In this document: positions 1 through 64,000 of the stretch, one piece after another
How the letters are laid out: every line of letters starts with the position of its first letter
How positions within the stretch are numbered: position 1 is the first letter of the stretch
NCBI GenBank assembly: GCA_947625915.1
Contig: CANQPX010000003.1
Coordinates: forward strand, 1-64,000
Direction of reading: 5' to 3'
DNA from: an uncultured Clostridia bacterium
GTDB lineage: Bacteria; Bacillota; Clostridia; Oscillospirales; Ruminococcaceae
Length of the DNA stretch: 64,000 nt
Translations under genes and position numbers: made by a program
The notes under the pieces: model-generated
What the model saw: only the letters and a program-made list of their open reading frames with translations
Database searches by the model: none
Told to the model about the DNA's origin: nothing

Positions 1-400
1 TGAAGACATTTTTATTCCTCCTTTTTCTGTCTTCTATTATTTCATACTTGTCCACTTTTTTATTATATATCCAATTCGCCATAGACTTGTTATTGACCGT
101 TTGTAACCTTTCTGCCGGAGTTTTATCCGGAATACGACCAAACCTGTATGTTTGTTCTTTTTTCTCATTCTTTTGATGAGTTCTATTTCCTCTTCTGTAT
201 GTTGGTTCGGATGACTGTGCGGTCTGTGGGAGCGATCCTGAAGTGATTCCAATGTGCCATCATAGCGTTTTTTCCATCTATATACAAATTGACGGCTCAC
301 ATTGTATCTTCGTGCTGCTTCGGTCACACCTTTTTTCAAAGAATATTCAATTATCACTTGACGGCGGCGGGTAATTTGTGTTACAGTATTCATAGCGGTT
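1..400 (-). mobile_element. Insertion-sequence remnant or 5' part of an IS element (HTH transposase N-terminus), cut by the window edge
   Basis: ORF 37..393 (-) has an HTH 'VTEAARRYNVSRQFVYRWKKRYDGTLESLQDRSHRPHSHPNQHTEEEIELIKRMRKKN', typical of IS481/IS3-like transposase N-termini. The catalytic region is absent in this frame. Confidence 0.7.
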
Positions 401-600
401 CAGCTGACCTCCTGTTTATTTTTGTTTCGCAGCTTAATTGTAACACAGGTCTATGCTGTTCCGCTACTATTTTTTTATTTTTTTGTATCACTTCTATTGT
501 AAACCTACAATGTTGCGGCGCAAAAATTGTCGGTTTGCTATTGCTTTATTTGGCGGAAAATGTTATAATTGATACAGAATACTAAAAAGGCTGTGATATT

Positions 601-1221
601 TTGAAAAGAGTGGTTGATATTTTTCTGCGGGCGCTGCTGACGGGTTTTGCCATAGGTATCGGCGGGATAGTTTATCTTTCCTGCGACAACAAATACATAG
701 GCGCGTTCCTTTTCGGAACGGGATTGTTCGTGATACTTTCTTTCGGTTTCAATCTTTTCACGGGGAAAGTCGGCTACGCCGTGGAGAACAAGCCGCCTTA
801 CATAATTTACCTGTTGATAATATGGTTAGGAAATCTTATAGGAGCCATGGCAACGGGCGGACTTATCCTTTGCACACGAGTTTCGGGTATAAGCGAAAAA
901 GCCGCAGGACTTTGCGAAACAAAACTTGCGGACAATTTATTAAGCATATTCATACTGTCATTTTTCTGCGGAATGCTTATGTTCATCGCCGCGGACGGTT
1001 TCAAGAAGATAGAGAACCCCGTGGGAAAAATACTTGCAGTGTTCCTGCCGGTAATGGTGTTTATCCTCAGCGGATTTGAACACTGCGTGGCGAATATGTT
1101 CTACTTCACCGCCGCGAAAATGTGGTCGGCAAAAGCATTCGGATACTTGATAGTCATGTCTCTCGGCAATTCTGTCGGCGGAATGTTCATACCGTTTTTA
1201 AGGAAATGGTTTGTGGAATAA
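601..1221 (+). CDS. Formate/nitrite transporter (FNT) family protein
   Basis: ORF of 206 aa with multiple TM segments and FNT-like motifs (LSFGFNLFTGKVGY, GFEHCVANMFYF, GNSVGGMF). Confidence 0.88.
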   Translation: MKRVVDIFLRALLTGFAIGIGGIVYLSCDNKYIGAFLFGTGLFVILSFGFNLFTGKVGYAVENKPPYIIYLLIIWLGNLIGAMATGGLILCTRVSGISEKAAGLCETKLADNLLSIFILSFFCGMLMFIAADGFKKIENPVGKILAVFLPVMVFILSGFEHCVANMFYFTAAKMWSAKAFGYLIVMSLGNSVGGMFIPFLRKWFVE

Positions 1222-1226
1222 AAAAC

Positions 1227-1254
1227 GGAACTGCCACATACCTGCGGCAGTTCC
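1227..1254. terminator. Hairpin between convergent genes (likely bidirectional terminator)
   Basis: GGAACTGCC...GGCAGTTCC inverted repeat directly after the FNT stop and before the convergent ORF. Confidence 0.6.
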
Positions 1255-1259
1255 CGATC

Positions 1260-2108
1260 TTATTCAGATGTCTGTATTTTTTCTATATCTTCAACAGGGA
1301 TATGAAGCAATTCAGAAATTTCAGACTTTGAGTGTTTATCGGTCAACATTGTTCTGACTATTTCTCTGATCGCATCTGTCCTGCCGCGTTTTTCCGCATT
1401 ATAAAGCCGTGACCTCTCCAAAGCGTCAGCTTCCTCGCGAAGCCTTATCATTTCGCGTATATTGTCATCATCACTAAGTCGGTAAATGGTGTTTACACTC
1501 TTTTGAATAATAGAAATATTAGTGTTTTCCAATTCTTCCAACTCCTTTTCATTATTTGCGTTAATAAGCTGTAACCATATCTTTTTTCTGTCGTTTATGT
1601 CAACTATGTTTCCAACTTTTTTAAGTTCAAAGAAATATAAGGACAATTTATCTGAAAACAGTTCATTCCTTTTATCTTCCCTTATAGAAAATGAAGATTG
1701 ATATTCACTGCAATCAAACATATTAAAATCCAATATATTCAATGAAATAGCCTGATTGAGTTCTGCATACTCTCCGCCCTTTTTTATACCCTCACTGTAC
1801 ATATTTGCCCAATAGCAAAGAATACGTTCTCTATAATCATCATCGCGGGCTTTCTGCATTTCGATGTCAATATTCCTTGTTTTGGTTGCAAGCCTTATAT
1901 CAAGTCGTGTAAGCTTTCCATCGGTGGTACTGGGAACTATTTCGGGATTTATGACAGTCAGACCGGAAATTTCAGACAAAGGAATACTTAATGTATCTGA
2001 AAGAAAATTCATAAGAATATCATCATTCTGTCCGAACAGTGCCTTAAAAACTATATCATTTTTCGGAGATATCACTCTGTGTTCCATATGGTTAAACGCC
2101 TCCGCCAT
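1260..2108 (-). CDS. Rpn family recombination-promoting nuclease / PD-(D/E)XK nuclease family transposase
   Basis: 'ISPKNDIVFKALFGQNDDILMNFLSDTL...LDIRLATKTRNIDIEMQ' is the characteristic N-terminus of this family. Confidence 0.88.
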   Translation of the reverse strand: MAEAFNHMEHRVISPKNDIVFKALFGQNDDILMNFLSDTLSIPLSEISGLTVINPEIVPSTTDGKLTRLDIRLATKTRNIDIEMQKARDDDYRERILCYWANMYSEGIKKGGEYAELNQAISLNILDFNMFDCSEYQSSFSIREDKRNELFSDKLSLYFFELKKVGNIVDINDRKKIWLQLINANNEKELEELENTNISIIQKSVNTIYRLSDDDNIREMIRLREEADALERSRLYNAEKRGRTDAIREIVRTMLTDKHSKSEISELLHIPVEDIEKIQTSE

Positions 2109-2191
2109 CTCTTGTTACTTTTATTATAACACAATTTTTTATACTTTGCAAGTAAAATTAAAAGAGCCGCTTTGCAACGGCTCTTTTCTAT

Positions 2192-2449
2192 TTACCACAA
2201 AGGTTTTGCGGCGGGACAATACCCCGAAATACGCGCAGCGCGGATCTCAACATAACAGCCGCACTTTCCGCAGACGCCGCTTATCAGGAAATCACATCTG
2301 CGGCATATTTCAAGACGCTCCCGATAAAGTTTTTCCTCCGCCTTGTTTTCTTCGGGAATAAGCGCGACTCTTTCCGCAACGCTTTTTGCAAGGTCTGCTT
2401 CTCCCGCCTGCTCCAACAGGCAGCGTTTACACGGTATTGGAAATTCCAT
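2192..2449 (-). CDS. Small Cys-rich protein (DUF6171-like)
   Basis: CKRCLLEQAGE...YRERLEICRRCDFLISGVCGKCGCYVEIRAA: paired CxxC motifs. Start at the internal Met preferred over the long ORF. Confidence 0.6.
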   Translation of the reverse strand: MEFPIPCKRCLLEQAGEADLAKSVAERVALIPEENKAEEKLYRERLEICRRCDFLISGVCGKCGCYVEIRAARISGYCPAAKPLW

Positions 2450-2450
2450 A

Positions 2451-3917
2451 TCAGTTAAGAATAATTTCCGCCACCGAACAAGCAGGCAGGACAACTACCG
2501 CTTTTCCGTCGGAAACTTTTACATCAAGAGTTTTTGTAACTACATTTTCCGGAGAATCAAAGTCATTCTTTGCATGAACTTCTCCCGTAAGGATACGTCC
2601 TTTTGCAGACTTTATCTCACAAACTCCGCCGATGTCAACGGAATACTCCCTGTCAAGAGCGCAGTTGGCAAGAGTTATAACTATCTCCCCTGCTTCATTT
2701 ATGCTTGCACTTTGGGAAAGTGCGGGAACTCCTTCGGAAGCTTCCTCATTTTCAATATGCGAGTAAATGAGAGTGTTCTCCATATGCTCCTTGAAAAGAT
2801 CAAAAGCATAGTATGTAGGCGTTTTAACGGTCTTTTTGCCCTCGGTAAGAAGTACCGCTTGCAAAACATTTACCGCCTGAGCGATATTTGCCATATACAC
2901 TCTGTCGGAATGTTTGTTGAAGATGTTAAGATTTATTGCCGCAACAACAGCATCTCTCATTGTATTCAGCTGATACAGAAACGCGGGATTTGTGTCGGGT
3001 TCAACATCATACCAGCAGCCCCACTCATCTACGATAAGTCCTATCTTACGTTCCGGATCGTAACGGTTCATTATCTCACTGTGGCGGGTAACAAGAGTTT
3101 CCATTTGGAGCGTATTTTTAAGTGTAGAATAATATTCCGCATCGTCAAATTCCGTTGAACTTCCCTTATGATCCCAGTTTTCCGTCGGAACGGTGTAATA
3201 GTGCAGAGAGATGCCGTTGACCATTCCGGGATCAAGTTTTTTCATACAAACTTCCGTCCAGTTATAATCATATGCATTGGGACCGCAGGCAATTTTATAA
3301 AGCTTATTTCCGCTGTATTCGCGGCAGAATGTTGCATACTGTTTGTAAAGATCGCAGTAAAATTCAGGCGTCATATTTCCGCCGCAGCCCCAGCTTTCGT
3401 TTCCTATGCCGAGATATTTTACTTTCCAAGGTTTTTCCCTGCCGTTTTTCTTTCTCAGGTTGCACATGGGAGATTCACCGTCAAAGGTCATATACTCTAC
3501 CCAATCTTTAAGTTCCTTTACGCTGCTGCTGCCAACATTTCCGCATATGTACGGCTCGCAGCCCACAAGTTCGCAGAAACGCAGAAATTCATGTGTACCG
3601 AAACTGTTATCCTCAACGATCTGTCCCCAGTTATTCGTTACTTTAACTCGCGCAGACTTATCACCTATGCCGTCTTTCCAATAATATTCATCGGCAAAAC
3701 AGCCTCCCGGCCAGCGCAGTACGGGAAGTTTCAGCTCCCTGAACGCTTCCACAACGTCCTTACGGAAACCTTCTATATTTGGGATATCACTGTTCTCACC
3801 GACATAAATGCCGTCATAAATGCATCGTCCAAGATGTTCGGAAAAGTTTGAATAGATCTCCTTGTTTATTTTGCTTTTCCTGTCCAGAGGATTGAGAGTG
3901 AGTTTTACGGTTTTCAT
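2451..3917 (-). CDS. abfA: Alpha-N-arabinofuranosidase (GH51)
   Basis: 488 aa; 'NKEIYSNFSEHLGRCIYDGIYVGE', 'LRWPGGCFADEYYWKDGIG', 'YLGIGNESWGCGGNM', 'LIVDEWGCWYD' GH51 motifs. Confidence 0.93.
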   Translation of the reverse strand: MKTVKLTLNPLDRKSKINKEIYSNFSEHLGRCIYDGIYVGENSDIPNIEGFRKDVVEAFRELKLPVLRWPGGCFADEYYWKDGIGDKSARVKVTNNWGQIVEDNSFGTHEFLRFCELVGCEPYICGNVGSSSVKELKDWVEYMTFDGESPMCNLRKKNGREKPWKVKYLGIGNESWGCGGNMTPEFYCDLYKQYATFCREYSGNKLYKIACGPNAYDYNWTEVCMKKLDPGMVNGISLHYYTVPTENWDHKGSSTEFDDAEYYSTLKNTLQMETLVTRHSEIMNRYDPERKIGLIVDEWGCWYDVEPDTNPAFLYQLNTMRDAVVAAINLNIFNKHSDRVYMANIAQAVNVLQAVLLTEGKKTVKTPTYYAFDLFKEHMENTLIYSHIENEEASEGVPALSQSASINEAGEIVITLANCALDREYSVDIGGVCEIKSAKGRILTGEVHAKNDFDSPENVVTKTLDVKVSDGKAVVVLPACSVAEIILN

Positions 3918-3974
3918 AGCGGAAAATTCCTTTCATTTTATATTTACGGAACAGGGGGAAATTTTCCCCCTGTT

Positions 3975-4313
3975 AGTCTGTCGAAAAAGTATTTGTAAAA
4001 AATATGTTTGTTTGAAAACGGACTGTTTATAAAAACAAATTGCTCTTTATTGCAAAACAGCTCACCGGGCTGTTTTGCAAGACTTAAATGGTATAATCCG
4101 TTAATACCAAGGGGGCGCCCTCTATCGCAGGGCAGCCCCCTCTTTACGCCTAACGGCGTAAATTCACCCCTTGCGGAGCTCCTAAAGGCATTAGGGGATT
4201 TCGCCATCTGCGGATGGCGACAAGGGGTTTCACCCCTTGACCCCACCAGCGCGGCTGCGCTGGACCAGCTTTTCGGGCGAAGTTTTGTTTTTCGTTTTTT
4301 AGTTTGTCCGCGC
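3975..4313 (+). repeat. Structured intergenic repeat element, copy 1
   Basis: Shares conserved blocks (AAAACAGCTCACCGGGCTGTTTTGCAA, CCAGCGCGGCTGCGCTGGACCAGCTTTTC, ATTCACCCC) with three other intergenic copies. Confidence 0.85.
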
Positions 4314-4316
4314 CTA

Positions 4317-5744
4317 TTATTCCTCAAAGAACGATTTGAATGCTTTGTATGTCATGTAAACGTCCGCTTTCGCAACTACCTCGTAAGGAGCGTGCATCGC
4401 CAGAACGGGAACGCCCACATCTATTACGTCCATGCCGAGATTTGCAAGATATGCCGCAACAGTTCCGCCGCCGCCAAGATCGACTTTTCCCAGTTCGCCT
4501 GTCTGCCAGATAATGCTGTTCTTTTCCATCAAAGCGCGTACGCGTCCTACAAATTCAGCCGAAGCATCGGAAGTTCCCGATTTGCCCCTTGCGCCCGTGA
4601 ACTTTGTTACCACAACGCCATGGTTCAGGTAAGCAGCGTTTTTCTTTTCCACAACATCGGGGAAAGTCGGATCGAACGCCGCGTTGACGTCTGCGGAAAG
4701 ACATTCCGTATTTGCGACCACATCTCTGCCCTTTGCACCGAAGCTGTCCGCAAGATCATAAAGAAAGTTTTTCAGATATGCGGAACAAAGTCCCGTATTT
4801 CCGTCACTGCCTGTTTCCTCCTTATCTGTAAGGCATACTACAGCAGTCTTTGAAACGCTGTTACAGCCGAGGATCGCTTCCAGCGCGGTATATGCACATA
4901 CTCTGTCGTCATGTCCGTAAGAACCGATAAGACTTCTGTCAAAACCGATATCCTTTGCCTTGAACGCGGGAACTGTTTCCAATTCCGCAGAAAGAAAATC
5001 CGATTCGATGATCCCGTATTTTTCGTGGAGCATAGACATAATGTTGAGCTTTACCTTTTCGCTGATATCGTCATCGCGGAAAGGTCTTGAACCAACGATA
5101 ATGTTAAGTTCCTCGCCCTTTATGCCCTCACTCAGAGTTCTCTTTACCTGCTCCTGTGCAAGGTGAGGAAGAAGATCGCTTATGAAAAATACCGGATCGT
5201 TTTCGTCCTCGCCTATCTTGACAGTGATTTTTGTACCGTCCTTTTTGATAATAACGCCGTGTATCGCAAGAGGTATTGTCGCCCACTGATATTTCTTTAT
5301 GCCGCCGTAATAGTGGGTCTTGAACAAAGCTACCTCATTATCTTCATAAAGAGGGTTCTGTTTCAGATCTATCCTCGGGGAATCGATATGCGCCGCCGCA
5401 AGGTGAACGCCTTTGCTGATATCCTCTTTGCCGATCACCGCAAGGATAACAGCTTTTCCGCGGTTATTGAAGTAAATTTTATCTCCCGCTTTAAGAGCCA
5501 TTCCCTTTGTGTATTCCTTGAAGCCTTCCTCCTTGGCAAGTTCTATGGCTGAAGCCGCAGCTTCTCTTTCAGTCTTTGCGCCGTTGAGGAAATCCTTGTA
5601 GCTTTCGCAGAAATCGTCACATTCCGAGGTCTGCTCCTCGGTCATGATAAGTCCCGCGTGTTTCTTTTCCATAAAGAGCTGTTCTTTCAGCAGCGCGGCA
5701 GGTGATTTTTCTTTTTCATTTGACATATAGAACGATCCTTTCAA
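4317..5744 (-). CDS. M18 family aminopeptidase
   Basis: 475 aa; 'LAAAHIDSPRIDLKQNPLYEDN', 'GSYGHDDRVCAYTALEAIL', 'DKEETGSDGNTG' motifs. Confidence 0.93.
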   Translation of the reverse strand: MKGSFYMSNEKEKSPAALLKEQLFMEKKHAGLIMTEEQTSECDDFCESYKDFLNGAKTEREAAASAIELAKEEGFKEYTKGMALKAGDKIYFNNRGKAVILAVIGKEDISKGVHLAAAHIDSPRIDLKQNPLYEDNEVALFKTHYYGGIKKYQWATIPLAIHGVIIKKDGTKITVKIGEDENDPVFFISDLLPHLAQEQVKRTLSEGIKGEELNIIVGSRPFRDDDISEKVKLNIMSMLHEKYGIIESDFLSAELETVPAFKAKDIGFDRSLIGSYGHDDRVCAYTALEAILGCNSVSKTAVVCLTDKEETGSDGNTGLCSAYLKNFLYDLADSFGAKGRDVVANTECLSADVNAAFDPTFPDVVEKKNAAYLNHGVVVTKFTGARGKSGTSDASAEFVGRVRALMEKNSIIWQTGELGKVDLGGGGTVAAYLANLGMDVIDVGVPVLAMHAPYEVVAKADVYMTYKAFKSFFEE

Positions 5745-5752
5745 AATTAATT

Positions 5753-6319
5753 TTATTCATCGTCTTTATAAAGGTTAGTATACCCTTCATAAGCCGTCAT
5801 AACCTTTTTGACATAATGCTTTGTTTTTCCCTCCGGCATATCGTCAAGAGTTTTTCCGTCCGAACTGTAATCGGGATCTTTCAGCCATTCGTTTACGTTC
5901 CCTCTTCCGGAATGATATGCGGCGGCAGCGGTAGTTTCATCACGGTATTCCTCATACAAAAGCTTTATCAGGTAACTTCCGTACTCGATATTATACTTCG
6001 GGTCAAACATATCGTCATAGGAAATATCTCTTTCATCGCCCATTCTGAATCTTACCCATTCGTAAGTATCTTCCGTAAGCTGCATAAGTCCACGTGCTCC
6101 GACGTCCGATACCGCTTTTTCATTGAAACCGCTTTCAGTTTTTATTACCGCGTAAATAAGGTATTTGTCAATACCAGTTTCCGCAGCAGCGGCTTCCACA
6201 TACTCGCTGTAACCTGTGGGATAGATATATTTTTTGCTTACTTCCTCTATATTGAACAGCAGCCATATCAAGCAGCCGATAAGAATTATGATAACTGCGC
6301 CGCCGAGCTTTTTCAGCAT
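5753..6319 (-). CDS. Lytic transglycosylase domain-containing protein (Slt-like)
   Basis: N-terminal TM; 'AVIKTESGFNEKAVSDVGARGLMQLTEDTYEW', 'AYHSGRGNVNEWL'. Confidence 0.92.
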   Translation of the reverse strand: MLKKLGGAVIIILIGCLIWLLFNIEEVSKKYIYPTGYSEYVEAAAAETGIDKYLIYAVIKTESGFNEKAVSDVGARGLMQLTEDTYEWVRFRMGDERDISYDDMFDPKYNIEYGSYLIKLLYEEYRDETTAAAAYHSGRGNVNEWLKDPDYSSDGKTLDDMPEGKTKHYVKKVMTAYEGYTNLYKDDE

Positions 6320-6948
6320 TGATAATACTCCTTGATCTTTGCCGCAACTTCCTTTGCCTTTTCCACAAGGAGTTCTGCGGACTTATTATTTTTGATGATG
6401 AAATCCGAATGATCCACAAAAAATTTCTCCGTATGCTGTGAAGAAAACCTGCTTTTTATCTGTTCCGGAGAAAGACCGTCACGTTTTGCGATACGTTCGG
6501 TACGGTTTTTTTCCGAAGCCGTAACGCTTATTATAAGGTCGCAGAAATCGTCCGCCCGACTTTCAAAAAGCGTCGGAGCGTCAAGAAGAACATATTTCTT
6601 CCCTTCTTCGGAATATTTATTTATCATCTTTAAAATTTCCGAAGTTATGTAGGGATAGCTTATTGCATTGAGCTGTTCTAACTTTTCTTTATCCGTAAAA
6701 ACGATATCCGCAAGCTTCTGTCTGTCAAGAGTCCCGTCACCGTTGAGAATGTCATCTCCGAAACATTCCACTGCTTCTTCAAGACAAGGATTGCCCTTTT
6801 CCATAACGTCACGGGCTATCCTGTCAGCATTTATTATCGCAAATCCGCATTCGTCAAAAACCCTGCAAACCGTGGTTTTTCCGGCACCGCTCTGACCTGT
6901 CAGACCGATGACCGCCGTATCGTGCGTTTCGCTCATATATGTTTTCAT
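6313..6948 (-). CDS. coaE: Dephospho-CoA kinase
   Basis: 'IGLTGQSGAGKTTVCRVFDECGFAIINADRIARDV' P-loop and CoaE signature. Confidence 0.92.
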   Translation of the reverse strand: MKTYMSETHDTAVIGLTGQSGAGKTTVCRVFDECGFAIINADRIARDVMEKGNPCLEEAVECFGDDILNGDGTLDRQKLADIVFTDKEKLEQLNAISYPYITSEILKMINKYSEEGKKYVLLDAPTLFESRADDFCDLIISVTASEKNRTERIAKRDGLSPEQIKSRFSSQHTEKFFVDHSDFIIKNNKSAELLVEKAKEVAAKIKEYYQC

Positions 6949-6984
6949 CCTTTCTTTGATACGTCGATAACATCAAAAATTTCC

Positions 6985-7998
6985 TTAAACTGAAATTATC
7001 TCAAATCCCGCTGCTCTGAGCAGCCTGTTATATACCGCAAGTCCAACTCCGTTTTTTAAAGGGCATCTTGCATAGACCTGTTTTGCGCCAAGTTCATCGA
7101 ATTTCCTGAGTGCGGCAAAAAGTCTTGCCGCCTGTTCTTCGCTGCTGTCTCCGTACGGGATACAAGGGATCTCGCAGTAGCTTTCATCGCTGTCGAAAGG
7201 CATGGCGTATACACCTTCGCCGCTGTGAGAATTTACAAATTTTATATAATCCGTTCCGTTTCCTTCAATTATGGTAACATTTGCTTTCGGGGAATAGTGC
7301 TTGTACTTCATTCCCGGGGAAAGCACCCGTTCTCCGCTTTCAGCCGCCTCTGTAATGTGGCGGTCGATAATTACCTCCGCGAACTCCGACAGTTCCTCTG
7401 CCGAAACAAATCCGGGACGGAGCAGACGTATCTTCCCGTCTTCAAAGGCGATCACCGTACTTTCCACGCCCACCGGGCAATCTCCGCCGTCTATGACCGC
7501 GGGGATCTTTCCGTTCATATCGTTCATAACATGAGCCGCAGAAGTAGGGCTCGGACTTCCCGAAAGATTTGCCGACGGTGCGGCAACGGCTTTTCCGCTT
7601 GTCCTTATAAGTGCAAGCGCCGCCTTATGGCTCGGCATACGTATGCCCACCGTATCAAGTCCCGCGCTGGTAACATCGGGGATCCTGTCTCTTTTCGGCA
7701 GGACCATTGTAAGCGGTCCGGGGCAGAATTTTTCCGCAAGCTTATAAGCTGTTTCGGGAACATTCTTTGCATATTTTTCAAAGTCGGCTATATCTCCTAT
7801 GTGGACTATCAGCGGATTGTCCTGCGGTCTGCCTTTTGCCTTGAAGATCTCAGCCACCGCCTCGGCATTTTCCGCGTCCGCAGCAAGTCCGTACACCGTT
7901 TCTGTAGGCATACCGACTATCCCTCCGCCTGAAATTATTTCAGCCGCTTTTTTTATATCCTCTTCCGAGGAAGTGAGCAGTTCTGTTTTATACTGCAT
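6985..7998 (-). CDS. L-threonylcarbamoyladenylate synthase (Sua5/YwlC)
   Basis: 'GGIVGMPTETVYGLAADA', 'KGRPQDNPLIVHI', 'APSANLSGSPSPTSAAHV', plus C-terminal Sua5 domain. Confidence 0.94.
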   Translation of the reverse strand: MQYKTELLTSSEEDIKKAAEIISGGGIVGMPTETVYGLAADAENAEAVAEIFKAKGRPQDNPLIVHIGDIADFEKYAKNVPETAYKLAEKFCPGPLTMVLPKRDRIPDVTSAGLDTVGIRMPSHKAALALIRTSGKAVAAPSANLSGSPSPTSAAHVMNDMNGKIPAVIDGGDCPVGVESTVIAFEDGKIRLLRPGFVSAEELSEFAEVIIDRHITEAAESGERVLSPGMKYKHYSPKANVTIIEGNGTDYIKFVNSHSGEGVYAMPFDSDESYCEIPCIPYGDSSEEQAARLFAALRKFDELGAKQVYARCPLKNGVGLAVYNRLLRAAGFEIISV

Positions 7999-8013
7999 AT
8001 TATACTTTCACCT

Positions 8014-9090
8014 TTATTCGTCATTCTGAGCGGAAAGTTTTGCCGCCTGATCCGCCGTTGCGAGTGCGTCTATTATTTCGTCAAGACTGCCGTTCAATAT
8101 ATATTCGAGCTTATAGAGCGTAAGACCTATCCTATGATCGGTAACTCTGCTTTCGGGAAAATTGTATGTTCTGATACGTTCCGAACGGTTTCCGGTACCG
8201 ACCTGCGCTTTCCTTTCGGAAGCTATTTTTTCGTTCTGTTTTTCCATGAGCGACTCATACAGTCTGGAACGGAGTATCTTCATTGCTCTGTCCTTATTTT
8301 TGTATTGGCTGCGTTCGTCCTGACATTCCACCACAACGCCTGTAGGGATATGTGTTATCCGCACTGCCGATTCTGTTTTGTTGATATGCTGACCGCCTGC
8401 GCCCGACGCGCGGAAAACATCTATTTTCAGATCGGTGGGAGCGATCTCAAGTTCTACTTCATCTGCTTCCGCAAGTACGGCAACGGTCACCGTTGAAGTG
8501 TGTATCCTTCCCTGAGATTCGGTCTCGGGAACTCTCTGGACGCGGTGAACGCCGCTTTCATATTTCAGGCGTGAATATGCGCCTTCTCCCTCAACGCTGA
8601 AACTTATTTCCTTGAAGCCGCCAAGTTCTGTAGGATTTGCGTTAAGGATCTCAGTTTTCCAGTGTCTTGCTTCAGCGTACATTGAATACATACGGAACAG
8701 TGAATTTGCGAAAAGAGCCGCTTCCTCCCCGCCTGCGCCGCCGCGTATCTCAATGATAACGTTCTTCTCGTCATTGGGATCTTTGGGCAGGAGCAGGATC
8801 TTCAGTTCTTCGCTGAGAGCTTCCAGCCGTTCTCTGCTCTCATCGAACTCCATTTGAGCAAGTTCCTTCATTTCCCTGTCTGAGCCGCCCTCATCGAGAA
8901 GTTCGCGGGCGTCCTCCATAGTTTTCCTGCACTTTTCATACTCATGGTACTTTTCCACCACGGGAGTAAGGTTCTTATATTCTTTCATAAGCGAAGCGTA
9001 AAGCTTATTGTCCGATATGACCGACATATCCGTAAGTTTTTCGCCTATTTCGTTATATTTCTGTTCTGTAAGCTTTAACTTTTCAAACAT
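8014..9090 (-). CDS. prfA: Peptide chain release factor 1
   Basis: GGQ motif '[25 protein letters not shown]'; '[24 protein letters not shown]'. Confidence 0.96.
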
Positions 9091-9135
9091 TCGTATTTTC
9101 CTTTCAAATTATTTCCATAAAAAAAGAAAAACACG

Positions 9136-9330
9136 CTACGGTTCGGAAGTTTCCGTTCTTTGGACTTTTTTTACATTTTTTTCAATTTTGCTGCGCGGGG
9201 TCATGAATTCGTGACCGCAGCCGCAGCAGCGCAGCTTGAAATCCATTCCCGATCTCAACACCAGCATACGGTCATCGCCGCAAGGGTGTTTTTTTTTCAT
9301 AACAAGTATATCCTTTGGGCGAATATCCAT
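9136..9330 (-). CDS. DUF951 family protein
   Basis: 'MDIRPKDILVMKKKHPCGDDRMLVLRSGMDFKLRCCGCGHEFMTPRSKIEKNVKKV'. Confidence 0.85.
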   Translation of the reverse strand: MDIRPKDILVMKKKHPCGDDRMLVLRSGMDFKLRCCGCGHEFMTPRSKIEKNVKKVQRTETSEP

Positions 9331-9503
9331 AACAACATCTCCGAAACAGCATAAATTCACATACATAAGCATTATACCACATTTTACTGTCAAAGGCAAT
9401 AATTTTCATCAATATTTTCAGAAAATTTATTTACACTAAACAACAGTAAACGACTATCTGAAAGGAGAAAGCTTGTACGCTGTGCCGTTCAAGCAAAATT
9501 ATC

Positions 9504-9848
9504 ATGAAAATAAGAGCAAGTTTTGATTCCCCTGACAGTGCGGATCATGCTGCAGGCGCATTAAAAAAAACTTTATCGCCACTTGCGTCTATTGAAACGC
9601 GGGACGTAAAGCCGAAACAGACAGTAAACGGTATGAATGTTTTTGCATCATTCAACACTCTTTCCGGTACTTCTCCGACTTACTCCATGCCCATATACAA
9701 CGCGGCATATCTCAATGACGTCAATGGCAGTGAGCGTGACTATATCGGTTCGGATCATATCCTTGAAGTTGTCTGCCGCCATGATGAGGAATCCATAGCG
9801 ACAAGAATAATTATCGGTCACGGCGGGAGAAACATTTCCAAATTATAG
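9504..9848 (+). CDS. Hypothetical protein (114 aa)
   Basis: Open frame in the gap between divergent genes; no recognised family. Confidence 0.55.
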   Translation: MKIRASFDSPDSADHAAGALKKTLSPLASIETRDVKPKQTVNGMNVFASFNTLSGTSPTYSMPIYNAAYLNDVNGSERDYIGSDHILEVVCRHDEESIATRIIIGHGGRNISKL

Positions 9849-9960
9849 AATATCCGCCGCTTTCCCGGCATAGAATTGAAAAGCAAACCGTTAAAATTCT
9901 ATAGAACTTGTCTTGGCAGTGCGCTGTCAAGACAAGTCCTTAAAATCCGGGAGGTACAAA

Positions 9961-10890
9961 ATGAAAAAATACAGTCCTGAGGGTACGATATATGCGTCGC
10001 CCGAAAATCAAAGCTGCCTGAGATCCATTTTTGCTCTTCAGGAAGCCATGCTTCAGGAAAAGATCCTTGAAGCCCGCGTACTGATCTGCGATAACGATCA
10101 CGATCTTCACCTTGATATCCCCTGCGCCAAAGCAATTATCCCCCGTGAAGAGGGTGCTATAGGCATTGCCGAAGGAACTACCAAGGATATTGCACTTATC
10201 ACAAAAGTAAACAAACCTGTCTGCTTCAAGGTGAAACAGATCCGTAAAGACGAAAACGGCGCATATACTGCCGTTCTTTCGCGGAGAGCCGCTCAGGAAG
10301 AATGTATGGCAGAATTTATTTCCGCTCTTGCTCCCGGCGATGTCATTCCCGCAAAAGTGACTCATCTTGAACAATTCGGCGCGTTCGTTGACATAGGCTG
10401 CGGCATACCGTCGCTCGTTCCTATAGATACTATCTCCGTCTCGAGGATATCTCATCCCTCGGATCGCTTTCAGTCAGGTCAGGATATTTTTGTTGTCATA
10501 AAAGATATCAAAGGCGACCGCGTATGGCTTTCACATAAAGAACTTCTCGGAACATGGGAAGAAAACGCTTCCCGCTTCAATTACGGAGAGACCGTTTCAG
10601 GCATTGTCCGAAGCGTTGAAGATTACGGGATATTCGTGGAACTTGCCCCCAATCTTGCAGGACTTGCCGAGCCCAAGGAAGGCGTTTCCGCAGGGCAGCA
10701 CGCCAGTGTTTACATAAAAGCGCTGATCCCCGAAAAAATGAAAGTCAAGCTTATAATCGTTGATGTTTTCAGCGGGACGCATATACATCGTCCGCCTGAA
10801 TATTTCATCACCGACGGGCATATTTCAAGATGGAGATACTCTCCCGAACTTTCTCCCAAACTTATCGAAAGCTGTTTTGACGGACAATGA
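9961..10890 (+). CDS. S1 RNA-binding domain protein (two S1-like repeats)
   Basis: ORF starts after a gggagg Shine-Dalgarno; 'GDVIPAKVTHLEQFGAFVDIGCGIPSLVPIDTIS', 'GETVSGIVRSVEDYGIFVELAPNLAGLAEP'. Confidence 0.88.
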   Translation: MKKYSPEGTIYASPENQSCLRSIFALQEAMLQEKILEARVLICDNDHDLHLDIPCAKAIIPREEGAIGIAEGTTKDIALITKVNKPVCFKVKQIRKDENGAYTAVLSRRAAQEECMAEFISALAPGDVIPAKVTHLEQFGAFVDIGCGIPSLVPIDTISVSRISHPSDRFQSGQDIFVVIKDIKGDRVWLSHKELLGTWEENASRFNYGETVSGIVRSVEDYGIFVELAPNLAGLAEPKEGVSAGQHASVYIKALIPEKMKVKLIIVDVFSGTHIHRPPEYFITDGHISRWRYSPELSPKLIESCFDGQ

Positions 10891-10973
10891 ACATCTATCC
10901 CCTTTTATTTTCATGAACAGACCGAGGGCGGTATGCTTCTGCAAACTGCCCCCGGCTTTTTAAAATGCCTTGC

Positions 10974-12239
10974 TCATTTATTTTTTATCTTATCCCAATA
11001 CTGCTTTGCAGCCTGTTCGGTCTTGTTTTCGCCGTACTCATAGTACACTCTGTCCTTTATCGGATCGGGCAGATACTGTTGTTTTACATAATGATCCGGA
11101 AAATTATGCGGATAAAGATAATGCTGACCGACTACTTCCGCTCCTTCGCCGTCAAGATGCTTATTCTGAAGATGTCTCGGGAAGTCACCGCATTCTTTGT
11201 TTCTCACATCGTCAAGGGCGGCGTCTATTGCCATTATTCCCGAATTTGATTTCGGCGCTGTGGCAAGAAGTATCACCGCGTCTCCCAGCGGCAGCCTTGC
11301 TTCCGGAAGTCCCAGCTGCATCGCGCTGTCAACGCAGGCTTTTACGATCGGTATCGCCTGAGGATATGCAAGACCTATATCTTCCGCCGCTATGACAAGC
11401 AGTCTCCTTGACAGTGAAATGATATCTCCCGCTTCGATGAGCCTTGCGGCATAGTGGAGCGCGGCGTTTTCGTCCGAACCCCGTATAGACTTCTGCAGCG
11501 CCGACAAAATATCGTAATGCGAATCTCCGTCCCGATCGTAGCGCATATTGCTGCGCTGGGTCAATGTTTCGGCTGTTTCTTTTGTTACGACTATCTCATT
11601 ATCCGTTCCCGCAGCCGAAAGAATACAAAGTTCGGCAGTATTTATGGACTTCCTCACATCACCGCCGCAGCCGTTTGCGATATGTTCCACAACGCCTTTT
11701 TCGACTTTTACTTTTATTCCTGTTTCCTCTGCTGCAAGTCGGAAAGCCCTTGTAACGGCAGGGATAAGTTCTTCCGCCGTAAGGGGTTTGAACTCGAACA
11801 CCGTGCAGCGGCTTATTATCGCATTATAAATATAAAAGTACGGATTTTCCGTAGTTGAAGCAATAAGAGTTATCTGTCCGTTTTCGATATATTCCAGCAA
11901 AGACTGCTGCTGTTTTTTGTTAAGGTACTGTATCTCGTCCAGATAAAGCAGGATGCCGTTAATGCCGTCAATGGTGTTCGTATCGGCGATAACATCTTTG
12001 ATATCGGATATCGAAGCGGAAGTGCCGTTCAGCTTATGGAGCTTCATGCCTGCATTTTCGGCAATTATGCGGGCAACGGTAGTTTTTCCTATGCCCGAAC
12101 TTCCGTAAAAGATCATATTCGGGATCTTTCCGCTTTCGATGATCCTGCGGAGAGGTTTTCCTTCGCCGAGGATATGTGCCTGACCCACAACATCGTCAAG
12201 AGTTTTCGGACGTATCCTGTCCGCAAGAGGAGTATTCAT
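10974..12239 (-). CDS. rarA: Replication-associated recombination protein A (MgsA/RarA AAA+ ATPase)
   Basis: 'ADRIRPKTLDDVVGQAHILGEGKPLRRIIESGKIPNMIFYGSSGIGKTTVA'; C-terminal 'YLYPHNFPDHYVKQQYLPD'. Confidence 0.94.
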   Translation of the reverse strand: MNTPLADRIRPKTLDDVVGQAHILGEGKPLRRIIESGKIPNMIFYGSSGIGKTTVARIIAENAGMKLHKLNGTSASISDIKDVIADTNTIDGINGILLYLDEIQYLNKKQQQSLLEYIENGQITLIASTTENPYFYIYNAIISRCTVFEFKPLTAEELIPAVTRAFRLAAEETGIKVKVEKGVVEHIANGCGGDVRKSINTAELCILSAAGTDNEIVVTKETAETLTQRSNMRYDRDGDSHYDILSALQKSIRGSDENAALHYAARLIEAGDIISLSRRLLVIAAEDIGLAYPQAIPIVKACVDSAMQLGLPEARLPLGDAVILLATAPKSNSGIMAIDAALDDVRNKECGDFPRHLQNKHLDGEGAEVVGQHYLYPHNFPDHYVKQQYLPDPIKDRVYYEYGENKTEQAAKQYWDKIKNK

Positions 12240-12271
12240 TTCCGCTCACCTGTCTTTCCTTTGACCCCGTA

Positions 12272-13471
12272 CTATTTTATAAGCACAGCAAGATACGCGG
12301 GAGAAACTCCGTTATACTTTTTGATAAGTTCGTCAATGATCTTTACATTGTTTTCATTATGTGAAAATGAACGGCTTACATACGCCAAAGCTGCTTTAAA
12401 GCCCTTTACGGGATCTTTTCCGGAAGCAAATATACAAGCGCCCAACATCTTTGCGGCGGCAATAGCCGCAATATAGTTCCCGTAATTTTCAAAAAGAGTC
12501 ATTGAGTCATTTCTATAAGGCATCTTGATCTCAATCCAGAGATTGAGGGCTATATTGCGGAGAACGAACGGGTTTTCCTCTATGTACTTATTGAACGCAT
12601 TTTCTCCCTCGATATATTTAGGAAGATAGAATTTGCCGTCCGACTTCACATTGTCAAACAGATTTGACTTTATGATAAGCTTGTTAAGTTCAAACAAGAA
12701 CGGCATTTTGTGCATATAATTAGGCTTTATATTTTCAATGGAAGCCAGTTGTTCCTTATTTCCCAACTGTCCCCTTAGAGCTTTGATGATATCGGGGATC
12801 ATATCCGCTTTGCCTTTGCCGATATATTCCGAAAGTTTCTGAGCGGCAAGCGCACCCAATATGACCGATGTTTCTATACTTACGGACTCATCTGACAAGA
12901 TCTCATAAAAGAATTCAAACAGATCACTGCGGTATCTTAGTTCCGGATAATTTATAAGGTCAAGTTCCTTATCCTTGTAAGCTTTTTCCCTGATCGCCTG
13001 ACTTGATTTAGGAAGTATATTTTCCAGTTTCATACAGTCTTTATCATTGCAAAGCGTATCAACAACATGGTAGCATGACAGATTACAGCATCTGTACATA
13101 ACTCCTCCGCTAAGTATGCTGCGTCTCGGATATACCTTACAAGTATATGAAAGGTAATCTTCACCAAGTTCCCTCTGAATACTGCAAAAATTGTCCTCTG
13201 TCAGGAACGGGCATCTGTTTTTCTCGTCCATATGAACAATATATTTTTCACTGTTTTCCATCTTATTGAATGAGGAATCAATAAGACTTTTCAAATGTTC
13301 CGAACATTCGGCATTTTTCAGTTTTTCGACTTCGGCAGCAGTCCAGTCAACTCTCCATACAAGGCAGCAGCTTATGGGACAAGCTCCGCCTATGCAGGAA
13401 AAATCCTTGTAATATGCGGGCTGTCTTAAATAACGGGCGCGTGCTTTCTCATTTTTCATAAATATCACCAT
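12272..13471 (-). CDS. FliB-type flagellin lysine-N-methylase-like protein
   Basis: 'YLRQPAYYKDFSCIGGACPISCCLVWRVDWT', 'CPFLTEDNFCSIQRELGEDYLSYTCKVYPR': FliB-like Cys motifs. Confidence 0.82.
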   Translation of the reverse strand: MVIFMKNEKARARYLRQPAYYKDFSCIGGACPISCCLVWRVDWTAAEVEKLKNAECSEHLKSLIDSSFNKMENSEKYIVHMDEKNRCPFLTEDNFCSIQRELGEDYLSYTCKVYPRRSILSGGVMYRCCNLSCYHVVDTLCNDKDCMKLENILPKSSQAIREKAYKDKELDLINYPELRYRSDLFEFFYEILSDESVSIETSVILGALAAQKLSEYIGKGKADMIPDIIKALRGQLGNKEQLASIENIKPNYMHKMPFLFELNKLIIKSNLFDNVKSDGKFYLPKYIEGENAFNKYIEENPFVLRNIALNLWIEIKMPYRNDSMTLFENYGNYIAAIAAAKMLGACIFASGKDPVKGFKAALAYVSRSFSHNENNVKIIDELIKKYNGVSPAYLAVLIK

Positions 13472-13496
13472 ATAATAAAAATTTATTCCGCATTAA

Positions 13497-13532
13497 TTCC
13501 CGTTTCAAAGCATATGCGCCTTGAAACGGGAA
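13497..13532. terminator. glyA-side hairpin (12-bp perfect stem)
   Basis: TTCCCGTTTCAA...TTGAAACGGGAA. Confidence 0.6.
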
Positions 13533-13540
13533 CGGCTTAT

Positions 13541-14794
13541 TTATTCATAAAGCGGATATTTAGCGCAAATCTCATTTACGCCTGCGCGGATCTCATCTGC
13601 TTTGTTTTCAAAATCCTTTGCGGTCAGATAGATGAACTCCGCGATCTTTTCCATATCCTCCGTACCAAGTCCGCGGCTCGTAACAGCGGGAGTGCCTATT
13701 CTCACGCCGCTTGTGATGAACGGGCTTTGGGGATCGTTGGGGATAGCGTTCTTGTTAACTGTGATGTAAACTTCGTCAAGGCGGTGTTCCAGTTCTTTTC
13801 CGGTTATATCGAAAGGACGGAGATCGACAAGCATAAGGTGGTTGTCCGTTCCGCCCGAAACAAGATCAAATCCTCTTGAAACAAGACCTTTTGCAAGTGC
13901 CTGAGCGTTGGCAACGATCTTCTTTCCGTACTCTTTGAATTCGGGTTTGAGCGCTTCGCCGAAGCATACGGCTTTTGCCGCGATAACGTGCATAAGAGGT
14001 CCGCCCTGTATTCCGGGGAAAACGGCTTTGTTTATCTTCTTGGCAAGTTCTTCGTCATTTGTGAGGATAAGTCCGCCTCTTGGTCCTCTTAAAGTTTTGT
14101 GAGTGGTAGTTGTGGTGATATGAGCATACGGAACGGGCGACGGATGAACTCCCGCTGCAACAAGTCCCGCGATATGCGCCATATCGACCATAAGATATGC
14201 GCCCACGGAATCGGCGATCTCACGCAGCCTTGGGAAATCAATTATTCTCGGATAAGCAGATGCGCCCGCAACGATAAGTTTTGGTTTATTTTCCTTTGCA
14301 AGTGCTTCAACTTTATCATAGTCTATCGTCTCATCATCGCCCAGACCGTAGGAAACGAAGTTAAAATATTTTCCCGAAAGGTTTACGGGGGAACCGTGTG
14401 TAAGGTGTCCGCCGTGAGCAAGGCTCATTCCCAGAACGGTATCACCGGGTTCAAGGAGCGCAAAGTAAACGGCAGTATTCGCCTGTGCGCCGGAATGTGC
14501 CTGAACGTTTGCAAATCCGGCGCCGAAAAGCTTTTTAGCACGTTCGATAGCAATATTTTCCACAATATCCACACATTCGCAGCCGCCGTAGTAACGTTTT
14601 CCGGGGTAACCTTCGGCGTACTTATTGGTAAGCACCGAACCCATTGCCGCCATAACAGCCGGGGAAACGAGGTTTTCGCTTGCGATAAGTTCCAGATTTC
14701 TTCTCTGGCGGGCAAGTTCCTTTTTCATGCCCTCGCCTACTTCGGGGTCGGCAGCGGCAACGAAGCCTATAGTATCCATAATATCGTTATACAT
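13541..14794 (-). CDS. glyA: Serine hydroxymethyltransferase
   Basis: '[39 protein letters not shown]', '[17 protein letters not shown]'. Confidence 0.97.
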
Positions 14795-15065
14795 GGGAAT
14801 TCTCCTTTACAAAAAATAATTCTCTATTATTATACAACATCTCATTACAAATTTCAACCATATTTTGAAAAAATATTGTCAATAATTCCTTGGCAGATAT
14901 AATTTCAAACTTAACCGATTGACATTTTATATAAATTATGATATAATTATTAAAAATTTTATTTTTGTAAAAGATATATTGCCTTTCCTTACATCTCAAC
15001 TTCCGGTATGTTTACAAATATCTTCGGATAATGTACAATTAAAGCAGAAAGGAGGTCACTTCGGT

Positions 15066-15677
15066 ATGGATCAGGAGAAAACAGGAAAATTTATTGCCGC
15101 GTGCCGAAAGGACATCGGGCTTACCCAAGCCGCTCTTGCCGAAAAACTCGGCATAACCGACAGAGCCGTTTCAAAATGGGAAACGGGACGTTCCCTGCCC
15201 GACGCTTCGATCATGCTTGAACTTTGCGGAATACTCGGAATAAGTGTAAACGAACTGCTTACCGGAGAAAAAATTGCCATGGAAAACTACAAGGAGATAG
15301 CCGAAAAAAACCTTGCGGACATTTCGGAGCTTGAAAAGGACAAAAACACAAAACTTACAAAAGCGGAATTTTTCATCGGCTTGTCGGGAGTATTCATTTC
15401 GCTGATAATGGTCGTCTGCGGGGTATTTATAGCCGAAAGCGAGCCGTTTGTAACCATTTTTCTATGTATTTCCGGAGGTATTATTGCAATAGTATTTGAA
15501 TTTTACGCCGTACTGCTTGAACGGGATTCCGGATATTACGAATGTCAGAATTGCCGCAACAGATATGTTCCGTCAAAAAAAGCGATCATTTTTTCCGTTC
15601 ATTACGGCAGCGACCGTATTCTGAAATGTCCTGAATGTTCCAAAAAATGTTGGCACAAAAAGGTAATAACAAAGTAA
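15066..15677 (+). CDS. XRE-family transcriptional regulator with two TM segments and a C-terminal zinc-ribbon-like CxxC pair
   Basis: 'FIAACRKDIGLTQAALAEKLGITDRAVSKWETGRSLPDASIMLELC'; 'YECQNCRNRY...KCPECSKKC'. Internal ATG start after aaaggagg. Confidence 0.88.
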   Translation: MDQEKTGKFIAACRKDIGLTQAALAEKLGITDRAVSKWETGRSLPDASIMLELCGILGISVNELLTGEKIAMENYKEIAEKNLADISELEKDKNTKLTKAEFFIGLSGVFISLIMVVCGVFIAESEPFVTIFLCISGGIIAIVFEFYAVLLERDSGYYECQNCRNRYVPSKKAIIFSVHYGSDRILKCPECSKKCWHKKVITK

Positions 15678-15707
15678 AAAAACGCCCGTCCGGATATTTC
15701 CGGGCGG
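15675..15707 (+). repeat. 33-bp direct repeat, left copy (stop codon + terminator hairpin)
   Basis: TAAAAAAACGCCCGTCCGGATATTTCCGGGCGG, identical to 16381..16413; followed here by ATTTTTT. Confidence 0.97.
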
Positions 15708-15723
15708 ATTTTTTATAAATGTA

Positions 15724-15752
15724 TTGAATTTGTGTAACAAATGTGATACAAT
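15724..15752 (+). promoter_or_regulatory. Probable promoter of the RelBE-type module
   Basis: TTGAAT-N17-TACAAT, with a TTTGTGTAACAAA inverted repeat in the spacer. Confidence 0.5.
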
Positions 15753-15773
15753 ATCAATAAAGGAAGTGATATT

Positions 15774-16073
15774 ATGCCCAAAACCGAAACACTGCATATC
15801 AGAGTAAACGAAAATGTCAAACATAATGCCGAGGAAACTCTTGGATTATTAGGTCTTTCAATTTCCGAAGCGGTAAATATGTTCCTTTGTCAGGTAGATC
15901 TCACCGGCGGAATACCCTTTGATGTAAAAATACCCGCGCCCGAACGGGTCATAGTTCGTTCCAAAGAAGAACTGTCGCAAAAACTTTCCGAAGCTATGGA
16001 AGATGTCAAAAACGGAAGAACTATACCCGCCGAAGAAGCTTTCAAAAGGTTAGAAGAAAAGTATGGAATATAA
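15774..16073 (+). CDS. RelB/DinJ family type II antitoxin
   Basis: 'HIRVNENVKHNAEETLGLLGLSISEAVNMFLCQVDLTGGIPFDV'. Confidence 0.9.
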   Translation: MPKTETLHIRVNENVKHNAEETLGLLGLSISEAVNMFLCQVDLTGGIPFDVKIPAPERVIVRSKEELSQKLSEAMEDVKNGRTIPAEEAFKRLEEKYGI

Positions 16074-16383
16074 AGTTATTTTTTCGGAAGAATTTGAAAA
16101 TGACCTTGACCATGTTATTAACTATATTTCAAATAAACTATTCAGTCCAATTGCAGCAAAAAAATTTTATGCACAGATAAAAGAAAAAATAAATTATCTG
16201 AATGACTCCCCTTTTATCTACCCTGTTTATCATGATGAAAAACTGTCAAAAGAAGGGGTGAGATATATCGTTATATCAAATTATCTTATGTTTTACACTG
16301 TAAATGAACCAAATAGAGAGGTCATTATGCTTCGATTATCATATGGTAAAAGAAACATTACGGATATTATAGATAAAACATAA
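16063..16383 (+). CDS. RelE/ParE family type II toxin
   Basis: 'YKVIFSEEFENDLDHVINYISNKLFSPIAAKKFYAQIKEKINYL'; overlaps the antitoxin gene. Confidence 0.88.
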   Translation: MEYKVIFSEEFENDLDHVINYISNKLFSPIAAKKFYAQIKEKINYLNDSPFIYPVYHDEKLSKEGVRYIVISNYLMFYTVNEPNREVIMLRLSYGKRNITDIIDKT

Positions 16384-16413
16384 AAAAACGCCCGTCCGGA
16401 TATTTCCGGGCGG
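16381..16413 (+). repeat. 33-bp direct repeat, right copy; reads as the GSIII terminator on the minus strand
   Basis: Identical to 15675..15707. Together with following GCG it forms an 11-bp stem CGCCCGTCCGG/CCGGGCGGGCG preceded by A7 (U-tract on the minus strand). Confidence 0.95.
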
Positions 16414-16517
16414 GCGTCAGGGAGATTGGCAGACAAGTCCAGGGAAACCTGACTGCCATGTAAAGTGAGTAAATGCATGAACTGTTGTCATACATCTCGG
16501 ATAATAGAAGCGTCAGA

Positions 16518-18626
16518 TCAAACTCTGAAAAGAAGATCCGCATATGTCGGGAACGGCCACATCTTTTCGGGAGCGATAGTCTCCAGTTCATCAACTACGG
16601 CTCTAAGTGACTGCATTGCAGCAAAGATAACGTCTCTGTAGTATCTTGCAGCAGGTTCGCCTTCCTCGTAATTCTTTACTTCAAGCAGTTTGCTGTCAAG
16701 AGCATCGGTAGCTTCAAGAATACTGTTTGTCAGACCGGAAGCCTTGTCAATAAGGGCTTTTTCCGCATCGAAATTAACTCCAAGCGATTTCTTTGCCACC
16801 ATTGAATCAGCAAGGCTCTTGGTGAATTCCAGTCCTGCGGGAATGATCTGCTTTCTTGCCATGTCGACCATTGTAAGAGCTTCGATATTGATGATCTTGG
16901 AATAGTTTTCAAGGAGTATCTCCTGTCTGGACTCGATCTCGGTCCTTGTAAGAACTTTGAATTCCTCAAAGATAGCAACGTTCTTATCATCTGAATAGTG
17001 CGGAACGGCGTCAACGGTGGAAACGAGGTTCGGAAGTCCTCTCTTCTTGGCTTCTTCGATCCAAGAATCATCATAACCGTTGCCGTTGAAGATGATCTGC
17101 TTGTTTTCCTTGATAGTATCGATAAGCAGCTTGTTGAGATCGGAAGAAAAATCCTTGGAATTTTCAAGCTTGTCGGCAAATTCTTTCAGAACGTGTGCAA
17201 CGATCGTGTTAAGTATCATATTTGTGCAGGCGATGGAATCCGCAGAACCGAGTGCTCTGAACTCGAACTTGTTTCCGGTGAAAGCAAAAGGCGAAGTCCT
17301 GTTTCTGTCGGTGGTATCTTTCGGGAAGTTAGGAAGTGCGTCAACGCCGATAACAAATTCCTTATCTTTGTTTGTGGTTATCATCTTTCCTGTTTCCAGA
17401 GCGTCAAGTATAGTCTGGAGCTCATCGCCGAGGAATATGGAAACTATTGCGGGAGGCGCTTCGTTTGCGCCGAGTCTGTGGTCGTTGCCCGCAGAAGCTA
17501 CTGAAAGTCTCAGCAGATCGGAATAATTGTTTACAGCTTTGATGACTGCAACAAGGAATGTAAGGAATTGAATGTTGTCCTTGGGATTTTCGCCGGGATC
17601 GAGAAGGTTCTGACCGTCATTTGTGGAAATAGACCAGTTATTGTGCTTACCCGAACCGTTTACGCCCGCGAAAGGCTTTTCGTGGAGCAGACATACCAGA
17701 CCGTGTTTGAGAGCGGTCTTTTTCATTATCTCCATGGTAAGAGCGTTCTGATCGGCAGCAACGTTTGAAGTTGCAAAAATTGGAGCAAGTTCATGCTGCG
17801 CGGGAGCAACTTCGTTATGCTTTGTCTTGGCAAGTATGCCTAATTTCCAGAGTTCTTCGTCAAGGTCTTTCATGTAAGCGAAAACTCTCTCCTTGATGTT
17901 TCCGAAATAGTGATCTTCCAGTTCCTGACCCTTGGGGGCTTTCGCACCGAAAAGCGTTCTTCCTGTAAGGATAAGATCGCGTCTCTGATCGTAAAGCTTC
18001 TTGTCAACAAGGAAATATTCCTGCTCGGGACCGACTGTTGTTGTAACTCTTGTAGCGGTAGTATTTCCGAAAAGTCTGAGTACGCGGATAGCCTGCTCGG
18101 AAACAACGTCCATCGAACGGAGCAGCGGAGTTTTCTTATCGAGGATCTCGCCTGTGTAAGAGCAGAAAGCTGTAGGAATGTACAGCGAGCCGTCCTTAAC
18201 GAAAGCGGGAGAAGTAGGATCCCAAGCGGTGTAACCTCTTGCTTCAAATGTTGCTCTCAGACCGCCCGAGGGGAAAGAAGAAGCGTCCGGTTCGCCCTTG
18301 ATGAGTTCTTTTCCGGAAAATTCCATAATAACTTTTCCATCGCTTGTAGGCGAAATGAAAGAGTCATGTTTTTCGGCTGTGATGCCTGTCATGGGGTGGA
18401 ACCAGTGAGTATAGTGGGTAGCTCCCTTTTCAACAGCCCACTCCTTCATGGAATTTGCGATAACTTCCGCAACGTCAACGTCCAGTGCAACGCCCAGTTC
18501 CTGAGTTTTCAGCAAAGACTTATACACGTTTTTCGGAAGTCTTTCTTTCATGGTCTCCTTGTTAAAAACGTTGCAGCCGAAATATTCGGGAACGCTTTTA
18601 ACTCCCTGATTTACTGTTTCTGACAT
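16518..18626 (-). CDS. glnN: Type III glutamine synthetase (GSIII)
   Basis: 702 aa; 'HYTHWFHPMTGITAEKHDSFI', 'SFPSGGLRATFEARGYTAWDPTSPAF', 'HEKPFAGVNGSGKHNNWSIS'. Confidence 0.96.
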   Translation of the reverse strand: MSETVNQGVKSVPEYFGCNVFNKETMKERLPKNVYKSLLKTQELGVALDVDVAEVIANSMKEWAVEKGATHYTHWFHPMTGITAEKHDSFISPTSDGKVIMEFSGKELIKGEPDASSFPSGGLRATFEARGYTAWDPTSPAFVKDGSLYIPTAFCSYTGEILDKKTPLLRSMDVVSEQAIRVLRLFGNTTATRVTTTVGPEQEYFLVDKKLYDQRRDLILTGRTLFGAKAPKGQELEDHYFGNIKERVFAYMKDLDEELWKLGILAKTKHNEVAPAQHELAPIFATSNVAADQNALTMEIMKKTALKHGLVCLLHEKPFAGVNGSGKHNNWSISTNDGQNLLDPGENPKDNIQFLTFLVAVIKAVNNYSDLLRLSVASAGNDHRLGANEAPPAIVSIFLGDELQTILDALETGKMITTNKDKEFVIGVDALPNFPKDTTDRNRTSPFAFTGNKFEFRALGSADSIACTNMILNTIVAHVLKEFADKLENSKDFSSDLNKLLIDTIKENKQIIFNGNGYDDSWIEEAKKRGLPNLVSTVDAVPHYSDDKNVAIFEEFKVLTRTEIESRQEILLENYSKIINIEALTMVDMARKQIIPAGLEFTKSLADSMVAKKSLGVNFDAEKALIDKASGLTNSILEATDALDSKLLEVKNYEEGEPAARYYRDVIFAAMQSLRAVVDELETIAPEKMWPFPTYADLLFRV

Positions 18627-18655
18627 AATAAATTCCTCCCTTAGAAATTTGAATG

Positions 18656-18703
18656 AAAAAAGGCGCCTTGGCAGACAGTTTACCCGTCCGTCAAAGCGTC
18701 TTT
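18656..18703 (-). terminator. Leader terminator/attenuator upstream of GSIII
   Basis: RNA: AAAGACGCTTTGACGGAC-GGGTAAACT-GTCTGCCAAGGCGCCTTT followed by a T-run; 16 of 18 stem positions pair (2 wobbles, 2 A.C mismatches). Lies between promoter and SD. Confidence 0.75.
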
Positions 18704-18708
18704 GCTTT
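18693..18708 (-). promoter_or_regulatory. Hexaloop hairpin AAAGC[AAAGAC]GCTTT competing with the GSIII leader terminator
   Basis: 5-bp perfect stem, 6-nt loop with A1 and G4; overlaps the 5' strand of the terminator. Confidence 0.6.
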
Positions 18709-18730
18709 TCAAACTTTTAACTATGTATAC

Positions 18731-18759
18731 ATTATACAACGGTTTTTCCTGTTTGTCAA
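18731..18759 (-). promoter_or_regulatory. Consensus sigma-A promoter for GSIII
   Basis: TTGACA-N17-TATAAT on the minus strand. Confidence 0.85.
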
Positions 18760-18966
18760 TACCCTTTTTGAAATTTTGCAAGATTTTTTTATTTTCCTGC
18801 AAAACGCACTATAATTTCCTTATTTGTGGGCTTGTTTTGTGGTAAATGTGCAATAAAATTATTTTTATATTTCATTTATTAATAAAATACACAATAATTT
18901 TACTGTCCGTTCAAAGCAAACGGAGCGTAAAAGGTTTATTTTATTGGAAAATTTTTTATAAAATTC

Positions 18967-18995
18967 TTGACAAAATATTTTAAAAATTATATAAT
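18967..18995 (+). promoter_or_regulatory. Consensus sigma-A promoter for the LRR lipoprotein gene
   Basis: TTGACA-N17-TATAAT. Confidence 0.8.
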
Positions 18996-19032
18996 ATTTA
19001 AAAGAATAATACTAAAAAGGAGAAATTATGCA

Positions 19033-20244
19033 ATGAAAAAGTTTATTATAGCAGCAATTTTGTCGCTTTCAATGCTTACTGCTTGCGCGGATACGGAAAC
19101 AGCCGAAGTTCCCGAAACTTCTGCCGAAGTCACCACCGCAAGCCAATCTGAAACAGAAAAAACCGCCGAGGAAACAGCTGCAGCAGAGGAAACAATTACC
19201 ACCGAGGAAACCACAACTTCCAAAGAAACAACCACTGCCGAAAATGTCGATCATATTATTATACAAGGTGTGGAATATTCCACAAGTCTTACCGAGCTTG
19301 ATCTATTTAAAAAAAATTTGACTAATGAAGATATTAAAGACCTTGATAAAATGACTAATTTAACACATTTAGACTTGAGTTCTAACCAAATCAGCGATAT
19401 AAGTCCGTTAAAAGATCTGACTAATTTAACATATCTGAGATTGAATAACGATAAGATCAGTGACATAGAGCCGTTAAAGGATCTGATCAATTTAACGTAT
19501 CTGGACTTGTGTACCAATCAGATCAGTGATTTAAGCCCGTTAGCCGAGCTGACTAATTTAAAAGAATTGTTATTGGAGTACAACCGGATCAGCAATATAG
19601 ATCCGTTAAAAAATTTGACTAATTTAGAAGAATTATGGTTGTTTAAAAATCAGATCAGCGATATAAGCCCGTTATCCGGTCTGACTAATTTAACAGAATT
19701 GCATTTTGGTCAAAATCAGATCAGTGATATCAGTCCGTTAGCTGATCTGCCTAATTTAACAAGATTGTTATTGGAGTACAACCAGATCAGCGACATAAGT
19801 CCGTTAGCTGATCTGCCTAATTTAACGGATCTGAGATTAGATAAAAATCATATCAGCGATATAAGTCCGTTAGCTGATCTGAATAGTTTAACAGATCTGA
19901 AAATGAAAAACAATCAGATCAGTGATATAAGTCCGTTAGCTGATTTGGCTAATTTAACATATTTGAGATTGGATAACAATCAGATCAGTGATATAGACCC
20001 ATTAGCTGATTTGACTAATTTAACATATTTGAACTTGGGCGACAATAAGATCAGCGATATAAGTTCGTTAAAGGATATGACTGATCTAACAGATTTGGAC
20101 TTGGGTGGAAATCAGATCAGCGATATAAGCCCGTTAAAGGATCTGACTAATTTAACATATCTGGTTTTGAAAGAAAATCAGATAAGCAATAATGATATTG
20201 CAGAATTAATTAAGTCATTTCCAGATGGTACAATAATTTTTTAA
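19033..20244 (+). CDS. Leucine-rich-repeat (internalin-like) lipoprotein
   Basis: Lipobox 'LSMLTACA', Thr/Glu-rich linker, then tandem 22-aa LRRs 'LTNLTYLDLxxNQISDISPLKD'. Confidence 0.92.
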   Translation: MKKFIIAAILSLSMLTACADTETAEVPETSAEVTTASQSETEKTAEETAAAEETITTEETTTSKETTTAENVDHIIIQGVEYSTSLTELDLFKKNLTNEDIKDLDKMTNLTHLDLSSNQISDISPLKDLTNLTYLRLNNDKISDIEPLKDLINLTYLDLCTNQISDLSPLAELTNLKELLLEYNRISNIDPLKNLTNLEELWLFKNQISDISPLSGLTNLTELHFGQNQISDISPLADLPNLTRLLLEYNQISDISPLADLPNLTDLRLDKNHISDISPLADLNSLTDLKMKNNQISDISPLADLANLTYLRLDNNQISDIDPLADLTNLTYLNLGDNKISDISSLKDMTDLTDLDLGGNQISDISPLKDLTNLTYLVLKENQISNNDIAELIKSFPDGTIIF

Positions 20245-20273
20245 ATGATCTTTTCTGACAGGTTCTTAATAAA

Positions 20274-20308
20274 AACAGCGAGGGGAAATTTCCTCTCGCT
20301 GTTTTGTT
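20274..20308. terminator. Bidirectional terminator between LRR and MBL genes
   Basis: AAAACAGCGAGGGGAAATTTCCTCTCGCTGTTTT. Confidence 0.75.
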
Positions 20309-20324
20309 ATGTTTCCTTACAATT

Positions 20325-21029
20325 TTACTTATCGCACAAAAATCCCGCAAAACCGAAATCATAGAGAACAACTTCCTTGTTCCCGAAAACTTTTTCAGGT
20401 TTGCCCTCAGCTTTTCCTGCAAGGATATCCTTTGCCGCGTCGATAAGCTTGGGGATAAGTTCCTTTGAAACGTTAAGAGAACCGTGGGACGGATATACTT
20501 TTTCAAATTCGTCCGACATATCCCACAATCTTTCAAGGCTCATTATGTAAGCGTGCATTTCTCTTTGGTCGCCGAACATGAAAATTTTTCCGTCCTGTAT
20601 CGGGTCGCCGCTAAATATCATCCACGAGTCAATGTCAAATACCGCAATACTTCCCGGAGTATGTCCCGGCATAGCGATTATTTTGAGCGGTCTGCCGCCG
20701 AGGTCGATAGTATCGCCGTCCCACACGGGTATGACCTTGCCGCTGCCGCCGTTGTGGAAATAATTAGGGCATTCCGACGGGTTCATATAGAACTCCTCAA
20801 ACCGGGAATTACTTCCGATATGATCCATATCCGCATGAGTATTGAGCAACGATATAGGCAGCTTAGTAAACTTTTGCGCAAGATCCTTAGCGTTTTTTGT
20901 TGTCATTCCGCTGTCTATCAGCAGTGCGCGCTCCATTCCTTCCAACAGGAAAAAGCGGACGGTACCTTCTTCAAATGACCATGTATGCTCATTGATCTGT
21001 ATAGTTTCCATAACATTACCTCGATACAA
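20325..21029 (-). CDS. MBL-fold metallo-hydrolase
   Basis: 'LLNTHADMDHIGSNSRFEEFYM', 'AMPGHTPGSIAVFD'. Confidence 0.9.
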   Translation of the reverse strand: MYRGNVMETIQINEHTWSFEEGTVRFFLLEGMERALLIDSGMTTKNAKDLAQKFTKLPISLLNTHADMDHIGSNSRFEEFYMNPSECPNYFHNGGSGKVIPVWDGDTIDLGGRPLKIIAMPGHTPGSIAVFDIDSWMIFSGDPIQDGKIFMFGDQREMHAYIMSLERLWDMSDEFEKVYPSHGSLNVSKELIPKLIDAAKDILAGKAEGKPEKVFGNKEVVLYDFGFAGFLCDK

Positions 21030-21124
21030 ATTATTTTATAATCATTTTACCATATTTTCTGCTTAAAAGCAATACATTTATTTATATTTTTTCTGAATTT
21101 TATGTCCGAAACTGATTTTACATA

Positions 21125-21538
21125 TTATTGAAACAGCTGTAACAACTCCTCGGGAGAATATAATTTAATACCAAAATTTACAAAATCTTTTTTATTTCTT
21201 GTAACGATACCGTCGCAGCGATTATTTTTTGCACAAACCGCCATCAGACAATCTTCAAAATCCTTTGCGTGTAATTCTAACGCTGTTTTAACATCATCAT
21301 TTGTAATTACAAGAATATCAACAATATCAAGAATAGCTGTTACAAGTCTATATGTTTCATCTATATCCGAAAGCGTCCTGCGAGTTATGTAAAAAATATC
21401 TGTAATAGATGAAGTTGTAGTAAAACCTTGAATATCCTTATTCCTGCAAAGTGTCAGGACAGCTCCGGAATTGTCATAAAATTCTTCTCTTCCGATAAGA
21501 ACGTCCAGCAAAATATTAGTGTCGATCATCAATCGCAT
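21125..21538 (-). CDS. PIN-domain ribonuclease toxin
   Basis: 'MRLMIDTNILLDVLIGREEFYDNS', 'AKDFEDCLMAVCAKNNRCDGIVTRNKKDF'. Confidence 0.88.
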   Translation of the reverse strand: MRLMIDTNILLDVLIGREEFYDNSGAVLTLCRNKDIQGFTTTSSITDIFYITRRTLSDIDETYRLVTAILDIVDILVITNDDVKTALELHAKDFEDCLMAVCAKNNRCDGIVTRNKKDFVNFGIKLYSPEELLQLFQ

Positions 21539-21749
21539 ATTTTTTTAACCTTTCTTCACGCAAAGAATGACGATCTGTATCGGCAGGAACTTTGCCTTTA
21601 AGTGCGCCCGATATTATTGATACAGGGTCATTAGGATCACATAATTTTGCAATGACCTTCCCGTTAACGGTTATCATAATATCTTCTGTTTTAACAAGAT
21701 CAAGATATTTCTTGAAGTTCACTTCAAATTCTGTAGAAGTGACCTGCAT
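21516..21749 (-). CDS. Phd/YefM-type antitoxin
   Basis: 'MQVTSTEFEVNFKKYLDLVKTEDIMITVNGKVIAKL'; overlaps the PIN gene. Confidence 0.82.
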   Translation of the reverse strand: MQVTSTEFEVNFKKYLDLVKTEDIMITVNGKVIAKLCDPNDPVSIISGALKGKVPADTDRHSLREERLKKYAIDDRH

Positions 21750-21889
21750 AAGATCATCTCCTTTTAACAAAATGCCGTAAGCGTTTATTTCTGTTAATAT
21801 TATAGCATAGTATGGCTTTGTTTGTCAATCTATATACACATTTTTCAGTAAACGAAAACAGACCCGCAAACTGCGGATCTGTTTATGTT

Positions 21890-23206
21890 TTACGGAATAA
21901 GCCTGTTCAGATCCCTTGGGAACATCGAAGCCTGACGGACATTCTGCTGTCCCAGAAGTTTCATTACCAGACGTTCCAGTCCTATGCCGAGTCCTCCGTG
22001 AGGCGGCAGACCGTACTTATGAACTTCAAGATATGACTTGAAATCTTCGGGATCAAGTCCCTGTGCTTTCATTTTTTCGATCTGTTCCTCATAGTTGTGG
22101 ATACGCTGTCCGCCCGTTGTAATTTCAAGTCCCCTGAACAGAAGATCGAACTTGCAGGCAGTTCTCGGATCGTCCTTATCGTTCATAGCATAGAACGGCG
22201 GTTTTGACGACGGGAAATTTGTTACAAAGATAAACTCCGTGCCATAATTTTCCTTTGCATAGTTACAGAGGAAAACTTCATCTTCCGGTTCAAGATCGAA
22301 CTTGTTTTTCGCCTTTGAACCTTTGATTATCGCAACGGCGTCCTCGAATTTTACCGCAGGTATCTCCCCCACTTCGGGAATATCCGCGCCGAGGATATTT
22401 ATCTCATGTTGATAATTTTCTTTAAGGTACTTCATAAGGTAACGGAGCATTGCCGTTTCCATGTTCATGACATCGTACATATCCTTGATGAAGCCCATTT
22501 CAAAGTCAAGACCGATGTATTCGTTAAGGTGGCGGGAAGTTGCATGACGTTCCGCACGGTAAACGGGCGCTATCTCAAAAACTCTGTCGAAGAACGCTAC
22601 CGCCGTTTGCTTGTAGAACTGGGGCGACTGGTTCAGGAACGCGTCTTTCTGGAAATAGTCCAGATGGAAAATGTTCGCGCCGCCTTCCGCGCCCTGCGCA
22701 ACTATTTTCGGAGTGTGTATCTCGGTGAAGCGGTTATCCAGCATAAATTTGCGGAAACCTTCCACAACTCCCTCCTGAAACTTGAAAACAGCTCTTTCGT
22801 AAGGATTGCGCAGCGCAACGCTTCTGTTATCAAGATTTATCTCCAGTGAGCAGCCGAGACGTCTCTTTGAAACGTGCAGCGGGTAATCCGCCGACGGCTT
22901 GGACATAAGTTCAATTGTTTTAAGAGTAAGCTCTATGCCGTTTCTTGCTCTTTCTTCCTTTTTCACAATAGCCGTTACCTTTACATAGCAGCCCTCGCGG
23001 ATATCGTCAATGGGATCTCTACATTCATCGGCACTGTATACCGATTGCACAACGTATCTTGCCGTTCTCAGTGAAATGAAGGCAAAACCGCTCATCTGCT
23101 TTACGCTGTGTACACAGGCGTAAAGAGTGATAGTTTCCCCTACTTTTGAAAGAGCATCTTCAAGATCAAATTCTTCAAGCAGGTCTGTTCCGCCAACTTT
23201 TATCAT
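21890..23206 (-). CDS. aspS: Aspartate--tRNA ligase of the archaeal/nondiscriminating type (Asp/Asn)
   Basis: ~439 aa without the bacterial GAD insertion; 'FTEIHTPKIVAQGAEGGANIFHLDYF...FLNQSPQFYKQ', 'GLGIGLERLVMKLL'. Confidence 0.9.
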   Translation of the reverse strand: MIKVGGTDLLEEFDLEDALSKVGETITLYACVHSVKQMSGFAFISLRTARYVVQSVYSADECRDPIDDIREGCYVKVTAIVKKEERARNGIELTLKTIELMSKPSADYPLHVSKRRLGCSLEINLDNRSVALRNPYERAVFKFQEGVVEGFRKFMLDNRFTEIHTPKIVAQGAEGGANIFHLDYFQKDAFLNQSPQFYKQTAVAFFDRVFEIAPVYRAERHATSRHLNEYIGLDFEMGFIKDMYDVMNMETAMLRYLMKYLKENYQHEINILGADIPEVGEIPAVKFEDAVAIIKGSKAKNKFDLEPEDEVFLCNYAKENYGTEFIFVTNFPSSKPPFYAMNDKDDPRTACKFDLLFRGLEITTGGQRIHNYEEQIEKMKAQGLDPEDFKSYLEVHKYGLPPHGGLGIGLERLVMKLLGQQNVRQASMFPRDLNRLIP

Positions 23207-23245
23207 TCCGATCATCAACCTTTCGTTAAAAATTGGACTGCCGCA

Positions 23246-23458
23246 TTATTCCTCGTCACCGCAGCATTCATCACAGCAGTGATCTTCATCATCACTGTAT
23301 GCAAAGTCGCTGAGAAGATTTGAAACGGAAACGCAGAGCAGTGCCATGATAAGACTTCCGACCTTTTTCTTTTCACTGAAAAGGCTTATGATCGAGAACG
23401 CGATGCTTGCCGCAGTAAGACCTATCCTTGAATATCTGATAACTTCTTTTGTATCCAT
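23246..23458 (-). CDS. Small membrane protein with acidic Cys/His tail
   Basis: 70 aa between gatB and aspS; C-terminus 'DDEDHCCDECCGDEE'. Confidence 0.6.
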   Translation of the reverse strand: MDTKEVIRYSRIGLTAASIAFSIISLFSEKKKVGSLIMALLCVSVSNLLSDFAYSDDEDHCCDECCGDEE

Positions 23459-23476
23459 AGTTTAAACCCTCCGTAA

Positions 23477-24922
23477 TTATAATGATTTCAGCTTCTTTTC
23501 AAGCTCTTCTTTTATGACCTTGGGAGTGCATACGCCTTTAAGTTCTTTCGTACACTGTCCCATAAGGAACCCGAACACTTTCCGGTCGCCGCCCGTATAC
23601 TGAGCAACGGCTTTTTCGTTTGCCGCAAGGACTTTTTCGATAACTTCCGCAACTTTTCCCGTATCGTTGGAAATGAGCAGTCCTTCGGCTTTTGCGATCT
23701 CCTCGGGATCGCCGCCCTTTTCGCACATTGTACGGAAAACGCTTTTTGCGTCGTTCTTGGAAACTTTATCGGTATCCGCCATTTCAACGAGCTTTGCAAA
23801 CTGCTCTGCGGTGAAAGGCAGATCTTCAAGGGAAACTTCGCCCAGATTTATGCGGCGCATCATTTCGCCTATGAGGAAATTGCATACCGATTTAGGATTA
23901 TTATACGCCTTTACGGCTGCATCGAAAAAGTCGGAAAGTATCTTCTGATTTACTATTATCTTTGCGTCCGTTTCGTTAAGACCGTTTTTCAGATATCTTT
24001 CAAGACGTTCGTAAGGCATTTCGGGGAGTTTTGCGCGGATAGCGTCCAGATCCTCGTCCGTGAAATTCACCTGCAAAATGTCAGGCTCGGGGAAATAGCG
24101 GTAGTCGTGAGCGTCTTCCTTGGAACGCATTGACTTTGTTTCTCCCCTGTTGTCATCGAAACGTCTTGTTTCCTGAACAACGCGCTTGCCCATGTCCAGA
24201 AGTTTTCCCTGACGGTATATCTCAAAATCTATCGCTCTTCCGATAGCCTTGATAGAGTTAAGATTCTTTATCTCGGCTCTTGTGCCGAACTCGGTATCGG
24301 TAGGCTTCATTATGGAAATATTTACATCGCATCGCAGCGAGCCCTGTTCCATTTTACAGTCGCACACTCCCGCATACTGGAGCAGCAGGGAAATTTTCTC
24401 AACGAACGCCTTTGCTTCTTCGGCAGAACCGATGTCAGGCTCTGTAACTATTTCGATAAGAGGTATTCCGCAGCGGTTATAGTCCGCAAGAGAAACGCCG
24501 TTAAGGTCGTCGTGGATAAGTTTTCCCGCGTCCTCTTCGAGGTGGATACGGTTTATGCGGATATTTTTTTTCTTTTTCTCACCGTTTTCCTCATACTCAA
24601 TAGGAACAAGTCCGTTTATGCAGAGCGGAAGATTGAGCTGTGATATCTGATAAGCTTTCGGAAGATCGGGATAGAAGTAGTTCTTTCTGTCGAACACGGA
24701 GAACTTATTTATCCCGCAGCCGAGGGCAAAGCCGGCTTTTACCGCATATTCGACAGCAGTCTGATTGATAATAGGGAGAGTTCCCGGCATACCGGAGCAT
24801 ACCGGACAGCAGCGGGTGTTCTTGTCGCCGCCGAATTCTGCCGAACAGGTACAGAATACCTTTGACTTTGTAAGAAGTTCGGCGTGTATTTCAAGACCGA
24901 TAACAGGTATATATGCAGACAT
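23477..24922 (-). CDS. gatB: Asp-tRNA(Asn)/Glu-tRNA(Gln) amidotransferase subunit B
   Basis: 'IGLEIHAELLTKSKVFCTCSAEFGGDKNTRCCPVCSGMPGTLP'. Confidence 0.97.
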   Translation of the reverse strand: MSAYIPVIGLEIHAELLTKSKVFCTCSAEFGGDKNTRCCPVCSGMPGTLPIINQTAVEYAVKAGFALGCGINKFSVFDRKNYFYPDLPKAYQISQLNLPLCINGLVPIEYEENGEKKKKNIRINRIHLEEDAGKLIHDDLNGVSLADYNRCGIPLIEIVTEPDIGSAEEAKAFVEKISLLLQYAGVCDCKMEQGSLRCDVNISIMKPTDTEFGTRAEIKNLNSIKAIGRAIDFEIYRQGKLLDMGKRVVQETRRFDDNRGETKSMRSKEDAHDYRYFPEPDILQVNFTDEDLDAIRAKLPEMPYERLERYLKNGLNETDAKIIVNQKILSDFFDAAVKAYNNPKSVCNFLIGEMMRRINLGEVSLEDLPFTAEQFAKLVEMADTDKVSKNDAKSVFRTMCEKGGDPEEIAKAEGLLISNDTGKVAEVIEKVLAANEKAVAQYTGGDRKVFGFLMGQCTKELKGVCTPKVIKEELEKKLKSL

Positions 24923-24940
24923 ATTCAGACTCCCCTTTCC

Positions 24941-26392
24941 TTATATTTTCGCGGGAACGCGTTCAAACTGCTTTTCGTAAGCGTCCGCCGCCTGAATTAT
25001 AGACGCTTCGTCCCAGTGTCTGCCGATGATCGACATTCCAATGGGCATACCCTTTGAGTCATAGCCGCATGGAGTTGAGATTGCGGGCAGCGAAGCGATA
25101 TTCACCGTAACGGTGCAGATATCCGCCTGATACATCTTTGCGGGATCGGAGATATTTTCGTTCACGCCGTAAGCAACTGTAGGTGCGGTCGGTGTAAGTA
25201 TTATATCGCAATTTTTGAAAATACTCTCATATTCCTCACGGATACGCTGTTTCAGAGCCATTGCCTTGCCGTAATATGCATCGTAATATCCGCTGGAGAG
25301 CGCATAGTTTCCGAGGAGGATACGTCTTTTCACCTCATCGCCGAAGCCCTCGCTCCTTGAATTGCATATAAGGTCGTTGTATGAATCGCCTTTGTCGGAA
25401 CGGTGTCCGTACTTTATGCCGTCATATCTGGAAAGGTTTGAAGAAGCTTCCGCGGAGGCTATCAAGTAGTATGCCGCAACGGCATATTTCAGCGACGGCA
25501 TTGAACAATCCACAAGCACAGCACCCTGTGACTCGTACCACTTAGCAGCTTTCTCAACGGCTTCGCGGACGTCCGCATCTATGCCGTCAGCGTAAAATTC
25601 CTTGGGAAGTGCGATCTTCATTCCGGAAATGCTCTGTCCTATTTTTTCGGTAAAATCGGGAACATCGCGTTTTGCGCTTGTTCCGTCGTGGTAATCGTAA
25701 CCCGAAATTGCATTTAAAATTATAGCGCAGTCATGAGCGTCCTTTGCAACAGGACCTATCTGGTCAAGAGAACTTGCAAAAGCCACCAGACCGTAACGGG
25801 AAACTCGTCCGTAAGTAGGTTTCAGTCCCGTAACTCCGCAGAAAGAAGCGGGCTGTCTTATAGAACCGCCTGTATCCGAGCCGAGAGCCGCCGCACAAAG
25901 AGACGCGCCCACTGCGGCAGCGGAACCGCCCGAACTTCCGCCGGGGACTCTGCCGAGGTCGTAAGGGTTCTTTGTCTTTTTGAAAGCAGAAGTCTGTGTA
26001 GAACCGCCCATAGCAAACTCGTCCATTGAAGTTTTCCCGAGCATCACTATATCTTGCGCGTTCAGTTTTTCCATGACCGTAGCGTTATACGGGGGAACGA
26101 AGTCCTCTAACATTTTAGAAGCGCAGGTAGTTTTAACTCCGTCCGTGCAGATGTTATCCTTTATTGCAAGAGGTATTCCGGTAAGAGCGGAAGCCTCGCC
26201 TTTGTCAATGATCTGCTGAGCCTTTGCGGCAGCGGCATGAGCTTCTTTCGCAGTAACGGTAATGTAGCTTTCAAGTTTTCCGTCCACATCATTTATTCTT
26301 TCAAGATACGCGTCTGCAAGTTCCGCAGCGGAAACTTCCTTTTTATCGAGCATTTTACGCATATCCCGTATTTTCAGAGAAGTAATATCCAT
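24941..26392 (-). CDS. gatA: Asp-tRNA(Asn)/Glu-tRNA(Gln) amidotransferase subunit A
   Basis: Amidase signature 'GRVPGGSSGGSAAAVGASLCAAALGSDTGGSIRQPASFCGVTGLKPTYGRVSRYG'. Confidence 0.97.
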   Translation of the reverse strand: MDITSLKIRDMRKMLDKKEVSAAELADAYLERINDVDGKLESYITVTAKEAHAAAAKAQQIIDKGEASALTGIPLAIKDNICTDGVKTTCASKMLEDFVPPYNATVMEKLNAQDIVMLGKTSMDEFAMGGSTQTSAFKKTKNPYDLGRVPGGSSGGSAAAVGASLCAAALGSDTGGSIRQPASFCGVTGLKPTYGRVSRYGLVAFASSLDQIGPVAKDAHDCAIILNAISGYDYHDGTSAKRDVPDFTEKIGQSISGMKIALPKEFYADGIDADVREAVEKAAKWYESQGAVLVDCSMPSLKYAVAAYYLIASAEASSNLSRYDGIKYGHRSDKGDSYNDLICNSRSEGFGDEVKRRILLGNYALSSGYYDAYYGKAMALKQRIREEYESIFKNCDIILTPTAPTVAYGVNENISDPAKMYQADICTVTVNIASLPAISTPCGYDSKGMPIGMSIIGRHWDEASIIQAADAYEKQFERVPAKI

Positions 26393-26413
26393 AAGTTTAC
26401 ACACCTTTCAGAG

Positions 26414-26692
26414 TTATTCCACAACTTTCGGAACTACGAAGCAGTTCTCGCTGTTGACGGCGTTTTGAAGGATCTTTTCCGTTGGGAAAGACTCCATAGC
26501 CTCGTCTTTTCTCAGACCGCCGAGATAAACGTTATGGTTATCCTTTAAAGGATCGTAAACTATGTCGATTTCTTTAATAGTGTCCATAATTTCGATAATG
26601 CTTGTCATATCCTCGGCAGCTTTTTTCAGTTCATCGTCGGTGAAACTGAGTTTTCCGAGCTTGGAGAGATATTTTACCATTTCCAGGTCCAT
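26414..26692 (-). CDS. gatC: Asp-tRNA(Asn)/Glu-tRNA(Gln) amidotransferase subunit C
   Basis: 'MDLEMVKYLSKLGKLSFTDDELKKAAEDMTSIIEIMDTIKEID'. Confidence 0.88.
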   Translation of the reverse strand: MDLEMVKYLSKLGKLSFTDDELKKAAEDMTSIIEIMDTIKEIDIVYDPLKDNHNVYLGGLRKDEAMESFPTEKILQNAVNSENCFVVPKVVE

Positions 26693-26854
26693 AGTTTTTA
26701 CCTCATTTCCGTATAAAATCGCAGGGAAGATCCCAAATCTTACAACAATACAAAATACATTATACCACATCTGCCGAAATTTTGCAACACTATTTTTGCT
26801 AAAACACGGCATTTTATATAAAAATGTACTGTTTGGACTGAAAAAATTATCATA

Positions 26855-27667
26855 TCATGAGTCAAAGCCATTGTAGCTTCCAAAGCCAAGCATATAGACC
26901 GCCATTGCGATCGCAATATCTTTGTCTTTTATCTTTTGCTTACCGGCAAGTGCTTTAAGTTCGTCAACAACCGTATCATTCGGAACGGTACTGTCATTCA
27001 TTGTTTTAACAGCTTTACCGATAATTTTGGGAAGAACCATGCATAACTGATAAAAGGCATCTTCTTGCCCGGTAACAAGTGCATAAAACCTATCTATACT
27101 AACGCGGCGTATAAGTTTATGACTGACCTTGCTTCTGTCGACCGTAGTTTCCCATTTTATATTCTGTGATTCTTTTGCGATAGCTTCAACCAGAAAACAA
27201 GCACAATCATCATCGTTAAGCAGCTGATTCTGCATTTTTATAAATGTTCTTCCGGCTGATGCTGAGTTCATAGTGTTATGCTTATTCTTCATTTCAACAT
27301 AGATCCTATGTACGACACTTCCGTCCGGAAGCTTTATGCCGTCCGAATCTTCAAATATAACATCCCAACCGCCCTCTTTTCCGTTATCAGGGACACGGCA
27401 TTTATCTATATAACTGAATATACGCTGATGGAAATATCCTATATCATTATTGTTTGACTTGTCCCGTTGGCGGAATATTTCATTGCTGACAATTTCCTCC
27501 CATGTTGCCTGATAAACAGTTTTATCAAATATAAGCTTTATAGGATCAATGATATTTTTATTAAACCGTTTCAAATCAAATGATTCCAATTTTTCGCCAT
27601 ATTTTTCAATTGTAGCTTTAACATGGTTTGTAAGATCTTCTTCACTTATAAACGACAATGTCCACAT
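26855..27667 (-). CDS. Eco47II-family type II restriction endonuclease (predicted GGNCC)
   Basis: 'MWTLSFISEEDLTNHVKATIEKYGEKLESFDLKRFNKNIIDPIKLIFDKTVY', 'YVEMKNKHNTMNSASAGRTFIKMQNQLL'; adjacent m5C methylase. Confidence 0.85.
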   Translation of the reverse strand: MWTLSFISEEDLTNHVKATIEKYGEKLESFDLKRFNKNIIDPIKLIFDKTVYQATWEEIVSNEIFRQRDKSNNNDIGYFHQRIFSYIDKCRVPDNGKEGGWDVIFEDSDGIKLPDGSVVHRIYVEMKNKHNTMNSASAGRTFIKMQNQLLNDDDCACFLVEAIAKESQNIKWETTVDRSKVSHKLIRRVSIDRFYALVTGQEDAFYQLCMVLPKIIGKAVKTMNDSTVPNDTVVDELKALAGKQKIKDKDIAIAMAVYMLGFGSYNGFDS

Positions 27668-28734
27668 TATGATAAACTCTCCAATGCAATTTTTATTTGT
27701 TTCGCAATATCAAATGCAAGATTGACAGGTACAGCATTTCCCACTTGTTTATATTGTGAACCGATACTTCCGCAGAATTTCCAGTCATCGGGGAAACTCT
27801 GACAGCGTGCATTTTCCCTAATAGTAAAAGGTCTTGCTTCAAGAGGGTGACAGCGATCTGTCTGTTTCTGGCTTGGAGAAGTCAGAACAGCAAGAGACGG
27901 TTCATCAAGACTCAATCTGCGAAGAATACCCGTTCTGCCTCCCTCCATGTTCCAACAGCTTTTCATATATTCTTTTGCAATATCTTCCGGAATATCTTTC
28001 CAATATCCGCCCGGAGGAACAAGTTCAAATATCTTACGTTTGTATTCAGAATAAGGCGTTCCTTCACTTTTGGGGCAATCAAGCAGAATATCCCGAAGAA
28101 CAGGTTTATAATCATGTGGTTTTGGAAAATCAAAATTTATTTTGTCTGCAAGGTCATTCCTGATACCTATGGTAATAAGACGCTCTCTTTTCTGAGCAAC
28201 TCCGTAATCCCATGCGTTAAGTATCTTTTTTTGAATGGTATATCCCGTACTTTCAAATATATCGGTAATTGTCTTATATGTTCTGCCTTTATCATGTGTA
28301 AGCAATCCCCGGACGTTTTCAAATAAAAACATTTTGGGCTGCAGCTGTTCCAGAAACTTTGCATAGTGGTAAAACAGCGTTCCTCGGGCATCTTCCAGAC
28401 CGAGCCTTTTTCCGGCATAGGAAAAACTCTGACAAGGAGCGCCGCCTGAAAGCAGATCAAGTTCACCGCACTCCAAACCAAAATATTTCTTAAGATCAAG
28501 ACATGAAATATTTGCAATATCATCATTGATAACACGCCATTTAGGTCTGTTAATGCGCAAAGTATCGGAAGCATCTTTGTCTATCTCTATAAGACCTAAT
28601 GTATCAAATCCTGCTTTTTCGATCCCAAGTGCAAGACCGCCTGCACCTGCGAAAAGTTCGATCGCAGTAAATGTTTTACAGCTGACATTTATTTGTATAC
28701 CTATCATATCTTGTGTTGTATAGCTTACAAACAT
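27667..28734 (-). CDS. DNA (cytosine-5)-methyltransferase, type II RM partner
   Basis: 'TAIELFAGAGGLALGIEKAGF', 'GGAPCQSFSYAGKRLG', 'FENVRGLLTHD', 'KQVGNAVPVNLAFDI'. TAATG overlap with the REase start. Confidence 0.95.
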   Translation of the reverse strand: MFVSYTTQDMIGIQINVSCKTFTAIELFAGAGGLALGIEKAGFDTLGLIEIDKDASDTLRINRPKWRVINDDIANISCLDLKKYFGLECGELDLLSGGAPCQSFSYAGKRLGLEDARGTLFYHYAKFLEQLQPKMFLFENVRGLLTHDKGRTYKTITDIFESTGYTIQKKILNAWDYGVAQKRERLITIGIRNDLADKINFDFPKPHDYKPVLRDILLDCPKSEGTPYSEYKRKIFELVPPGGYWKDIPEDIAKEYMKSCWNMEGGRTGILRRLSLDEPSLAVLTSPSQKQTDRCHPLEARPFTIRENARCQSFPDDWKFCGSIGSQYKQVGNAVPVNLAFDIAKQIKIALESLS

Positions 28735-28858
28735 TTTTACAATGCTCCTCTCCGATCTGACAGCAGTACCCCGATCACTTGATATTATATCACAAACAAA
28801 CAAATAAGTCAAATTTTCTCATGGAGCATAATGTCTTTTCATGTAAAAAATGCTTATA

Positions 28859-30157
28859 TCAGAACAATTTCAAACAGTGCCTGTCAAACATTTCCTGTAA
28901 AGCAATAAGTATGCCCATTCTTCCCGCAGCAAAGGTCAAGCCGCCCTGAACGTAGGCTGCAAAAGGTTCCCGAAGCGGCGCGTCCGCCGAAAGTTCTATT
29001 GACGAACCCGTGCTGAACGTTCCCGCTGCCATGATGACCTGTGAATCGTAACCCGGCATATCCCACGGCTCGGGAAGAACATAGCTGTCTATGGGCGAAC
29101 CTTTCTGCACGCCCTGACAGAAAGCAATAAGGCTCTCCTTGTCCTTCATAAGCACGGCGGTAATGATATCTCCGCGTTTTTCGTCCTTTTCGGGATAACA
29201 TTTAAAGTGACAAAGCGACATTATCTCTTCTGTAAAAACTGCCGTTTTAAGCGCATTCGCCACAACTTCCGGCGCAAAAAATATCCCCTGATACATGGAC
29301 TTGTTCTGGTTCAGAGAACAGCCGACTTCCTTGCCCATTCCCACGCAGGTAAGGCGATATGCGCACTGTTCGACAAGTTTTTTGCTTCCCGCGATATAAC
29401 CGCCCGTTTCGGCGATCCCCGCGCCGGGATTTTTTATAAGCGAACCCACTATCAGATCCGCTCCCGCCTGTAAAGGCTCTTTGCTTTCTACGAATTCTCC
29501 GTAACAGTTGTCCACAATAACGTAAATATCGGGATTTGCGCCCTTAGCCGCCTTCACAAGTTCGGCAATTCCGTCAACAGTGAGCGCGGGACGGAGAGAA
29601 TATCCCCTTGAACGCTGTATGTAAGCCACTTTAGCGTCCTTTGCCTTGTTGAATATCTCCGCAAGGTCGGGTTTTCCGTCAGGGAGAAGTTCCACCTGAT
29701 CGTAAGAAACTCCGAAATCCGCAAGGGAACCGTTACCCTTGCCTCTTATGCCGATAACTTCTTCAAGTGTATCATATGGCGAACCTGTCAAGCTTACAAG
29801 CTTGTCACCGTTCCTCAGCACGCCGAAAAGCGCACAAGTCAGTGCATGAGTTCCCGAAACAAAATTATGCCGCACAAGCGCGTCCTCGCCGCCGAATATC
29901 TGAGCGTAAACCGCGTCAAGAGTGTCACGTCCCACGTCTCCGTAGCCGTAACCCGCAGTTCCCGTCATACAAGCTGCGCTGACCTTGTTGTCGATGAAAG
30001 CTTTCAAAACCTTTTCACCGTTGATACGAGCCGTTTTTTCTATTTCGGCAAACCTTTCGGAACAGTTCTTTTCCGCCTGTTCCGCAACATTAAGTATTCT
30101 TTCGTCTATCTCAAAGCCTTTATCAACAACAGGCTTCGGATCAAAAATTTCCGCCAT
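28859..30157 (-). CDS. Methionine gamma-lyase family / aluminium-resistance-like PLP protein
   Basis: 432 aa; 'GTAGYGYGDVGRDTLDAVYAQIFGGEDALVRHNFVSGTHAL', 'VIVDNCYGEFVE'. Confidence 0.9.
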   Translation of the reverse strand: MAEIFDPKPVVDKGFEIDERILNVAEQAEKNCSERFAEIEKTARINGEKVLKAFIDNKVSAACMTGTAGYGYGDVGRDTLDAVYAQIFGGEDALVRHNFVSGTHALTCALFGVLRNGDKLVSLTGSPYDTLEEVIGIRGKGNGSLADFGVSYDQVELLPDGKPDLAEIFNKAKDAKVAYIQRSRGYSLRPALTVDGIAELVKAAKGANPDIYVIVDNCYGEFVESKEPLQAGADLIVGSLIKNPGAGIAETGGYIAGSKKLVEQCAYRLTCVGMGKEVGCSLNQNKSMYQGIFFAPEVVANALKTAVFTEEIMSLCHFKCYPEKDEKRGDIITAVLMKDKESLIAFCQGVQKGSPIDSYVLPEPWDMPGYDSQVIMAAGTFSTGSSIELSADAPLREPFAAYVQGGLTFAAGRMGILIALQEMFDRHCLKLF

Positions 30158-30894
30158 TAAAAATCACCTTTCCATTCATACAATATATCTTCTCCCACAG
30201 GAACAAAACCTATTGACTCGTAAAATGTTTTCCTGTGTTCAAGAGCATACAGATACATACTCTTTTTTTCTTTTTCAAACTTTTCCGCAAGGCAGCGCAG
30301 AACACGCCTTGCGCAGCCCTTTCCTCTGTCTTTTTCGGCAGTTGCTATTCCCGAAACGAACACAAAACCGTCTATATCGAAACATTTTGTCACTGTTGTA
30401 CTGTTCCAAAGGTACAGTTCGGCAACTCCATGCCTTATCCTATGAGAAATATCCACATACCATTCATCGAATTTCCCGAAATTCTCAAAGCCTTCTTTAA
30501 GTATAGCGTAACATTCCTCAAAATTACAGTTTGAAACGATATCGCTTATGGAAATATCCGTTTCTCCCGTTTTTGCCATAAAAAGCGTCCTGTTCCGCCG
30601 CTCGTAATCATCGGGTAACTGTAAAGTATAATTGCTTGACATTTCTGCGGTGATCGGTCTTGACATATGAACAAGAATAAGGATATCCTCCGGATCGCAG
30701 TTCCCGTCAATTACCATCGAGGAATTGTATATGTGTACCGTTCCCGAATATCCCTCGCCTTCACAGGCATAGAATTTACAGAAATCGTGACCCGTTCCGT
30801 ATGCAATATATGCCGCCAGTATCTTTTTACCGTAATAGCTTTTGGTGAGCCTTTCGGGAACGCCTTCATAAATTCGTTTTATCAAAGCTGACAC
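30157..30894 (-). CDS. GNAT family N-acetyltransferase
   Basis: 'VSGIATAEKDRGKGCARRVLRCLAEKFEKEKKSMYLYALEHRKTFYESIGF'. Confidence 0.82.
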   Translation of the reverse strand: MSALIKRIYEGVPERLTKSYYGKKILAAYIAYGTGHDFCKFYACEGEGYSGTVHIYNSSMVIDGNCDPEDILILVHMSRPITAEMSSNYTLQLPDDYERRNRTLFMAKTGETDISISDIVSNCNFEECYAILKEGFENFGKFDEWYVDISHRIRHGVAELYLWNSTTVTKCFDIDGFVFVSGIATAEKDRGKGCARRVLRCLAEKFEKEKKSMYLYALEHRKTFYESIGFVPVGEDILYEWKGDF

Positions 30895-31904
30895 ATCTTT
30901 TCCAGCATTGCCGCCGCAAGCTTTTCACAGTCTTTCAGATCGGAAAGCCTTGCGGCGCAGACGGGAGAATGGAGATATCTGCAAGGCGCCGATATCGCGA
31001 TAGTCCGAACGCCGCCCTTTGAAATGTGTATCGCGCCGCTGTCGTTGCCGCCCGCGACCATGGTCTTGGTCTGCCGACCTATGCCCTTTTCCGAAGCGAT
31101 CTCAGCGGAAAGCCTGTACAATTCCTTATCATAGATAGTTGAACGGTCCATATAGGAAACTACCGCGCCTTTTCCCAGTTCGCAGCAGCGTTTTTCGCCT
31201 TCCGCAAGAGGGATATCCGCCGCAGTCGTTGATTCCAGAACTATTGCAAGATCGGGATCAACGGTAAATGCCGCCGTTCGCGAGCCCCGCAAACCAACTT
31301 CCTCCTGTACCACAAATGTGAACGTGCAGTCATAGGGAAGTTCCGACCGGATCATTTCTATCATTGCCGCGCAGCCGAAGCGGTCGTCAATGGCTTTTCC
31401 GCTGACAAAACCGTTCTCCGTTATTTCAAATCCCGACTTGAAATACACTCTGTCGCCGAGTTGAACGTATTTCTCCGCTTCCGCCTTGTCTGCCGCTCCG
31501 ATATCCGCATATATCGTGCTGAACTTCGGAGCTGTTTTCTTTTCCTCATCGGTCATATTGTGAACGGCTTTCGAACCAATAACGCCGCAAAGTCCGCTTT
31601 CGCCCACCACAACAGGTCTGCCTATAGCAACGCGGGGATCTATCCCGCCCACAGCGGAAAGCGTCAGCGTTCCGTCGGCTTTTACGGAAGTTACGATCAT
31701 TCCCACTTCGTCCATATGTGCTGAGATCATAACTTTATTTTTCGCTCTGTCTGCGCCTTTCTTTTCGGCAATAATATTTCCCAGCGGGTCAACTTTGTAC
31801 TCGCAGAAGTCTTTTATCTTTGAAATTATATACTCACGTACTTTGTCCTCATCGCCGGAAGTTCCGTTTATAAGGCAAAGTTCTTTCAGAAGTTCCTTAT
31901 CCAT
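30882..31904 (-). CDS. M42 family metallopeptidase (glutamyl aminopeptidase/endoglucanase-like)
   Basis: 'LCLINGTSGDEDKVREYI', 'MISAHMDEVGMIVTSV', 'VVQEEVGLRGSRTA'. Confidence 0.92.
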   Translation of the reverse strand: MDKELLKELCLINGTSGDEDKVREYIISKIKDFCEYKVDPLGNIIAEKKGADRAKNKVMISAHMDEVGMIVTSVKADGTLTLSAVGGIDPRVAIGRPVVVGESGLCGVIGSKAVHNMTDEEKKTAPKFSTIYADIGAADKAEAEKYVQLGDRVYFKSGFEITENGFVSGKAIDDRFGCAAMIEMIRSELPYDCTFTFVVQEEVGLRGSRTAAFTVDPDLAIVLESTTAADIPLAEGEKRCCELGKGAVVSYMDRSTIYDKELYRLSAEIASEKGIGRQTKTMVAGGNDSGAIHISKGGVRTIAISAPCRYLHSPVCAARLSDLKDCEKLAAAMLEKMCQL

Positions 31905-32914
31905 TACTTTACCTCCTCAAGATATGCTGCAATGAGACGAGCGGTATTTTCCACATCGGAAACAGAAATAACTTCCGCCGGAGTATGCATATACTTTAAT
32001 GGAACGGACAAAGTGACCGCCTTTGCGCCGCCTTTGTTCACCGAGAACCTGTCCGCGTTAGTTCCTGTACTTCCGTTCATGACTTCGATCTGATAAGGGA
32101 GTTCATTCCTTTCCGCAATTTCTTTGAATTGCTTGGAAAGTTCCCTGTCAAGAGAAGGCGCAAAGCCTATCATACAGCCTTTGCCCATTTTTCCGCATTT
32201 CAGCTCCGAATCGTCCGAAGTAAGAGCAAAGCTTACGTCCACCGCAAGTGCAATATCCGGCTCGATATCGAACGCGGCAATTTTTGCGCCCCTTTCCCCC
32301 ACTTCTTCCTGCGTGGATAACAGCACGGTGACCTCACACTGTAAAGTTTTCTCCTTTACAATATCCATCGCTCTCAGGACAGCTGCCACGCCGCACCTGT
32401 CATCAAGGGAAGTTCCGCTTATGCGGTCGCCTAAAAGTTTTTCACAGTGCGGAGTGAAAACTATCTTATCTCCAAGGGAAATGACCTGCTCAGCCTGTTC
32501 CTTTGACATTCCCACATCTATGCATATATCCGACATTTCGGGAACTTTGCTCTCGTCGGTTTCCAGATGGGGCGGAACAGAGCATATCACGCCGTTTACG
32601 GGAACTTTTCCCATCACGATCACCTGCTGCGCCGCAAGTATGCGCCTGTCGATGCCGCCGCAGTTTGAAACTTTCAGAAATCCTTCCTCTGTGATATGCG
32701 TCACAACAAGTCCTATCTGGTCGATATGGGCGTCAATGAGAACATGGGGCTTTTTGCCCTTTGCACCAAAATGACCTATAACATTTCCGTTTTTGATATA
32801 ACAGTCGTCCGTATACTCTTTAAGCATCGAAATGGCAAGTTCAGCCGCTTCCGATTCGTCCCCCGAAACTCCCTTTGCAAGGCAAAGAGACATTATGGTT
32901 TTTTCAAGATCCAT
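31904..32914 (-). CDS. M42 family metallopeptidase, second tandem copy
   Basis: 'LCLAKGVSGDESEAAELAI', 'LIDAHIDQIGLVVTHI', 'STQEEVGERGAKIAAF'. Confidence 0.92.
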   Translation of the reverse strand: MDLEKTIMSLCLAKGVSGDESEAAELAISMLKEYTDDCYIKNGNVIGHFGAKGKKPHVLIDAHIDQIGLVVTHITEEGFLKVSNCGGIDRRILAAQQVIVMGKVPVNGVICSVPPHLETDESKVPEMSDICIDVGMSKEQAEQVISLGDKIVFTPHCEKLLGDRISGTSLDDRCGVAAVLRAMDIVKEKTLQCEVTVLLSTQEEVGERGAKIAAFDIEPDIALAVDVSFALTSDDSELKCGKMGKGCMIGFAPSLDRELSKQFKEIAERNELPYQIEVMNGSTGTNADRFSVNKGGAKAVTLSVPLKYMHTPAEVISVSDVENTARLIAAYLEEVK

Positions 32915-32927
32915 GATAACTCCTTCT

Positions 32928-34361
32928 TTATTCAAGAGCGTTTACGATGCTTTTGTAGTGTTTTCCGCGCTCTTCAAAATTTTTATACATATCAAAACTT
33001 GCGCTTGCAGGTGAAAGTGAAACAACATCTCCTGTTTCCGCGGACATTCTTGCCGCTTTTACGGCTTCTTCCATTGTCTGTACACGGATAATGCGGCAGC
33101 TGTCCATATCGTAGCCCGGGTAATTTTTTACCGCTTCTTCTATCTTATCCGCCGTTTCACCCAACAGCACAAGAGTTTTCACATATTTGTTTATCGGTTC
33201 CGCAAGCTGACCGTAGTCGAGTTTTTTATCCGAACCGCCCGCAATAACTATTATCTTCCTTCCGAAAGAGTTCAGTCCCGCGATAACGCTAATCGGGCTC
33301 GTTGCAATGCTGTCGTTGTAATATTTTACCCCGTCCAGTTCACGGACGAACTCTATCCTGTGTTCAACGCCGCCGAACTCCCTTGCCGTTTCCGCAATTG
33401 CCGAAGTAGGTACTTCTCCGTAAAGCATCGCTATCGCCGCAAGGTAATTCTCAACATTATGCATACCGGGAATGCGTATCTCGTCTTTATTTACTATCCG
33501 TTCCGTAACTCTGTCCTCATAATAGCAAAGCCAGCCGTCTCCGTCAAGGAACGCTCCCCTGTCGGGCTTTTTCCTGCGGCTGAACCAATTGAGTTTGCCG
33601 CGTACAAGGCTTTTCAGCATTACGGTATCGTCGTTGTCGGCGTTTAAAACTGTTTTCGAGAACGCGTTCTGGTGAGAAATTATATTTGTTTTTGCGTCTA
33701 TATACTCCTGCATGGAACTGTGAACGTTCAGATGATCGGGATAAATGTTCGTTATCAGCGCATGATCGGGCGATCTTCTCATGCTTATGAGCTGAAAGCT
33801 TGAAAGTTCCACAACGGCAATATCGTCCTCGCCGATCTCCTCCACTATCGGGAGCAGCGCTCTGCCGATATTTCCGCCTTTATGTACCTTTTTGCCGCTC
33901 CTTGAAAGTATCTCGGAAATTATCGTAGTAGTTGTGGTCTTGCCGTCCGTTCCGGTTATTGCATAAATTTTGCAGGGGCAAAGCTCGAAGAAAACTTCCA
34001 TTTCGGAAGTAACAACTTTACCTGCTTCTCTTGCGGCTTTAAGTTCGGGAATGTTGTAATACACGCCGGGGGCGCGGAATATAACATCGCATCCGCAGGC
34101 AGTTTCGAGGTAATCATCTCCGAGAGCAAGTTTTGCTCCTGCTGCTTTGAATTCCTCTGCGATCTCCCCAACGTCCTCGCGGGATCTTCTGTCGCAGACT
34201 GTAACGTCCATTCTTTTTTTCAGGAACATTCTTACGGTATCGTTATTTGTAACGCCGAGTCCTATGAAGGCAATACTTTTGCCTTTCATATCCTCAAAAA
34301 ATTTTTCGGCTTTTGTTTTTTCCATGACCGTACTCATCTCCAAACCAATATTTGCATACAT
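32928..34361 (-). CDS. murD: UDP-N-acetylmuramoyl-L-alanine--D-glutamate ligase
   Basis: 'YAITGTDGKTTTTTIISEIL', 'ALITNIYPDHLNVHSSMQEYIDAK', 'GGVEHRIEFVRELDGVKYYNDSIATSP'. Confidence 0.96.
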   Translation of the reverse strand: MYANIGLEMSTVMEKTKAEKFFEDMKGKSIAFIGLGVTNNDTVRMFLKKRMDVTVCDRRSREDVGEIAEEFKAAGAKLALGDDYLETACGCDVIFRAPGVYYNIPELKAAREAGKVVTSEMEVFFELCPCKIYAITGTDGKTTTTTIISEILSRSGKKVHKGGNIGRALLPIVEEIGEDDIAVVELSSFQLISMRRSPDHALITNIYPDHLNVHSSMQEYIDAKTNIISHQNAFSKTVLNADNDDTVMLKSLVRGKLNWFSRRKKPDRGAFLDGDGWLCYYEDRVTERIVNKDEIRIPGMHNVENYLAAIAMLYGEVPTSAIAETAREFGGVEHRIEFVRELDGVKYYNDSIATSPISVIAGLNSFGRKIIVIAGGSDKKLDYGQLAEPINKYVKTLVLLGETADKIEEAVKNYPGYDMDSCRIIRVQTMEEAVKAARMSAETGDVVSLSPASASFDMYKNFEERGKHYKSIVNALE

Positions 34362-34446
34362 ATCTTATTATATCCAATTCCTTTAAAAATAGCAACAGAT
34401 TACACAGAATGTTAAGTTATTTTCATAAAATATCACTAAGAAACAG

Positions 34447-35979
34447 GTGAAAAACTTGAAATTTTTTATGAACCGCATAGCAAAAGACACCGCAAAACTG
34501 ACTATTGTGTCGTTTTTTTTGCAAGGTCTTGGTCTTTTGATGAACATTATCATTTCCAACAAGTTAGGAACGGCTTCCGTCGGCATAATGACGCTTATTT
34601 TCTCGCTTTTCAGCTTTATAATGGTACTGGCGAACGGAAATATCTTCATTTCCACCAGCAGGTTCGTTTCCGAAGAGATAGGCTCGGGCAACGGAAATGT
34701 CCGCAGGATAATGCGGCTCTCATTGTCATTTTCCCTTGTGCTGTCGATGACATTTGCAGTTATTTCCATATTCCTTGCCCGCATCATATCCGAAAAAGCG
34801 GGCGGCGCGCCGGAACTTGCCGTTTCTGTAAGGATCATCGCGCTTTCTCTTACGCCTGCCGCTTTAGGCTCATGCATAAGAGGATATTTTAACGGCATAC
34901 GTGACGTAAAAGTTCCATGTAACGGCGATATCATCGAATTTGCCGCAAAATGGACGTCTCTTATGGCGGGAACGCTTTTCCTGCTTGACAAAGGTCTGAG
35001 CGTTTACATAATGATAGCCTCGTCCATTCTCATAGGCGAGGCTGTAAGCGGCATATACTATGCGGTAAAATATTCGGCGGAATACAAGCGTTTCACCGCC
35101 TTGCCCGAAATTTCGCCAAGGATAACGAAAATTTCCTCTTATCTGAAACTTTCCCTTCCCATAGCGGCAAGCGGATATGTGCAGATGATAATGTCCACCG
35201 CAAACGAAGCGTTAGTTCCCATCATGCTCCTTGAACACGATCCTTCCGCCGAACGCGCAATGAGCGAATACGGTATGTTCGAGGCAATGATAATCCCCGC
35301 CGTATTCTATCCCGCCGTTATACTGACAAGTTTGTCAAACATCATGATCCCCGAGATCGCCCGTGCAAATTCCGCCGCAAACACCGTCCGCGTGAAAAGT
35401 CTCATCGGGAAAATTTTCGACCGTTCTTTCTGCTATTCCTTTTTCATATCGGGAATGCTGCTTACGGCGGGAAAGAACATCGGCAATATCCTCTGCCCTT
35501 CCGACAGTCTTGTGGGCGAAACTCTTGTAAAGATGTTCCCGGTAGTGCCGTTCATCTATCTTGAAATAGTTCTGGAAGGCATAATAAAGGGGCTCGGCAA
35601 GCAGAACTTTTCCACCCTTAACAGTCTGTGCGAATACATTATAAGGATAGTGTGCGTTGTGGTGTTTGTAAAGCTTTTCGGCTTTACGGGAGTGCTTATT
35701 TCATATTACGCAAGCAATATTTACAGCAACATAGTCCGTATAGTCTTTGTATGCAGGACATCCGGCGTTCCATTCAACATCACGGGATATCTTATCAAGC
35801 CGTTCGTGCTGTGTTTTTTCTGCTGTCAGCTCGCATCTGCGGCAGTAAAATTCATTGATTTCTCATCGGTATTTTTTGAAACGCTGATCTACCTTTGTAT
35901 TGCCGCGATAATTTTTGTTATAATGTATGAACTTGACAAAAAGCTTTTTGTTCGCCGAAAAGTTCCCTCTGCGGGATAG
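34447..35979 (+). CDS. MOP-superfamily flippase, SpoVB/polysaccharide-export-like
   Basis: 510 aa polytopic; 'NKLGTASVGIMTLIFSLFSFIMVLANGNIFISTSRFVSEEIGSGN'. Confidence 0.85.
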   Translation: MKNLKFFMNRIAKDTAKLTIVSFFLQGLGLLMNIIISNKLGTASVGIMTLIFSLFSFIMVLANGNIFISTSRFVSEEIGSGNGNVRRIMRLSLSFSLVLSMTFAVISIFLARIISEKAGGAPELAVSVRIIALSLTPAALGSCIRGYFNGIRDVKVPCNGDIIEFAAKWTSLMAGTLFLLDKGLSVYIMIASSILIGEAVSGIYYAVKYSAEYKRFTALPEISPRITKISSYLKLSLPIAASGYVQMIMSTANEALVPIMLLEHDPSAERAMSEYGMFEAMIIPAVFYPAVILTSLSNIMIPEIARANSAANTVRVKSLIGKIFDRSFCYSFFISGMLLTAGKNIGNILCPSDSLVGETLVKMFPVVPFIYLEIVLEGIIKGLGKQNFSTLNSLCEYIIRIVCVVVFVKLFGFTGVLISYYASNIYSNIVRIVFVCRTSGVPFNITGYLIKPFVLCFFCCQLASAAVKFIDFSSVFFETLIYLCIAAIIFVIMYELDKKLFVRRKVPSAG

Positions 35980-35986
35980 AACGGAC

Positions 35987-38359
35987 TCACAGCTTTGTCA
36001 TCTTCGCGAAATTCGCCATTATCTTTTTTGTTCCCACATCGTCAAATGCAACTTCAAGCATAGCGTCGTTGCTCATTTTCTTTACCGATATAACGGTACC
36101 GTCGCCGAAAACATTGTGCCTTACCCTGTCTCCCACCGAATGATCGGCACTTGCGGAACGTTTTTCGGCTTCGGCTTTGCGTCCTGCTATTTCACTGCGC
36201 AGATTTAGTTTCGGTGACGGCGAATAAGAAACGTCACTCATCTGCTCGCGGACTTTCACCGTTCCGTCAGATCTTTCAACATACTCCGCGGGTATCTCTC
36301 TTGCAAATCTTGAAACAAGGTTCCTGTTGAGACTGCCGAAAAGCATTCTTTGCACGGCATGGGTTATGTAAAGCCTTTCTTTTGCGCGTGTTATCGCAAC
36401 ATACGCAAGACGGCGCTCCTCCTCCATATCCTCCAAGGAATCCATGCTCCTTATCCCCGGGAAGATACCTTCCTCGGCACCTGCGATAAACACCGTTCCG
36501 AACTCAAGACCCTTTGCGCTGTGTATAGTCATCATAGATACCGCGTTATCGGTTTCGTCAAGTCTGTCGATATCGGTGTAAAGGCTTATTTCCTCCAGAA
36601 ATCCCGAAAGAGACGCTTCTTCACCGTTTGCTTCTGTATACTGGTTCATGGTCGTTTTAAGTTCGCTGATATTTTCGAGCCTGCCAATGCCTTCATCTCC
36701 GAGGGCTTTCATTGCGTCGGCGTAACCTGTTTTATCCAGTATCTCGTCCAGAAGGTCTTCAAGACTGTTGTTCTCGGAAAATTCCGTCAGTTCAATGAAC
36801 ATATCCGCAGTTTTTCGGAGCAGCGAAGCTTTTTTCGACAACACCGGGTAATCGCCGCTGTTTTTCATAACTTCTACAGGCGACATATCAAGGTCTAAAG
36901 CGATCTGTTCTATCATTGCAGCGGTAGACTCGCCTATGCTGCGTTTAGGTTCGTTTATTATCCTGCGGAACCTGAGCATATCGCGGGGATTGTTAAGAAC
37001 GGAAAGATATGCTGTCATATCCTTTATTTCCTTTCTGTCATAGAAACGCAGCCCGCCTATGACTCTGTAAGGTATGCCCATATTCGTGAACGCTCTTTCA
37101 AGGCTGTTGGACTGGGCGTTCATTCTGTACAAAACAGCATGATCCTTATATTCTTTGCCGTTTTTCACATCGTCGAGGATAACGTTCGCTATGAAAAGCG
37201 ATTCTGCCATTTCGTCCGATGCCTTATATTGAAAGATCTTATCTCCTCTGCCGGAAGCGGTCCAGAGGTTTTTTTCTTTTCTCGCGGTATTGTTTGATAT
37301 CACCGAATTTGCCGCATCAAGTATATTTTGTGTTGAGCGGTAATTTTGTTCCAGTTTTATCACCGAAGCATTTTCAAATCTGTCCTCAAAATTAAGGATA
37401 TTTTCAATAGTTGCGCCGCGGAATTTATATATCGACTGATCGTCGTCGCCAACAACGCAGATATTTTTATGCTTTTCCGAAAGCATTGATACAAGCTTGA
37501 ACTGGGCAACGTTCGTATCTTGATATTCGTCCACCATTATATATTTGTACAAATTTCTGTAATGATCGAGAACATCGGGTTCACGTTCAAAAAGTTCCAC
37601 GGTAAGGCGGATAATATCGTCAAAATCGAGGGCATTTGCTTCTTTGAGCTTACGCTGATAAAGCTTATAGAGTTTTGCGATACCTGTTTTGCGGTAATCG
37701 CCGATCGCTTCCGCTTCAAATTTATCGGGATCTATGAGTTTATCCTTTGCGGAAGATATCGCCGAAAGGACAGATCTCGGCGGAAAAGACTTATCGGAAA
37801 TATCCAGCGGGTCATAGCATGATTTTATAAGTCTTTGGCTGTCATCACTGTCATAGATCGTAAAGTTCGGAGCATAACCGTCAATATGCTGTATCTCGCG
37901 GCGAAGTATCCTGACGCAAGCCGAATGGAAAGTTGCGGCGCAGATATCATCGGCTTCTCTCCCGAGCATCGCTTGAAGTCTTTCTTTAAGTTCGCCTGCG
38001 GCTTTATTTGTGAAAGTTATGGCAAGAATGTTCCACGGTCTTACTTTCCCCGAAGAAACTATATCCGCAAGGCGTGATACGGCGGCATCGTCCCTGCAGC
38101 CGTCATAATTTTCCAGAAAAGCGATATCCTCCTCTGATATCCCCGCGGGAACAAAGTCATCGTGATAAGCGTTCCCGAATTTCACCATATTGGCGATCCT
38201 GTTCACCAGAACGGAAGTTTTTCCGCTTCCCGCGCCTGCGAGGACGAGCAGCGGACCGTTCACCTTAAAAACGGCTTCTTTCTGTTTATTGTTCAGTTTT
38301 TCAAAATATTTTTCAAGAGCCTTTTTTTTGGCGCTGATATAAATGTTATTATCTGTCAT
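35987..38359 (-). CDS. UvrD/PcrA-type ATP-dependent DNA helicase
   Basis: 'LNNKQKEAVFKVNGPLLVLAGAGSGKTSVLVNRIA', 'VDEYQDTNVAQF', 'VGDDDQSIYKFRGA', 'MTIHSAKGLEFGTVFIAG'. Confidence 0.96.
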   Translation of the reverse strand: MTDNNIYISAKKKALEKYFEKLNNKQKEAVFKVNGPLLVLAGAGSGKTSVLVNRIANMVKFGNAYHDDFVPAGISEEDIAFLENYDGCRDDAAVSRLADIVSSGKVRPWNILAITFTNKAAGELKERLQAMLGREADDICAATFHSACVRILRREIQHIDGYAPNFTIYDSDDSQRLIKSCYDPLDISDKSFPPRSVLSAISSAKDKLIDPDKFEAEAIGDYRKTGIAKLYKLYQRKLKEANALDFDDIIRLTVELFEREPDVLDHYRNLYKYIMVDEYQDTNVAQFKLVSMLSEKHKNICVVGDDDQSIYKFRGATIENILNFEDRFENASVIKLEQNYRSTQNILDAANSVISNNTARKEKNLWTASGRGDKIFQYKASDEMAESLFIANVILDDVKNGKEYKDHAVLYRMNAQSNSLERAFTNMGIPYRVIGGLRFYDRKEIKDMTAYLSVLNNPRDMLRFRRIINEPKRSIGESTAAMIEQIALDLDMSPVEVMKNSGDYPVLSKKASLLRKTADMFIELTEFSENNSLEDLLDEILDKTGYADAMKALGDEGIGRLENISELKTTMNQYTEANGEEASLSGFLEEISLYTDIDRLDETDNAVSMMTIHSAKGLEFGTVFIAGAEEGIFPGIRSMDSLEDMEEERRLAYVAITRAKERLYITHAVQRMLFGSLNRNLVSRFAREIPAEYVERSDGTVKVREQMSDVSYSPSPKLNLRSEIAGRKAEAEKRSASADHSVGDRVRHNVFGDGTVISVKKMSNDAMLEVAFDDVGTKKIMANFAKMTKL

Positions 38360-38591
38360 AAAGACCTCCCGGATCGTTATTTTATCAAACAAAACAATTA
38401 TACCATATTTTTGCGGTCATTAAAAGCAGGATTTTTATTTTTTACATTTTTATAATATTTCGGAACTGAATATTGTTCGCGGAATTGTCAATATTATACA
38501 TGAGAAAATTTTCCTTTTTATGTAATTTATATACTGCATGATATTAAATTTAAGCATAATTTGTTAAAAATATAAAAAAGTCCTTTACTTA

Positions 38592-39917
38592 ATGGAAAAA
38601 AAGGTGTATAATATGGTAAGTATGTTCATGAAGGGTCGTAGTGGCATGAAAGTTGATTTCAATAAAAAATATGATACCATTGCAGTATACTGCGTACTGA
38701 CATTCGCGGTCTGCCTGCTGTTGGTCATCATATTTGTAAAATTTTCCACAGTTTCGGGCTGCATAAAAGAATTTTTCCGAGTGATCGCACCTGTGATCTG
38801 GGGCATAGTGATCGCTTACATCTGTAACCCGATAATGAAATTCATCGAAACCAAACTGAAAAAACTTATCGACAGAAAAAAACCTCACCAAAAGCTTACA
38901 AGAGGTCTCAGCGTTGCTTTGAGCATGGCTCTGCTGACGGCTGTAGTCGCCGCGCTCGTTGCCATGATAATAAACCAGATAACTTCAAGCGTAGTGGAAA
39001 TATTCTCAAGCATACCGGAATACCGCCGCCAGATCGAAAGCCTTATAACAAAATTCCTCGGCGATTACCCGAACGTTGTATCAGCTATCGAGACCCAACT
39101 TGATAACATTTATCCCAAGCTGATAGATTATGCCAACAATATCATTCCCAAATTAGGAGATCTGTCATTAAAACTGAAAGACAGCGCAATGAGCGTTATC
39201 GTAGCGATAAAGGATTTCATAATCGGCTATATCGTTGCTATATACCTGCTTTTCAGCAAGGAGACATTTGTTGCACAAGCAAGAAAAGTCACATTTGCCA
39301 TCTTCCCGCGGAGAGCAAGCAAAAATATACTTCTCATCTGCTCAAAAGCAAACAAAACCCTTTCGGGATTTCTTTCGGGGAAATTGCTCGACTCATTTAT
39401 AATCGGTCTTATCTGCTTTATCGTAATGACGATCATGCAAATGGATTTCGTTGCACTGATAAGCGTTATCATCGGCGTAACGAACATAATACCGTTTTTC
39501 GGACCGTTTTTCGGAGCAGTACCGAGCGCGCTGCTGCTTTTAATGGCAGCTCCCAAACAGGTTATACCTTTTATAATTTTCGTCATCATACTTCAGCAGT
39601 TTGACGGAAATATCCTCGGACCTAAGATAATAGGCGATTCAACGGGACTTACACCGTTCTGGGTAATGTTTGCGATATTCGTAGGCGGAGGATTGTTCGG
39701 CTTTGCGGGAATGTTGTTGGGAGTACCGGTATTTGCGGTAATATATGCATTGTTCAGTGAATTCATAGCATATCTTCTCAAAAAGAAAAAGCTTTCCCAC
39801 CGCACAAAGGATTACACGGACGATATGGACGTCAGCGATCCTCCTTCAGCCGACCCGCCTAAGCAGCAGACGGAAAAAGAAGTCAGCCAAGACGCGGGAA
39901 CGGCGGGGCAAACTTAA
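38592..39917 (+). CDS. AI-2E family transporter
   Basis: 'ISVIIGVTNIIPFFGPFFGAVPSALLLLM', 'LGPKIIGDSTGLTPFWVMFAIFVGGGLFGFAGMLLGVP'. True start may be an internal Met (~38646). Confidence 0.9.
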   Translation: MEKKVYNMVSMFMKGRSGMKVDFNKKYDTIAVYCVLTFAVCLLLVIIFVKFSTVSGCIKEFFRVIAPVIWGIVIAYICNPIMKFIETKLKKLIDRKKPHQKLTRGLSVALSMALLTAVVAALVAMIINQITSSVVEIFSSIPEYRRQIESLITKFLGDYPNVVSAIETQLDNIYPKLIDYANNIIPKLGDLSLKLKDSAMSVIVAIKDFIIGYIVAIYLLFSKETFVAQARKVTFAIFPRRASKNILLICSKANKTLSGFLSGKLLDSFIIGLICFIVMTIMQMDFVALISVIIGVTNIIPFFGPFFGAVPSALLLLMAAPKQVIPFIIFVIILQQFDGNILGPKIIGDSTGLTPFWVMFAIFVGGGLFGFAGMLLGVPVFAVIYALFSEFIAYLLKKKKLSHRTKDYTDDMDVSDPPSADPPKQQTEKEVSQDAGTAGQT

Positions 39918-39928
39918 TAACGCAGGAA

Positions 39929-39950
39929 GAGACAGGCGAAAGCCTGTCTC
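39929..39950. terminator. Hairpin after AI-2E gene, left flank of repeat copy 2
   Basis: GAGACAGGC-GAAA-GCCTGTCTC. Confidence 0.7.
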
Positions 39951-39952
39951 CT

Positions 39953-40300
39953 CAGTTTGTCGATAAAGCATAATAATAGTTCATTGTCAAACAACGGATA
40001 ATTTTTTAGAAAAACAAACTGCTCTATATTGCCAAACAGCTCACCGGGCTGTTTGGCAAGGCTTATATGGTATTAATCGTTAGTGCCAAGGGGAACGCTC
40101 TCTCTTGCAGAGCGTTCCCCTCTTGCCGCTTGCAGCGGCAATTCACCCCTTTGCAGAGGCGCCTTCGTAAGGGGAATTTCGCCATCTGCGGATGGCGACC
40201 AAAGGCTCTGCCTTTGGAAACCGCCAGCGCGGCTGCGCTGGACCAGCTTTTCAATTTTGCGCTGCGCGCAAAATTGTTAAAAACTTTTTTGACAAACTTA
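39953..40300 (+). repeat. Structured intergenic repeat element, copy 2
   Basis: Shares conserved blocks and hairpin order with copies 1, 3 and 4; ends are inverted (CAGTTTGTCGATAAAG vs CTTTTTTGACAAACTT). Confidence 0.85.
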
Positions 40301-40302
40301 AA

Positions 40303-40331
40303 GGAGACAAGCTTTCGCCTGTCTCCTTTTT
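40303..40331. terminator. Hairpin + T-run, right flank of repeat copy 2
   Basis: GGAGACAAGC-TTTC-GCCTGTCTCC-TTTTT; reverse complement of the left-flank hairpin apart from 1-2 positions. Confidence 0.7.
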
Positions 40332-40337
40332 CACTTT

Positions 40338-41531
40338 TTATAAGCCTAACAAACTTTTTATCTCCGCTGTAAGTTTTTCAGCCGCTTTGTCATGTGTCGT
40401 TATGGATGGGTGCCAGTCGGCGGAATATCCGTCCGCAGGATCCTGAACATCAAACTTCATGGTCGAAATATTCTTATCCCCTGTCTCTGCCGAATAATCG
40501 TCAACAGCTTTCTGAACGCTCGGGAAAAGTCTGTCGCCCATTACTCCGAGCGTGCAAAGTATTTTCGCGTCGGGATTTTTTTCGCGTATAGTTTTCAGGA
40601 ACTCCGTATATGCTGCGGAATATTCAGCCTGCTTATCCGCGTCGTTCTGTGTGTAGCTGTCATCATTGGTTCCGAGATTAACAACTATAAGATCGGGCTG
40701 ACGTTTTGAAAAATCCCATTCAAGATCGGACGGCTTGAAGTTTCCGTTTGCAGACCATGTATATCCGAGTTTGGTGTAATACTGAGGTACAGTCTGTGCG
40801 GAAATCTTTTTATCGCCCGTTGTATATCCCGAAATAATGCCGTAACCGCTGAATGATACCATGCTGTAATCTGCTCCGAGGTTCTGAGCGGTCTTATAGG
40901 CATATGCTTTTGTAACGTCCTCGGTCTTTGTGGAAAAATGACTGTCTTTGTTCGGGTCGTCTGCACCGTAGCCGCAGGTTATCGAGTCGCCGATAAATTC
41001 TATGAGAACATCTTTATCCGCTGTAGGGCTTATTTCCGTTCCGGTAACGGCAATCTCTTTTATGGAAAACGTTGACATCGGCGATTCGGAAAGCTTTACT
41101 ATTGAAACGGTAACATCTTCAGGCTGATCGCTTGAAAAAACATCATATGTTTTCTGGTAATCGTCTATCATATCATCTATCTTCCGCTCGCCGTTGACAT
41201 AGATGCCGATACGCGTCTGATTATCGGCTTGCGCCGCGCCGCCGAGAGCCGTTGAGTCTCCGGAAACGGTGACGGAACATTTTGTGCCGGTAAATGAAAA
41301 TTCCGCGCCTGTGCCGGAAAGAGCGCAATAAAGTTTATCATCGCTGAAATATGTACGCCCGATGGCTTTGACGTTATCGTAATTGGCTTTGTAAACAGTT
41401 TCGGTGTTCATATCGTGAGTTACCTCCGTTGTATTTTCTGATGAAGTGCTGTCTGCGTTCCCGCAGCCCGTCAGAACGGCGGCAGTAAGCGCCGCTGCGC
41501 CGATAAATGAAAATATCCTTGAAAATTTCAT
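40338..41531 (-). CDS. Secreted SGNH/GDSL esterase lipoprotein (CE2-like acetyl-xylan esterase architecture)
   Basis: Lipobox 'LTAAVLTGCG'; jelly-roll-like N-domain then 'VLIEFIGDSITCGYGADDP', 'LIVVNLGTNDDSY', 'DWHPSITTHDKAAEKL'. Confidence 0.85.
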   Translation of the reverse strand: MKFSRIFSFIGAAALTAAVLTGCGNADSTSSENTTEVTHDMNTETVYKANYDNVKAIGRTYFSDDKLYCALSGTGAEFSFTGTKCSVTVSGDSTALGGAAQADNQTRIGIYVNGERKIDDMIDDYQKTYDVFSSDQPEDVTVSIVKLSESPMSTFSIKEIAVTGTEISPTADKDVLIEFIGDSITCGYGADDPNKDSHFSTKTEDVTKAYAYKTAQNLGADYSMVSFSGYGIISGYTTGDKKISAQTVPQYYTKLGYTWSANGNFKPSDLEWDFSKRQPDLIVVNLGTNDDSYTQNDADKQAEYSAAYTEFLKTIREKNPDAKILCTLGVMGDRLFPSVQKAVDDYSAETGDKNISTMKFDVQDPADGYSADWHPSITTHDKAAEKLTAEIKSLLGL

Positions 41532-41697
41532 AATATTCCTCCTTGTTACATTTACAATTCTACCACATTTTTTCCCGAAAATCAATAGCAAACAAAATTA
41601 TTTTCAGCATTTCTTTGCATAAAATTACGGGCAGCGGTATATATCCTTTTTGTCTGTGCATAATAGCTTTAAAAACAGCCGAAAGGAATGGTAATTT

Positions 41698-42957
41698 ATG
41701 TTTGCAGCAAAAGCGGTAATTGAACGCGTTATCGGTCGTGAGATACTTGATTCGAGAGGAGCGCCGACTGTTGAAGCGGAAGTATGGCTCTCGGACGGAA
41801 CGGTAGGCAAAGGCGCCGCGCCGAGCGGTGCGAGCACAGGCATATTTGAAGCGTTGGAACTGAGAGACGGAGACGAAAAGCGTTACGGCGGGAAAGGCGT
41901 TCTTAAAGCAGTATCGAATATCAACAGTACGCTTAATATGTCTCTCAAAGGAATGGATCCTTCCGACACGATGCGCGTTGACAGTACTATAATAAATGCG
42001 GACGGAACGGAAAACAAATCAAAACTCGGCGCAAATGCAATGCTTGCCGTATCTCTTGCGGCGGCAAGAGCGGCAGCATACCATTATCACATTCCGCTTT
42101 ACAGATTTATCGGAGGAATAAACGGCACAAAGCTCCCGATCCCGATGATGAACATTCTTAACGGCGGGGCTCATGCGGCAAATAATCTTGATGTTCAGGA
42201 ATTTATGATAATCCCCTGCGGTGCGGAAAATTTCCGCGAAGGACTGAGACAATGCTCGGAAGTATATCACAGCCTTGCAAAACTCCTTAGATCAAAAGGT
42301 CTCGGAACGGGAGTCGGCGACGAGGGAGGATTTGCGCCCGATCTCAGCGGAGAGACCGAAGCGGTGGAACTTATCCTTGAAGCGGTGGAACGCGCAGGCT
42401 ACAAAGCAGGAAAGGATTTCTCCATCGCTCTTGACGCTGCCGCAAGCGAATGGAAAACAGGCGACGCGGGACAATATCTTTACCCAAAAAAGAAACTCCA
42501 TCGAAGCACGGAAGAACTTATCGAAGAGTGGAAAAGCATTTGCGGAAAATATCCTATCTCCTCTATAGAAGATCCCCTTGACGAAGAGGACTGGGAAGGC
42601 TGGAAACTTATGACTGAACAGCTCGGCGGAAAGATCGGACTTGTGGGAGACGATCTTTTCGTCACAGACCCCAAAAGGCTCAAAAAAGGCATTGAGAATC
42701 ACTGTGCAAATTCCATACTGATAAAACTAAACCAGATCGGAACGCTTTCCGAAACTCTTTCGGCAATACGACTTGCAAAAGAAAACGGTTACGGCACCAT
42801 CATTTCCCACCGAAGCGGAGAAACGGAAGATCCTTTCATTGCCGATCTTGCCGTTGCGGTGAACGCAGGACGGATAAAGACAGGCGCTCCCTGCCGAAGC
42901 GAACGCACCGCCAAATATAACAGACTTATCCGCATCGAAGAACAGATATACGGCTAA
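41698..42957 (+). CDS. eno: Enolase
   Basis: '[23 protein letters not shown]', '[20 protein letters not shown]', '[18 protein letters not shown]', '[18 protein letters not shown]'. Confidence 0.96.
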
Positions 42958-42968
42958 GACCGCCCAAC

Positions 42969-43007
42969 GCATATCTTCTCCCGTGATATAAGAGAAGATA
43001 TGCGTTA
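42969..43007. terminator. eno terminator-like hairpin (14-bp stem)
   Basis: ACGCATATCTTCTC...GAGAAGATATGCGT. Confidence 0.6.
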
Positions 43008-43078
43008 AAACTATTTCATAATATATACACAAATTGCCTGCATAATTGTGGTATAATCAGTACGGGAGGCGATATTTT

Positions 43079-46000
43079 GTGAATAGTAATACGCTTATAA
43101 ATGATAATTGGGAATTCCTGCTTATGCCAATAGGCTCGGAATATGAACTTGCTATGAAAAGTACGGACTGGAAAACTGTGGATATTCCCCACGACTGGCT
43201 TATCTATCAGGCGAAAGATCTGTATAAAACCTCTACCGGCTGGTACAGGCGTACCTTTGATCACCGTAAAAAGCCTTCCGTCCGCGCCGCGATACGCTTT
43301 GACGGCGTTTACATGGACAGCAGAGTATATGTTAACGGAACTCTTGCGGGCGAATGGAAATACGGTTACTCAACATTTGAATTTGATATCACCGACCTGC
43401 TGAATGACGGGGAAAATCTAATTGCCGTACGCGTTGACCACCGAAGCCCCAATTCAAGGTGGTATTCGGGCGCAGGTATCTACCGCAATGTTTGGTTCAA
43501 GGAATACAACGAGTGCCATATTGTCAGCGACGGGATCTACATAAGCTCGGACATTGACGGAAATGTGACCGTTTCCGCAGAAACAGAACGCCCCGAAAAT
43601 GTTCCCGTAAGCGAACTTTCCATACGAATGGCAATTAGGGACGGAGAAAAGATCCTTGCGGAAAAAACTTCCCTTTGCTGCGCTTTCGACAAAAGCTGTA
43701 TGCCCGTCGTTCGTGACGGCTGCAAATATTCCTCAAATACCAACGTTCTAAAAATAAAAGATCCCGTTTTATGGGATATCGGCGATCCGCATCTATATAC
43801 GCTCATATGCGAACTTATCCGCAGCGGCGAGACAATTGAACGGCAGGAAGTCCGTTTCGGCATCAAAAAAGCGGAATTTACCTCCGATAAGGGATTTTTC
43901 CTCAACGGCAGACACGTCAAACTCCACGGTTGCTGCGAACATCACGACCTCGGCGCACTTGGAGCGGCTGTGAACCGCCATGCCATAGAAAGAAAACTTA
44001 AAACTCTCCGCACTATCGGGATAAACGCTATCCGAACGAGCCACAATATGCCCGCTCCCGAACTTATGGAACTTGCAGATGAAATGGGTTTCCTCATTCT
44101 TTCGGAAGGCTTCGATATGTGGGAAAAGCATAAGACCGAATTCGACTACGCGGGATATTTCCCGGAATGGATAGAAAAAGACGTCGCCTCTTGGGTACGC
44201 CGTGACAGGAACCACCCTTCTCTTATAGGCTGGAGCATAGGAAATGAAATTTACGACACTCATGAAAGCGAACGCGGACAGGAAGTGACTTCCCTGCTTA
44301 TGTCGCTTGTCCGCAGACACGATCCCGGAGGAAACGGGATCGTTACGATAGGTTCTAACTTCATGCAGTGGGAAAACGCTCAAAAATGCGCCGACATTCT
44401 CAAAGTAGCGGGCTACAACTATGCCGAGCGGCTTTATGAGGAGCATCATGCTGCTCACCCCGACTGGATGATATACGGTTCTGAAACGGCGTCCACGATC
44501 CAAAGCCGCGGCATATATCATTTTCCGCTGTCGCAAACGGTCCTTGCGGACGATGATGAACAGTGTTCTTCTCTTGGTAACTGCGCAACGGGCTGGGGCG
44601 CAAAAAACACCAAAGCCTGCATTATCCCCGACCGCGATGCGGAATTCTGCGCGGGACAGTTTATATGGACGGGCTTCGACTACATCGGCGAACCTACTCC
44701 CTATTCCACAAAAAACAGCTATTTCGGACAGTTCGACACGGCAGGTTTCCCCAAAGACAGCGCGTTCATCTACCGCGCCGAGTGGACAAGTTACAAAGCT
44801 TCGCCTTTTGTGCATATTTTCCCATACTGGGACTTTATCGAAGGTCAGGATATTGACGTTCGAGTAACTTCCAACGCGCCGAAAGTTGAACTCTTCTTCA
44901 ACGGCGAAAAAATTGCCGAAAAGGACATAGACCACCTCCACGGCAAGGAACTTACTCTTGATACTGTTATAAAATATCAAAAAGGCGAACTTCTTGCAAT
45001 TGCCTATGATGAAAACGGAATGGAGATCGCCCGCGATATCCAAAGATCTTTCGGCGATACTGCGGAACTGCGGCTGATCCCCGATAAGACTGAACTTTCC
45101 GCAGACGGCACAGACCTTATCTTTATGGAAATTTCAGCATACGATAAGGACGGCAATTTCACCGCAAACGCCAACGACCGCGTTTTTGTGGAAGTTACGG
45201 GCGCGGGAAGGCTTATCGGACTGGACAACGGCGATTCCACCGACTATGAAGAATATAAAGGCGTTTCACGCCGTCTGTTCTCGGGAAAACTCCTTGCGAT
45301 AATTGCCGCAAAGACCGAAGCGGGCGAAATAAATGTAAAAGTTTCCTCTCCTGCGGGCTTGGAAAATTCCGTTAAACTGAAAGCAGTTCCCGCAGAGGTG
45401 CCGCAGGGAATTTCCGCAGTCATGGAAAATTCTCACACCGAGGCAGACTGTCCTAATGAAAAGAATGATATCCCTATCCGTAAGATAGAATTTACAGGCG
45501 AAAGCAGGACTTTTACTCCGGAAATGCGGGAAATAACTTTCAAAACGAAAATTTACCCCGAAAACGCATCCTATAAAAAAGACGTGGAATATCGGGTAAC
45601 TACCGTTCTGGGGATAAACTCCAACCTTGCGGAGATAGTTTCTCATGACGAAAATTCCGTAACGGTAAAATGCAAAGGCGACGGAGAATTTTATCTGCGA
45701 GCCCTTTGCAAGAACGGAACGGACAAGTATCATATCCTTACGCCGATGTTATTGAAAGGCGAAGGACTTGGTGCAGCGTCCTTCGATCCGTACGGATTTG
45801 TTATAGGCGGACTTTTCACCGTTCAAAGCGGCAATGCGGGCAACGGCATAGAGCGGGGCGCGGCTTTCGCTTGGGAAAACAGCTGGTTCGGCTTTGAAAA
45901 TGTTGACTTCGGCAGCTTGGGAAGCGACACGGTGACCGTTCCCATTTATGCCAACTGCACAACGCCCGTGCAGATACGTTTCTATGACGGGATACCAAAT

Positions 46001-46528
46001 GACGGCGGAGAACTTATAGGAGAGTTCACTTACCACGAGCCGCCCGAATGGCTCACCTACAAGCCGAACACATTCAAACTAAACAAAGTGCTGAAAGGCG
46101 TTCATACTTTTGTTATGGAGTCGTCGGACGGTTTCCATGTAAAAGGTTTCAGCTTTGAAAAGCCCGAAAAGGAATTTGCCGAGATACGGGCAGTTGACAG
46201 CGACCGCATTTACGGCGACAAATTCACCGTTGAGAGCGATGCGGTAACGGGTATCGGAAACAACGTGCTTTTAGAGTTCGGCGAGTTTGATTTTACCGAA
46301 AAAGCACCTTCAAAGATCATTATTACAGGACGTTCGGAACTTGAGCTCAACAGCATACATATCATTTTTGACGGTGAAAGTGAAAAACGTGTGCTTGCGG
46401 AATTTGCGGGAGCGGATAATTACACGCCCAGAGAGTTCCCCATAAGCGGCATTTCGGGGAAATGCAAGGTTTCTTTCGCATTCCTGCCGGGAAGTAATTT
46501 TGATCTTGAAAGTTTCAGATTTGAATAA
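43079..46528 (+). CDS. Glycoside hydrolase family 2 (beta-galactosidase-like, DUF4982-type C-terminal domains)
   Basis: GTG start after gggaggc; 'DIPHDWLIYQAKDLYKTSTGWYRRTF', 'LHGCCEHHDLGALGAAVNRHAIERKL', 'IGWSIGNEIYDTH'. Confidence 0.92.
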   Translation: MNSNTLINDNWEFLLMPIGSEYELAMKSTDWKTVDIPHDWLIYQAKDLYKTSTGWYRRTFDHRKKPSVRAAIRFDGVYMDSRVYVNGTLAGEWKYGYSTFEFDITDLLNDGENLIAVRVDHRSPNSRWYSGAGIYRNVWFKEYNECHIVSDGIYISSDIDGNVTVSAETERPENVPVSELSIRMAIRDGEKILAEKTSLCCAFDKSCMPVVRDGCKYSSNTNVLKIKDPVLWDIGDPHLYTLICELIRSGETIERQEVRFGIKKAEFTSDKGFFLNGRHVKLHGCCEHHDLGALGAAVNRHAIERKLKTLRTIGINAIRTSHNMPAPELMELADEMGFLILSEGFDMWEKHKTEFDYAGYFPEWIEKDVASWVRRDRNHPSLIGWSIGNEIYDTHESERGQEVTSLLMSLVRRHDPGGNGIVTIGSNFMQWENAQKCADILKVAGYNYAERLYEEHHAAHPDWMIYGSETASTIQSRGIYHFPLSQTVLADDDEQCSSLGNCATGWGAKNTKACIIPDRDAEFCAGQFIWTGFDYIGEPTPYSTKNSYFGQFDTAGFPKDSAFIYRAEWTSYKASPFVHIFPYWDFIEGQDIDVRVTSNAPKVELFFNGEKIAEKDIDHLHGKELTLDTVIKYQKGELLAIAYDENGMEIARDIQRSFGDTAELRLIPDKTELSADGTDLIFMEISAYDKDGNFTANANDRVFVEVTGAGRLIGLDNGDSTDYEEYKGVSRRLFSGKLLAIIAAKTEAGEINVKVSSPAGLENSVKLKAVPAEVPQGISAVMENSHTEADCPNEKNDIPIRKIEFTGESRTFTPEMREITFKTKIYPENASYKKDVEYRVTTVLGINSNLAEIVSHDENSVTVKCKGDGEFYLRALCKNGTDKYHILTPMLLKGEGLGAASFDPYGFVIGGLFTVQSGNAGNGIERGAAFAWENSWFGFENVDFGSLGSDTVTVPIYANCTTPVQIRFYDGIPNDGGELIGEFTYHEPPEWLTYKPNTFKLNKVLKGVHTFVMESSDGFHVKGFSFEKPEKEFAEIRAVDSDRIYGDKFTVESDAVTGIGNNVLLEFGEFDFTEKAPSKIIITGRSELELNSIHIIFDGESEKRVLAEFAGADNYTPREFPISGISGKCKVSFAFLPGSNFDLESFRFE

Positions 46529-46548
46529 CAAGGAGAACATTCGGACTT

Positions 46549-47604
46549 ATGAGCGAAATTAAAGTCAGAGTCATAGTTCTGATATTGTGTATTGCCGTGC
46601 TTGCGGTGGTGGCGTTCGTGCTGACGGATAACGAAAATGAAGGAACTCCCGATGTTTCCGACGCATACGCGGAAATTTCCGAAAGCGAAACGTTTTCCGC
46701 CGCTTCGGAAGAGGAAACTTCCGATACCGAGCCTTCCGGGGCCGTTACCGAAAGCGAGAACACTTCTGTTCCCGAAGAAACGGAAATTTCTTCCGAAAGC
46801 AGTGAAAGCACTTCCGCAAGCAGAACGATAATAACCAGCCGTGTGCGAAAGGAATATGACAGCAATTCGGTCTACATAGATATGGAAAATATTCTACAAT
46901 TGCCCGAACTGCCTGTGGGCTGTGAGATAACGGCACTTACGATTTTACTGCGTTACTGCGGATTTGATGCGGAAAAGACCGATCTTGCAAAAAATTATCT
47001 TCCCACGAGTTGGGGAAACGCGCGTTATGAGGACGGGAAAACTTATAAGGACAGTTTCTTCGACTATTTTATAGGCGATCCGTTCAGCAGAGGTTACGGC
47101 TGCTTTTCAAATGCCATTGAAAAAGCTGCAAATGATTACATAGCCGACCACGGCGGCGGTTTTGAGGTAAAGAACATTTCGGGTTCGCACCCCGATGTGC
47201 TGTATGATTACCTTGCGGCGGGAACGCCCGTTCTCTGTTGGGCAACGGACGGAATGATCGAGCCTGAATATTACGAAACTTGGTATGACAACGCTACAGG
47301 CGAACAGCTTGACTGGTACCTGAATGAACATTGTTTCGTGCTTGCGGGATTTAATATGAGCGGAGACCTTGTTACACTGAACGACCCGATGAAAGGCATT
47401 ATCGACTACAATATAAACAAGTTCGAGACACGTTACGATCAGATGCACAGACAGGCGATCGTGATACTTCCCACAGGCGGCGGGGAAACTTCTTCGGATA
47501 TAACGGAAACGGTATACACCGAAACGGAATACTCAGAAACAGAAATTTCCGAAACTTGGGAAAGCTTTACGGAGAAGGAAGAAATTCCCATAGAAAATGA
47601 ATAA
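46549..47604 (+). CDS. C39-like/papain-like peptidase with TM anchor and Ser/Thr/Glu-rich linkers
   Basis: 'LPVGCEITALTILLRYCGFDAEKTDLAKNYLP', 'GTPVLCWATDGM', 'EHCFVLAGFNMSGDLVTLNDPMKGI'. Confidence 0.85.
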   Translation: MSEIKVRVIVLILCIAVLAVVAFVLTDNENEGTPDVSDAYAEISESETFSAASEEETSDTEPSGAVTESENTSVPEETEISSESSESTSASRTIITSRVRKEYDSNSVYIDMENILQLPELPVGCEITALTILLRYCGFDAEKTDLAKNYLPTSWGNARYEDGKTYKDSFFDYFIGDPFSRGYGCFSNAIEKAANDYIADHGGGFEVKNISGSHPDVLYDYLAAGTPVLCWATDGMIEPEYYETWYDNATGEQLDWYLNEHCFVLAGFNMSGDLVTLNDPMKGIIDYNINKFETRYDQMHRQAIVILPTGGGETSSDITETVYTETEYSETEISETWESFTEKEEIPIENE

Positions 47605-47612
47605 AAAATTTT

Positions 47613-47653
47613 ATCGGGCTGCAAATTTTTGCTTTGAAAGTTTGCAGCCCGAT
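47613..47653. terminator. Terminator-like hairpin after the C39-like peptidase gene
   Basis: ATCGGGCTGCAAA...TTTGCAGCCCGAT (13-bp stem). Confidence 0.65.
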
Positions 47654-47790
47654 TTACTGTTTCGTAACAATTTGAAATTATTTATGCAATAAAAATTTTT
47701 ATTTCCTGCAAATAAGTTGAACAATATATCTAAAAAGCTTTTAAAATGCAAGTTTAAATATTAGAAATTGCATAAACTTTAAAAAAGCCC

Positions 47791-47819
47791 TTGACATTCC
47801 GACGAAAATGTCATATAAT
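47791..47819 (+). promoter_or_regulatory. Consensus sigma-A promoter of amt-PII
   Basis: TTGACA-N17-TATAAT. Confidence 0.88.
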
Positions 47820-47832
47820 ATAAACATAGAAA

Positions 47833-47876
47833 ACAGCAAGGGTGCTGTGAGTAAATTGCAAAGGCGCAGTTTACTT
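47833..47876 (+). promoter_or_regulatory. Dual-hexaloop RNA motif, candidate ANTAR-protein antitermination target
   Basis: P1 ACAGC[AAGGGT]GCTGT (47833-47848) and P2 GAGTAAATTGC[AAAGGC]GCAGTTTACTT (47849-47876). Both loops are 6 nt with A at position 1 and G at position 4. Confidence 0.75.
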
Positions 47877-47890
47877 ACAGTACCCTTTTT
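47838..47890 (+). terminator. Attenuator terminator in the amt leader, mutually exclusive with P1
   Basis: AAGGGTGCTGTGAGTAAATTGC/GCAGTTTACTTACAGTACCCTT with G-U wobbles, ending TTTTT; its lower 5' strand is the P1 loop plus P1 3' strand. Confidence 0.85.
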
Positions 47891-47930
47891 GTATTTCTTA
47901 AATTTCCCAATATTTTAGGAGGGGTAAAAT

Positions 47931-49727
47931 ATGGACGCAAATATACTTGACACCATTGCTTCCGAAGTCAACAGCGGAGTGTTCTCCATATGGTATCTTA
48001 TAGGAGCGGCACTGGTATTCTTCATGCAGGCTGGCTTCGCAATGGTAGAAACAGGCTTCACAAGAGCCAAAAACGCGGCTAACATCATCATGAAGAACCT
48101 TATGGACTTCTGTATAGGTGTTCCGATGTTCATTCTGATAGGTTTTGGACTTCTCATGGGAGAAGATGTTCTGGGATTTATCGGAAAACCCGGTTTTGAC
48201 ATTTTCACAGCATATGAAAATTTCGACTGGTCATCATTCGTATTCAATATGGTTTTCTGTGCAACTACGGCGACTATCGTTTCCGGCGCAATGGCTGAAA
48301 GAACAAAGTTCCTTTCATACTGCGTATATTCGGGCGTTATAAGTGCGCTGATATATCCTATCGAAGCACACTGGATCTGGAACCCCGATGGCTGGCTCGC
48401 ACAGCTTGGTTTCCATGATTTTGCGGGTTCATGCGCTATCCATATGGTAGGCGGTATCTCTGCTCTTATCGGCGCAAAGATCCTTGGTCCACGTATCGGT
48501 AAGTTCGTTACCGACAAAAAATCCGGCAAGGTAACTAAAGTAAATGCTATCCCCGGTCACTCACTTACACTCGGCGCACTGGGCTGCTTCATTCTCTGGT
48601 TCGGTTGGTACGGATTTAACGGTGCTGCCGCAACAACTCCCGCGCAGCTTGGTTCTATCTTCCTTACAACAACTGTCGCTCCTTCCGTTGCAACGGTGGT
48701 ATGTATGATATTCACTTGGATAAAGTACAAAAAACCTGATGTTTCAATGTGTCTGAACGCGTCTCTTGCAGGACTTGTAGGAATAACCGCAGGCTGTGAC
48801 GTTATGGACGCGGCAGGTGCCTGCGTAGTCGGCGCGGTATCGGGTCTGCTGGTAGTATTCGGCGTATGGCTCCTTGACCATGTACTTTACATCGACGACC
48901 CTGTAGGTGCGGTTGCGGTACATATGATGAACGGCATATGGGGAACAGTTGCTGTAGGACTTCTTGCAAACCCCGCAGTTCCCGAATACGGTATCGCAAA
49001 CAAAGCAGGCGAAACCATAGGCGGTCTGTTCTACACAGGTAATGCTGAACTTCTCGGCTTACAGTGCCTTGGTGTACTGACAGTTGCAGCATGGACAGCA
49101 GTTGCTATAACGATAACATTCTTAATTATAAAAGCAACTATCGGTCTCCGTGCTTCCGTTGAGGAAGAAACAAGAGGTCTGGATATCACAGAACACGGTC
49201 TTGCTTCTTCTTATGCAGACTTTATGCCTGCTCTTAATGCAAACAATATCGCAGTATTTACAGGAGCAACAACTTCCGAAACAGCTCCCGCACCTGTTGC
49301 TGCGGCAGTTCCCGTAACAGTTTCGGAAAGACCTCATATAGAGAGACTTTCCGACGCAAAGAACAAGTATACCAAAGTTTCCGTTGTCTGCAAACAGAAC
49401 AAGTTTGAAGATCTCAAACGTGAACTCGGCGATATCGGCGTAACAGGTCTGACGGTAACTCAGATACTCGGCTGCGGAACTCAGAGAGGCGCAGGAGAAA
49501 TGTACCGTGGTGTTCCCGTTGAAACGACGCTGCTGCCTAAGGTAAAGGTAGAAGTAGTTGTCTGCAAAGTTCCTGTTGAGACGGTAGTCGAAGCCGCAAG
49601 AAAGGCATTGTATACCGGTCATATCGGCGACGGAAAGATATTCGTTTACGATGTTGAGGACGTAATAAGAGTAAGAACAGGCGAAAGCGGTTACGATGCA
49701 CTTCAGGACGCCGAAGAAGATCAATAA
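47931..49727 (+). CDS. amt: Ammonium transporter fused to a C-terminal P-II (GlnB/GlnK) domain
   Basis: Amt motifs ('GFAMVETGFTRAKNAANIIMKN', 'HDFAGSCAIHMVGGISALIGA') followed by P-II ('VTGLTVTQILGCGTQRGAGEMYRGVPVETTLLPKVKVEVVV...GHIGDGKIFVYDVEDVIRVRTGE'). Confidence 0.95.
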   Translation: MDANILDTIASEVNSGVFSIWYLIGAALVFFMQAGFAMVETGFTRAKNAANIIMKNLMDFCIGVPMFILIGFGLLMGEDVLGFIGKPGFDIFTAYENFDWSSFVFNMVFCATTATIVSGAMAERTKFLSYCVYSGVISALIYPIEAHWIWNPDGWLAQLGFHDFAGSCAIHMVGGISALIGAKILGPRIGKFVTDKKSGKVTKVNAIPGHSLTLGALGCFILWFGWYGFNGAAATTPAQLGSIFLTTTVAPSVATVVCMIFTWIKYKKPDVSMCLNASLAGLVGITAGCDVMDAAGACVVGAVSGLLVVFGVWLLDHVLYIDDPVGAVAVHMMNGIWGTVAVGLLANPAVPEYGIANKAGETIGGLFYTGNAELLGLQCLGVLTVAAWTAVAITITFLIIKATIGLRASVEEETRGLDITEHGLASSYADFMPALNANNIAVFTGATTSETAPAPVAAAVPVTVSERPHIERLSDAKNKYTKVSVVCKQNKFEDLKRELGDIGVTGLTVTQILGCGTQRGAGEMYRGVPVETTLLPKVKVEVVVCKVPVETVVEAARKALYTGHIGDGKIFVYDVEDVIRVRTGESGYDALQDAEEDQ

Positions 49728-49760
49728 AACATAAAGATTTTCCCGATAGGAGATCTTACA

Positions 49761-49796
49761 AACAGTCCCGCGCAGATATTTCTGCGCGGGACTGTT
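49761..49796. terminator. amt terminator hairpin, left copy (U-tract replaced by repeat element)
   Basis: AACAGTCCCGCGCAGATATTTCTGCGCGGGACTGTT followed by CAGTTTGTCGA. Confidence 0.8.
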
Positions 49797-50108
49797 CAGT
49801 TTGTCGATACGAATTATTTTTTGGAAAAATCAATTGCTCTTTATTGCAAAACAGCTCACCGGGCTGTTTTGCAAGGCTTAAATGGCAACAACCGTTAATG
49901 CCAAGGGGGAAGCCCTCTATCGCAGGGCTTCCCCCTCTTTACGCCTGCGGCGTAAATTCACCCCCTGCGGAGCTCCTAAAGGCATTAAGGAATTTCGCGC
50001 TCTGCGGAGCGCGACAATGGGCTCCGCCCCTTGACCCCGCCAGCGCGGCTGCGCTGGACCAGCTTTTCGGGCAAGGTTTTGTTTTTCGCTATTTAGTTTG
50101 TTCGCGCC
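49797..50108 (+). repeat. Structured intergenic repeat element, copy 3
   Basis: Same ordered hairpins and conserved blocks as copies 1, 2 and 4. Confidence 0.88.
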
Positions 50109-50132
50109 TACTTTTAGTTTTTCGGCAGTCAA

Positions 50133-50172
50133 AACAGTTCTGTGCATATATTTCTGAGCAGGACTGTTTTTT
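50133..50172 (+). terminator. Second diverged copy of the amt terminator hairpin, right of repeat copy 3
   Basis: AACAGTTCTGTGCATATATTTCTGAGCAGGACTGTT-TTTT: 30/36 ungapped match to 49761..49796. Confidence 0.8.
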
Positions 50173-50267
50173 GTCCCTCAGGCACAAAAATCCTTTGCTT
50201 TCATAATATAATAAAGGCAATACCGCAAAAAGCGGTCTTTCCTTAAAATATTTATGGAGCTGATATA

Positions 50268-51329
50268 ATGAACTGTCTGACCTGCTTTCTCGGCGGAAGC
50301 TCCCCCACCGGCTTCCGCTCACATTTCGGCAATATGATCGCCGATACCGATTTCCATACCTACATAATAAAGGGAGGTCCCGGAACGGGCAAATCCTCAC
50401 TTATGAAACGTCTCGCAGATGCTTTCCCCGATGACAGAAAGGAAATATATCACTGTTCAAGCGACCCTGATTCACTTGACGCAGTGGTTTTCACGGATCG
50501 TAAGGTGATATTTGTTGACGGGACTCCCCCTCATGTTTTTGAACCCGAATACCCCGGCGCTGTTCAGCAGATCATCGATCTCGGCGCATACTGGGATATC
50601 GGCAGACTGAAAAACTCCAAAAATGAGATAATTTCCGCAAATTCGGCTTACTTACAGCACCACGCAAGATGCAGGCGCTGCATTACAGCACTTTCCGCAG
50701 TCATAGGCGACACTTGCCAGATAGGCATTTCCGCGCTCAATAAAGAAAAGCTGGACGGTTTCATTTACCGTACAGCAAAAAAACTTCTTCCCAAGCGAAC
50801 CGATAACGCCGCAGGAAAAATAGAATTCCGTCAACTTTCGGCTCTTACTCCCCAAGGATATCTGACAAATATTCCCTACGACTACACGATATATCTTCTT
50901 AACGATAATTTATATGCGGGCGCGGAACTTTTTCTCAGAAAATTTTCCGATATCGCCGTATCAAAAGGTTTCCGCGTGAGCATAAGCGTATGCACTCTTT
51001 ACGGGAATGAAAGCTTTGAGCATATGCTTATCCCCGAAATAAAGACTGCATTTATCACAGCAGATCCGATAAACGATATCACCATTGCAGCAAAACAGCC
51101 CGTAAATTTCAAAAGATTTTATGACAAAAGCGTCATTTCCGGCAAAAAAATGCGTTTAAAGTTCAACGCTTCTGCTGCAAAAGATCTCCGTGATGAAGCC
51201 GTTATATCCCTGAAAAATGCCAAGACCGATCATGATTCTCTCGAGCGGCTCTATATCCCCGCAGTGGATTTTGACGGTGTGAACAGGCTTTGCTATGACC
51301 TTATATCAAGGATAAAAAGTCTCGGATAA
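50268..51329 (+). CDS. P-loop ATPase of the PRK06851-like hypothetical family
   Basis: 'HTYIIKGGPGTGKSSLMKRLADAF', 'IYHCSSDPDSLDAVVFTDRKVIFVDGTPPHVFEPEYPGAVQQIIDLG'. Confidence 0.8.
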   Translation: MNCLTCFLGGSSPTGFRSHFGNMIADTDFHTYIIKGGPGTGKSSLMKRLADAFPDDRKEIYHCSSDPDSLDAVVFTDRKVIFVDGTPPHVFEPEYPGAVQQIIDLGAYWDIGRLKNSKNEIISANSAYLQHHARCRRCITALSAVIGDTCQIGISALNKEKLDGFIYRTAKKLLPKRTDNAAGKIEFRQLSALTPQGYLTNIPYDYTIYLLNDNLYAGAELFLRKFSDIAVSKGFRVSISVCTLYGNESFEHMLIPEIKTAFITADPINDITIAAKQPVNFKRFYDKSVISGKKMRLKFNASAAKDLRDEAVISLKNAKTDHDSLERLYIPAVDFDGVNRLCYDLISRIKSLG

Positions 51330-51558
51330 CGGAAAACAGTTCATACAAAAATAGAAAAACCGCTCCCTATGCAGACTCGGGAACGGCTTTCTAAACGAAA
51401 TCAAAAGCAGGATCTGTGTATTTCAAGGTATGTATGAAGAAACGATCCATACACAAGATCACAGCTTATATATTATTATACCATATTTTCTGTAAAAGTC
51501 AAGGGAAAATTATGAAAAAGTTAAAAAATTTGCAGAATTGTCTTATATTTGTTGTTAT

Positions 51559-51596
51559 TATCGGCTCGGGAAACATTTCGGAGCCGATTTTTTTGT
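51559..51596 (+). terminator. Intrinsic terminator-like hairpin upstream of the GH74-like gene
   Basis: ATCGGCTCGGGAAACATTTCGGAGCCGATTTTTTT. Confidence 0.7.
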
Positions 51597-51680
51597 TTGA
51601 ACTTGCGGTTTTCCTATTGACATCAGGAAATATATGTTTTATACTATTATTAAGTTTTATTGACAAAGGAGTATGCCTTT

Positions 51681-53840
51681 ATGAAGGAAAAAATAGGTAA
51701 AGCAGCTGCTTTTTTGGTTTCTGCCGTTATGTGCATTTCCGTATTCGGCGGCTGTTCAAAAAATGAAAGCGAATGGTCATACGGTCAGGTCGCGATCAGC
51801 GGCGGCGGATTTGTGAGCGGAGTGTATTCCACTCCCGAGCAGGACGTTTATTACGCAAGGACCGATGTGGGCGGTGCATATTACCGCACGCCCGAAACAA
51901 ACAATATGTGGACTTCCATGAACTACTGGGTATCCGCAGATGACAGAGGACTTCTCGGGATAGACGGACTTGCGTTCGACCCGCAGGATCCGAACAGAGT
52001 CTTTCTCCTTGCGGGAACAGAATATTTCAGCAACGGTAAGACAGCAGTCATAATTTCCGAGGACTACGGAAAGACCGTTTCGGTAGTCGATGTTACCGAT
52101 AAAATAAAAGTCCACGGCAACGGCATGGGACGCGGAAACGGCGAAAGGATCGCTGTTGACCCGAATAACGGGGATATTATCTTCGCGGGCGGACGGACAG
52201 GCGGAATGATAAAAAGTTCCGACGGTGGAAAAACATGGGAAAGCGTTTCAAGTTTTCCCGTAACTTCCACTCAGAACGGCAACGGCATAAACAGTATACT
52301 TTTCGATCCCGCTTCGGCTAAAGACGGAAAAACCATGAAGATCTATGCTGCCGTTTCCTCAAAAGACACTCCCGAGGGAAATCTTTTCATTTCGGAGGAC
52401 GGCGGAGAAAGCTGGAAAAGATTTGAAAATGCTGTGAACGATCTTATGGTACAGCGTATGAAACTCGACAGCGAAGGGGATCTTTATGTTACTTACGTTG
52501 ACCAAGAGGGTCCGTGGAATTGCAGCAGCGGAGCGATCTACCGTTACAATACCGACGGTACGGCGGAAAATATTTCCCCAACGTCGAACCCCTTCGGAGA
52601 TATCGTTATCGACCCTAACGACAATAACAAACTTACAGCTGTAACTTCCAACACCTATGAAGCGCAGCCGAACGGTTCTTACGGTGACAAATTCTTCACT
52701 TCCACCGACGGCGGCAAAACATGGACAAACATTATGAGCAATATGACCATGAGCACTAACGGCATAAACTGGATAGAAGGCTATGCTATACATTGGTGCA
52801 GCAGCCTTGCCATCGACCCGTTCAACACCGGCAAAATAATGGTAAATTCGGGCAACGGTGTTTTCTCCTGCGACAATATCTGGGCGGACGCTCCCGAATT
52901 CTACTTTGACGCGCGCGGCATAGAGGAAGTCGTTCCGCTGGATATAATTTCCTTAAAAGACTATCCCCTTGTTTCCGCTATAGGAGACTATGACGGATTT
53001 GTCCATGAGGATATTTTTACTCCTGCCGAAAGACATAAGGATCAGATCGGCACAACAACGAGCATCACAATTGCTCCTCAGAACACAAATTATTGGGCAA
53101 AAGTCGGCGGCGACGCTTCAAATATGCTGCTGACATATTCCACAGACGGCGGGAACACATGGACGCGCATTACCAATTCACCCGAAGCGGGAAAAACTTT
53201 TTACGGCGGACGGGTAGCCTTTAACGCTGATGGAATGATCCTTTTATGGCGTCCCGAGAACGGCACGATGTTATATTGGACAGAAGACTTCGGCAAAACA
53301 TGGAACGCATCGGAAGGCATTGTCGGAATGGACGCATATATCATCGGAGATCCGAGCAATGCAAATTATGTTTACGGCTGCGGAAAAAGCGCGTTCTTCA
53401 TCAGTGAGGACGGCGGAAAAACTTTTACGAGGAATTCTTCCATAGCACCGAGTTTCAGCAGGATATGCGTTGACCCGACAAAAGAGGGACGGATATTTTT
53501 TGCCAACGGTGCAGGACTTCTGCTTTCGGAAGATCACGGATACACAGCGGATTATGTCCAAGGTATAAAGAGCTGCGAAGCAGTCGGACTGGGAAAAGCC
53601 AAAAATGACGGTGACCCGCTTGTTATCTACATCTGGGGCATGACTCAGGAAGCTGAAAAGCCCGGAGCATATATGTCCGAGGACAACGGCAAGACATGGG
53701 AACGGATAAACGATGATGAGCATAATTTCGGCGGCACGGGCAACGGTGAGTTTATTTGCGGAGACATGAACGTTTACGGAAGATGTTACATGAGTACCGT
53801 TGGTTTAGGAATAGTTTACTTTGACAAAAACGAGAAGTAA
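51681..53840 (+). CDS. Secreted Asp-box/BNR-repeat lipoprotein, GH74 xyloglucanase-like
   Basis: Lipobox 'ISVFGGCS'; 'VAISGGGFVSGVYSTPEQDVYYARTDVGGAYY', repeated S/T-x-D-G-G-x-T-W motifs. Confidence 0.87.
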   Translation: MKEKIGKAAAFLVSAVMCISVFGGCSKNESEWSYGQVAISGGGFVSGVYSTPEQDVYYARTDVGGAYYRTPETNNMWTSMNYWVSADDRGLLGIDGLAFDPQDPNRVFLLAGTEYFSNGKTAVIISEDYGKTVSVVDVTDKIKVHGNGMGRGNGERIAVDPNNGDIIFAGGRTGGMIKSSDGGKTWESVSSFPVTSTQNGNGINSILFDPASAKDGKTMKIYAAVSSKDTPEGNLFISEDGGESWKRFENAVNDLMVQRMKLDSEGDLYVTYVDQEGPWNCSSGAIYRYNTDGTAENISPTSNPFGDIVIDPNDNNKLTAVTSNTYEAQPNGSYGDKFFTSTDGGKTWTNIMSNMTMSTNGINWIEGYAIHWCSSLAIDPFNTGKIMVNSGNGVFSCDNIWADAPEFYFDARGIEEVVPLDIISLKDYPLVSAIGDYDGFVHEDIFTPAERHKDQIGTTTSITIAPQNTNYWAKVGGDASNMLLTYSTDGGNTWTRITNSPEAGKTFYGGRVAFNADGMILLWRPENGTMLYWTEDFGKTWNASEGIVGMDAYIIGDPSNANYVYGCGKSAFFISEDGGKTFTRNSSIAPSFSRICVDPTKEGRIFFANGAGLLLSEDHGYTADYVQGIKSCEAVGLGKAKNDGDPLVIYIWGMTQEAEKPGAYMSEDNGKTWERINDDEHNFGGTGNGEFICGDMNVYGRCYMSTVGLGIVYFDKNEK

Positions 53841-53853
53841 CGAACATGATCGA

Positions 53854-53886
53854 AAAGCAATTTTGCGCTTTGCGCAAAATTGCTTT
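53854..53886. terminator. Terminator-like hairpin after the GH74-like gene, left flank of repeat copy 4
   Basis: AAAGCAATTTTGCGC-TTT-GCGCAAAATTGCTTT followed by CAGCTTGTCGATAAAGC. Confidence 0.75.
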
Positions 53887-54221
53887 CAGCTTGTCGATAA
53901 AGCATAATATAGTTTGTCGTCAAGCAACAGATTTTTTGGAAAACAAATTGCTCTGTATTGCAAAACAGCTCACCGGGCTGTTTTGCAAGGCATAAATCAT
54001 AATAACCGTTAATACCAAGGGGAACGCTCTCTCTTGCAGAGCGTTCCCCTCTTGCAACCTTCGGTTGCAATTCACCCCTTTGCAGAGGCGCCTTCGTAAT
54101 GGGGATTTCGCCATCTGCGGATGGCGACAAGGGGTTTCACCCCTTGACCCCACCAGCGCGGCTGCGCTGGACCAGCTTTTCGGGCAAAGTTTTGTTTTTC
54201 GTTTTCTAATTTGTCCGCGCC
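53887..54221 (+). repeat. Structured intergenic repeat element, copy 4
   Basis: Same ordered hairpins and conserved blocks as copies 1-3. Confidence 0.88.
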
Positions 54222-54331
54222 GATTTTTTAGTTTTTTGATAATCTGAATTTTTTAGAATTTACCTACCCTTTCCCGCATATAATTAATAATAATAATAAT
54301 AATATCGAATTTTATTGCGGGAGAAAATAAA

Positions 54332-56125
54332 ATGAACATCAAATTGCAGTTAGAAGCCTTGGAATGGGTCTACAGCCTTGCAAAAGGCTCTGAACCAAAC
54401 GGCATTTATATCCCACAAAAACCTTATATCGAAAATTCTCCGACAGACGGCGTTTTTGAAGAACTTATCCCCGAACAGACAGGCGTACGCTCGGAAGCTT
54501 TGCTGAAAATGTTCTCGGATATTTCCAAGGAAAACGGCATACGTCCTCATCTTGCTGTTGTTCTGAAAGACGGAAAACTTATCGCAAAAGCCGCTTGGTC
54601 GCCCTATGAACTGCAAACTCCGCACGTTTCACATTCCATGAGCAAAAGCGTTGTCTCAATGGCTGTAGGTCTTGCGGCAAAAGAAAATAAATTATCCTTG
54701 GACGAAAAAATAATCGATATTTTTTCCGATGATTTACCCGAAAAAATAAATGAAAAAATGAAAAAAATATCCGTTGAAAATTTACTTACAATGTCGAGCG
54801 GCGCGGCGTTCAACGAAGCAAAAGCATTAATGAGTTCGGATTGGGTAAATAATTTTCTTTCGTCAGATGTAATTTTTGAGCCGGGAGAAAAATTCCATTA
54901 CAACAGTTTGAACACATATATGCTCTCCGCAATAATTTGCAAACGCTGCGGCACTTCCCTTTCGGGATTTTTAAGCGAACGGCTTTTTGCTCCGCTGGGG
55001 ATAAATAATTTTTACTGGGAAAAAAGTCCCTGCGGCATTGAAAAAGGCGGTTGGGGACTTTATATGAGCATACTCGATTACGCAAAACTCGGTCAGCTTT
55101 ATCTTGACGGCGGGATATGGCACGGCAAAATGATCATTGATGCGGAATGGATAGCAAATTCCGCTTCAAAAAAAATTGATGTGCCGAACAATGTTGACAG
55201 GAACGGTTACGGCTATCAGATATGGATATTGAAAAATAATTCCGGCTATCTTTTCAGCGGAATGTTCGGGCAGAACGTTTATATTTTCCCCGGAAGAAAT
55301 ATTGTGATAGCAATAAATTCCGGCAGCACAGGGATATTTCCGCAGGGAAAACTTTTAAATATCGTCACGGGATTTATAAATGAAAATAAAAATTTCGATG
55401 ATGCTCCGATAAAAAATTTCAGATACGGATATGCTGCGGAATTAAGAAATTCTCTTGCAAATGCGCGGTTCGGAAATATTATTTCCGAAGAAATAAAAAT
55501 TCCATTTACTGAAAGGCTGCGCCGCAGTATTTTTTCTGCAAAAAAAGAAGAACATCGCGAAGAGATCCCGCCTGCGGCAGCCGTTCTTGCGGGACATAAA
55601 ATTATTTTTGAAAATAATCACTGCGGTATACTGCCGGTGCTTATCCAGATAATGAACGGGAATTTTGAAAGCGGGATAAATTCGGCTGATTTTTTTGTTA
55701 AAGACGGAAAAATAATAATGAAAATTTCCTGTGATGATGAAACGCACGATATCCCTCTTGATTTTTCCGATAAACCGTCTTATACAAATTTTGAAAAACG
55801 CGGGGATATTTTCCGCGCGGGTATTTTTTCGGCTCTGACTCTTGACGAAGATGAGATCCCCGTTTTGAAAATCACAATGTGCTTTACCGAAACCAGCTGC
55901 ACAAAAATTTTCAAATTTATTTTTTCTTCCCATGGAGCAATTTTAAAAGTTAGGGAAGATCCTCCGCTTTACGACGCCATAGAAGACGCTTCCGGAATGA
56001 TAATGCCCGCCTTCGGAGATAAAGTGCGAAAAACGCTTGAAGCCGTTATGGAAACGGATATTGCGGAATATAAAATAAAAAGTTTCCTCGAACCTAACAT
56101 CAAAGGAGAAATAAAAAAATTATAG
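54332..56125 (+). CDS. Serine hydrolase, beta-lactamase class C-like
   Basis: 'HVSHSMSKSVVSMAVGLAAKENKLSLDEKIIDIF' (SxxK), 'FHYNSLNTYMLSAII' (YxN). Confidence 0.9.
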   Translation: MNIKLQLEALEWVYSLAKGSEPNGIYIPQKPYIENSPTDGVFEELIPEQTGVRSEALLKMFSDISKENGIRPHLAVVLKDGKLIAKAAWSPYELQTPHVSHSMSKSVVSMAVGLAAKENKLSLDEKIIDIFSDDLPEKINEKMKKISVENLLTMSSGAAFNEAKALMSSDWVNNFLSSDVIFEPGEKFHYNSLNTYMLSAIICKRCGTSLSGFLSERLFAPLGINNFYWEKSPCGIEKGGWGLYMSILDYAKLGQLYLDGGIWHGKMIIDAEWIANSASKKIDVPNNVDRNGYGYQIWILKNNSGYLFSGMFGQNVYIFPGRNIVIAINSGSTGIFPQGKLLNIVTGFINENKNFDDAPIKNFRYGYAAELRNSLANARFGNIISEEIKIPFTERLRRSIFSAKKEEHREEIPPAAAVLAGHKIIFENNHCGILPVLIQIMNGNFESGINSADFFVKDGKIIMKISCDDETHDIPLDFSDKPSYTNFEKRGDIFRAGIFSALTLDEDEIPVLKITMCFTETSCTKIFKFIFSSHGAILKVREDPPLYDAIEDASGMIMPAFGDKVRKTLEAVMETDIAEYKIKSFLEPNIKGEIKKL

Positions 56126-56158
56126 GCAATGCCGTAAATTTTTTTGCGGCATTGCCTA
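56125..56158. terminator. Bidirectional terminator
   Basis: AGGCAATGCCG...CGGCATTGCCT between convergent genes. Confidence 0.7.
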
Positions 56159-56170
56159 TTAAATTTTATT

Positions 56171-56752
56171 TTATTCTTTATCTATGTCAGACAAATTCAC
56201 AGCTAAAGGTTCTTCGGAATTTTTGTAGATATGCGAAAAAATATCTTCCTTAAAAGTGTATATCTCAACGCCTTTATTTTCTTCAAAAGGATAAACAATA
56301 ACGCGTTTTCTTTCGGTATCTACTATCCAATATTCCCGCACGCCGTTTTCCTTGTAAAGTTCCATTTTTCTTGAAAAATCCTTTGCTGCCGTGGACGGAG
56401 AAGTTATCTCAATGACCCAATCGGGTGCGCCCTCACAGTATTGCTCTTTTATCTTGTCCTTGTCACAGATCACAAAAATGTCGGGTTGGACTATCTCACC
56501 GCCTTTGAGTTTCACATCGGCAGGAGAAGAAAAGACCTTGCATTTTCCTTTGTTCCTTTTGATATAGTTATAGACTGTGTTGGATATTATCATAATAATA
56601 TCCTGATGGAAATAGTTAGGTGCGGCGGACATTTCAATAGTTCCGCCGTGAGTAGGAACTATCACGCCGTCAATAAGTTCACAGCATACGGGCAGATCTT
56701 CCATTGCAAAAAATTCTTCCGCAGTATAGCGTTTTATTTCCGGTGCAGCCAT
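56171..56752 (-). CDS. Uma2 family endonuclease
   Basis: 'YTAEEFFAMEDLPVCCELIDGVIV', 'VQPDIFVICDKDKI', 'PDWVIEITSPSTAAKDFSRKMELYKENGVREYWIVD'. Confidence 0.93.
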   Translation of the reverse strand: MAAPEIKRYTAEEFFAMEDLPVCCELIDGVIVPTHGGTIEMSAAPNYFHQDIIMIISNTVYNYIKRNKGKCKVFSSPADVKLKGGEIVQPDIFVICDKDKIKEQYCEGAPDWVIEITSPSTAAKDFSRKMELYKENGVREYWIVDTERKRVIVYPFEENKGVEIYTFKEDIFSHIYKNSEEPLAVNLSDIDKE

Positions 56753-56825
56753 AGCGATGCCTCCTTTATCAGACTTTCTGTTTTAATTATATCTTAACTT
56801 TTTTATTTTGTCAATATCCCAAAAA

Positions 56826-56855
56826 GATATTGACAACGATGTATACTATGGTATA
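56826..56855 (+). promoter_or_regulatory. VapBC promoter/operator
   Basis: TTGACA-N18-TATACT with GTATAC-TATG-GTATAtAC dyad over the core promoter; a CAATATC/GATATTG inverted repeat lies just upstream. Confidence 0.55.
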
Positions 56856-56878
56856 TACTATAATCAGGAGGCGATGCT

Positions 56879-57115
56879 ATGGACACTGCAAAAATTTTTG
56901 AAAACGGCAGAAGTCAGGCAGTACGGCTGCCAAAACAATTCAGATTTGACAGTGATGAAGTTTTTATCAAAAAGATCGGGAAAAGTGTTATGCTTATCCC
57001 AAAAGAGGAAGATGCTCTCTGGGAAACATTTATAAACGGGCTGAAAGGCTTTTCCGATGATTTTATGAAAGACGGAAGAATGCCGGAAACACCATCAACG
57101 AGGGAAGAACTATGA
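56879..57115 (+). CDS. vapB: VapB-type (AbrB/MazE fold) antitoxin
   Basis: '[39 protein letters not shown]'. Confidence 0.92.
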
Positions 57116-57510
57116 AGTATATGTTAGACACAAATATTTGTATATATGCTATCAAAAAACATCCTGAAAATATTCTGAAAATGATCGACCATAACAGAAT
57201 ACACGGACTTTGCATTTCAGCAATAACACTTGCAGAGTTGGAACACGGAATATCCAAAAGTGATTATCCCAAAAGAAATGCTGATGCTTTAGCTCAATTC
57301 CTTTCAATAATTACAGTTTTGCCGTTTGGAGACAGTGCTGCAATTGAATATGGAAAAATTTGTGCTTACCTTCAAAAAAAAGGAACTCCTATAGGCACTA
57401 TGGATATGCTTATCGCAGCACACGCATTGTCTGAAGAACTTATTCTTGTAACAAATAATATTCGTGAATTTGAAAGAATACCAACACTTACCATTGAAAA
57501 TTGGATATAA
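57112..57510 (+). CDS. vapC: VapC-type PIN-domain ribonuclease toxin
   Basis: '[24 protein letters not shown]', '[16 protein letters not shown]', '[33 protein letters not shown]'. Confidence 0.95.
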
Positions 57511-57546
57511 AGCAAAAGCGGAGATCAAATGATCTCCGCTTTAATT

Positions 57547-60021
57547 TTACCTATTCTCCGCGATATAGTTTGAAACGCGGTTCTGGATTATCTCTGCAAC
57601 GTCCTTGGCGGACTTTTGTCCCTCAAAGAAAGCTCCCGCTTCTTCGTTGATGATCGTAAGTGCCTGCTGATCGTAACGTCCGGAATTGTTTACCGACTTT
57701 ATAAAGTCCATCATTCTCTGATTGTCCGCATCGGTATTTACCGGGATAGGTATACGCTCTTCTCCGAGCCAGTAATAATTGTCATATTCCTCTTTTGTTC
57801 CGTCATCGTTCAGCCAGTAAGGCTTCTCCTTGTACGATTCCGCCTGCTTTTCAAGTGAAGAGATCTTTACGGGGAATGTGTATGAATTTCTTGTTGAAAG
57901 CAGATCCTGAAAATCATCGGAATAGAAATATTTTACAAAATCCCATGCACCGTCAGCGTTTTTAGCCTTAGAGGTTATTGCCATAGACGTATCCGCATTG
58001 ATAACAGAGCCGTTACCTTCGCTTGTGGGATAACCCTTAACTGTTATCGGCTCGCCGAACGTACCTGTTTCTTGCTGAACAAAGAAATCAAAGCTTGAAA
58101 CATATGCCTGACTGAGAAGCGCTCTGTCCTCTCTGAAACGGCTTTCATACTCGTTCCAATAATTCGGATCCATATCCATCGCCGAGTCGTCCTCATATTC
58201 CTTGGGGAACTTGTTGCAGAATTCAAGCAGATTGATAAACTCGTCCGTATTGAACTTGCACTCGCCTGTTTCCTTGTTGATAAAGTTTGAACCGTTATAA
58301 TAGATCATATTCTGGAGCATAGACGCTTTTGTTCCCCATCTGTCGCCGAATACCTGATCTACGGACTCGGTATTCTCCTCACAGAACTTGATAAATTCTT
58401 CCATTGTCCAGCCGCTTTCGGTTCCGACTTTGGAAGTCTTGCCCACAAGTGTATTTATAGTAAAGTTCGGAACGACTTCATACAGTTTTCCGTCGGTCTC
58501 ATAAGCCTCGAAAACATTCTGCAAGTAATCTTCGCGGTTGAAGGTTTCGTCCTTATCCATAAAATCATACAGATTTGCAAGCAATCCCTTTGAAATATAG
58601 CTGTCGACAGGGAGCTGGCTGTCTATAACAAGGATATCCGGCAGATTTCCCGCGATCATATCATTATTCAGTTTTGTAACAGCATCATCATAGCTGTTTA
58701 CTACATAATCCTGATAGGAAGTGAGTTCTATCTCATATTCGGTGCTGTTCTTGTTGTATTCCAGTATCTGACGTTTTATAGCTGTATCAAGATAGATAGC
58801 ATACATTTTGATGAGTTTCTTATCGGGGATATCTGCGGGATCGACTTCGGTAAGGATATTTACTACCTGATCGTCGCTGCTCCAACTGTAACCGCCTCCG
58901 CCGTTCCAGTCATAATCATAGGTTATGAGGAAAATTCTTCCGTCAGGCAGAACGCTTATTCCTGTCGAAGTATCCATAGCAGTCGTGTCAATGCCTGATT
59001 TCAGCCAGTCAACTATCGTCTCGGTAGTATCAGTCTCTATATCGTATGCCGCAAGTCCCGAATCTCTTGTAAGGAGAAGATCGTACTTGTCCGTACCGTT
59101 CATAAGTGAACCGTTGGCGGTGTAAGGATATTCCGTGCCTAATTTTCTTCCGGCAACATCTATTTCAACAAGTTTTGACTCGGAAGTATAAATTTCGCCT
59201 TCCATCTTACTTGTAGTCACCACAGTAAATATCCTGCCGTCACTTGTTTTATATGCGCCGTTCATCCATGTATTGTCATTTACGGCTTCGTTCTTGATAG
59301 TTCCAAGCAGATCGCCCTTGTCATTTGTAATGAAAATAGATGAATTACAAGGCAGGACGAAAGTTCCGTCGTCTGCTTCAACGATGTTCCTGAAATAAAT
59401 ATACTCATCTTCCGAAGCATTAGCTGTGAGCTTTTCAAGGCTGGCTTCGGAAATTTTGCTGCCGTCCTCGGAACTGTACCTTGAAATATAGAACGTTTCT
59501 TCCGACTCACCTGTTTCCATGTCCCAATTGTTATATTGTTCAAGGAAAATAAGGTCGCCGTTATTAGCAACGATGATATTTGTTATCCAACGGCTCCCGT
59601 CGCTGTTTGACTCGTCGGAAAGCACGATCTCTTTAAGAAGGTTTCCTTCCATATCGACTATCTGCATTTTTCTTTCGCTGTGCCAGAATGTTTCCTCTGC
59701 GGGTACAGCGGCGTCGTCCGTACCAACGTCAGTAACGACTATCTCCTCTGCGTCAATAACTTCATCTGTGCTGCCGTCTGTTGTATCATCATCGTACGGG
59801 ATAGTATCCTCCCAACTATTTTCACCGATAATAAACAGTTTATCGTTGCTGTAGATCACTTGTTGTCTGTAGGTCATACCTTTCGGGAGTTCAATTATCT
59901 GTGAGGAATAGACGTGCTCCTTTGAAGCTATGACATCTTCGCTCTTGCCGCAGGAGGAAAATCCCACAGCCATTGCTGCAGCCATTACCGCAGCAGTTAT
60001 TCTTGATGTTAACTTATTCAT
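57547..60021 (-). CDS. Lipoprotein: N-terminal propeller-like region fused to an extracellular solute-binding domain
   Basis: Lipobox 'AVGFSSCG'; C-terminal SBP-like region 'YEIELTSYQDYV...LPDILVIDSQLPVDSYISKGLLANLYDFMDKDETFNREDYLQNVFEAYE'. Confidence 0.82.
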   Translation of the reverse strand: MNKLTSRITAAVMAAAMAVGFSSCGKSEDVIASKEHVYSSQIIELPKGMTYRQQVIYSNDKLFIIGENSWEDTIPYDDDTTDGSTDEVIDAEEIVVTDVGTDDAAVPAEETFWHSERKMQIVDMEGNLLKEIVLSDESNSDGSRWITNIIVANNGDLIFLEQYNNWDMETGESEETFYISRYSSEDGSKISEASLEKLTANASEDEYIYFRNIVEADDGTFVLPCNSSIFITNDKGDLLGTIKNEAVNDNTWMNGAYKTSDGRIFTVVTTSKMEGEIYTSESKLVEIDVAGRKLGTEYPYTANGSLMNGTDKYDLLLTRDSGLAAYDIETDTTETIVDWLKSGIDTTAMDTSTGISVLPDGRIFLITYDYDWNGGGGYSWSSDDQVVNILTEVDPADIPDKKLIKMYAIYLDTAIKRQILEYNKNSTEYEIELTSYQDYVVNSYDDAVTKLNNDMIAGNLPDILVIDSQLPVDSYISKGLLANLYDFMDKDETFNREDYLQNVFEAYETDGKLYEVVPNFTINTLVGKTSKVGTESGWTMEEFIKFCEENTESVDQVFGDRWGTKASMLQNMIYYNGSNFINKETGECKFNTDEFINLLEFCNKFPKEYEDDSAMDMDPNYWNEYESRFREDRALLSQAYVSSFDFFVQQETGTFGEPITVKGYPTSEGNGSVINADTSMAITSKAKNADGAWDFVKYFYSDDFQDLLSTRNSYTFPVKISSLEKQAESYKEKPYWLNDDGTKEEYDNYYWLGEERIPIPVNTDADNQRMMDFIKSVNNSGRYDQQALTIINEEAGAFFEGQKSAKDVAEIIQNRVSNYIAENR

Positions 60022-60119
60022 CTAAATAACCGTCCTTTCTTTAAATAGTATATATCATTACTTGTATTTTGTCAACACAAGTTACGATCCTTTTATAATT
60101 TGGCAAGTCGGCGGTCGGT

Positions 60120-61340
60120 AGGGGGGCTTTAGTTTGCTTTTCTTGATTTTTTATTTTGTTTATAACCCTCTTTTTGAGTTTTTGGGGCAAATTTAAAAGT
60201 GACGAAGTTTGCTTTTCTATTAAAAGCATAGTAAAAATTTTTTCGTTTTTTTCCTGTGATGGGGCAGACAACCATAAGGGACGGGGAAACCCGAGCGGGG
60301 TGGGTGGGAGACGGTCGGTGGGGTTCTTTAGTTCGCTTTTCTTAATTTTTTATTTTGCTTATAACCTTCTTTTTGAGTTTTCGGGGGACAGAACCTTTAG
60401 GGAAGGGAGAACCCGAACGCGGGGCGCTTTTAATAAAAGCTTAGTAAAAATCTTTTCGTTTTTTCTTGCGAGGGGCAGACAACCATAAGGGACAGGGAAA
60501 CCCGAGCGCGGGGGCTTTTAAGAACGCTGTTCTTATCCTTTATTTTGTTTAAATCTCTTAGTTTTATGTTTCGGGGGACAGAACCTTTAGGGAAGGGCGA
60601 ACCCGAGAAATTAACGGGGACGCTCGCACGGGTTCTCCCTTCCCCTGCGGTTCTGTCCCCCGAGCCCCCTACTCCCCAACCCTATCCCTCTCCACGCTCG
60701 CTATGCTAAAGCTAATATTATATAAAAGGCTTTTTAGTACTCTTGAACGGAGATTGCGTTGGCTACGGGTTCCTTAGTTTAGCTTACCTTAGTACGAGCG
60801 TTCTAATATTAGATGAAAATTAAAGAAGAATAGTATTTCTAAACAATATAATTTCTTTTTTGGAGTCCTTTCCCGTGTAGAACTCTATAATTGTTGAATA
60901 TCAAACTAACAGTAGAACTCTCTTACCAAGATAAACAAAACTAAGGGTCACTGTTGACTCCACAAATTTTGTTATAGAAATCTAAAAAATCTTTTCTATA
61001 ATCTCTACTTTAGGATAGCGAGCGTGGAAGGGGAAAGGTTGAAGGAAAGTGGGGAGCGCGAGGGGAGAAAAACTAAGGGAAGGGGAAAACCGTGCGAGCG
61101 CCCATAGGGGCGGTCGGGTTTCCCCTTCCCTTATGGTTGTCTGCCCCTCGCATGAATTGGCAAAAAGGGTTATATTCAAAATAAAATATAAGAACAGCGT
61201 TCTTAAATGCCCCGTTTGGGTTCTTCCTTCCCTGAAGTGTCATCCCCCCCCGAACAATTTGGCAAAAAGGGTTATATTCAAAATAAAAAATCAAGAAAAG
61301 CAAAATAAAGAACCCCACCGACAACTCCACTCTCAACTCC
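60120..61340. repeat. Large imperfect palindrome with nested direct and inverted repeats, non-coding
   Basis: Arms around 60313-60711 and 61008-61330 are reverse complements in the same unit order; innermost arms CCACGCTCGCTATGCTAAAG / CTTTAGGATAGCGAGCGTGG (19/20). No credible ORF. Confidence 0.85.
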
Positions 61341-61378
61341 CCACTCTCAAAACTGTCCGGCAGGCTTCGCCTGCCCCG

Positions 61379-63646
61379 TTAAAACTGCTCCGCTAAATAG
61401 TTCGCCGCTCGGTTCTGAATGATCCCCGAAACTTCTTCCGCAGACTTCTGCCCCGAAAAATATGCCCCCGCTTCTTCTCGTACAATGTCGTAAACATAAC
61501 TGTTGTAACTGCGGATCTCTGTAAGCGAATTTATAAAATTCATCATTCGTTCGTTGTCCTCATCGGTATTTGGCTCGGCAGCAGACCTGCCGGAAAAACT
61601 TTCAGCGTCCGCGCTCAACTTTGCACTTGCAGCAGCACGTTCCAGAACGGATTTTTTTACAGGGAAATTATAACTCTGCGCTCCGAGATATTTTGATTGG
61701 TATTCATCAGACCAGAAATATTTTATAAATTTCCACGCACCTTCGGGAGCTGCCGCTTTTGATGTTATTGCAAGGGAAAAGTCCTCCGAAATAAACGAAC
61801 CGCTGCCGCCGCAGGGATAACCTTTGAACGTCACACTTTCGCCGAAATCAGTCTGTTCAAGTGTTTTTATGTCACGGAAACTTCCGATAGTTGTTGTCAT
61901 GAGCAAAGTCCTGTCCTCACGGTATGCACTCTGTTCGGAAGAAAAATCAATTTTGTCTTTGCTTACGGTCTTTTCGGGAAATCTGCCGCAGAAATTTAAC
62001 AGCTTTACAAAATCATCGCCGTCAAAATAACATTCTCCCGTTTTTGCGTTCATATAACTTCCGAAATTAAATGACATGAAAGTTAAAAGCATATTCATTT
62101 TAGAACACGATGTAGTCTCAAAAAGTCCTTGCCATGAACCGTCCGAAGCATTTTCGTCCGCAAATTTTATGAACTCGTCCATTGTCCAGCCTTGGGAACT
62201 GCCGACTTTTGAAGTTTTTCCCACAAGCGTCTGTATGCTGAACCCCGGAACAGCCTTGTAAAGTTTTCCGTTTGTTTCATATGCCTTGAAAATATTCTGC
62301 AAATAATCCTCTTTATGAAAGTCCGCATCGTTGTCCATAAAATCGTAAAGATCTGCAAGCAAGCCTTTTGCGGCATAGCTTTCCGCAGGCATAGAACCGC
62401 TTATCGCAATTATGTCGGGAATATTCCCCGAAGTCATTTCCATATTCATTCGCGAGAGCTTGTCCTTATAATCGCCTGATGTATCATAAAAGTCGGTAAG
62501 TTCTATATAATATTCGCTGCTGTTTTTGTTTAGATCGGTTATTGCACGTTTTACATCTGAATTTACAGCAAGCGCATAAATTTTAACAAGTTCTTTATCG
62601 GGTATCTTTTCGGGCGGGATCTCGGTAAGCACACACGCCGAAAGATCCAATGCCGAATAAAAACCGCCGCCGTTAATATTTTTCACCGTAAGAATTATCC
62701 TGCCGTCGGGAAGTACCGTTATGCCGTTTTCCGCGGAAACAGAGCCTGCGTCTATTCCCGAAGCGGAAAGGTCAATAAAAGTCAGCATCTCTTTATTTTC
62801 GATATCGTAAGAAAAAATTTTTGTGCTGCCGAGAATGAACATATCATATTCGCCGCAGCCGCTTATTATTTGTCCCGAAATATCAGCGGAAATTTCCAAC
62901 GGTAAAATTCCCGCATCAGTAATTTCCGCAAAACTTCTGCTGCCGCTCGGATCGGAATATTCAGCAAATATCCTGCCGTCTCCCGCTTTTATAACATTAT
63001 CAAAATATTTATCCGCACCGCCCGAAATTTTTCTCACGGAATTTTCATTTGCTGAATACAAACTGCCGTAAAACGTCATGAAAAGCGTTCCGTCATTTGA
63101 AACTGCTGCGGAAGTAATATATAAACTCCGCTCCCCTGTTTCATTCGTAATATTTTCAAGACTTGTTTCGGAAAGTTTATTGCAGTTTTTATCATATTTC
63201 ACCATAAACGGAGACGTTTCGGAATTTTCAACCGTAAGAAAACCGTCTCCGAAAATTGCGGCATATTCAATAAAACGCTGTCCTTCCGACTCTGAAAGGA
63301 TTTCGACCGTATTTTCAAGTTTTCCGTCAAGAGAATATGTAAGGAGCTTTCCGTCCGCAGCGGCAAAAATTTTTTCGCCGTCCGAAAAAACTCCGCTCAC
63401 AGGCTGCATCCCGCTTGAAATATTTATGTTTTCCGCTGAAAAAATATTCTCCTTTGAAGCAATTTGTCCGCTTTTATTTTTTTCCTCTTTTTTTGCGGAA
63501 AATATCCCGCCTTTTTCTTCTGCGGCGGAAGATATATTTCCCGAAATATCTCCGCTGTTCGCGTCTGTTTTGTTACAAGCGGAAGATCCCGCTGCAATTA
63601 ACGCAGCAAGCACTGCTGCCGCCGATCTTGAAAAAAATTTTTTCAT
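61379..63646 (-). CDS. Paralogous propeller-like + solute-binding lipoprotein
   Basis: Lipobox 'IAAGSSACN'; colinear with 57547..60021 ('GNIPDIIAISGSMPAESYAAKGLLADLYDFMDNDADFHKEDYLQNIFKAYETNGKLYKAVPGFSIQTLVGKTSKVG'). Confidence 0.82.
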   Translation of the reverse strand: MKKFFSRSAAAVLAALIAAGSSACNKTDANSGDISGNISSAAEEKGGIFSAKKEEKNKSGQIASKENIFSAENINISSGMQPVSGVFSDGEKIFAAADGKLLTYSLDGKLENTVEILSESEGQRFIEYAAIFGDGFLTVENSETSPFMVKYDKNCNKLSETSLENITNETGERSLYITSAAVSNDGTLFMTFYGSLYSANENSVRKISGGADKYFDNVIKAGDGRIFAEYSDPSGSRSFAEITDAGILPLEISADISGQIISGCGEYDMFILGSTKIFSYDIENKEMLTFIDLSASGIDAGSVSAENGITVLPDGRIILTVKNINGGGFYSALDLSACVLTEIPPEKIPDKELVKIYALAVNSDVKRAITDLNKNSSEYYIELTDFYDTSGDYKDKLSRMNMEMTSGNIPDIIAISGSMPAESYAAKGLLADLYDFMDNDADFHKEDYLQNIFKAYETNGKLYKAVPGFSIQTLVGKTSKVGSSQGWTMDEFIKFADENASDGSWQGLFETTSCSKMNMLLTFMSFNFGSYMNAKTGECYFDGDDFVKLLNFCGRFPEKTVSKDKIDFSSEQSAYREDRTLLMTTTIGSFRDIKTLEQTDFGESVTFKGYPCGGSGSFISEDFSLAITSKAAAPEGAWKFIKYFWSDEYQSKYLGAQSYNFPVKKSVLERAAASAKLSADAESFSGRSAAEPNTDEDNERMMNFINSLTEIRSYNSYVYDIVREEAGAYFSGQKSAEEVSGIIQNRAANYLAEQF

Positions 63647-63771
63647 GATTTACCTCCGTTTTTACCGATATTTTGTGAGTGAAATTCCTCACTCCCTAAA
63701 AGACGAAATTTTCTTCTTTTTCTTACAGTAAAAACAGAATTTTTACGAAAAATTTTATTTTAAATAATTTT

Positions 63772-64000
63772 TCAGCTTTTTACGGCAGCTTTCTTTTTCT
63801 CCGATGATGCGGCACGTTTTTCCCTGTATTTTAAACGGTTTTTTTCAATTTTATTGCTTAAACTTTCTCGTATTTTTTCAAATATTTTCTTTCTGCTTTT
63901 TATAAGCAGTCTGAAAAGATATAATATTGTAAATGTCGGTGTGACAAGTCCTGCGATCTGCATAAGCAGCAGCGTTACCGACCTGTCCTCGGCAATTCTT
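63772..64000 (-). CDS. C-terminal part of a membrane protein, truncated by the window edge
   Basis: Frame is open to the window end (...AEDRSVTLLLMQIAGLVTPTFTILYLFRLLIKSRKK...), hydrophobic helix then basic tail. Confidence 0.45.
   Translation of the reverse strand, partial: RIAEDRSVTLLLMQIAGLVTPTFTILYLFRLLIKSRKKIFEKIRESLSNKIEKNRLKYREKRAASSEKKKAAVKS

Follow-up and report, generated by a model that had tools for sequence, protein, structure and literature searches.

Gene organization at the glnN locus

In the window, by which we mean the whole 64,000-nucleotide stretch analyzed here, a predicted relBE toxin–antitoxin (TA) operon lies between a gene for an XRE-type regulator and the gene glnN for type III glutamine synthetase (GSIII), and is enclosed by two copies of a 33-bp direct repeat, TAAAAAAACGCCCGTCCGGATATTTCCGGGCGG (Table 1). 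An earlier sequence-only reading of the window had described this repeat as perfect, and we indeed found zero mismatches between the copies; in 100 dinucleotide shuffles, no match was obtained even with up to three mismatches allowed. The gene coordinates likewise agree with its statement that the first TAA serves in either copy as the stop codon of the preceding gene, namely XRE on the left and relE on the right. The 33-bp repeat is the terminator hairpin of glnN together with this preceding stop codon.

Table 1. Features of the glnN locus in the window
Feature	Position	Strand	Description
XRE (HTH_3) regulator gene	15066..15677	+	203 aa; stops at the first TAA of the left repeat
Left repeat copy	15675..15707	+	XRE stop codon and terminator hairpin with a 9-pair stem
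U tract behind the left hairpin	15708-15717	+	ATTTTTTATA
relBE promoter, sigma-70-like (predicted)	15724..15752	+	TTGAAT-17-TACAAT, consensus match
Antitoxin gene, RelB/DinJ family	15774..16073	+	99 aa
Toxin gene, RelE/ParE superfamily	16063..16383	+	106 aa; 11-bp overlap with relB
Conserved structured RNA element, glnN 3'UTR	16378..16518	-	Ends in the right hairpin
Right repeat copy	16381..16413	+	relE stop codon and the hairpin of the native glnN terminator, which functions on the - strand
glnN, type III glutamine synthetase	16518..18626	-	702 aa; convergent with relBE

Both genes of the pair scored above the cut-offs of their family models, the antitoxin with the RelB/DinJ family (PF04221, E 2.4e-12, 47 bits against a cut-off of 22.4; TIGR02384, 59 bits against 45.65) and the toxin with the RelE/ParE superfamily (PF05016 ParE_toxin, E 6.8e-12, 46.2 against 23; TIGR02385 RelE_StbE, 31.6 bits against 27.9), which by these models places the pair in the type II RelBE/ParDE group. 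The toxin family names conflict, being ParE_toxin in Pfam and RelE_StbE in NCBIfam. Two PDB sequences matched the toxin, both of them ParE chains (E 4e-4 and 5.6e-4), and the predicted fold was of low confidence (pLDDT 59.8), too uncertain for a structure search. As in relBE/parDE operons of type II, the antitoxin gene comes first, an overlapping toxin gene follows and a promoter-like site precedes both; the difference is that the activity of the present pair is predicted from sequence, and the toxin may be either an mRNase (RelE) or one that acts on gyrase (ParE). From these features, relB and relE would be expected to work as a TA pair.

The PADLOC models gave no match for relB or relE, and their match to the HTH part of XRE was the only one, by which a defence system was ruled out; the C-terminal part of the XRE protein appears, by eye, to be membrane/zinc-ribbon-like, and its orthologues in two related genomes (G018 and G005) are 96% identical. 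Viral contigs contained no relative of relE and no match to the hairpin pattern, and relE had one distant match in plasmids and four in phages, at identities of 27 to 36%; on these grounds we rejected a viral or plasmid source of the cassette.

The hairpins and their relation to the glnN terminator

The 28-nt core of the repeat was found at exactly two sites in the genome to which the window belongs (G000; 2.10 Mb in 73 contigs, 89.5% complete) with up to three mismatches allowed, and the reversed control yielded none. At the same threshold, the hairpin was confined to the glnN locus and was present in 6/21 genomes of the genus. A dispersed terminator family was accordingly ruled out, with two copies in the genome itself and none beyond the glnN locus in the genus. 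A scan of the window against Rfam gave nothing at the gathering score.

The right hairpin occupies the place of the glnN terminator in the glnN alignment, and its stem covaries, with 9/13 pairs changed on both sides; the right copy is therefore the native one and the left copy its duplicate. On the – strand, which is the glnN side, the right hairpin consists of a stem with one C–A mismatch in G000 followed by T7. On the + strand, which is the relBE side, 13 pairs are followed by CAGGGAG and there is no U tract. The sequence-only reading had called this copy a full bidirectional terminator; the glnN half of that description is upheld, whereas the relBE half is not. On the + strand, the left copy is followed by ATTTTTTATA and could plausibly terminate XRE.

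Homologous relBE modules elsewhere in the genus (L039 in G012 and L049 in G010) are similar to the cassette only over a stretch that starts roughly at the promoter and stops close to the relE end; they retain the AAATGTGATACAAT stretch of the promoter and have no hairpin. The hairpin therefore belongs to the glnN locus, and a hairpin carried by the TA cassette was ruled out. We also followed the suggestion that other TA cassettes might be flanked by duplicated terminators, with a negative outcome: of 17 other relE loci in the set, two had too little flanking sequence, and none of the 15 testable loci showed an exact flanking direct repeat longer than the shuffle maximum (24 further relE matches lie outside this set). 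The same test on the four genomes with an intact cassette gave repeats of 33, 14, 15 and 17 nt, of which that of 14 nt merely equals the shuffle maximum.

The site in related genomes and the age of the insertion

We searched for XRE and relE in 61 genomes, including G000, and for glnN in the 21 genomes of the genus, where it was present in 20, with a readable 3' side in 17 (in G002, G010 and G014 the match ends short). The arrangement hairpin–relBE–hairpin is intact in 4/17 genomes (G000, G005, G013 and G016). In one further genome (G019), the cassette lies between the hairpins with an internal deletion of relE, and in another (G018), XRE is followed by a single hairpin and glnN without relBE, as predicted by the sequence-only reading for an empty site. 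In the other 11/17 genomes, neither relBE nor XRE was found within the 1.1 to 4.1 kb fetched past glnN. The junctions are common to all five cassettes: on the left, the hairpin is followed by a T tract and TATAAAyGTATTGAAT, and on the right, the relE stop codon stands immediately ahead of the hairpin. Together with the single-hairpin site, these carriers bear out the claim that the TA pair is an insert between XRE and glnN within a duplicated terminator. The sample comprises one draft genome per species, several of them MAGs, so that polymorphism within species is unseen.

The sequence to the left of the cassette is more variable. In G019, glyA–XRE and XRE–hairpin–relB–hairpin–glnN come from separate contigs sharing an identical 77-base overlap within XRE, which indicates the same gene order as in the window, with an intact XRE gene ahead of the bracketed cassette. 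In the three other carriers, the left hairpin no longer stands directly behind an intact XRE gene: only the apparent last XRE codons precede it in G013, a short likely XRE remnant in G016 and about 1 kb of other sequence in G005. The latter segment (L081, about 520–1560), between XRE and the left hairpin, contains HTH-like and zinc-ribbon-like reading frames as judged by eye, which suggests that the site takes up further inserts. A small zinc-ribbon-like frame (by eye), absent from the window, lies between XRE and glyA in G018 (L004, about 2325–2516). In G019 (L080, about 740–790), relE is missing from its start to its last codons, relB is open and a short microhomology can be seen by eye at the junction. 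The toxin would thus have been lost first, and its loss with retention of the antitoxin fits a toxicity that is neutralised by the antitoxin.

In the glnN, glyA and rarA trees, G018 was paired in all three cases with the carrier G016 (support 0.999 to 1.0), and a tree of the three concatenated genes grouped both with G000; the placement of G005 was unstable, the rarA tree moving it nearer to the outgroups. Since G018 is nested among carriers, the simplest reading of its empty site is a precise deletion, and on grounds of parsimony the site has probably been re-emptied. Between species, the cassette DNA differs by 7.7 to 17.1% and the three host genes of the same species by 5.6 to 13.9% (for G000 and G016, 12.8% and 10.6%, respectively), and an unrooted tree of the cassette does not conflict with that of the host. 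The cassette has therefore diverged about as much as the host genes, and a recent insertion is not supported.

The sequence-only reading had dated the insertion as recent from the identity of the copies. An insertion with target duplication in this lineage alone, too young for the copies to differ, would account for that identity and for a relative with a single-hairpin empty site; however, four other species hold the cassette at identical junctions with diverged hairpins, its divergence is comparable to that of the host genes, and a new event would need to have struck identical base positions. These observations make a recent insertion quite improbable. The order hairpin–relBE–hairpin–glnN with diverged hairpins in relatives, which in G019 stands behind an intact XRE gene, had been named beforehand as evidence against it. 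TA genes are often transferred, and one could also suppose that the empty site of G018 is ancestral and that relBE was passed between the other species by homologous recombination in the flanking genes, which are similar enough to exchange; in places, moreover, the single-gene trees disagree. However, the compatibility of the cassette tree with the host tree and the pairing of G018 with a carrier in three of three gene trees argue against this, and we consider such a spread unlikely. The simplest history is a single insertion in the common ancestor followed by the precise loss in G018.

Identity of the two copies and a probable history of the site

Over 28 nt, the left and right copies differ at no position in G000, at two in G016 and in G019, at four in G005 and at five in G013. 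The two copies in G000 share an A>G change at column 5 that occurs in no other copy, an A>G change at column 25 that is otherwise restricted to the left G013 copy, and a longer A run. In simulations without conversion, in which structural constraint was ignored, the frequency of such a pattern among the runs did not exceed 3e-5 for G000 and 1.7e-4 for any genome. Because both copies share two private or nearly private substitutions, later homogenisation best explains their identity, and its likely cause is conversion of one copy by the other or a recombination event with the same effect; the case for conversion is built on two substitutions and the length of the A run in a short structured sequence. 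As for direction, the change at column 5 is compensated in the stem of the right copy and points to conversion from right to left, whereas that at column 25 creates the C–A mismatch in the glnN-strand hairpin and points from left to right. In the other four cassette genomes, the copies are no more alike within a genome than between genomes, so that concerted evolution in all carriers is unsupported and homogenised copies are seen only in G000.

Identity might otherwise have been kept by selection on both hairpins, for example as binding sites of a protein or RNA, without any recombination, since both copies are predicted hairpins with constrained stems. However, the four related carriers have copies that differ at 2 to 5 of the 28 positions, and the predicted fold leaves column 5 of the left copy unpaired, so that its change has no evident structural explanation; selection of this kind appears very unlikely. 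We give even less credence to the view that the hairpins are recombination sites of a TA cassette that is still moving, in the manner of integrons or through a recombinase acting in trans. TA operons do exist as integron cassettes, according to the available part of one report (PMC2654758), and the loss in G018 was precise, but the hairpin is confined to the glnN locus and relBE homologues elsewhere are without it; in integrons the hairpin would be repeated along a cassette array, whereas here it occurs at one locus in the six genomes.

We therefore return to a single ancestral insertion. A self-contained RelB/RelE-ParE operon, extending from promoter to stop codon, would have been inserted at the glnN terminator on a single occasion, in an ancestor shared by a clade of some six species, with duplication of the terminator to give one copy on each side; the right hairpin would be the native terminator and the left one the extra copy, at which XRE now terminates. 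Thereafter, recombination or template switching may have acted on these two short direct repeats as on any others. In the G018 lineage, a precise deletion of the cassette would have left one hairpin; in G019, the toxin gene alone was deleted; and in the lineage of the window, conversion would have rendered both copies identical. Placed between two terminators, relBE might disturb either neighbour little, the left hairpin setting it apart from XRE, and the short direct repeats would allow deletion of the cassette in one step as well as a toxin-first decay as in G019. We hold this whole history, from the insertion with terminator duplication to the loss in G018, the relE loss in G019 and the conversion in G000, to be probable.

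Insertion of restriction-modification genes with long target duplication was reportedly described by Nobusato et al. in 2000. In the available parts of two later papers, such addiction-type genes are said to insert with target duplications of the order of 100 bp (PMC3874152), and insertion of this kind is also cited (PMC2654758). The present locus resembles these cases in having an addiction-type gene pair in the chromosome with a target copy on both sides, and in the existence of a relative with a single-copy empty site, although that site is nested among carriers and was probably re-emptied. It differs in that the duplication is 28–33 bp long, below the order of 100 bp given in the available text, and consists of a terminator, and in that a RelBE-type TA pair is involved in an old insertion. 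The cassette would thus work like a long-target-duplication insertion, a comparison that we draw by analogy and not as proven membership. In Microcystis aeruginosa PCC 7806, a ParE/ParD-like TA pair is fenced by identical 152-bp direct repeats with an inverted repeat (PMC7935541). Both systems have a RelE/ParE-type pair between identical direct repeats containing an inverted repeat, but the Microcystis repeats, in the available part of that report, are 152 bp long and are not presented as terminators, and no empty site or decay series is described. Our literature search found no report of duplicated terminators enclosing a TA pair. The locus is a well documented case of a phenomenon already known, and its value lies in one site with a series of states, namely an intact cassette, a lost toxin, a precisely lost cassette and repeats made identical. 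It also serves as a warning that the identity of flanking repeats is no proof of recent insertion.

A conserved RNA element in the glnN 3'UTR

A conserved structured element spans the region from the glnN stop codon to the terminator and finishes with the right hairpin. A covariance model built from nine genus sequences was run on 61 genomes and matched 11, namely the nine sources (which match by construction), a genome of another genus (G022) in which the element stands behind a 78% identical glnN, and, weakly, G034, where no glnN is nearby; a second weak match in G000 was the left hairpin. With G022 added, the model matched 12/297 genomes of the family. Eleven of these 12 matches, distributed over five genera, are directly behind glnN (four from genomes in the model and seven outside it); the twelfth (G025), the weakest and with no glnN nearby, was dropped. 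The element was absent from eight of the genus genomes in which the glnN 3' side could be read, and Rfam matched the glnN 3'UTR only far below its gathering scores.

In an alignment of 17 sequences, each of the 8 pairs of the second helix shows two-sided changes in at least one sequence, and the covariation score was reached by 0/500 shuffles. ACUCA ahead of the helix is invariant, CCC in its loop is nearly so, and CUCCCU behind it was seen by eye in 17/17 rows. One of the UCCC motifs of the element is in the hairpin loop and one is ahead of the terminator; in Firmicutes, small RNAs are known that pair with ribosome-binding sites through C-rich UCCC motifs. These properties make the element a candidate 3'UTR small RNA. 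In enterobacteria, the small RNA GlnZ is released from the 3'UTR of glnA, according to the available part of PMC9731577. The likeness to GlnZ, as far as that source describes it, is a conserved 3'UTR of a glutamine synthetase gene; the difference is that GSIII and another phylum are concerned here and that the evidence for the element consists of conservation and covariation. Our literature search found no description of a 3'UTR RNA of a GSIII gene. We put forward only tentatively, as somewhat less than an even chance, that the element is a conserved GSIII small RNA and the clostridial counterpart of GlnZ, that its two UCCC motifs pair with ribosome-binding sites, and that its terminator was duplicated and captured a TA pair. 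If expressed, it would add a further phylum to those in which glutamine synthetase mRNAs give rise to regulatory RNAs, and the element may be more deserving of attention than the repeat.

Elsewhere in the window, positions 18967–20244 contain a predicted gene for a protein of 425 aa, with some ten leucine-rich-repeat units of 66 bp. Dispersed repeats of 156–250 nt, 67 to 89% alike, are found at 4015–4321, 39994–40252, 49809–50115 and 53923–54228, one of which sits between inverted hairpin copies (39929–39952 and 40302–40325), and direct and inverted repeats of 35–79 nt are densely clustered at 60121–61322.

Follow-up and report, generated by a model that had tools for sequence, protein, structure and literature searches.

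Antitermination of nitrogen genes by ANTAR-domain proteins is known from NasR, which acts on nasF in Klebsiella, and from AmiR in Pseudomonas. NasR senses nitrate via a NIT domain. About 400 ANTAR RNAs are known in Firmicutes and Proteobacteria (PMC8164766) and, as early as 2012, such RNAs were predicted to precede genes for amt, PII, glutamine synthetase and glutamate synthase (Ramesh, PMC3369931). In Enterococcus faecalis, the eut leaders recognized by EutV contain hairpins with a six-nucleotide loop bearing A1 and G4 ahead of an intrinsic terminator. An upstream recruiting hairpin, also termed P1, lies clear of the eut terminator and a second hairpin overlaps it, and both hexaloops are required in vivo (PMC3369931, PMC8934654). 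The structure of EutV suggests one dimer per hexaloop; the minimal binding motif was redefined as one hexaloop, and bioinformatic work on natural cases was called for (PMC8934654).

We analyzed a 64-kb stretch of DNA, hereafter the window, from an uncultured member of the Ruminococcaceae. It carries, before an amt-PII gene, a leader that resembles those of eut: A1/G4 hexaloop hairpins stand ahead of an intrinsic terminator, and the 13-mer of eut, AGCAANGRRGCUY, is almost identical to the core of P1 observed here, AGCAANGGYGCUG. This leader also belongs to the same gene classes as the RNAs of 2012 and is, like them, associated with a terminator. Since ANTAR RNAs on amt and PII genes had been predicted at that time, the amt-PII leader alone is a further case of a known kind. 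The layout is nevertheless different from that of eut: in the present leaders, it is the first hairpin, located where the transcript begins, that excludes the terminator, and P2, if present, constitutes the terminator's tip. The set of 2012 was chosen for a dual motif whose P2 overlaps the terminator, and one-hexaloop leaders fall outside that model (PMC3369931). Judging from the sequences, the one-hexaloop, terminator-overlapping form and the missing aspartate of the putative regulator are what sets the predicted regulon apart from the known ANTAR systems. In the open-licence literature, we found nothing relevant on an ANTAR regulon in Ruminococcus-type bacteria, nor any description of a one-hexaloop, terminator-excluding form prevailing across a family together with a receiver devoid of Asp.

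Architecture and folding of the amt-PII leader

A preliminary description of this DNA had placed a consensus promoter, two hairpins P1 and P2 and a terminator within 47791-47930, and all of them were recovered there, on the plus strand. The promoter, as read in the sequence, consists of a -35 box TTGACA (47791..47796), which is kept in the genus leaders, and a -10 box TATAAT (47814..47819) after a 17-nt spacer. About 13 nt further, the P1 hairpin ACAGC[AAGGGT]GCTGT (47833..47848) pairs 47833-47837 with 47844-47848 around the loop AAGGGU (47838-47843), which displays A1 and G4. P2 (47849..47876, core TTGC[AAAGGC]GCAG) carries the loop AAAGGC (47860-47865), again with A1 and G4, and its proposed extension to 11 bp, G-U pairs included, is confirmed (47849-47859/47866-47876). 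The linker between P1 and P2 measures 7 nt to the 4-bp P2 core and 0 nt with P2 extended, as compared with 5-12 nt in eut. The intrinsic terminator, of 21-22 bp (47839..47890, including the U-run 47886-47890), pairs 47839-47859 with 47866-47886, and its lower 5' strand is made of the P1 loop and the P1 3' strand. Downstream, the ribosome binding site AGGAGGGG is read at 47917..47924, also on the plus strand, and is followed by the amt-PII fusion gene (47931..49727, plus strand), in which Ammonium_transp and P-II share one 598-aa ORF. Matches of similar length and coverage to this fused protein are widespread in Clostridia.

The segment 47825-47930 folds with a minimum free energy (MFE) of -44.4 kcal/mol (z = -8.5), and 0 of 200 shuffles was as good. 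The P1+P2 fold reaches -19.1 kcal/mol vs -34.3 kcal/mol for the 21-bp terminator. When the transcript is lengthened in silico, P1+P2 is the MFE structure until 47879, and from 47881, just before the U-run, the terminator ousts P1, which bears out the claim that the two are mutually exclusive. The alternative fold as first proposed had to be refined on one point: P1 does exclude the terminator, but the P2 pairs are identical to the upper terminator stem, so that P2 overlaps the terminator yet is compatible with it, and only P1 is truly an alternative to it.

When both strands of the window were searched with GC-closed stems of at least 4 bp, the dual A1/G4 hexaloop of this leader was the only one obtained; order-1 Markov sequence would yield 0.03-0.17 on each strand by chance. 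The amt-PII gene is present in 18/21 genomes of the genus and the leader in 16. These 16 leaders score 62-77 bits with a P1/P2 model that was itself built from 15 of them, and both A1/G4 pairs are conserved in 16/16. In the alignment of the 15, the P1 stem and positions A1, A2 and G4 of both loops are invariant; the rest of both loops and the outer P2 stem are variable, the latter with compensatory changes. The P1+P2 fold leaves 92.6% of the alignment cells paired, and shifting the partner by 1-3 columns brings this down to 17-49%. Five pairs show double changes in this fold and seven in the terminator fold.

A second leader before glnA-III and its relatives in the family

When type III glutamine synthetase was sought across the genus, another leader came to light in the same window, overlooked in the preliminary description. 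It spans 18656-18759 on the minus strand, with a -35 box TTGACA (18754..18759), a -10 box TATAAT (18731..18736) after a 17-nt spacer, a hexaloop hairpin AAAGC[AAAGAC]GCTTT (18693..18708) and a terminator (18656..18703, U-run 18661-18656) that absorbs the hexaloop and its 3' strand. The gene that follows, glnA-III (16518..18626, minus strand), encodes a 702-aa type III glutamine synthetase (GSIII_N, 3.1e-81). No second A1/G4 hexaloop was seen in this leader, whose sole hexaloop is the terminator-excluding one. Among the 18 glnA-III leaders of the genus, only two weak, chance-like matches to a second hexaloop were obtained, both in other species; the loop reads A-A-N-G-R-C in 18/18 and the stem AAAGC/GCTTT changes to GAAGC/GCTTC. 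With the amt and glnA-III leaders combined, P1 covaries at 2 of its 5 pairs, 100% of the cells being paired. Three nearly complete genomes of the genus (G003, G006 and G008) possess the ANTAR protein and no amt-PII gene, and have kept the glnA-III leader.

At the family level, leaders were sought with the pattern promoter-(2-14 nt)-ACAGCANNGNNGCTG. It was found in 92/249 genomes of the family and in 51 of 299 genomes sampled from the order, the reversed control giving 0 in both cases. The genes lying after 100 distinct leaders, labelled by N-terminal motifs read in the translations and not by per-gene profile searches, were 40 amt, 40 glnA-III, 9 asnA and 7 glnA-I, together with one argG, one purC, one lactate dehydrogenase and one false match; three amt genes that the script had returned as "other" were reassigned by eye. 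A match before an ABC-F-like ORF (L295) was judged false, as no downstream terminator pairing was present. The leaders before purC, lactate dehydrogenase and argG have the same form and each occur in a single relative (L204, L205, L307).

In all the script-classified leaders (93/93), the 3' arm of the terminator pairs with the loop and the 3' strand of P1. Loop positions left free by the pattern are still conserved: A at position 2 in 93/93, G at position 5 in 87/93 and C at position 6 in 78/93. P1 starts merely 2-14 nt past the -10 box, too close for a recruiting hairpin to fit in between. Twelve leaders, all of them amt leaders from six genera, possess a second A1/G4 hexaloop (2.7 expected by chance over all 93), as do 0/56 of the family glnA and asnA leaders. 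When 80 amt loci were scanned under a strict two-hairpin requirement, just 4 were retained, most relatives having one hexaloop. The dual hexaloop initially put forward is therefore present here but not typical, since family leaders are mostly single-hexaloop and keep only the hairpin that excludes the terminator.

The ANTAR protein and its association with the leaders

A genome-wide search for ANTAR regulators, on which the preliminary description had staked its reading, returned exactly one protein (E 3.5e-16), of 188 aa. In agreement with the statement that the window encodes none, its gene sits on another contig (L010:9727-10293, minus strand), where it closes a split glutamate-synthase operon and adjoins dapF. 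A scan of this operon detected no A1/G4 hexaloop leader. Pfam recognizes the ANTAR domain (PF03861) only, with 57.9 bits for a cut-off of 27.3, and the closest solved relatives are Rv1626, EutV (7.9e-5) and NasR (4.4e-4). Where NasR has its NIT domain, a degenerate receiver-like domain is here fused to ANTAR. Unlike EutV, the regulator lacks the phospho-acceptor Asp: the receiver-like N-terminal half has Asn at the position of EutV D54, and of 52 homologues, 39 have N and 2 have D at this position. Classical phosphorylation is thus unlikely as the activation route. The gene neighbours suggest that a glutamine synthetase, glutamate synthase or PII signal could be involved. Of five EutV RNA-contact residues compared, taken from PMC8934654, K149, E160 and M172 are kept in 52/52 homologues, Y164 is replaced by His in 51/52, and R142 is not conserved, being mostly Val or Ile.

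ANTAR was detected in 21/21 genomes of the genus and in 187/249 of the family. It is present in 91/92 leader genomes vs 96/157 others (Fisher p 1.3e-13 by genome) and in 51/51 leader genera vs 38/64 others (p 2.5e-8), these statistics ignoring phylogeny beyond the genus tally and counting reduced genomes among the ANTAR-negative ones. The sole leader genome showing no ANTAR (G248) is 83% complete. Gene linkage was also observed, as 32 of the 70 leaders with listed ANTAR coordinates are no more than about 10 kb away from the ANTAR gene. For example, the order is glnA-I, ANTAR, leader-amt at L322 and glnA-I, ANTAR, leader-glnA-III at L323; at L320, leader-glnA-III is divergent from a glutamate-synthase operon, with ANTAR further downstream on the same strand. 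Altogether, the single ANTAR gene, its presence throughout the genus and the strong co-occurrence in the family argue for the ANTAR reading of the preliminary description, and control of the leaders by ANTAR appears well supported at the sequence level.

One could imagine that the terminator/antiterminator switch is real and that P1 is held by a factor other than ANTAR, such as glutamine synthetase, a PII protein or a small molecule. Such a holder would be compatible with a receiver-like domain devoid of phospho-acceptor Asp (N in 39/52) and with leaders that mostly contain one hexaloop. However, what has been conserved in the free loop positions is exactly the ANTAR hexaloop, ANTAR accompanies the leader in 91 of 92 genomes and no Rfam family matches the window or the 12 loci searched at gathering level, which makes a non-ANTAR holder improbable.

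Proposed switch and its extension to the order

We propose, with a probability that we put at roughly 0.86, that the amt-PII leader is a transcription-attenuation switch operated by the single ANTAR protein of the genome. Transcription would begin immediately ahead of P1. In the default state, the RNA would first form P1, followed by P2; right before the U-run, P1 would be ousted by the 3' arm of the terminator, so that transcription would stop. The active ANTAR protein would bind the A1/G4 hexaloop of P1, perhaps also that of P2, and with P1 so held the lower terminator stem could not form. The leftover P2 hairpin, which ends 9 nt ahead of the U-run, should not terminate, and read-through would allow the ammonium transporter-PII fusion to be made. 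The start of the amt RNA would thus very probably be a switch kept open by an RNA-binding ANTAR protein; we infer in this way the binding, the antitermination and an activation under nitrogen shortage. The same protein should control glnA-III via its one-hexaloop leader, and one hexaloop would have to suffice in most family leaders. Several points count against this proposal: R142 of EutV is not conserved, only two clear targets and one weaker candidate were found in this genome, and EutV needs both hexaloops in vivo (PMC3369931, PMC8934654) whereas the glnA leaders have one.

P1 and P2 could also belong to a strong attenuator that acts constitutively and reduces amt expression without any regulator, the terminator being far more stable than P1+P2 (-34 vs -19 kcal/mol). 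We hold this for very unlikely, because a plain terminator needs neither a separate P1 hairpin, nor compensatory changes, nor loop bases invariant across genera and genes. As for chance hexaloops inside an ordinary terminator, single A1/G4 hexaloops are easily found in any genome, but this idea is hardly tenable given 92/249 genomes vs 0 in the reversed control and one dual hexaloop for 0.03-0.17 expected in the window, and it is already refuted by the conservation of the leader in 16 species.

Coming back to the ANTAR switch, we are inclined to extend it to the whole order of these anaerobic Firmicutes, although with less assurance than for the amt-PII leader. The genes amt, glnA-III, glnA-I and asnA would there be under natural one-hexaloop ANTAR antiterminators, in which a single hairpin at the transcript start itself excludes the terminator. 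The reader would be an ANTAR protein whose receiver-like domain is not phosphorylatable and whose gene lies next to glnA or glutamate synthase, and the two-hexaloop form would be a minority elaboration confined to amt. If true, this natural regulon would represent the single-hexaloop use sought by the authors of the EutV structure (PMC8934654). It bears on whether one hexaloop is enough for antitermination, a question raised by EutV itself, for which the structure indicates one dimer per hexaloop yet two hexaloops are required in vivo. Within one genome, the two-hexaloop amt-PII leader and the one-hexaloop glnA-III leader, with a single ANTAR protein, form a matched pair for testing this. In abundant gut and rumen anaerobes, ammonium uptake and assimilation may be controlled via an ANTAR protein that is not switchable by the usual Asp phosphorylation.

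In the host genome, a looser promoter-plus-core pattern gave 3 sites (reversed control 0), namely the amt-PII leader, the glnA-III leader and, on contig C43, a third and weaker one. A short loose pattern was uninformative in this genome, and weak matches to the R1 model (E 0.02-0.5) were treated as noise. Rfam returned nothing at gathering level on the window and 12 loci, and one sub-threshold miRNA match was taken as chance. The third candidate leader (L400:953-1100, near 14952 of C43) was not seen in the other genomes of the genus; it contains CGCAGC[AAAGGC]GCTCCG, which includes a C-C mismatch and is followed by a terminator, and precedes a circularly permuted ATP-grasp/Alpha-E operon. Finally, some amt leaders (L033, L021, L036, L029 and similar ones) display past the first terminator an extra hairpin, CAC[AAAGGG]GTG or CAC[AATGGG]GTG, which is perhaps a second attenuator in tandem.

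Follow-up and report, generated by a model that had tools for sequence, protein, structure and literature searches.

An IS1182-family MITE appears to have inserted into the intrinsic terminator of an ammonium transporter gene (amt) and, in doing so, to have duplicated the whole terminator hairpin. The repeat lies in the window (the whole stretch of DNA analysed, 64,000 nucleotides) and belongs to a Ruminococcus-like genome of 2.1 Mb in 73 contigs. We consider it very probable that the repeat is a non-autonomous IS1182-family MITE, presumably mobilised in trans, and that the hairpin sets its target duplication. This reading draws on the repeat family and its ends, the duplications and their division into two length classes, an empty site, and full-length IS1182 elements that behave alike, all as read from sequence. 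An earlier note on this DNA had proposed that the element inserted into an intrinsic terminator and duplicated the entire hairpin; the proposal is supported by locus-specific direct duplications throughout the family, by the empty site of one sister copy and by full-length IS1182-family elements. The amt locus contains the following features:

47931 to 49727, + strand: amt, ammonium transporter fused to a C-terminal P-II (GlnB) domain, 598 aa (Pfam PF00909 and PF00543)
49761 to 49796, + strand: left hairpin copy (target site duplication), AACAGTCCCGCGCAGATATTTCTGCGCGGGACTGTT, no U-tract
49797 to 50132, + strand: the MITE insertion (336 bp), which lacks a transposase gene and is strongly structured as RNA
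49797 to 49812, + strand: left terminal inverted repeat (TIR), CAGTTTGTCGATACGA; family consensus CAGYYTGTCGAWAAAG
50117 to 50132, - strand: right TIR, ending ...TTTTTCGGCAGTCAA; family consensus CTTTTTCGACAGTCTG, with the last two bases off-consensus in the amt copy
50133 to 50168, + strand: right hairpin copy, AACAGTTCTGTGCATATATTTCTGAGCAGGACTGTT, followed by TTTT

The target hairpin is located at the 3' end of amt, whose protein has its nearest named relatives in Oscillospiraceae, Ruminococcus and other Clostridia MAGs; the fused amt/P-II form is matched over almost its full length in many relatives. Both 36-mers were located where the earlier note had placed them, and they agree at 30 of 36 positions in direct orientation without gaps, as it had counted, vs 28 in inverted orientation. 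The left hairpin has a perfect 16-bp stem and, as also claimed, runs straight into the element, the next bases being CAGTTTGTCGA; it lacks a U-tract because the element adjoins it directly. The right hairpin had been described as followed by TTTTTT. A run of six T does exist (50167-50172), but just four of them lie beyond the 36-mer, the other two being the last two bases of the stem. Local alignment of the flanks of the amt copy scored 25, while the best mismatched flank pair of the same family reached 21.5 (n = 2450, mean 7.6). Predicted folding energies were -31.8 kcal/mol (z -9.8) for the left hairpin and -14.4 kcal/mol (z -4.3) for the right one. The changes between the two hairpin copies include 6 double and 8 wobble changes and 0 broken pairs; this count of compensatory changes was set aside as evidence of selection because the consensus structure came from these two sequences themselves, a procedure that masks broken pairs.

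The inserted repeat is one of at least 82 copies in the host genome, mostly 300-440 bp long, identified with a profile (length 369) built from 14 clean copies and counted when at least 200 profile positions were covered. The number is a lower bound because the stretches searched were those surrounding known element or TIR matches. Both ends are kept in 50 of the 82 copies, and the sequence recurs in 19 of the 20 congeners searched. With up to one mismatch, the 16-mer TIR CAGYYTGTCGAWAAAG (first letter Y) was found at 90 genomic places, vs 4 for a reversed control pattern. The repeat is thus short, multicopy and without a transposase gene, and it carries terminal inverted repeats and target site duplications, the features of a MITE. 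A second subtype, with AATTTTGCGCTGCGCGCAAAATTG ahead of the right inverted repeat, was noticed in L033, L038, L040, L041, L042, L046, L048, L049 and the window copy at 39953-40299. TIRs also occur within about 200 bases of the ends of contigs C3, C30, C36, C40, C60, C66 and C72, and the repeat therefore seems to break the assembly.

Target duplications were assessed with an anchored ungapped test, in which the TIRs fix the ends and the flanks of each copy are compared with 643 mismatched pairs from other copies. A direct repeat at both ends exceeded the 99th percentile of the mismatched pairs in 32 of 81 copies; the same test gave no significant duplication in the remaining 49, which we tentatively put down to erosion. 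Among the 50 copies with both ends intact, 11 had own flank pairs scoring 20 or more, vs 1 of 2450 mismatched pairs. The duplications fall into two classes. Those of the long class (17-37 bp), to which the amt copy belongs, correspond to a whole terminator hairpin, with the feet of the stem mostly 0-1 nt from the edges of the duplication, and several are exact (L097, 30/30; L108, 28/28; L110, 27/27; L026, 22/22; L050 and L112, 21/21 each). Those of the short class (7-14 bp) are mostly AT-rich and without a hairpin (L101, 11/11; L132 and L095, 9/9 each; L022 and L104, 8/8 each). One short duplication, in L034 (9/9), represents the 5' arm of a hairpin; on the right side, that hairpin is present in full. 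Comparison of the flanks across copies bore out the earlier observation that other copies have left-flank hairpins of unrelated sequence, and it added a point absent from the earlier note, namely that many of these copies, too, stand between duplicates of a hairpin of their own.

Three further copies of the repeat lie in the window:

3975 to 4320, + strand: sister copy with an eroded right end; the left flank hairpin, GAACAGGGGGAAATTTTCCCCCTGTT, directly adjoins the TIR
39953 to 40299, + strand: sister copy between convergent genes; hairpins at 39927-39952 (AAGAGACAGGCGAAAGCCTGTCTCCT, left) and 40302-40327 (AGGAGACAAGCTTTCGCCTGTCTCCT, right)
53887 to 54246, + strand: sister copy with a hairpin (53853-53886) directly left of the TIR and no duplicate of it on the right

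The right hairpin of the copy at 39953 matches its left hairpin at 24 of 26 positions when inverted and at 20 of 26 when direct; the corresponding values for L035 are 25/28 and 22/28. These two copies (39927-40327 in the window, and L035) give the impression that one palindrome was flipped once the element had inserted. The left-flank hairpin of the copy at 53887 resembles the AATTTTGCGCTGCGCGCAAAATTG right end of the second MITE subtype. Other repeats in the window include an array of a 66-nt periodic repeat at 19352-20245 (at least 10 overlapping copies, 65-72% identity), which is probably a coding repeat, clustered direct repeats, G-rich and T-rich and 56-79 nt long, at 60121-61291 (motifs CCCGAGCG and GGCAAAAAGGGTTATA), and a pair of 42-nt direct repeats, 74% identical and 3.8 kb apart (58372-58413 and 62150-62191).

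An empty site was recovered for L031, a copy between convergent genes that is flanked by the duplication agagcaccgtcaaacgatgctct / agagcatcgtcaaacgatgctct. At the corresponding locus of congener G016 (C40), the flanks are contiguous and 85-88% identical, and exactly one hairpin, aagagcatcgtaaattcaaaacgatgctcttt, is present; the filled site has two hairpins and the empty site one. For amt itself, no syntenic empty site was found among relatives. The amt DNA of close congeners is 87-89% identical, the readable amt genes of the genus have a single 3' hairpin of other sequence, and the downstream gene differs. The window copy at 39953, L097 and L101 were rejected as empty-site cases, their congener flanks not being contiguous.

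Neither an IS1182 transposase nor any other DDE_Tnp_1 transposase was found in the host genome (assembly 89% complete). A DDE_Tnp_1 search in the genus first identified an element of about 1.49 kb in congener G012, encoding, between ends resembling those of the MITE, an IS1182 transposase (NF033551, E 3.8e-117) with DUF772 and DDE_Tnp_1_6 domains. Its left end abuts a hairpin, the contig stops at its right end, and this right end, CAGCTTGTCGAAAAAG, is present as an identical 16-mer at several places in the host genome. The MITE thus shares its ends with an element encoding an IS1182 transposase. No internal similarity between MITE and IS was seen, and the link between them consists of the TIRs and the target habit.

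The same target habit was found in full-length IS1182-family elements with TIRs of this kind. From 394 genomes of the order and a plasmid collection, 18 distinct elements of one transposase clade were obtained with both flanks readable; in the tree, the 24 rows of this clade are grouped at 97/96 support. A locus-specific hairpin is duplicated at both ends in 13 of the 18, mostly letter-perfect over 19-31 bp, in Clostridia as well as Bacilli. These comprise L152, L154, L258, L260, L268, L276, L280 and L281 within the order, and plasmid elements of Sutcliffiella (30/30), Peribacillus (24/24), Enterococcus casseliflavus (19/19), Lactococcus (20/20) and Acetoanaerobium (24/24). The other five (L259, L267, L317, L320, L322) have a different, terminator-like hairpin abutting each end. 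They are a point against duplication of the hairpin, requiring recombination between copies or another route; they may well stem from recombination between copies, and one genome among these cases holds four identical copies. More distant members of the family with other ends (L156, L273, L274) have no duplicated hairpin.

Several other explanations for the paired hairpins at amt were weighed against insertion with hairpin duplication. The gene might have had two tandem or convergent terminators beforehand, with the element landing between them. Tandem terminators are common in general, and a syntenic empty amt site that would exclude this directly is the one thing the relatives do not supply. 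Pre-existing tandems, however, cannot give rise to recurrent copy-specific hairpins that match at up to 30/30 and abut the TIRs exactly; the sole true empty site (L031) has a single hairpin, and unrelated full-length IS1182 elements show the same arrangement, all of which makes this explanation very improbable. We regard as scarcely more credible that the second hairpin was gained after insertion, by recombination or gene conversion. Palindromes do rearrange later, as the right hairpins of L035 and the window copy at 39953 indicate by being closer to the inverted left hairpin, but exact duplications stop precisely at both TIRs in many independent copies, and the outcome is the same in apparently young IS copies, for example in three of the four in G234.

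Also considered was an origin as a retroelement, or as something akin to a group IIC intron, with terminator stems as its target. Group IIC introns insert beside terminator stems, and the element shows a high degree of RNA structure (z -5.9). Against this, its TIRs are common to a DDE insertion sequence and it makes target duplications. Rfam searches returned no RNA family: there was no match in the window at the gathering threshold, and none to group II introns around the amt copy at a lax threshold. Neither an Rfam-recognisable intron structure nor the absence of a target duplication, as would mark a group IIC intron, was observed, and we give this origin practically no credence. The most serious competitor concerns the form of the target at the moment of attack: the palindrome might be read as duplex DNA, for example with one transposase subunit per arm, giving a stagger of variable width with no hairpin extruded. 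A palindromic duplex does present two equal half-sites, and an extruded and an unextruded target would look alike in sequence. Yet the duplication tracks the feet of hairpins that differ in sequence and loop length (about 21-37 bp), and with 7-14 bp also used in non-hairpin DNA, a fixed protein ruler offers no simple explanation. Reading as duplex is therefore a minority option, although one that deserves to be taken seriously.

Our preferred reading, in which the hairpin sets the target duplication of the MITE, may be pictured as follows. DDE transposases join the two 3' ends of the transposon to opposite strands of the target, and gap filling duplicates the stretch between. Here, an IS1182-family DDE transposase would act in trans on the MITE and would favour hairpin-forming intrinsic terminators as targets. 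Each foot of the hairpin would receive one 3' end, the two joins being on opposite strands, and the single-stranded stretch then filled in on each side would be the whole hairpin. The length of the duplication would follow that of the hairpin (17-37 bp) and no fixed ruler, and in AT-rich targets lacking a hairpin the same elements would leave 7-14 bp. At amt, the expected outcome is two terminator hairpins: the one ahead of the element has no U-tract, and the one beyond it has. We also favour, with less assurance than the assignment of the repeat itself, the view that in this IS1182 clade an extruded DNA hairpin dictates the width of the stagger, the feet of the cruciform being attacked so that the duplication is as long as the hairpin and the host terminator is copied, not broken.

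The gene context is in keeping with terminators as the target. For the 73 copies with both neighbouring genes called, the neighbours are convergent in 34, tandem in 33 and divergent in 6; divergent placement is rarer than the 25% expectation (one-sided p 0.0002). It was found in 0 of 21 long-duplication copies vs 4 of the 11 with a short duplication (Fisher p 0.009). Ten long copies are approached by a gene from the left; in these, the 10 nt at the hairpin end contained on average 6.7 T at the right copy and 3.8 at the left copy. A transcript arriving from the left would be expected to pass the near hairpin and the element and to terminate at the far hairpin, and it is plausible that the far-side hairpin is a working terminator at amt.

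Targeting of hairpins and terminators by IS1182-family elements has been published, as has an IS1182-related MITE with 4-bp repeats (PMC4923244; PMC5678879; PMC11578231). IS1272, a member of the family, targets hairpins and terminators (PMC4923244) and deletes its hairpin, other feet being attacked so that the hairpin is lost; duplication of a whole hairpin has been drawn as a hypothetical alternative only, in Fig 13, pathway b (PMC5678879). The present data, as far as sequences can tell, are what pathway b predicts (PMC5678879). The repeat resembles IS1272 and TnSha1 of staphylococci in the transposase family of its presumed partner, in its TIRs of about 16 bp, and in the targeting of hairpins whatever their sequence, including, for the staphylococcal elements, confirmed transcription terminators (PMC4923244; PMC5678879). 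With IS1272 and TnSha1, the hairpin is lost in part or entirely and no duplication results, whereas here the hairpin is likewise the target, deletion without duplication is not seen, and the whole hairpin is duplicated. MITEPye1 of Paracoccus yeei is also a MITE with ends resembling those of the IS1182 family; it differs in being 159 bp long, in having 1-3 copies per chromosome and in its 4-bp direct repeats, and the passages of the report that describe it make no mention of hairpin targets (PMC11578231). The outcome of insertion is accordingly not uniform in the family, because IS1272 deletes its hairpin and the Paracoccus IS1182-related MITE is described with 4-bp repeats (PMC5678879; PMC11578231).

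Our literature searches on IS1182 MITEs and hairpin duplication returned no report of whole-hairpin duplication, and we therefore regard the duplication as a new variation on published hairpin and terminator targeting. ISfinder lists variable direct repeats for IS1182, and its curators may know of variable repeats. Long target duplications that vary from copy to copy are also made by IS1549 and IS1634, which share this variation with the present elements and differ in belonging to another transposase family; to our knowledge, their duplication length has not been described as set by a hairpin. Group IIC introns likewise use intrinsic terminators as a benign insertion target, but they are ribozyme-based and have no TIRs and no target duplication, both of which the MITE possesses.

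Most DDE transposons make target duplications of near-constant length, set by the enzyme; here, the length follows the secondary structure of the target, in MITEs and full-length elements and in Clostridia and Bacilli. These elements offer natural cases of a stem-loop-duplicating pathway that had until now only been drawn as a possibility for IS1272, and many ready-made substrates for testing structure-directed transposition. Annotators should be aware that, where two matching terminators flank such a repeat, they are a target duplication. If the hairpin does dictate the stagger, the element would come to lie between two hairpins within the 3' untranslated region of the adjacent genes, and the host terminator would be copied, not broken; insertion would then be nearly neutral, which would account for a genome of 2.1 Mb holding more than 80 copies and for the spread of the repeat at gene ends without destruction of terminators.
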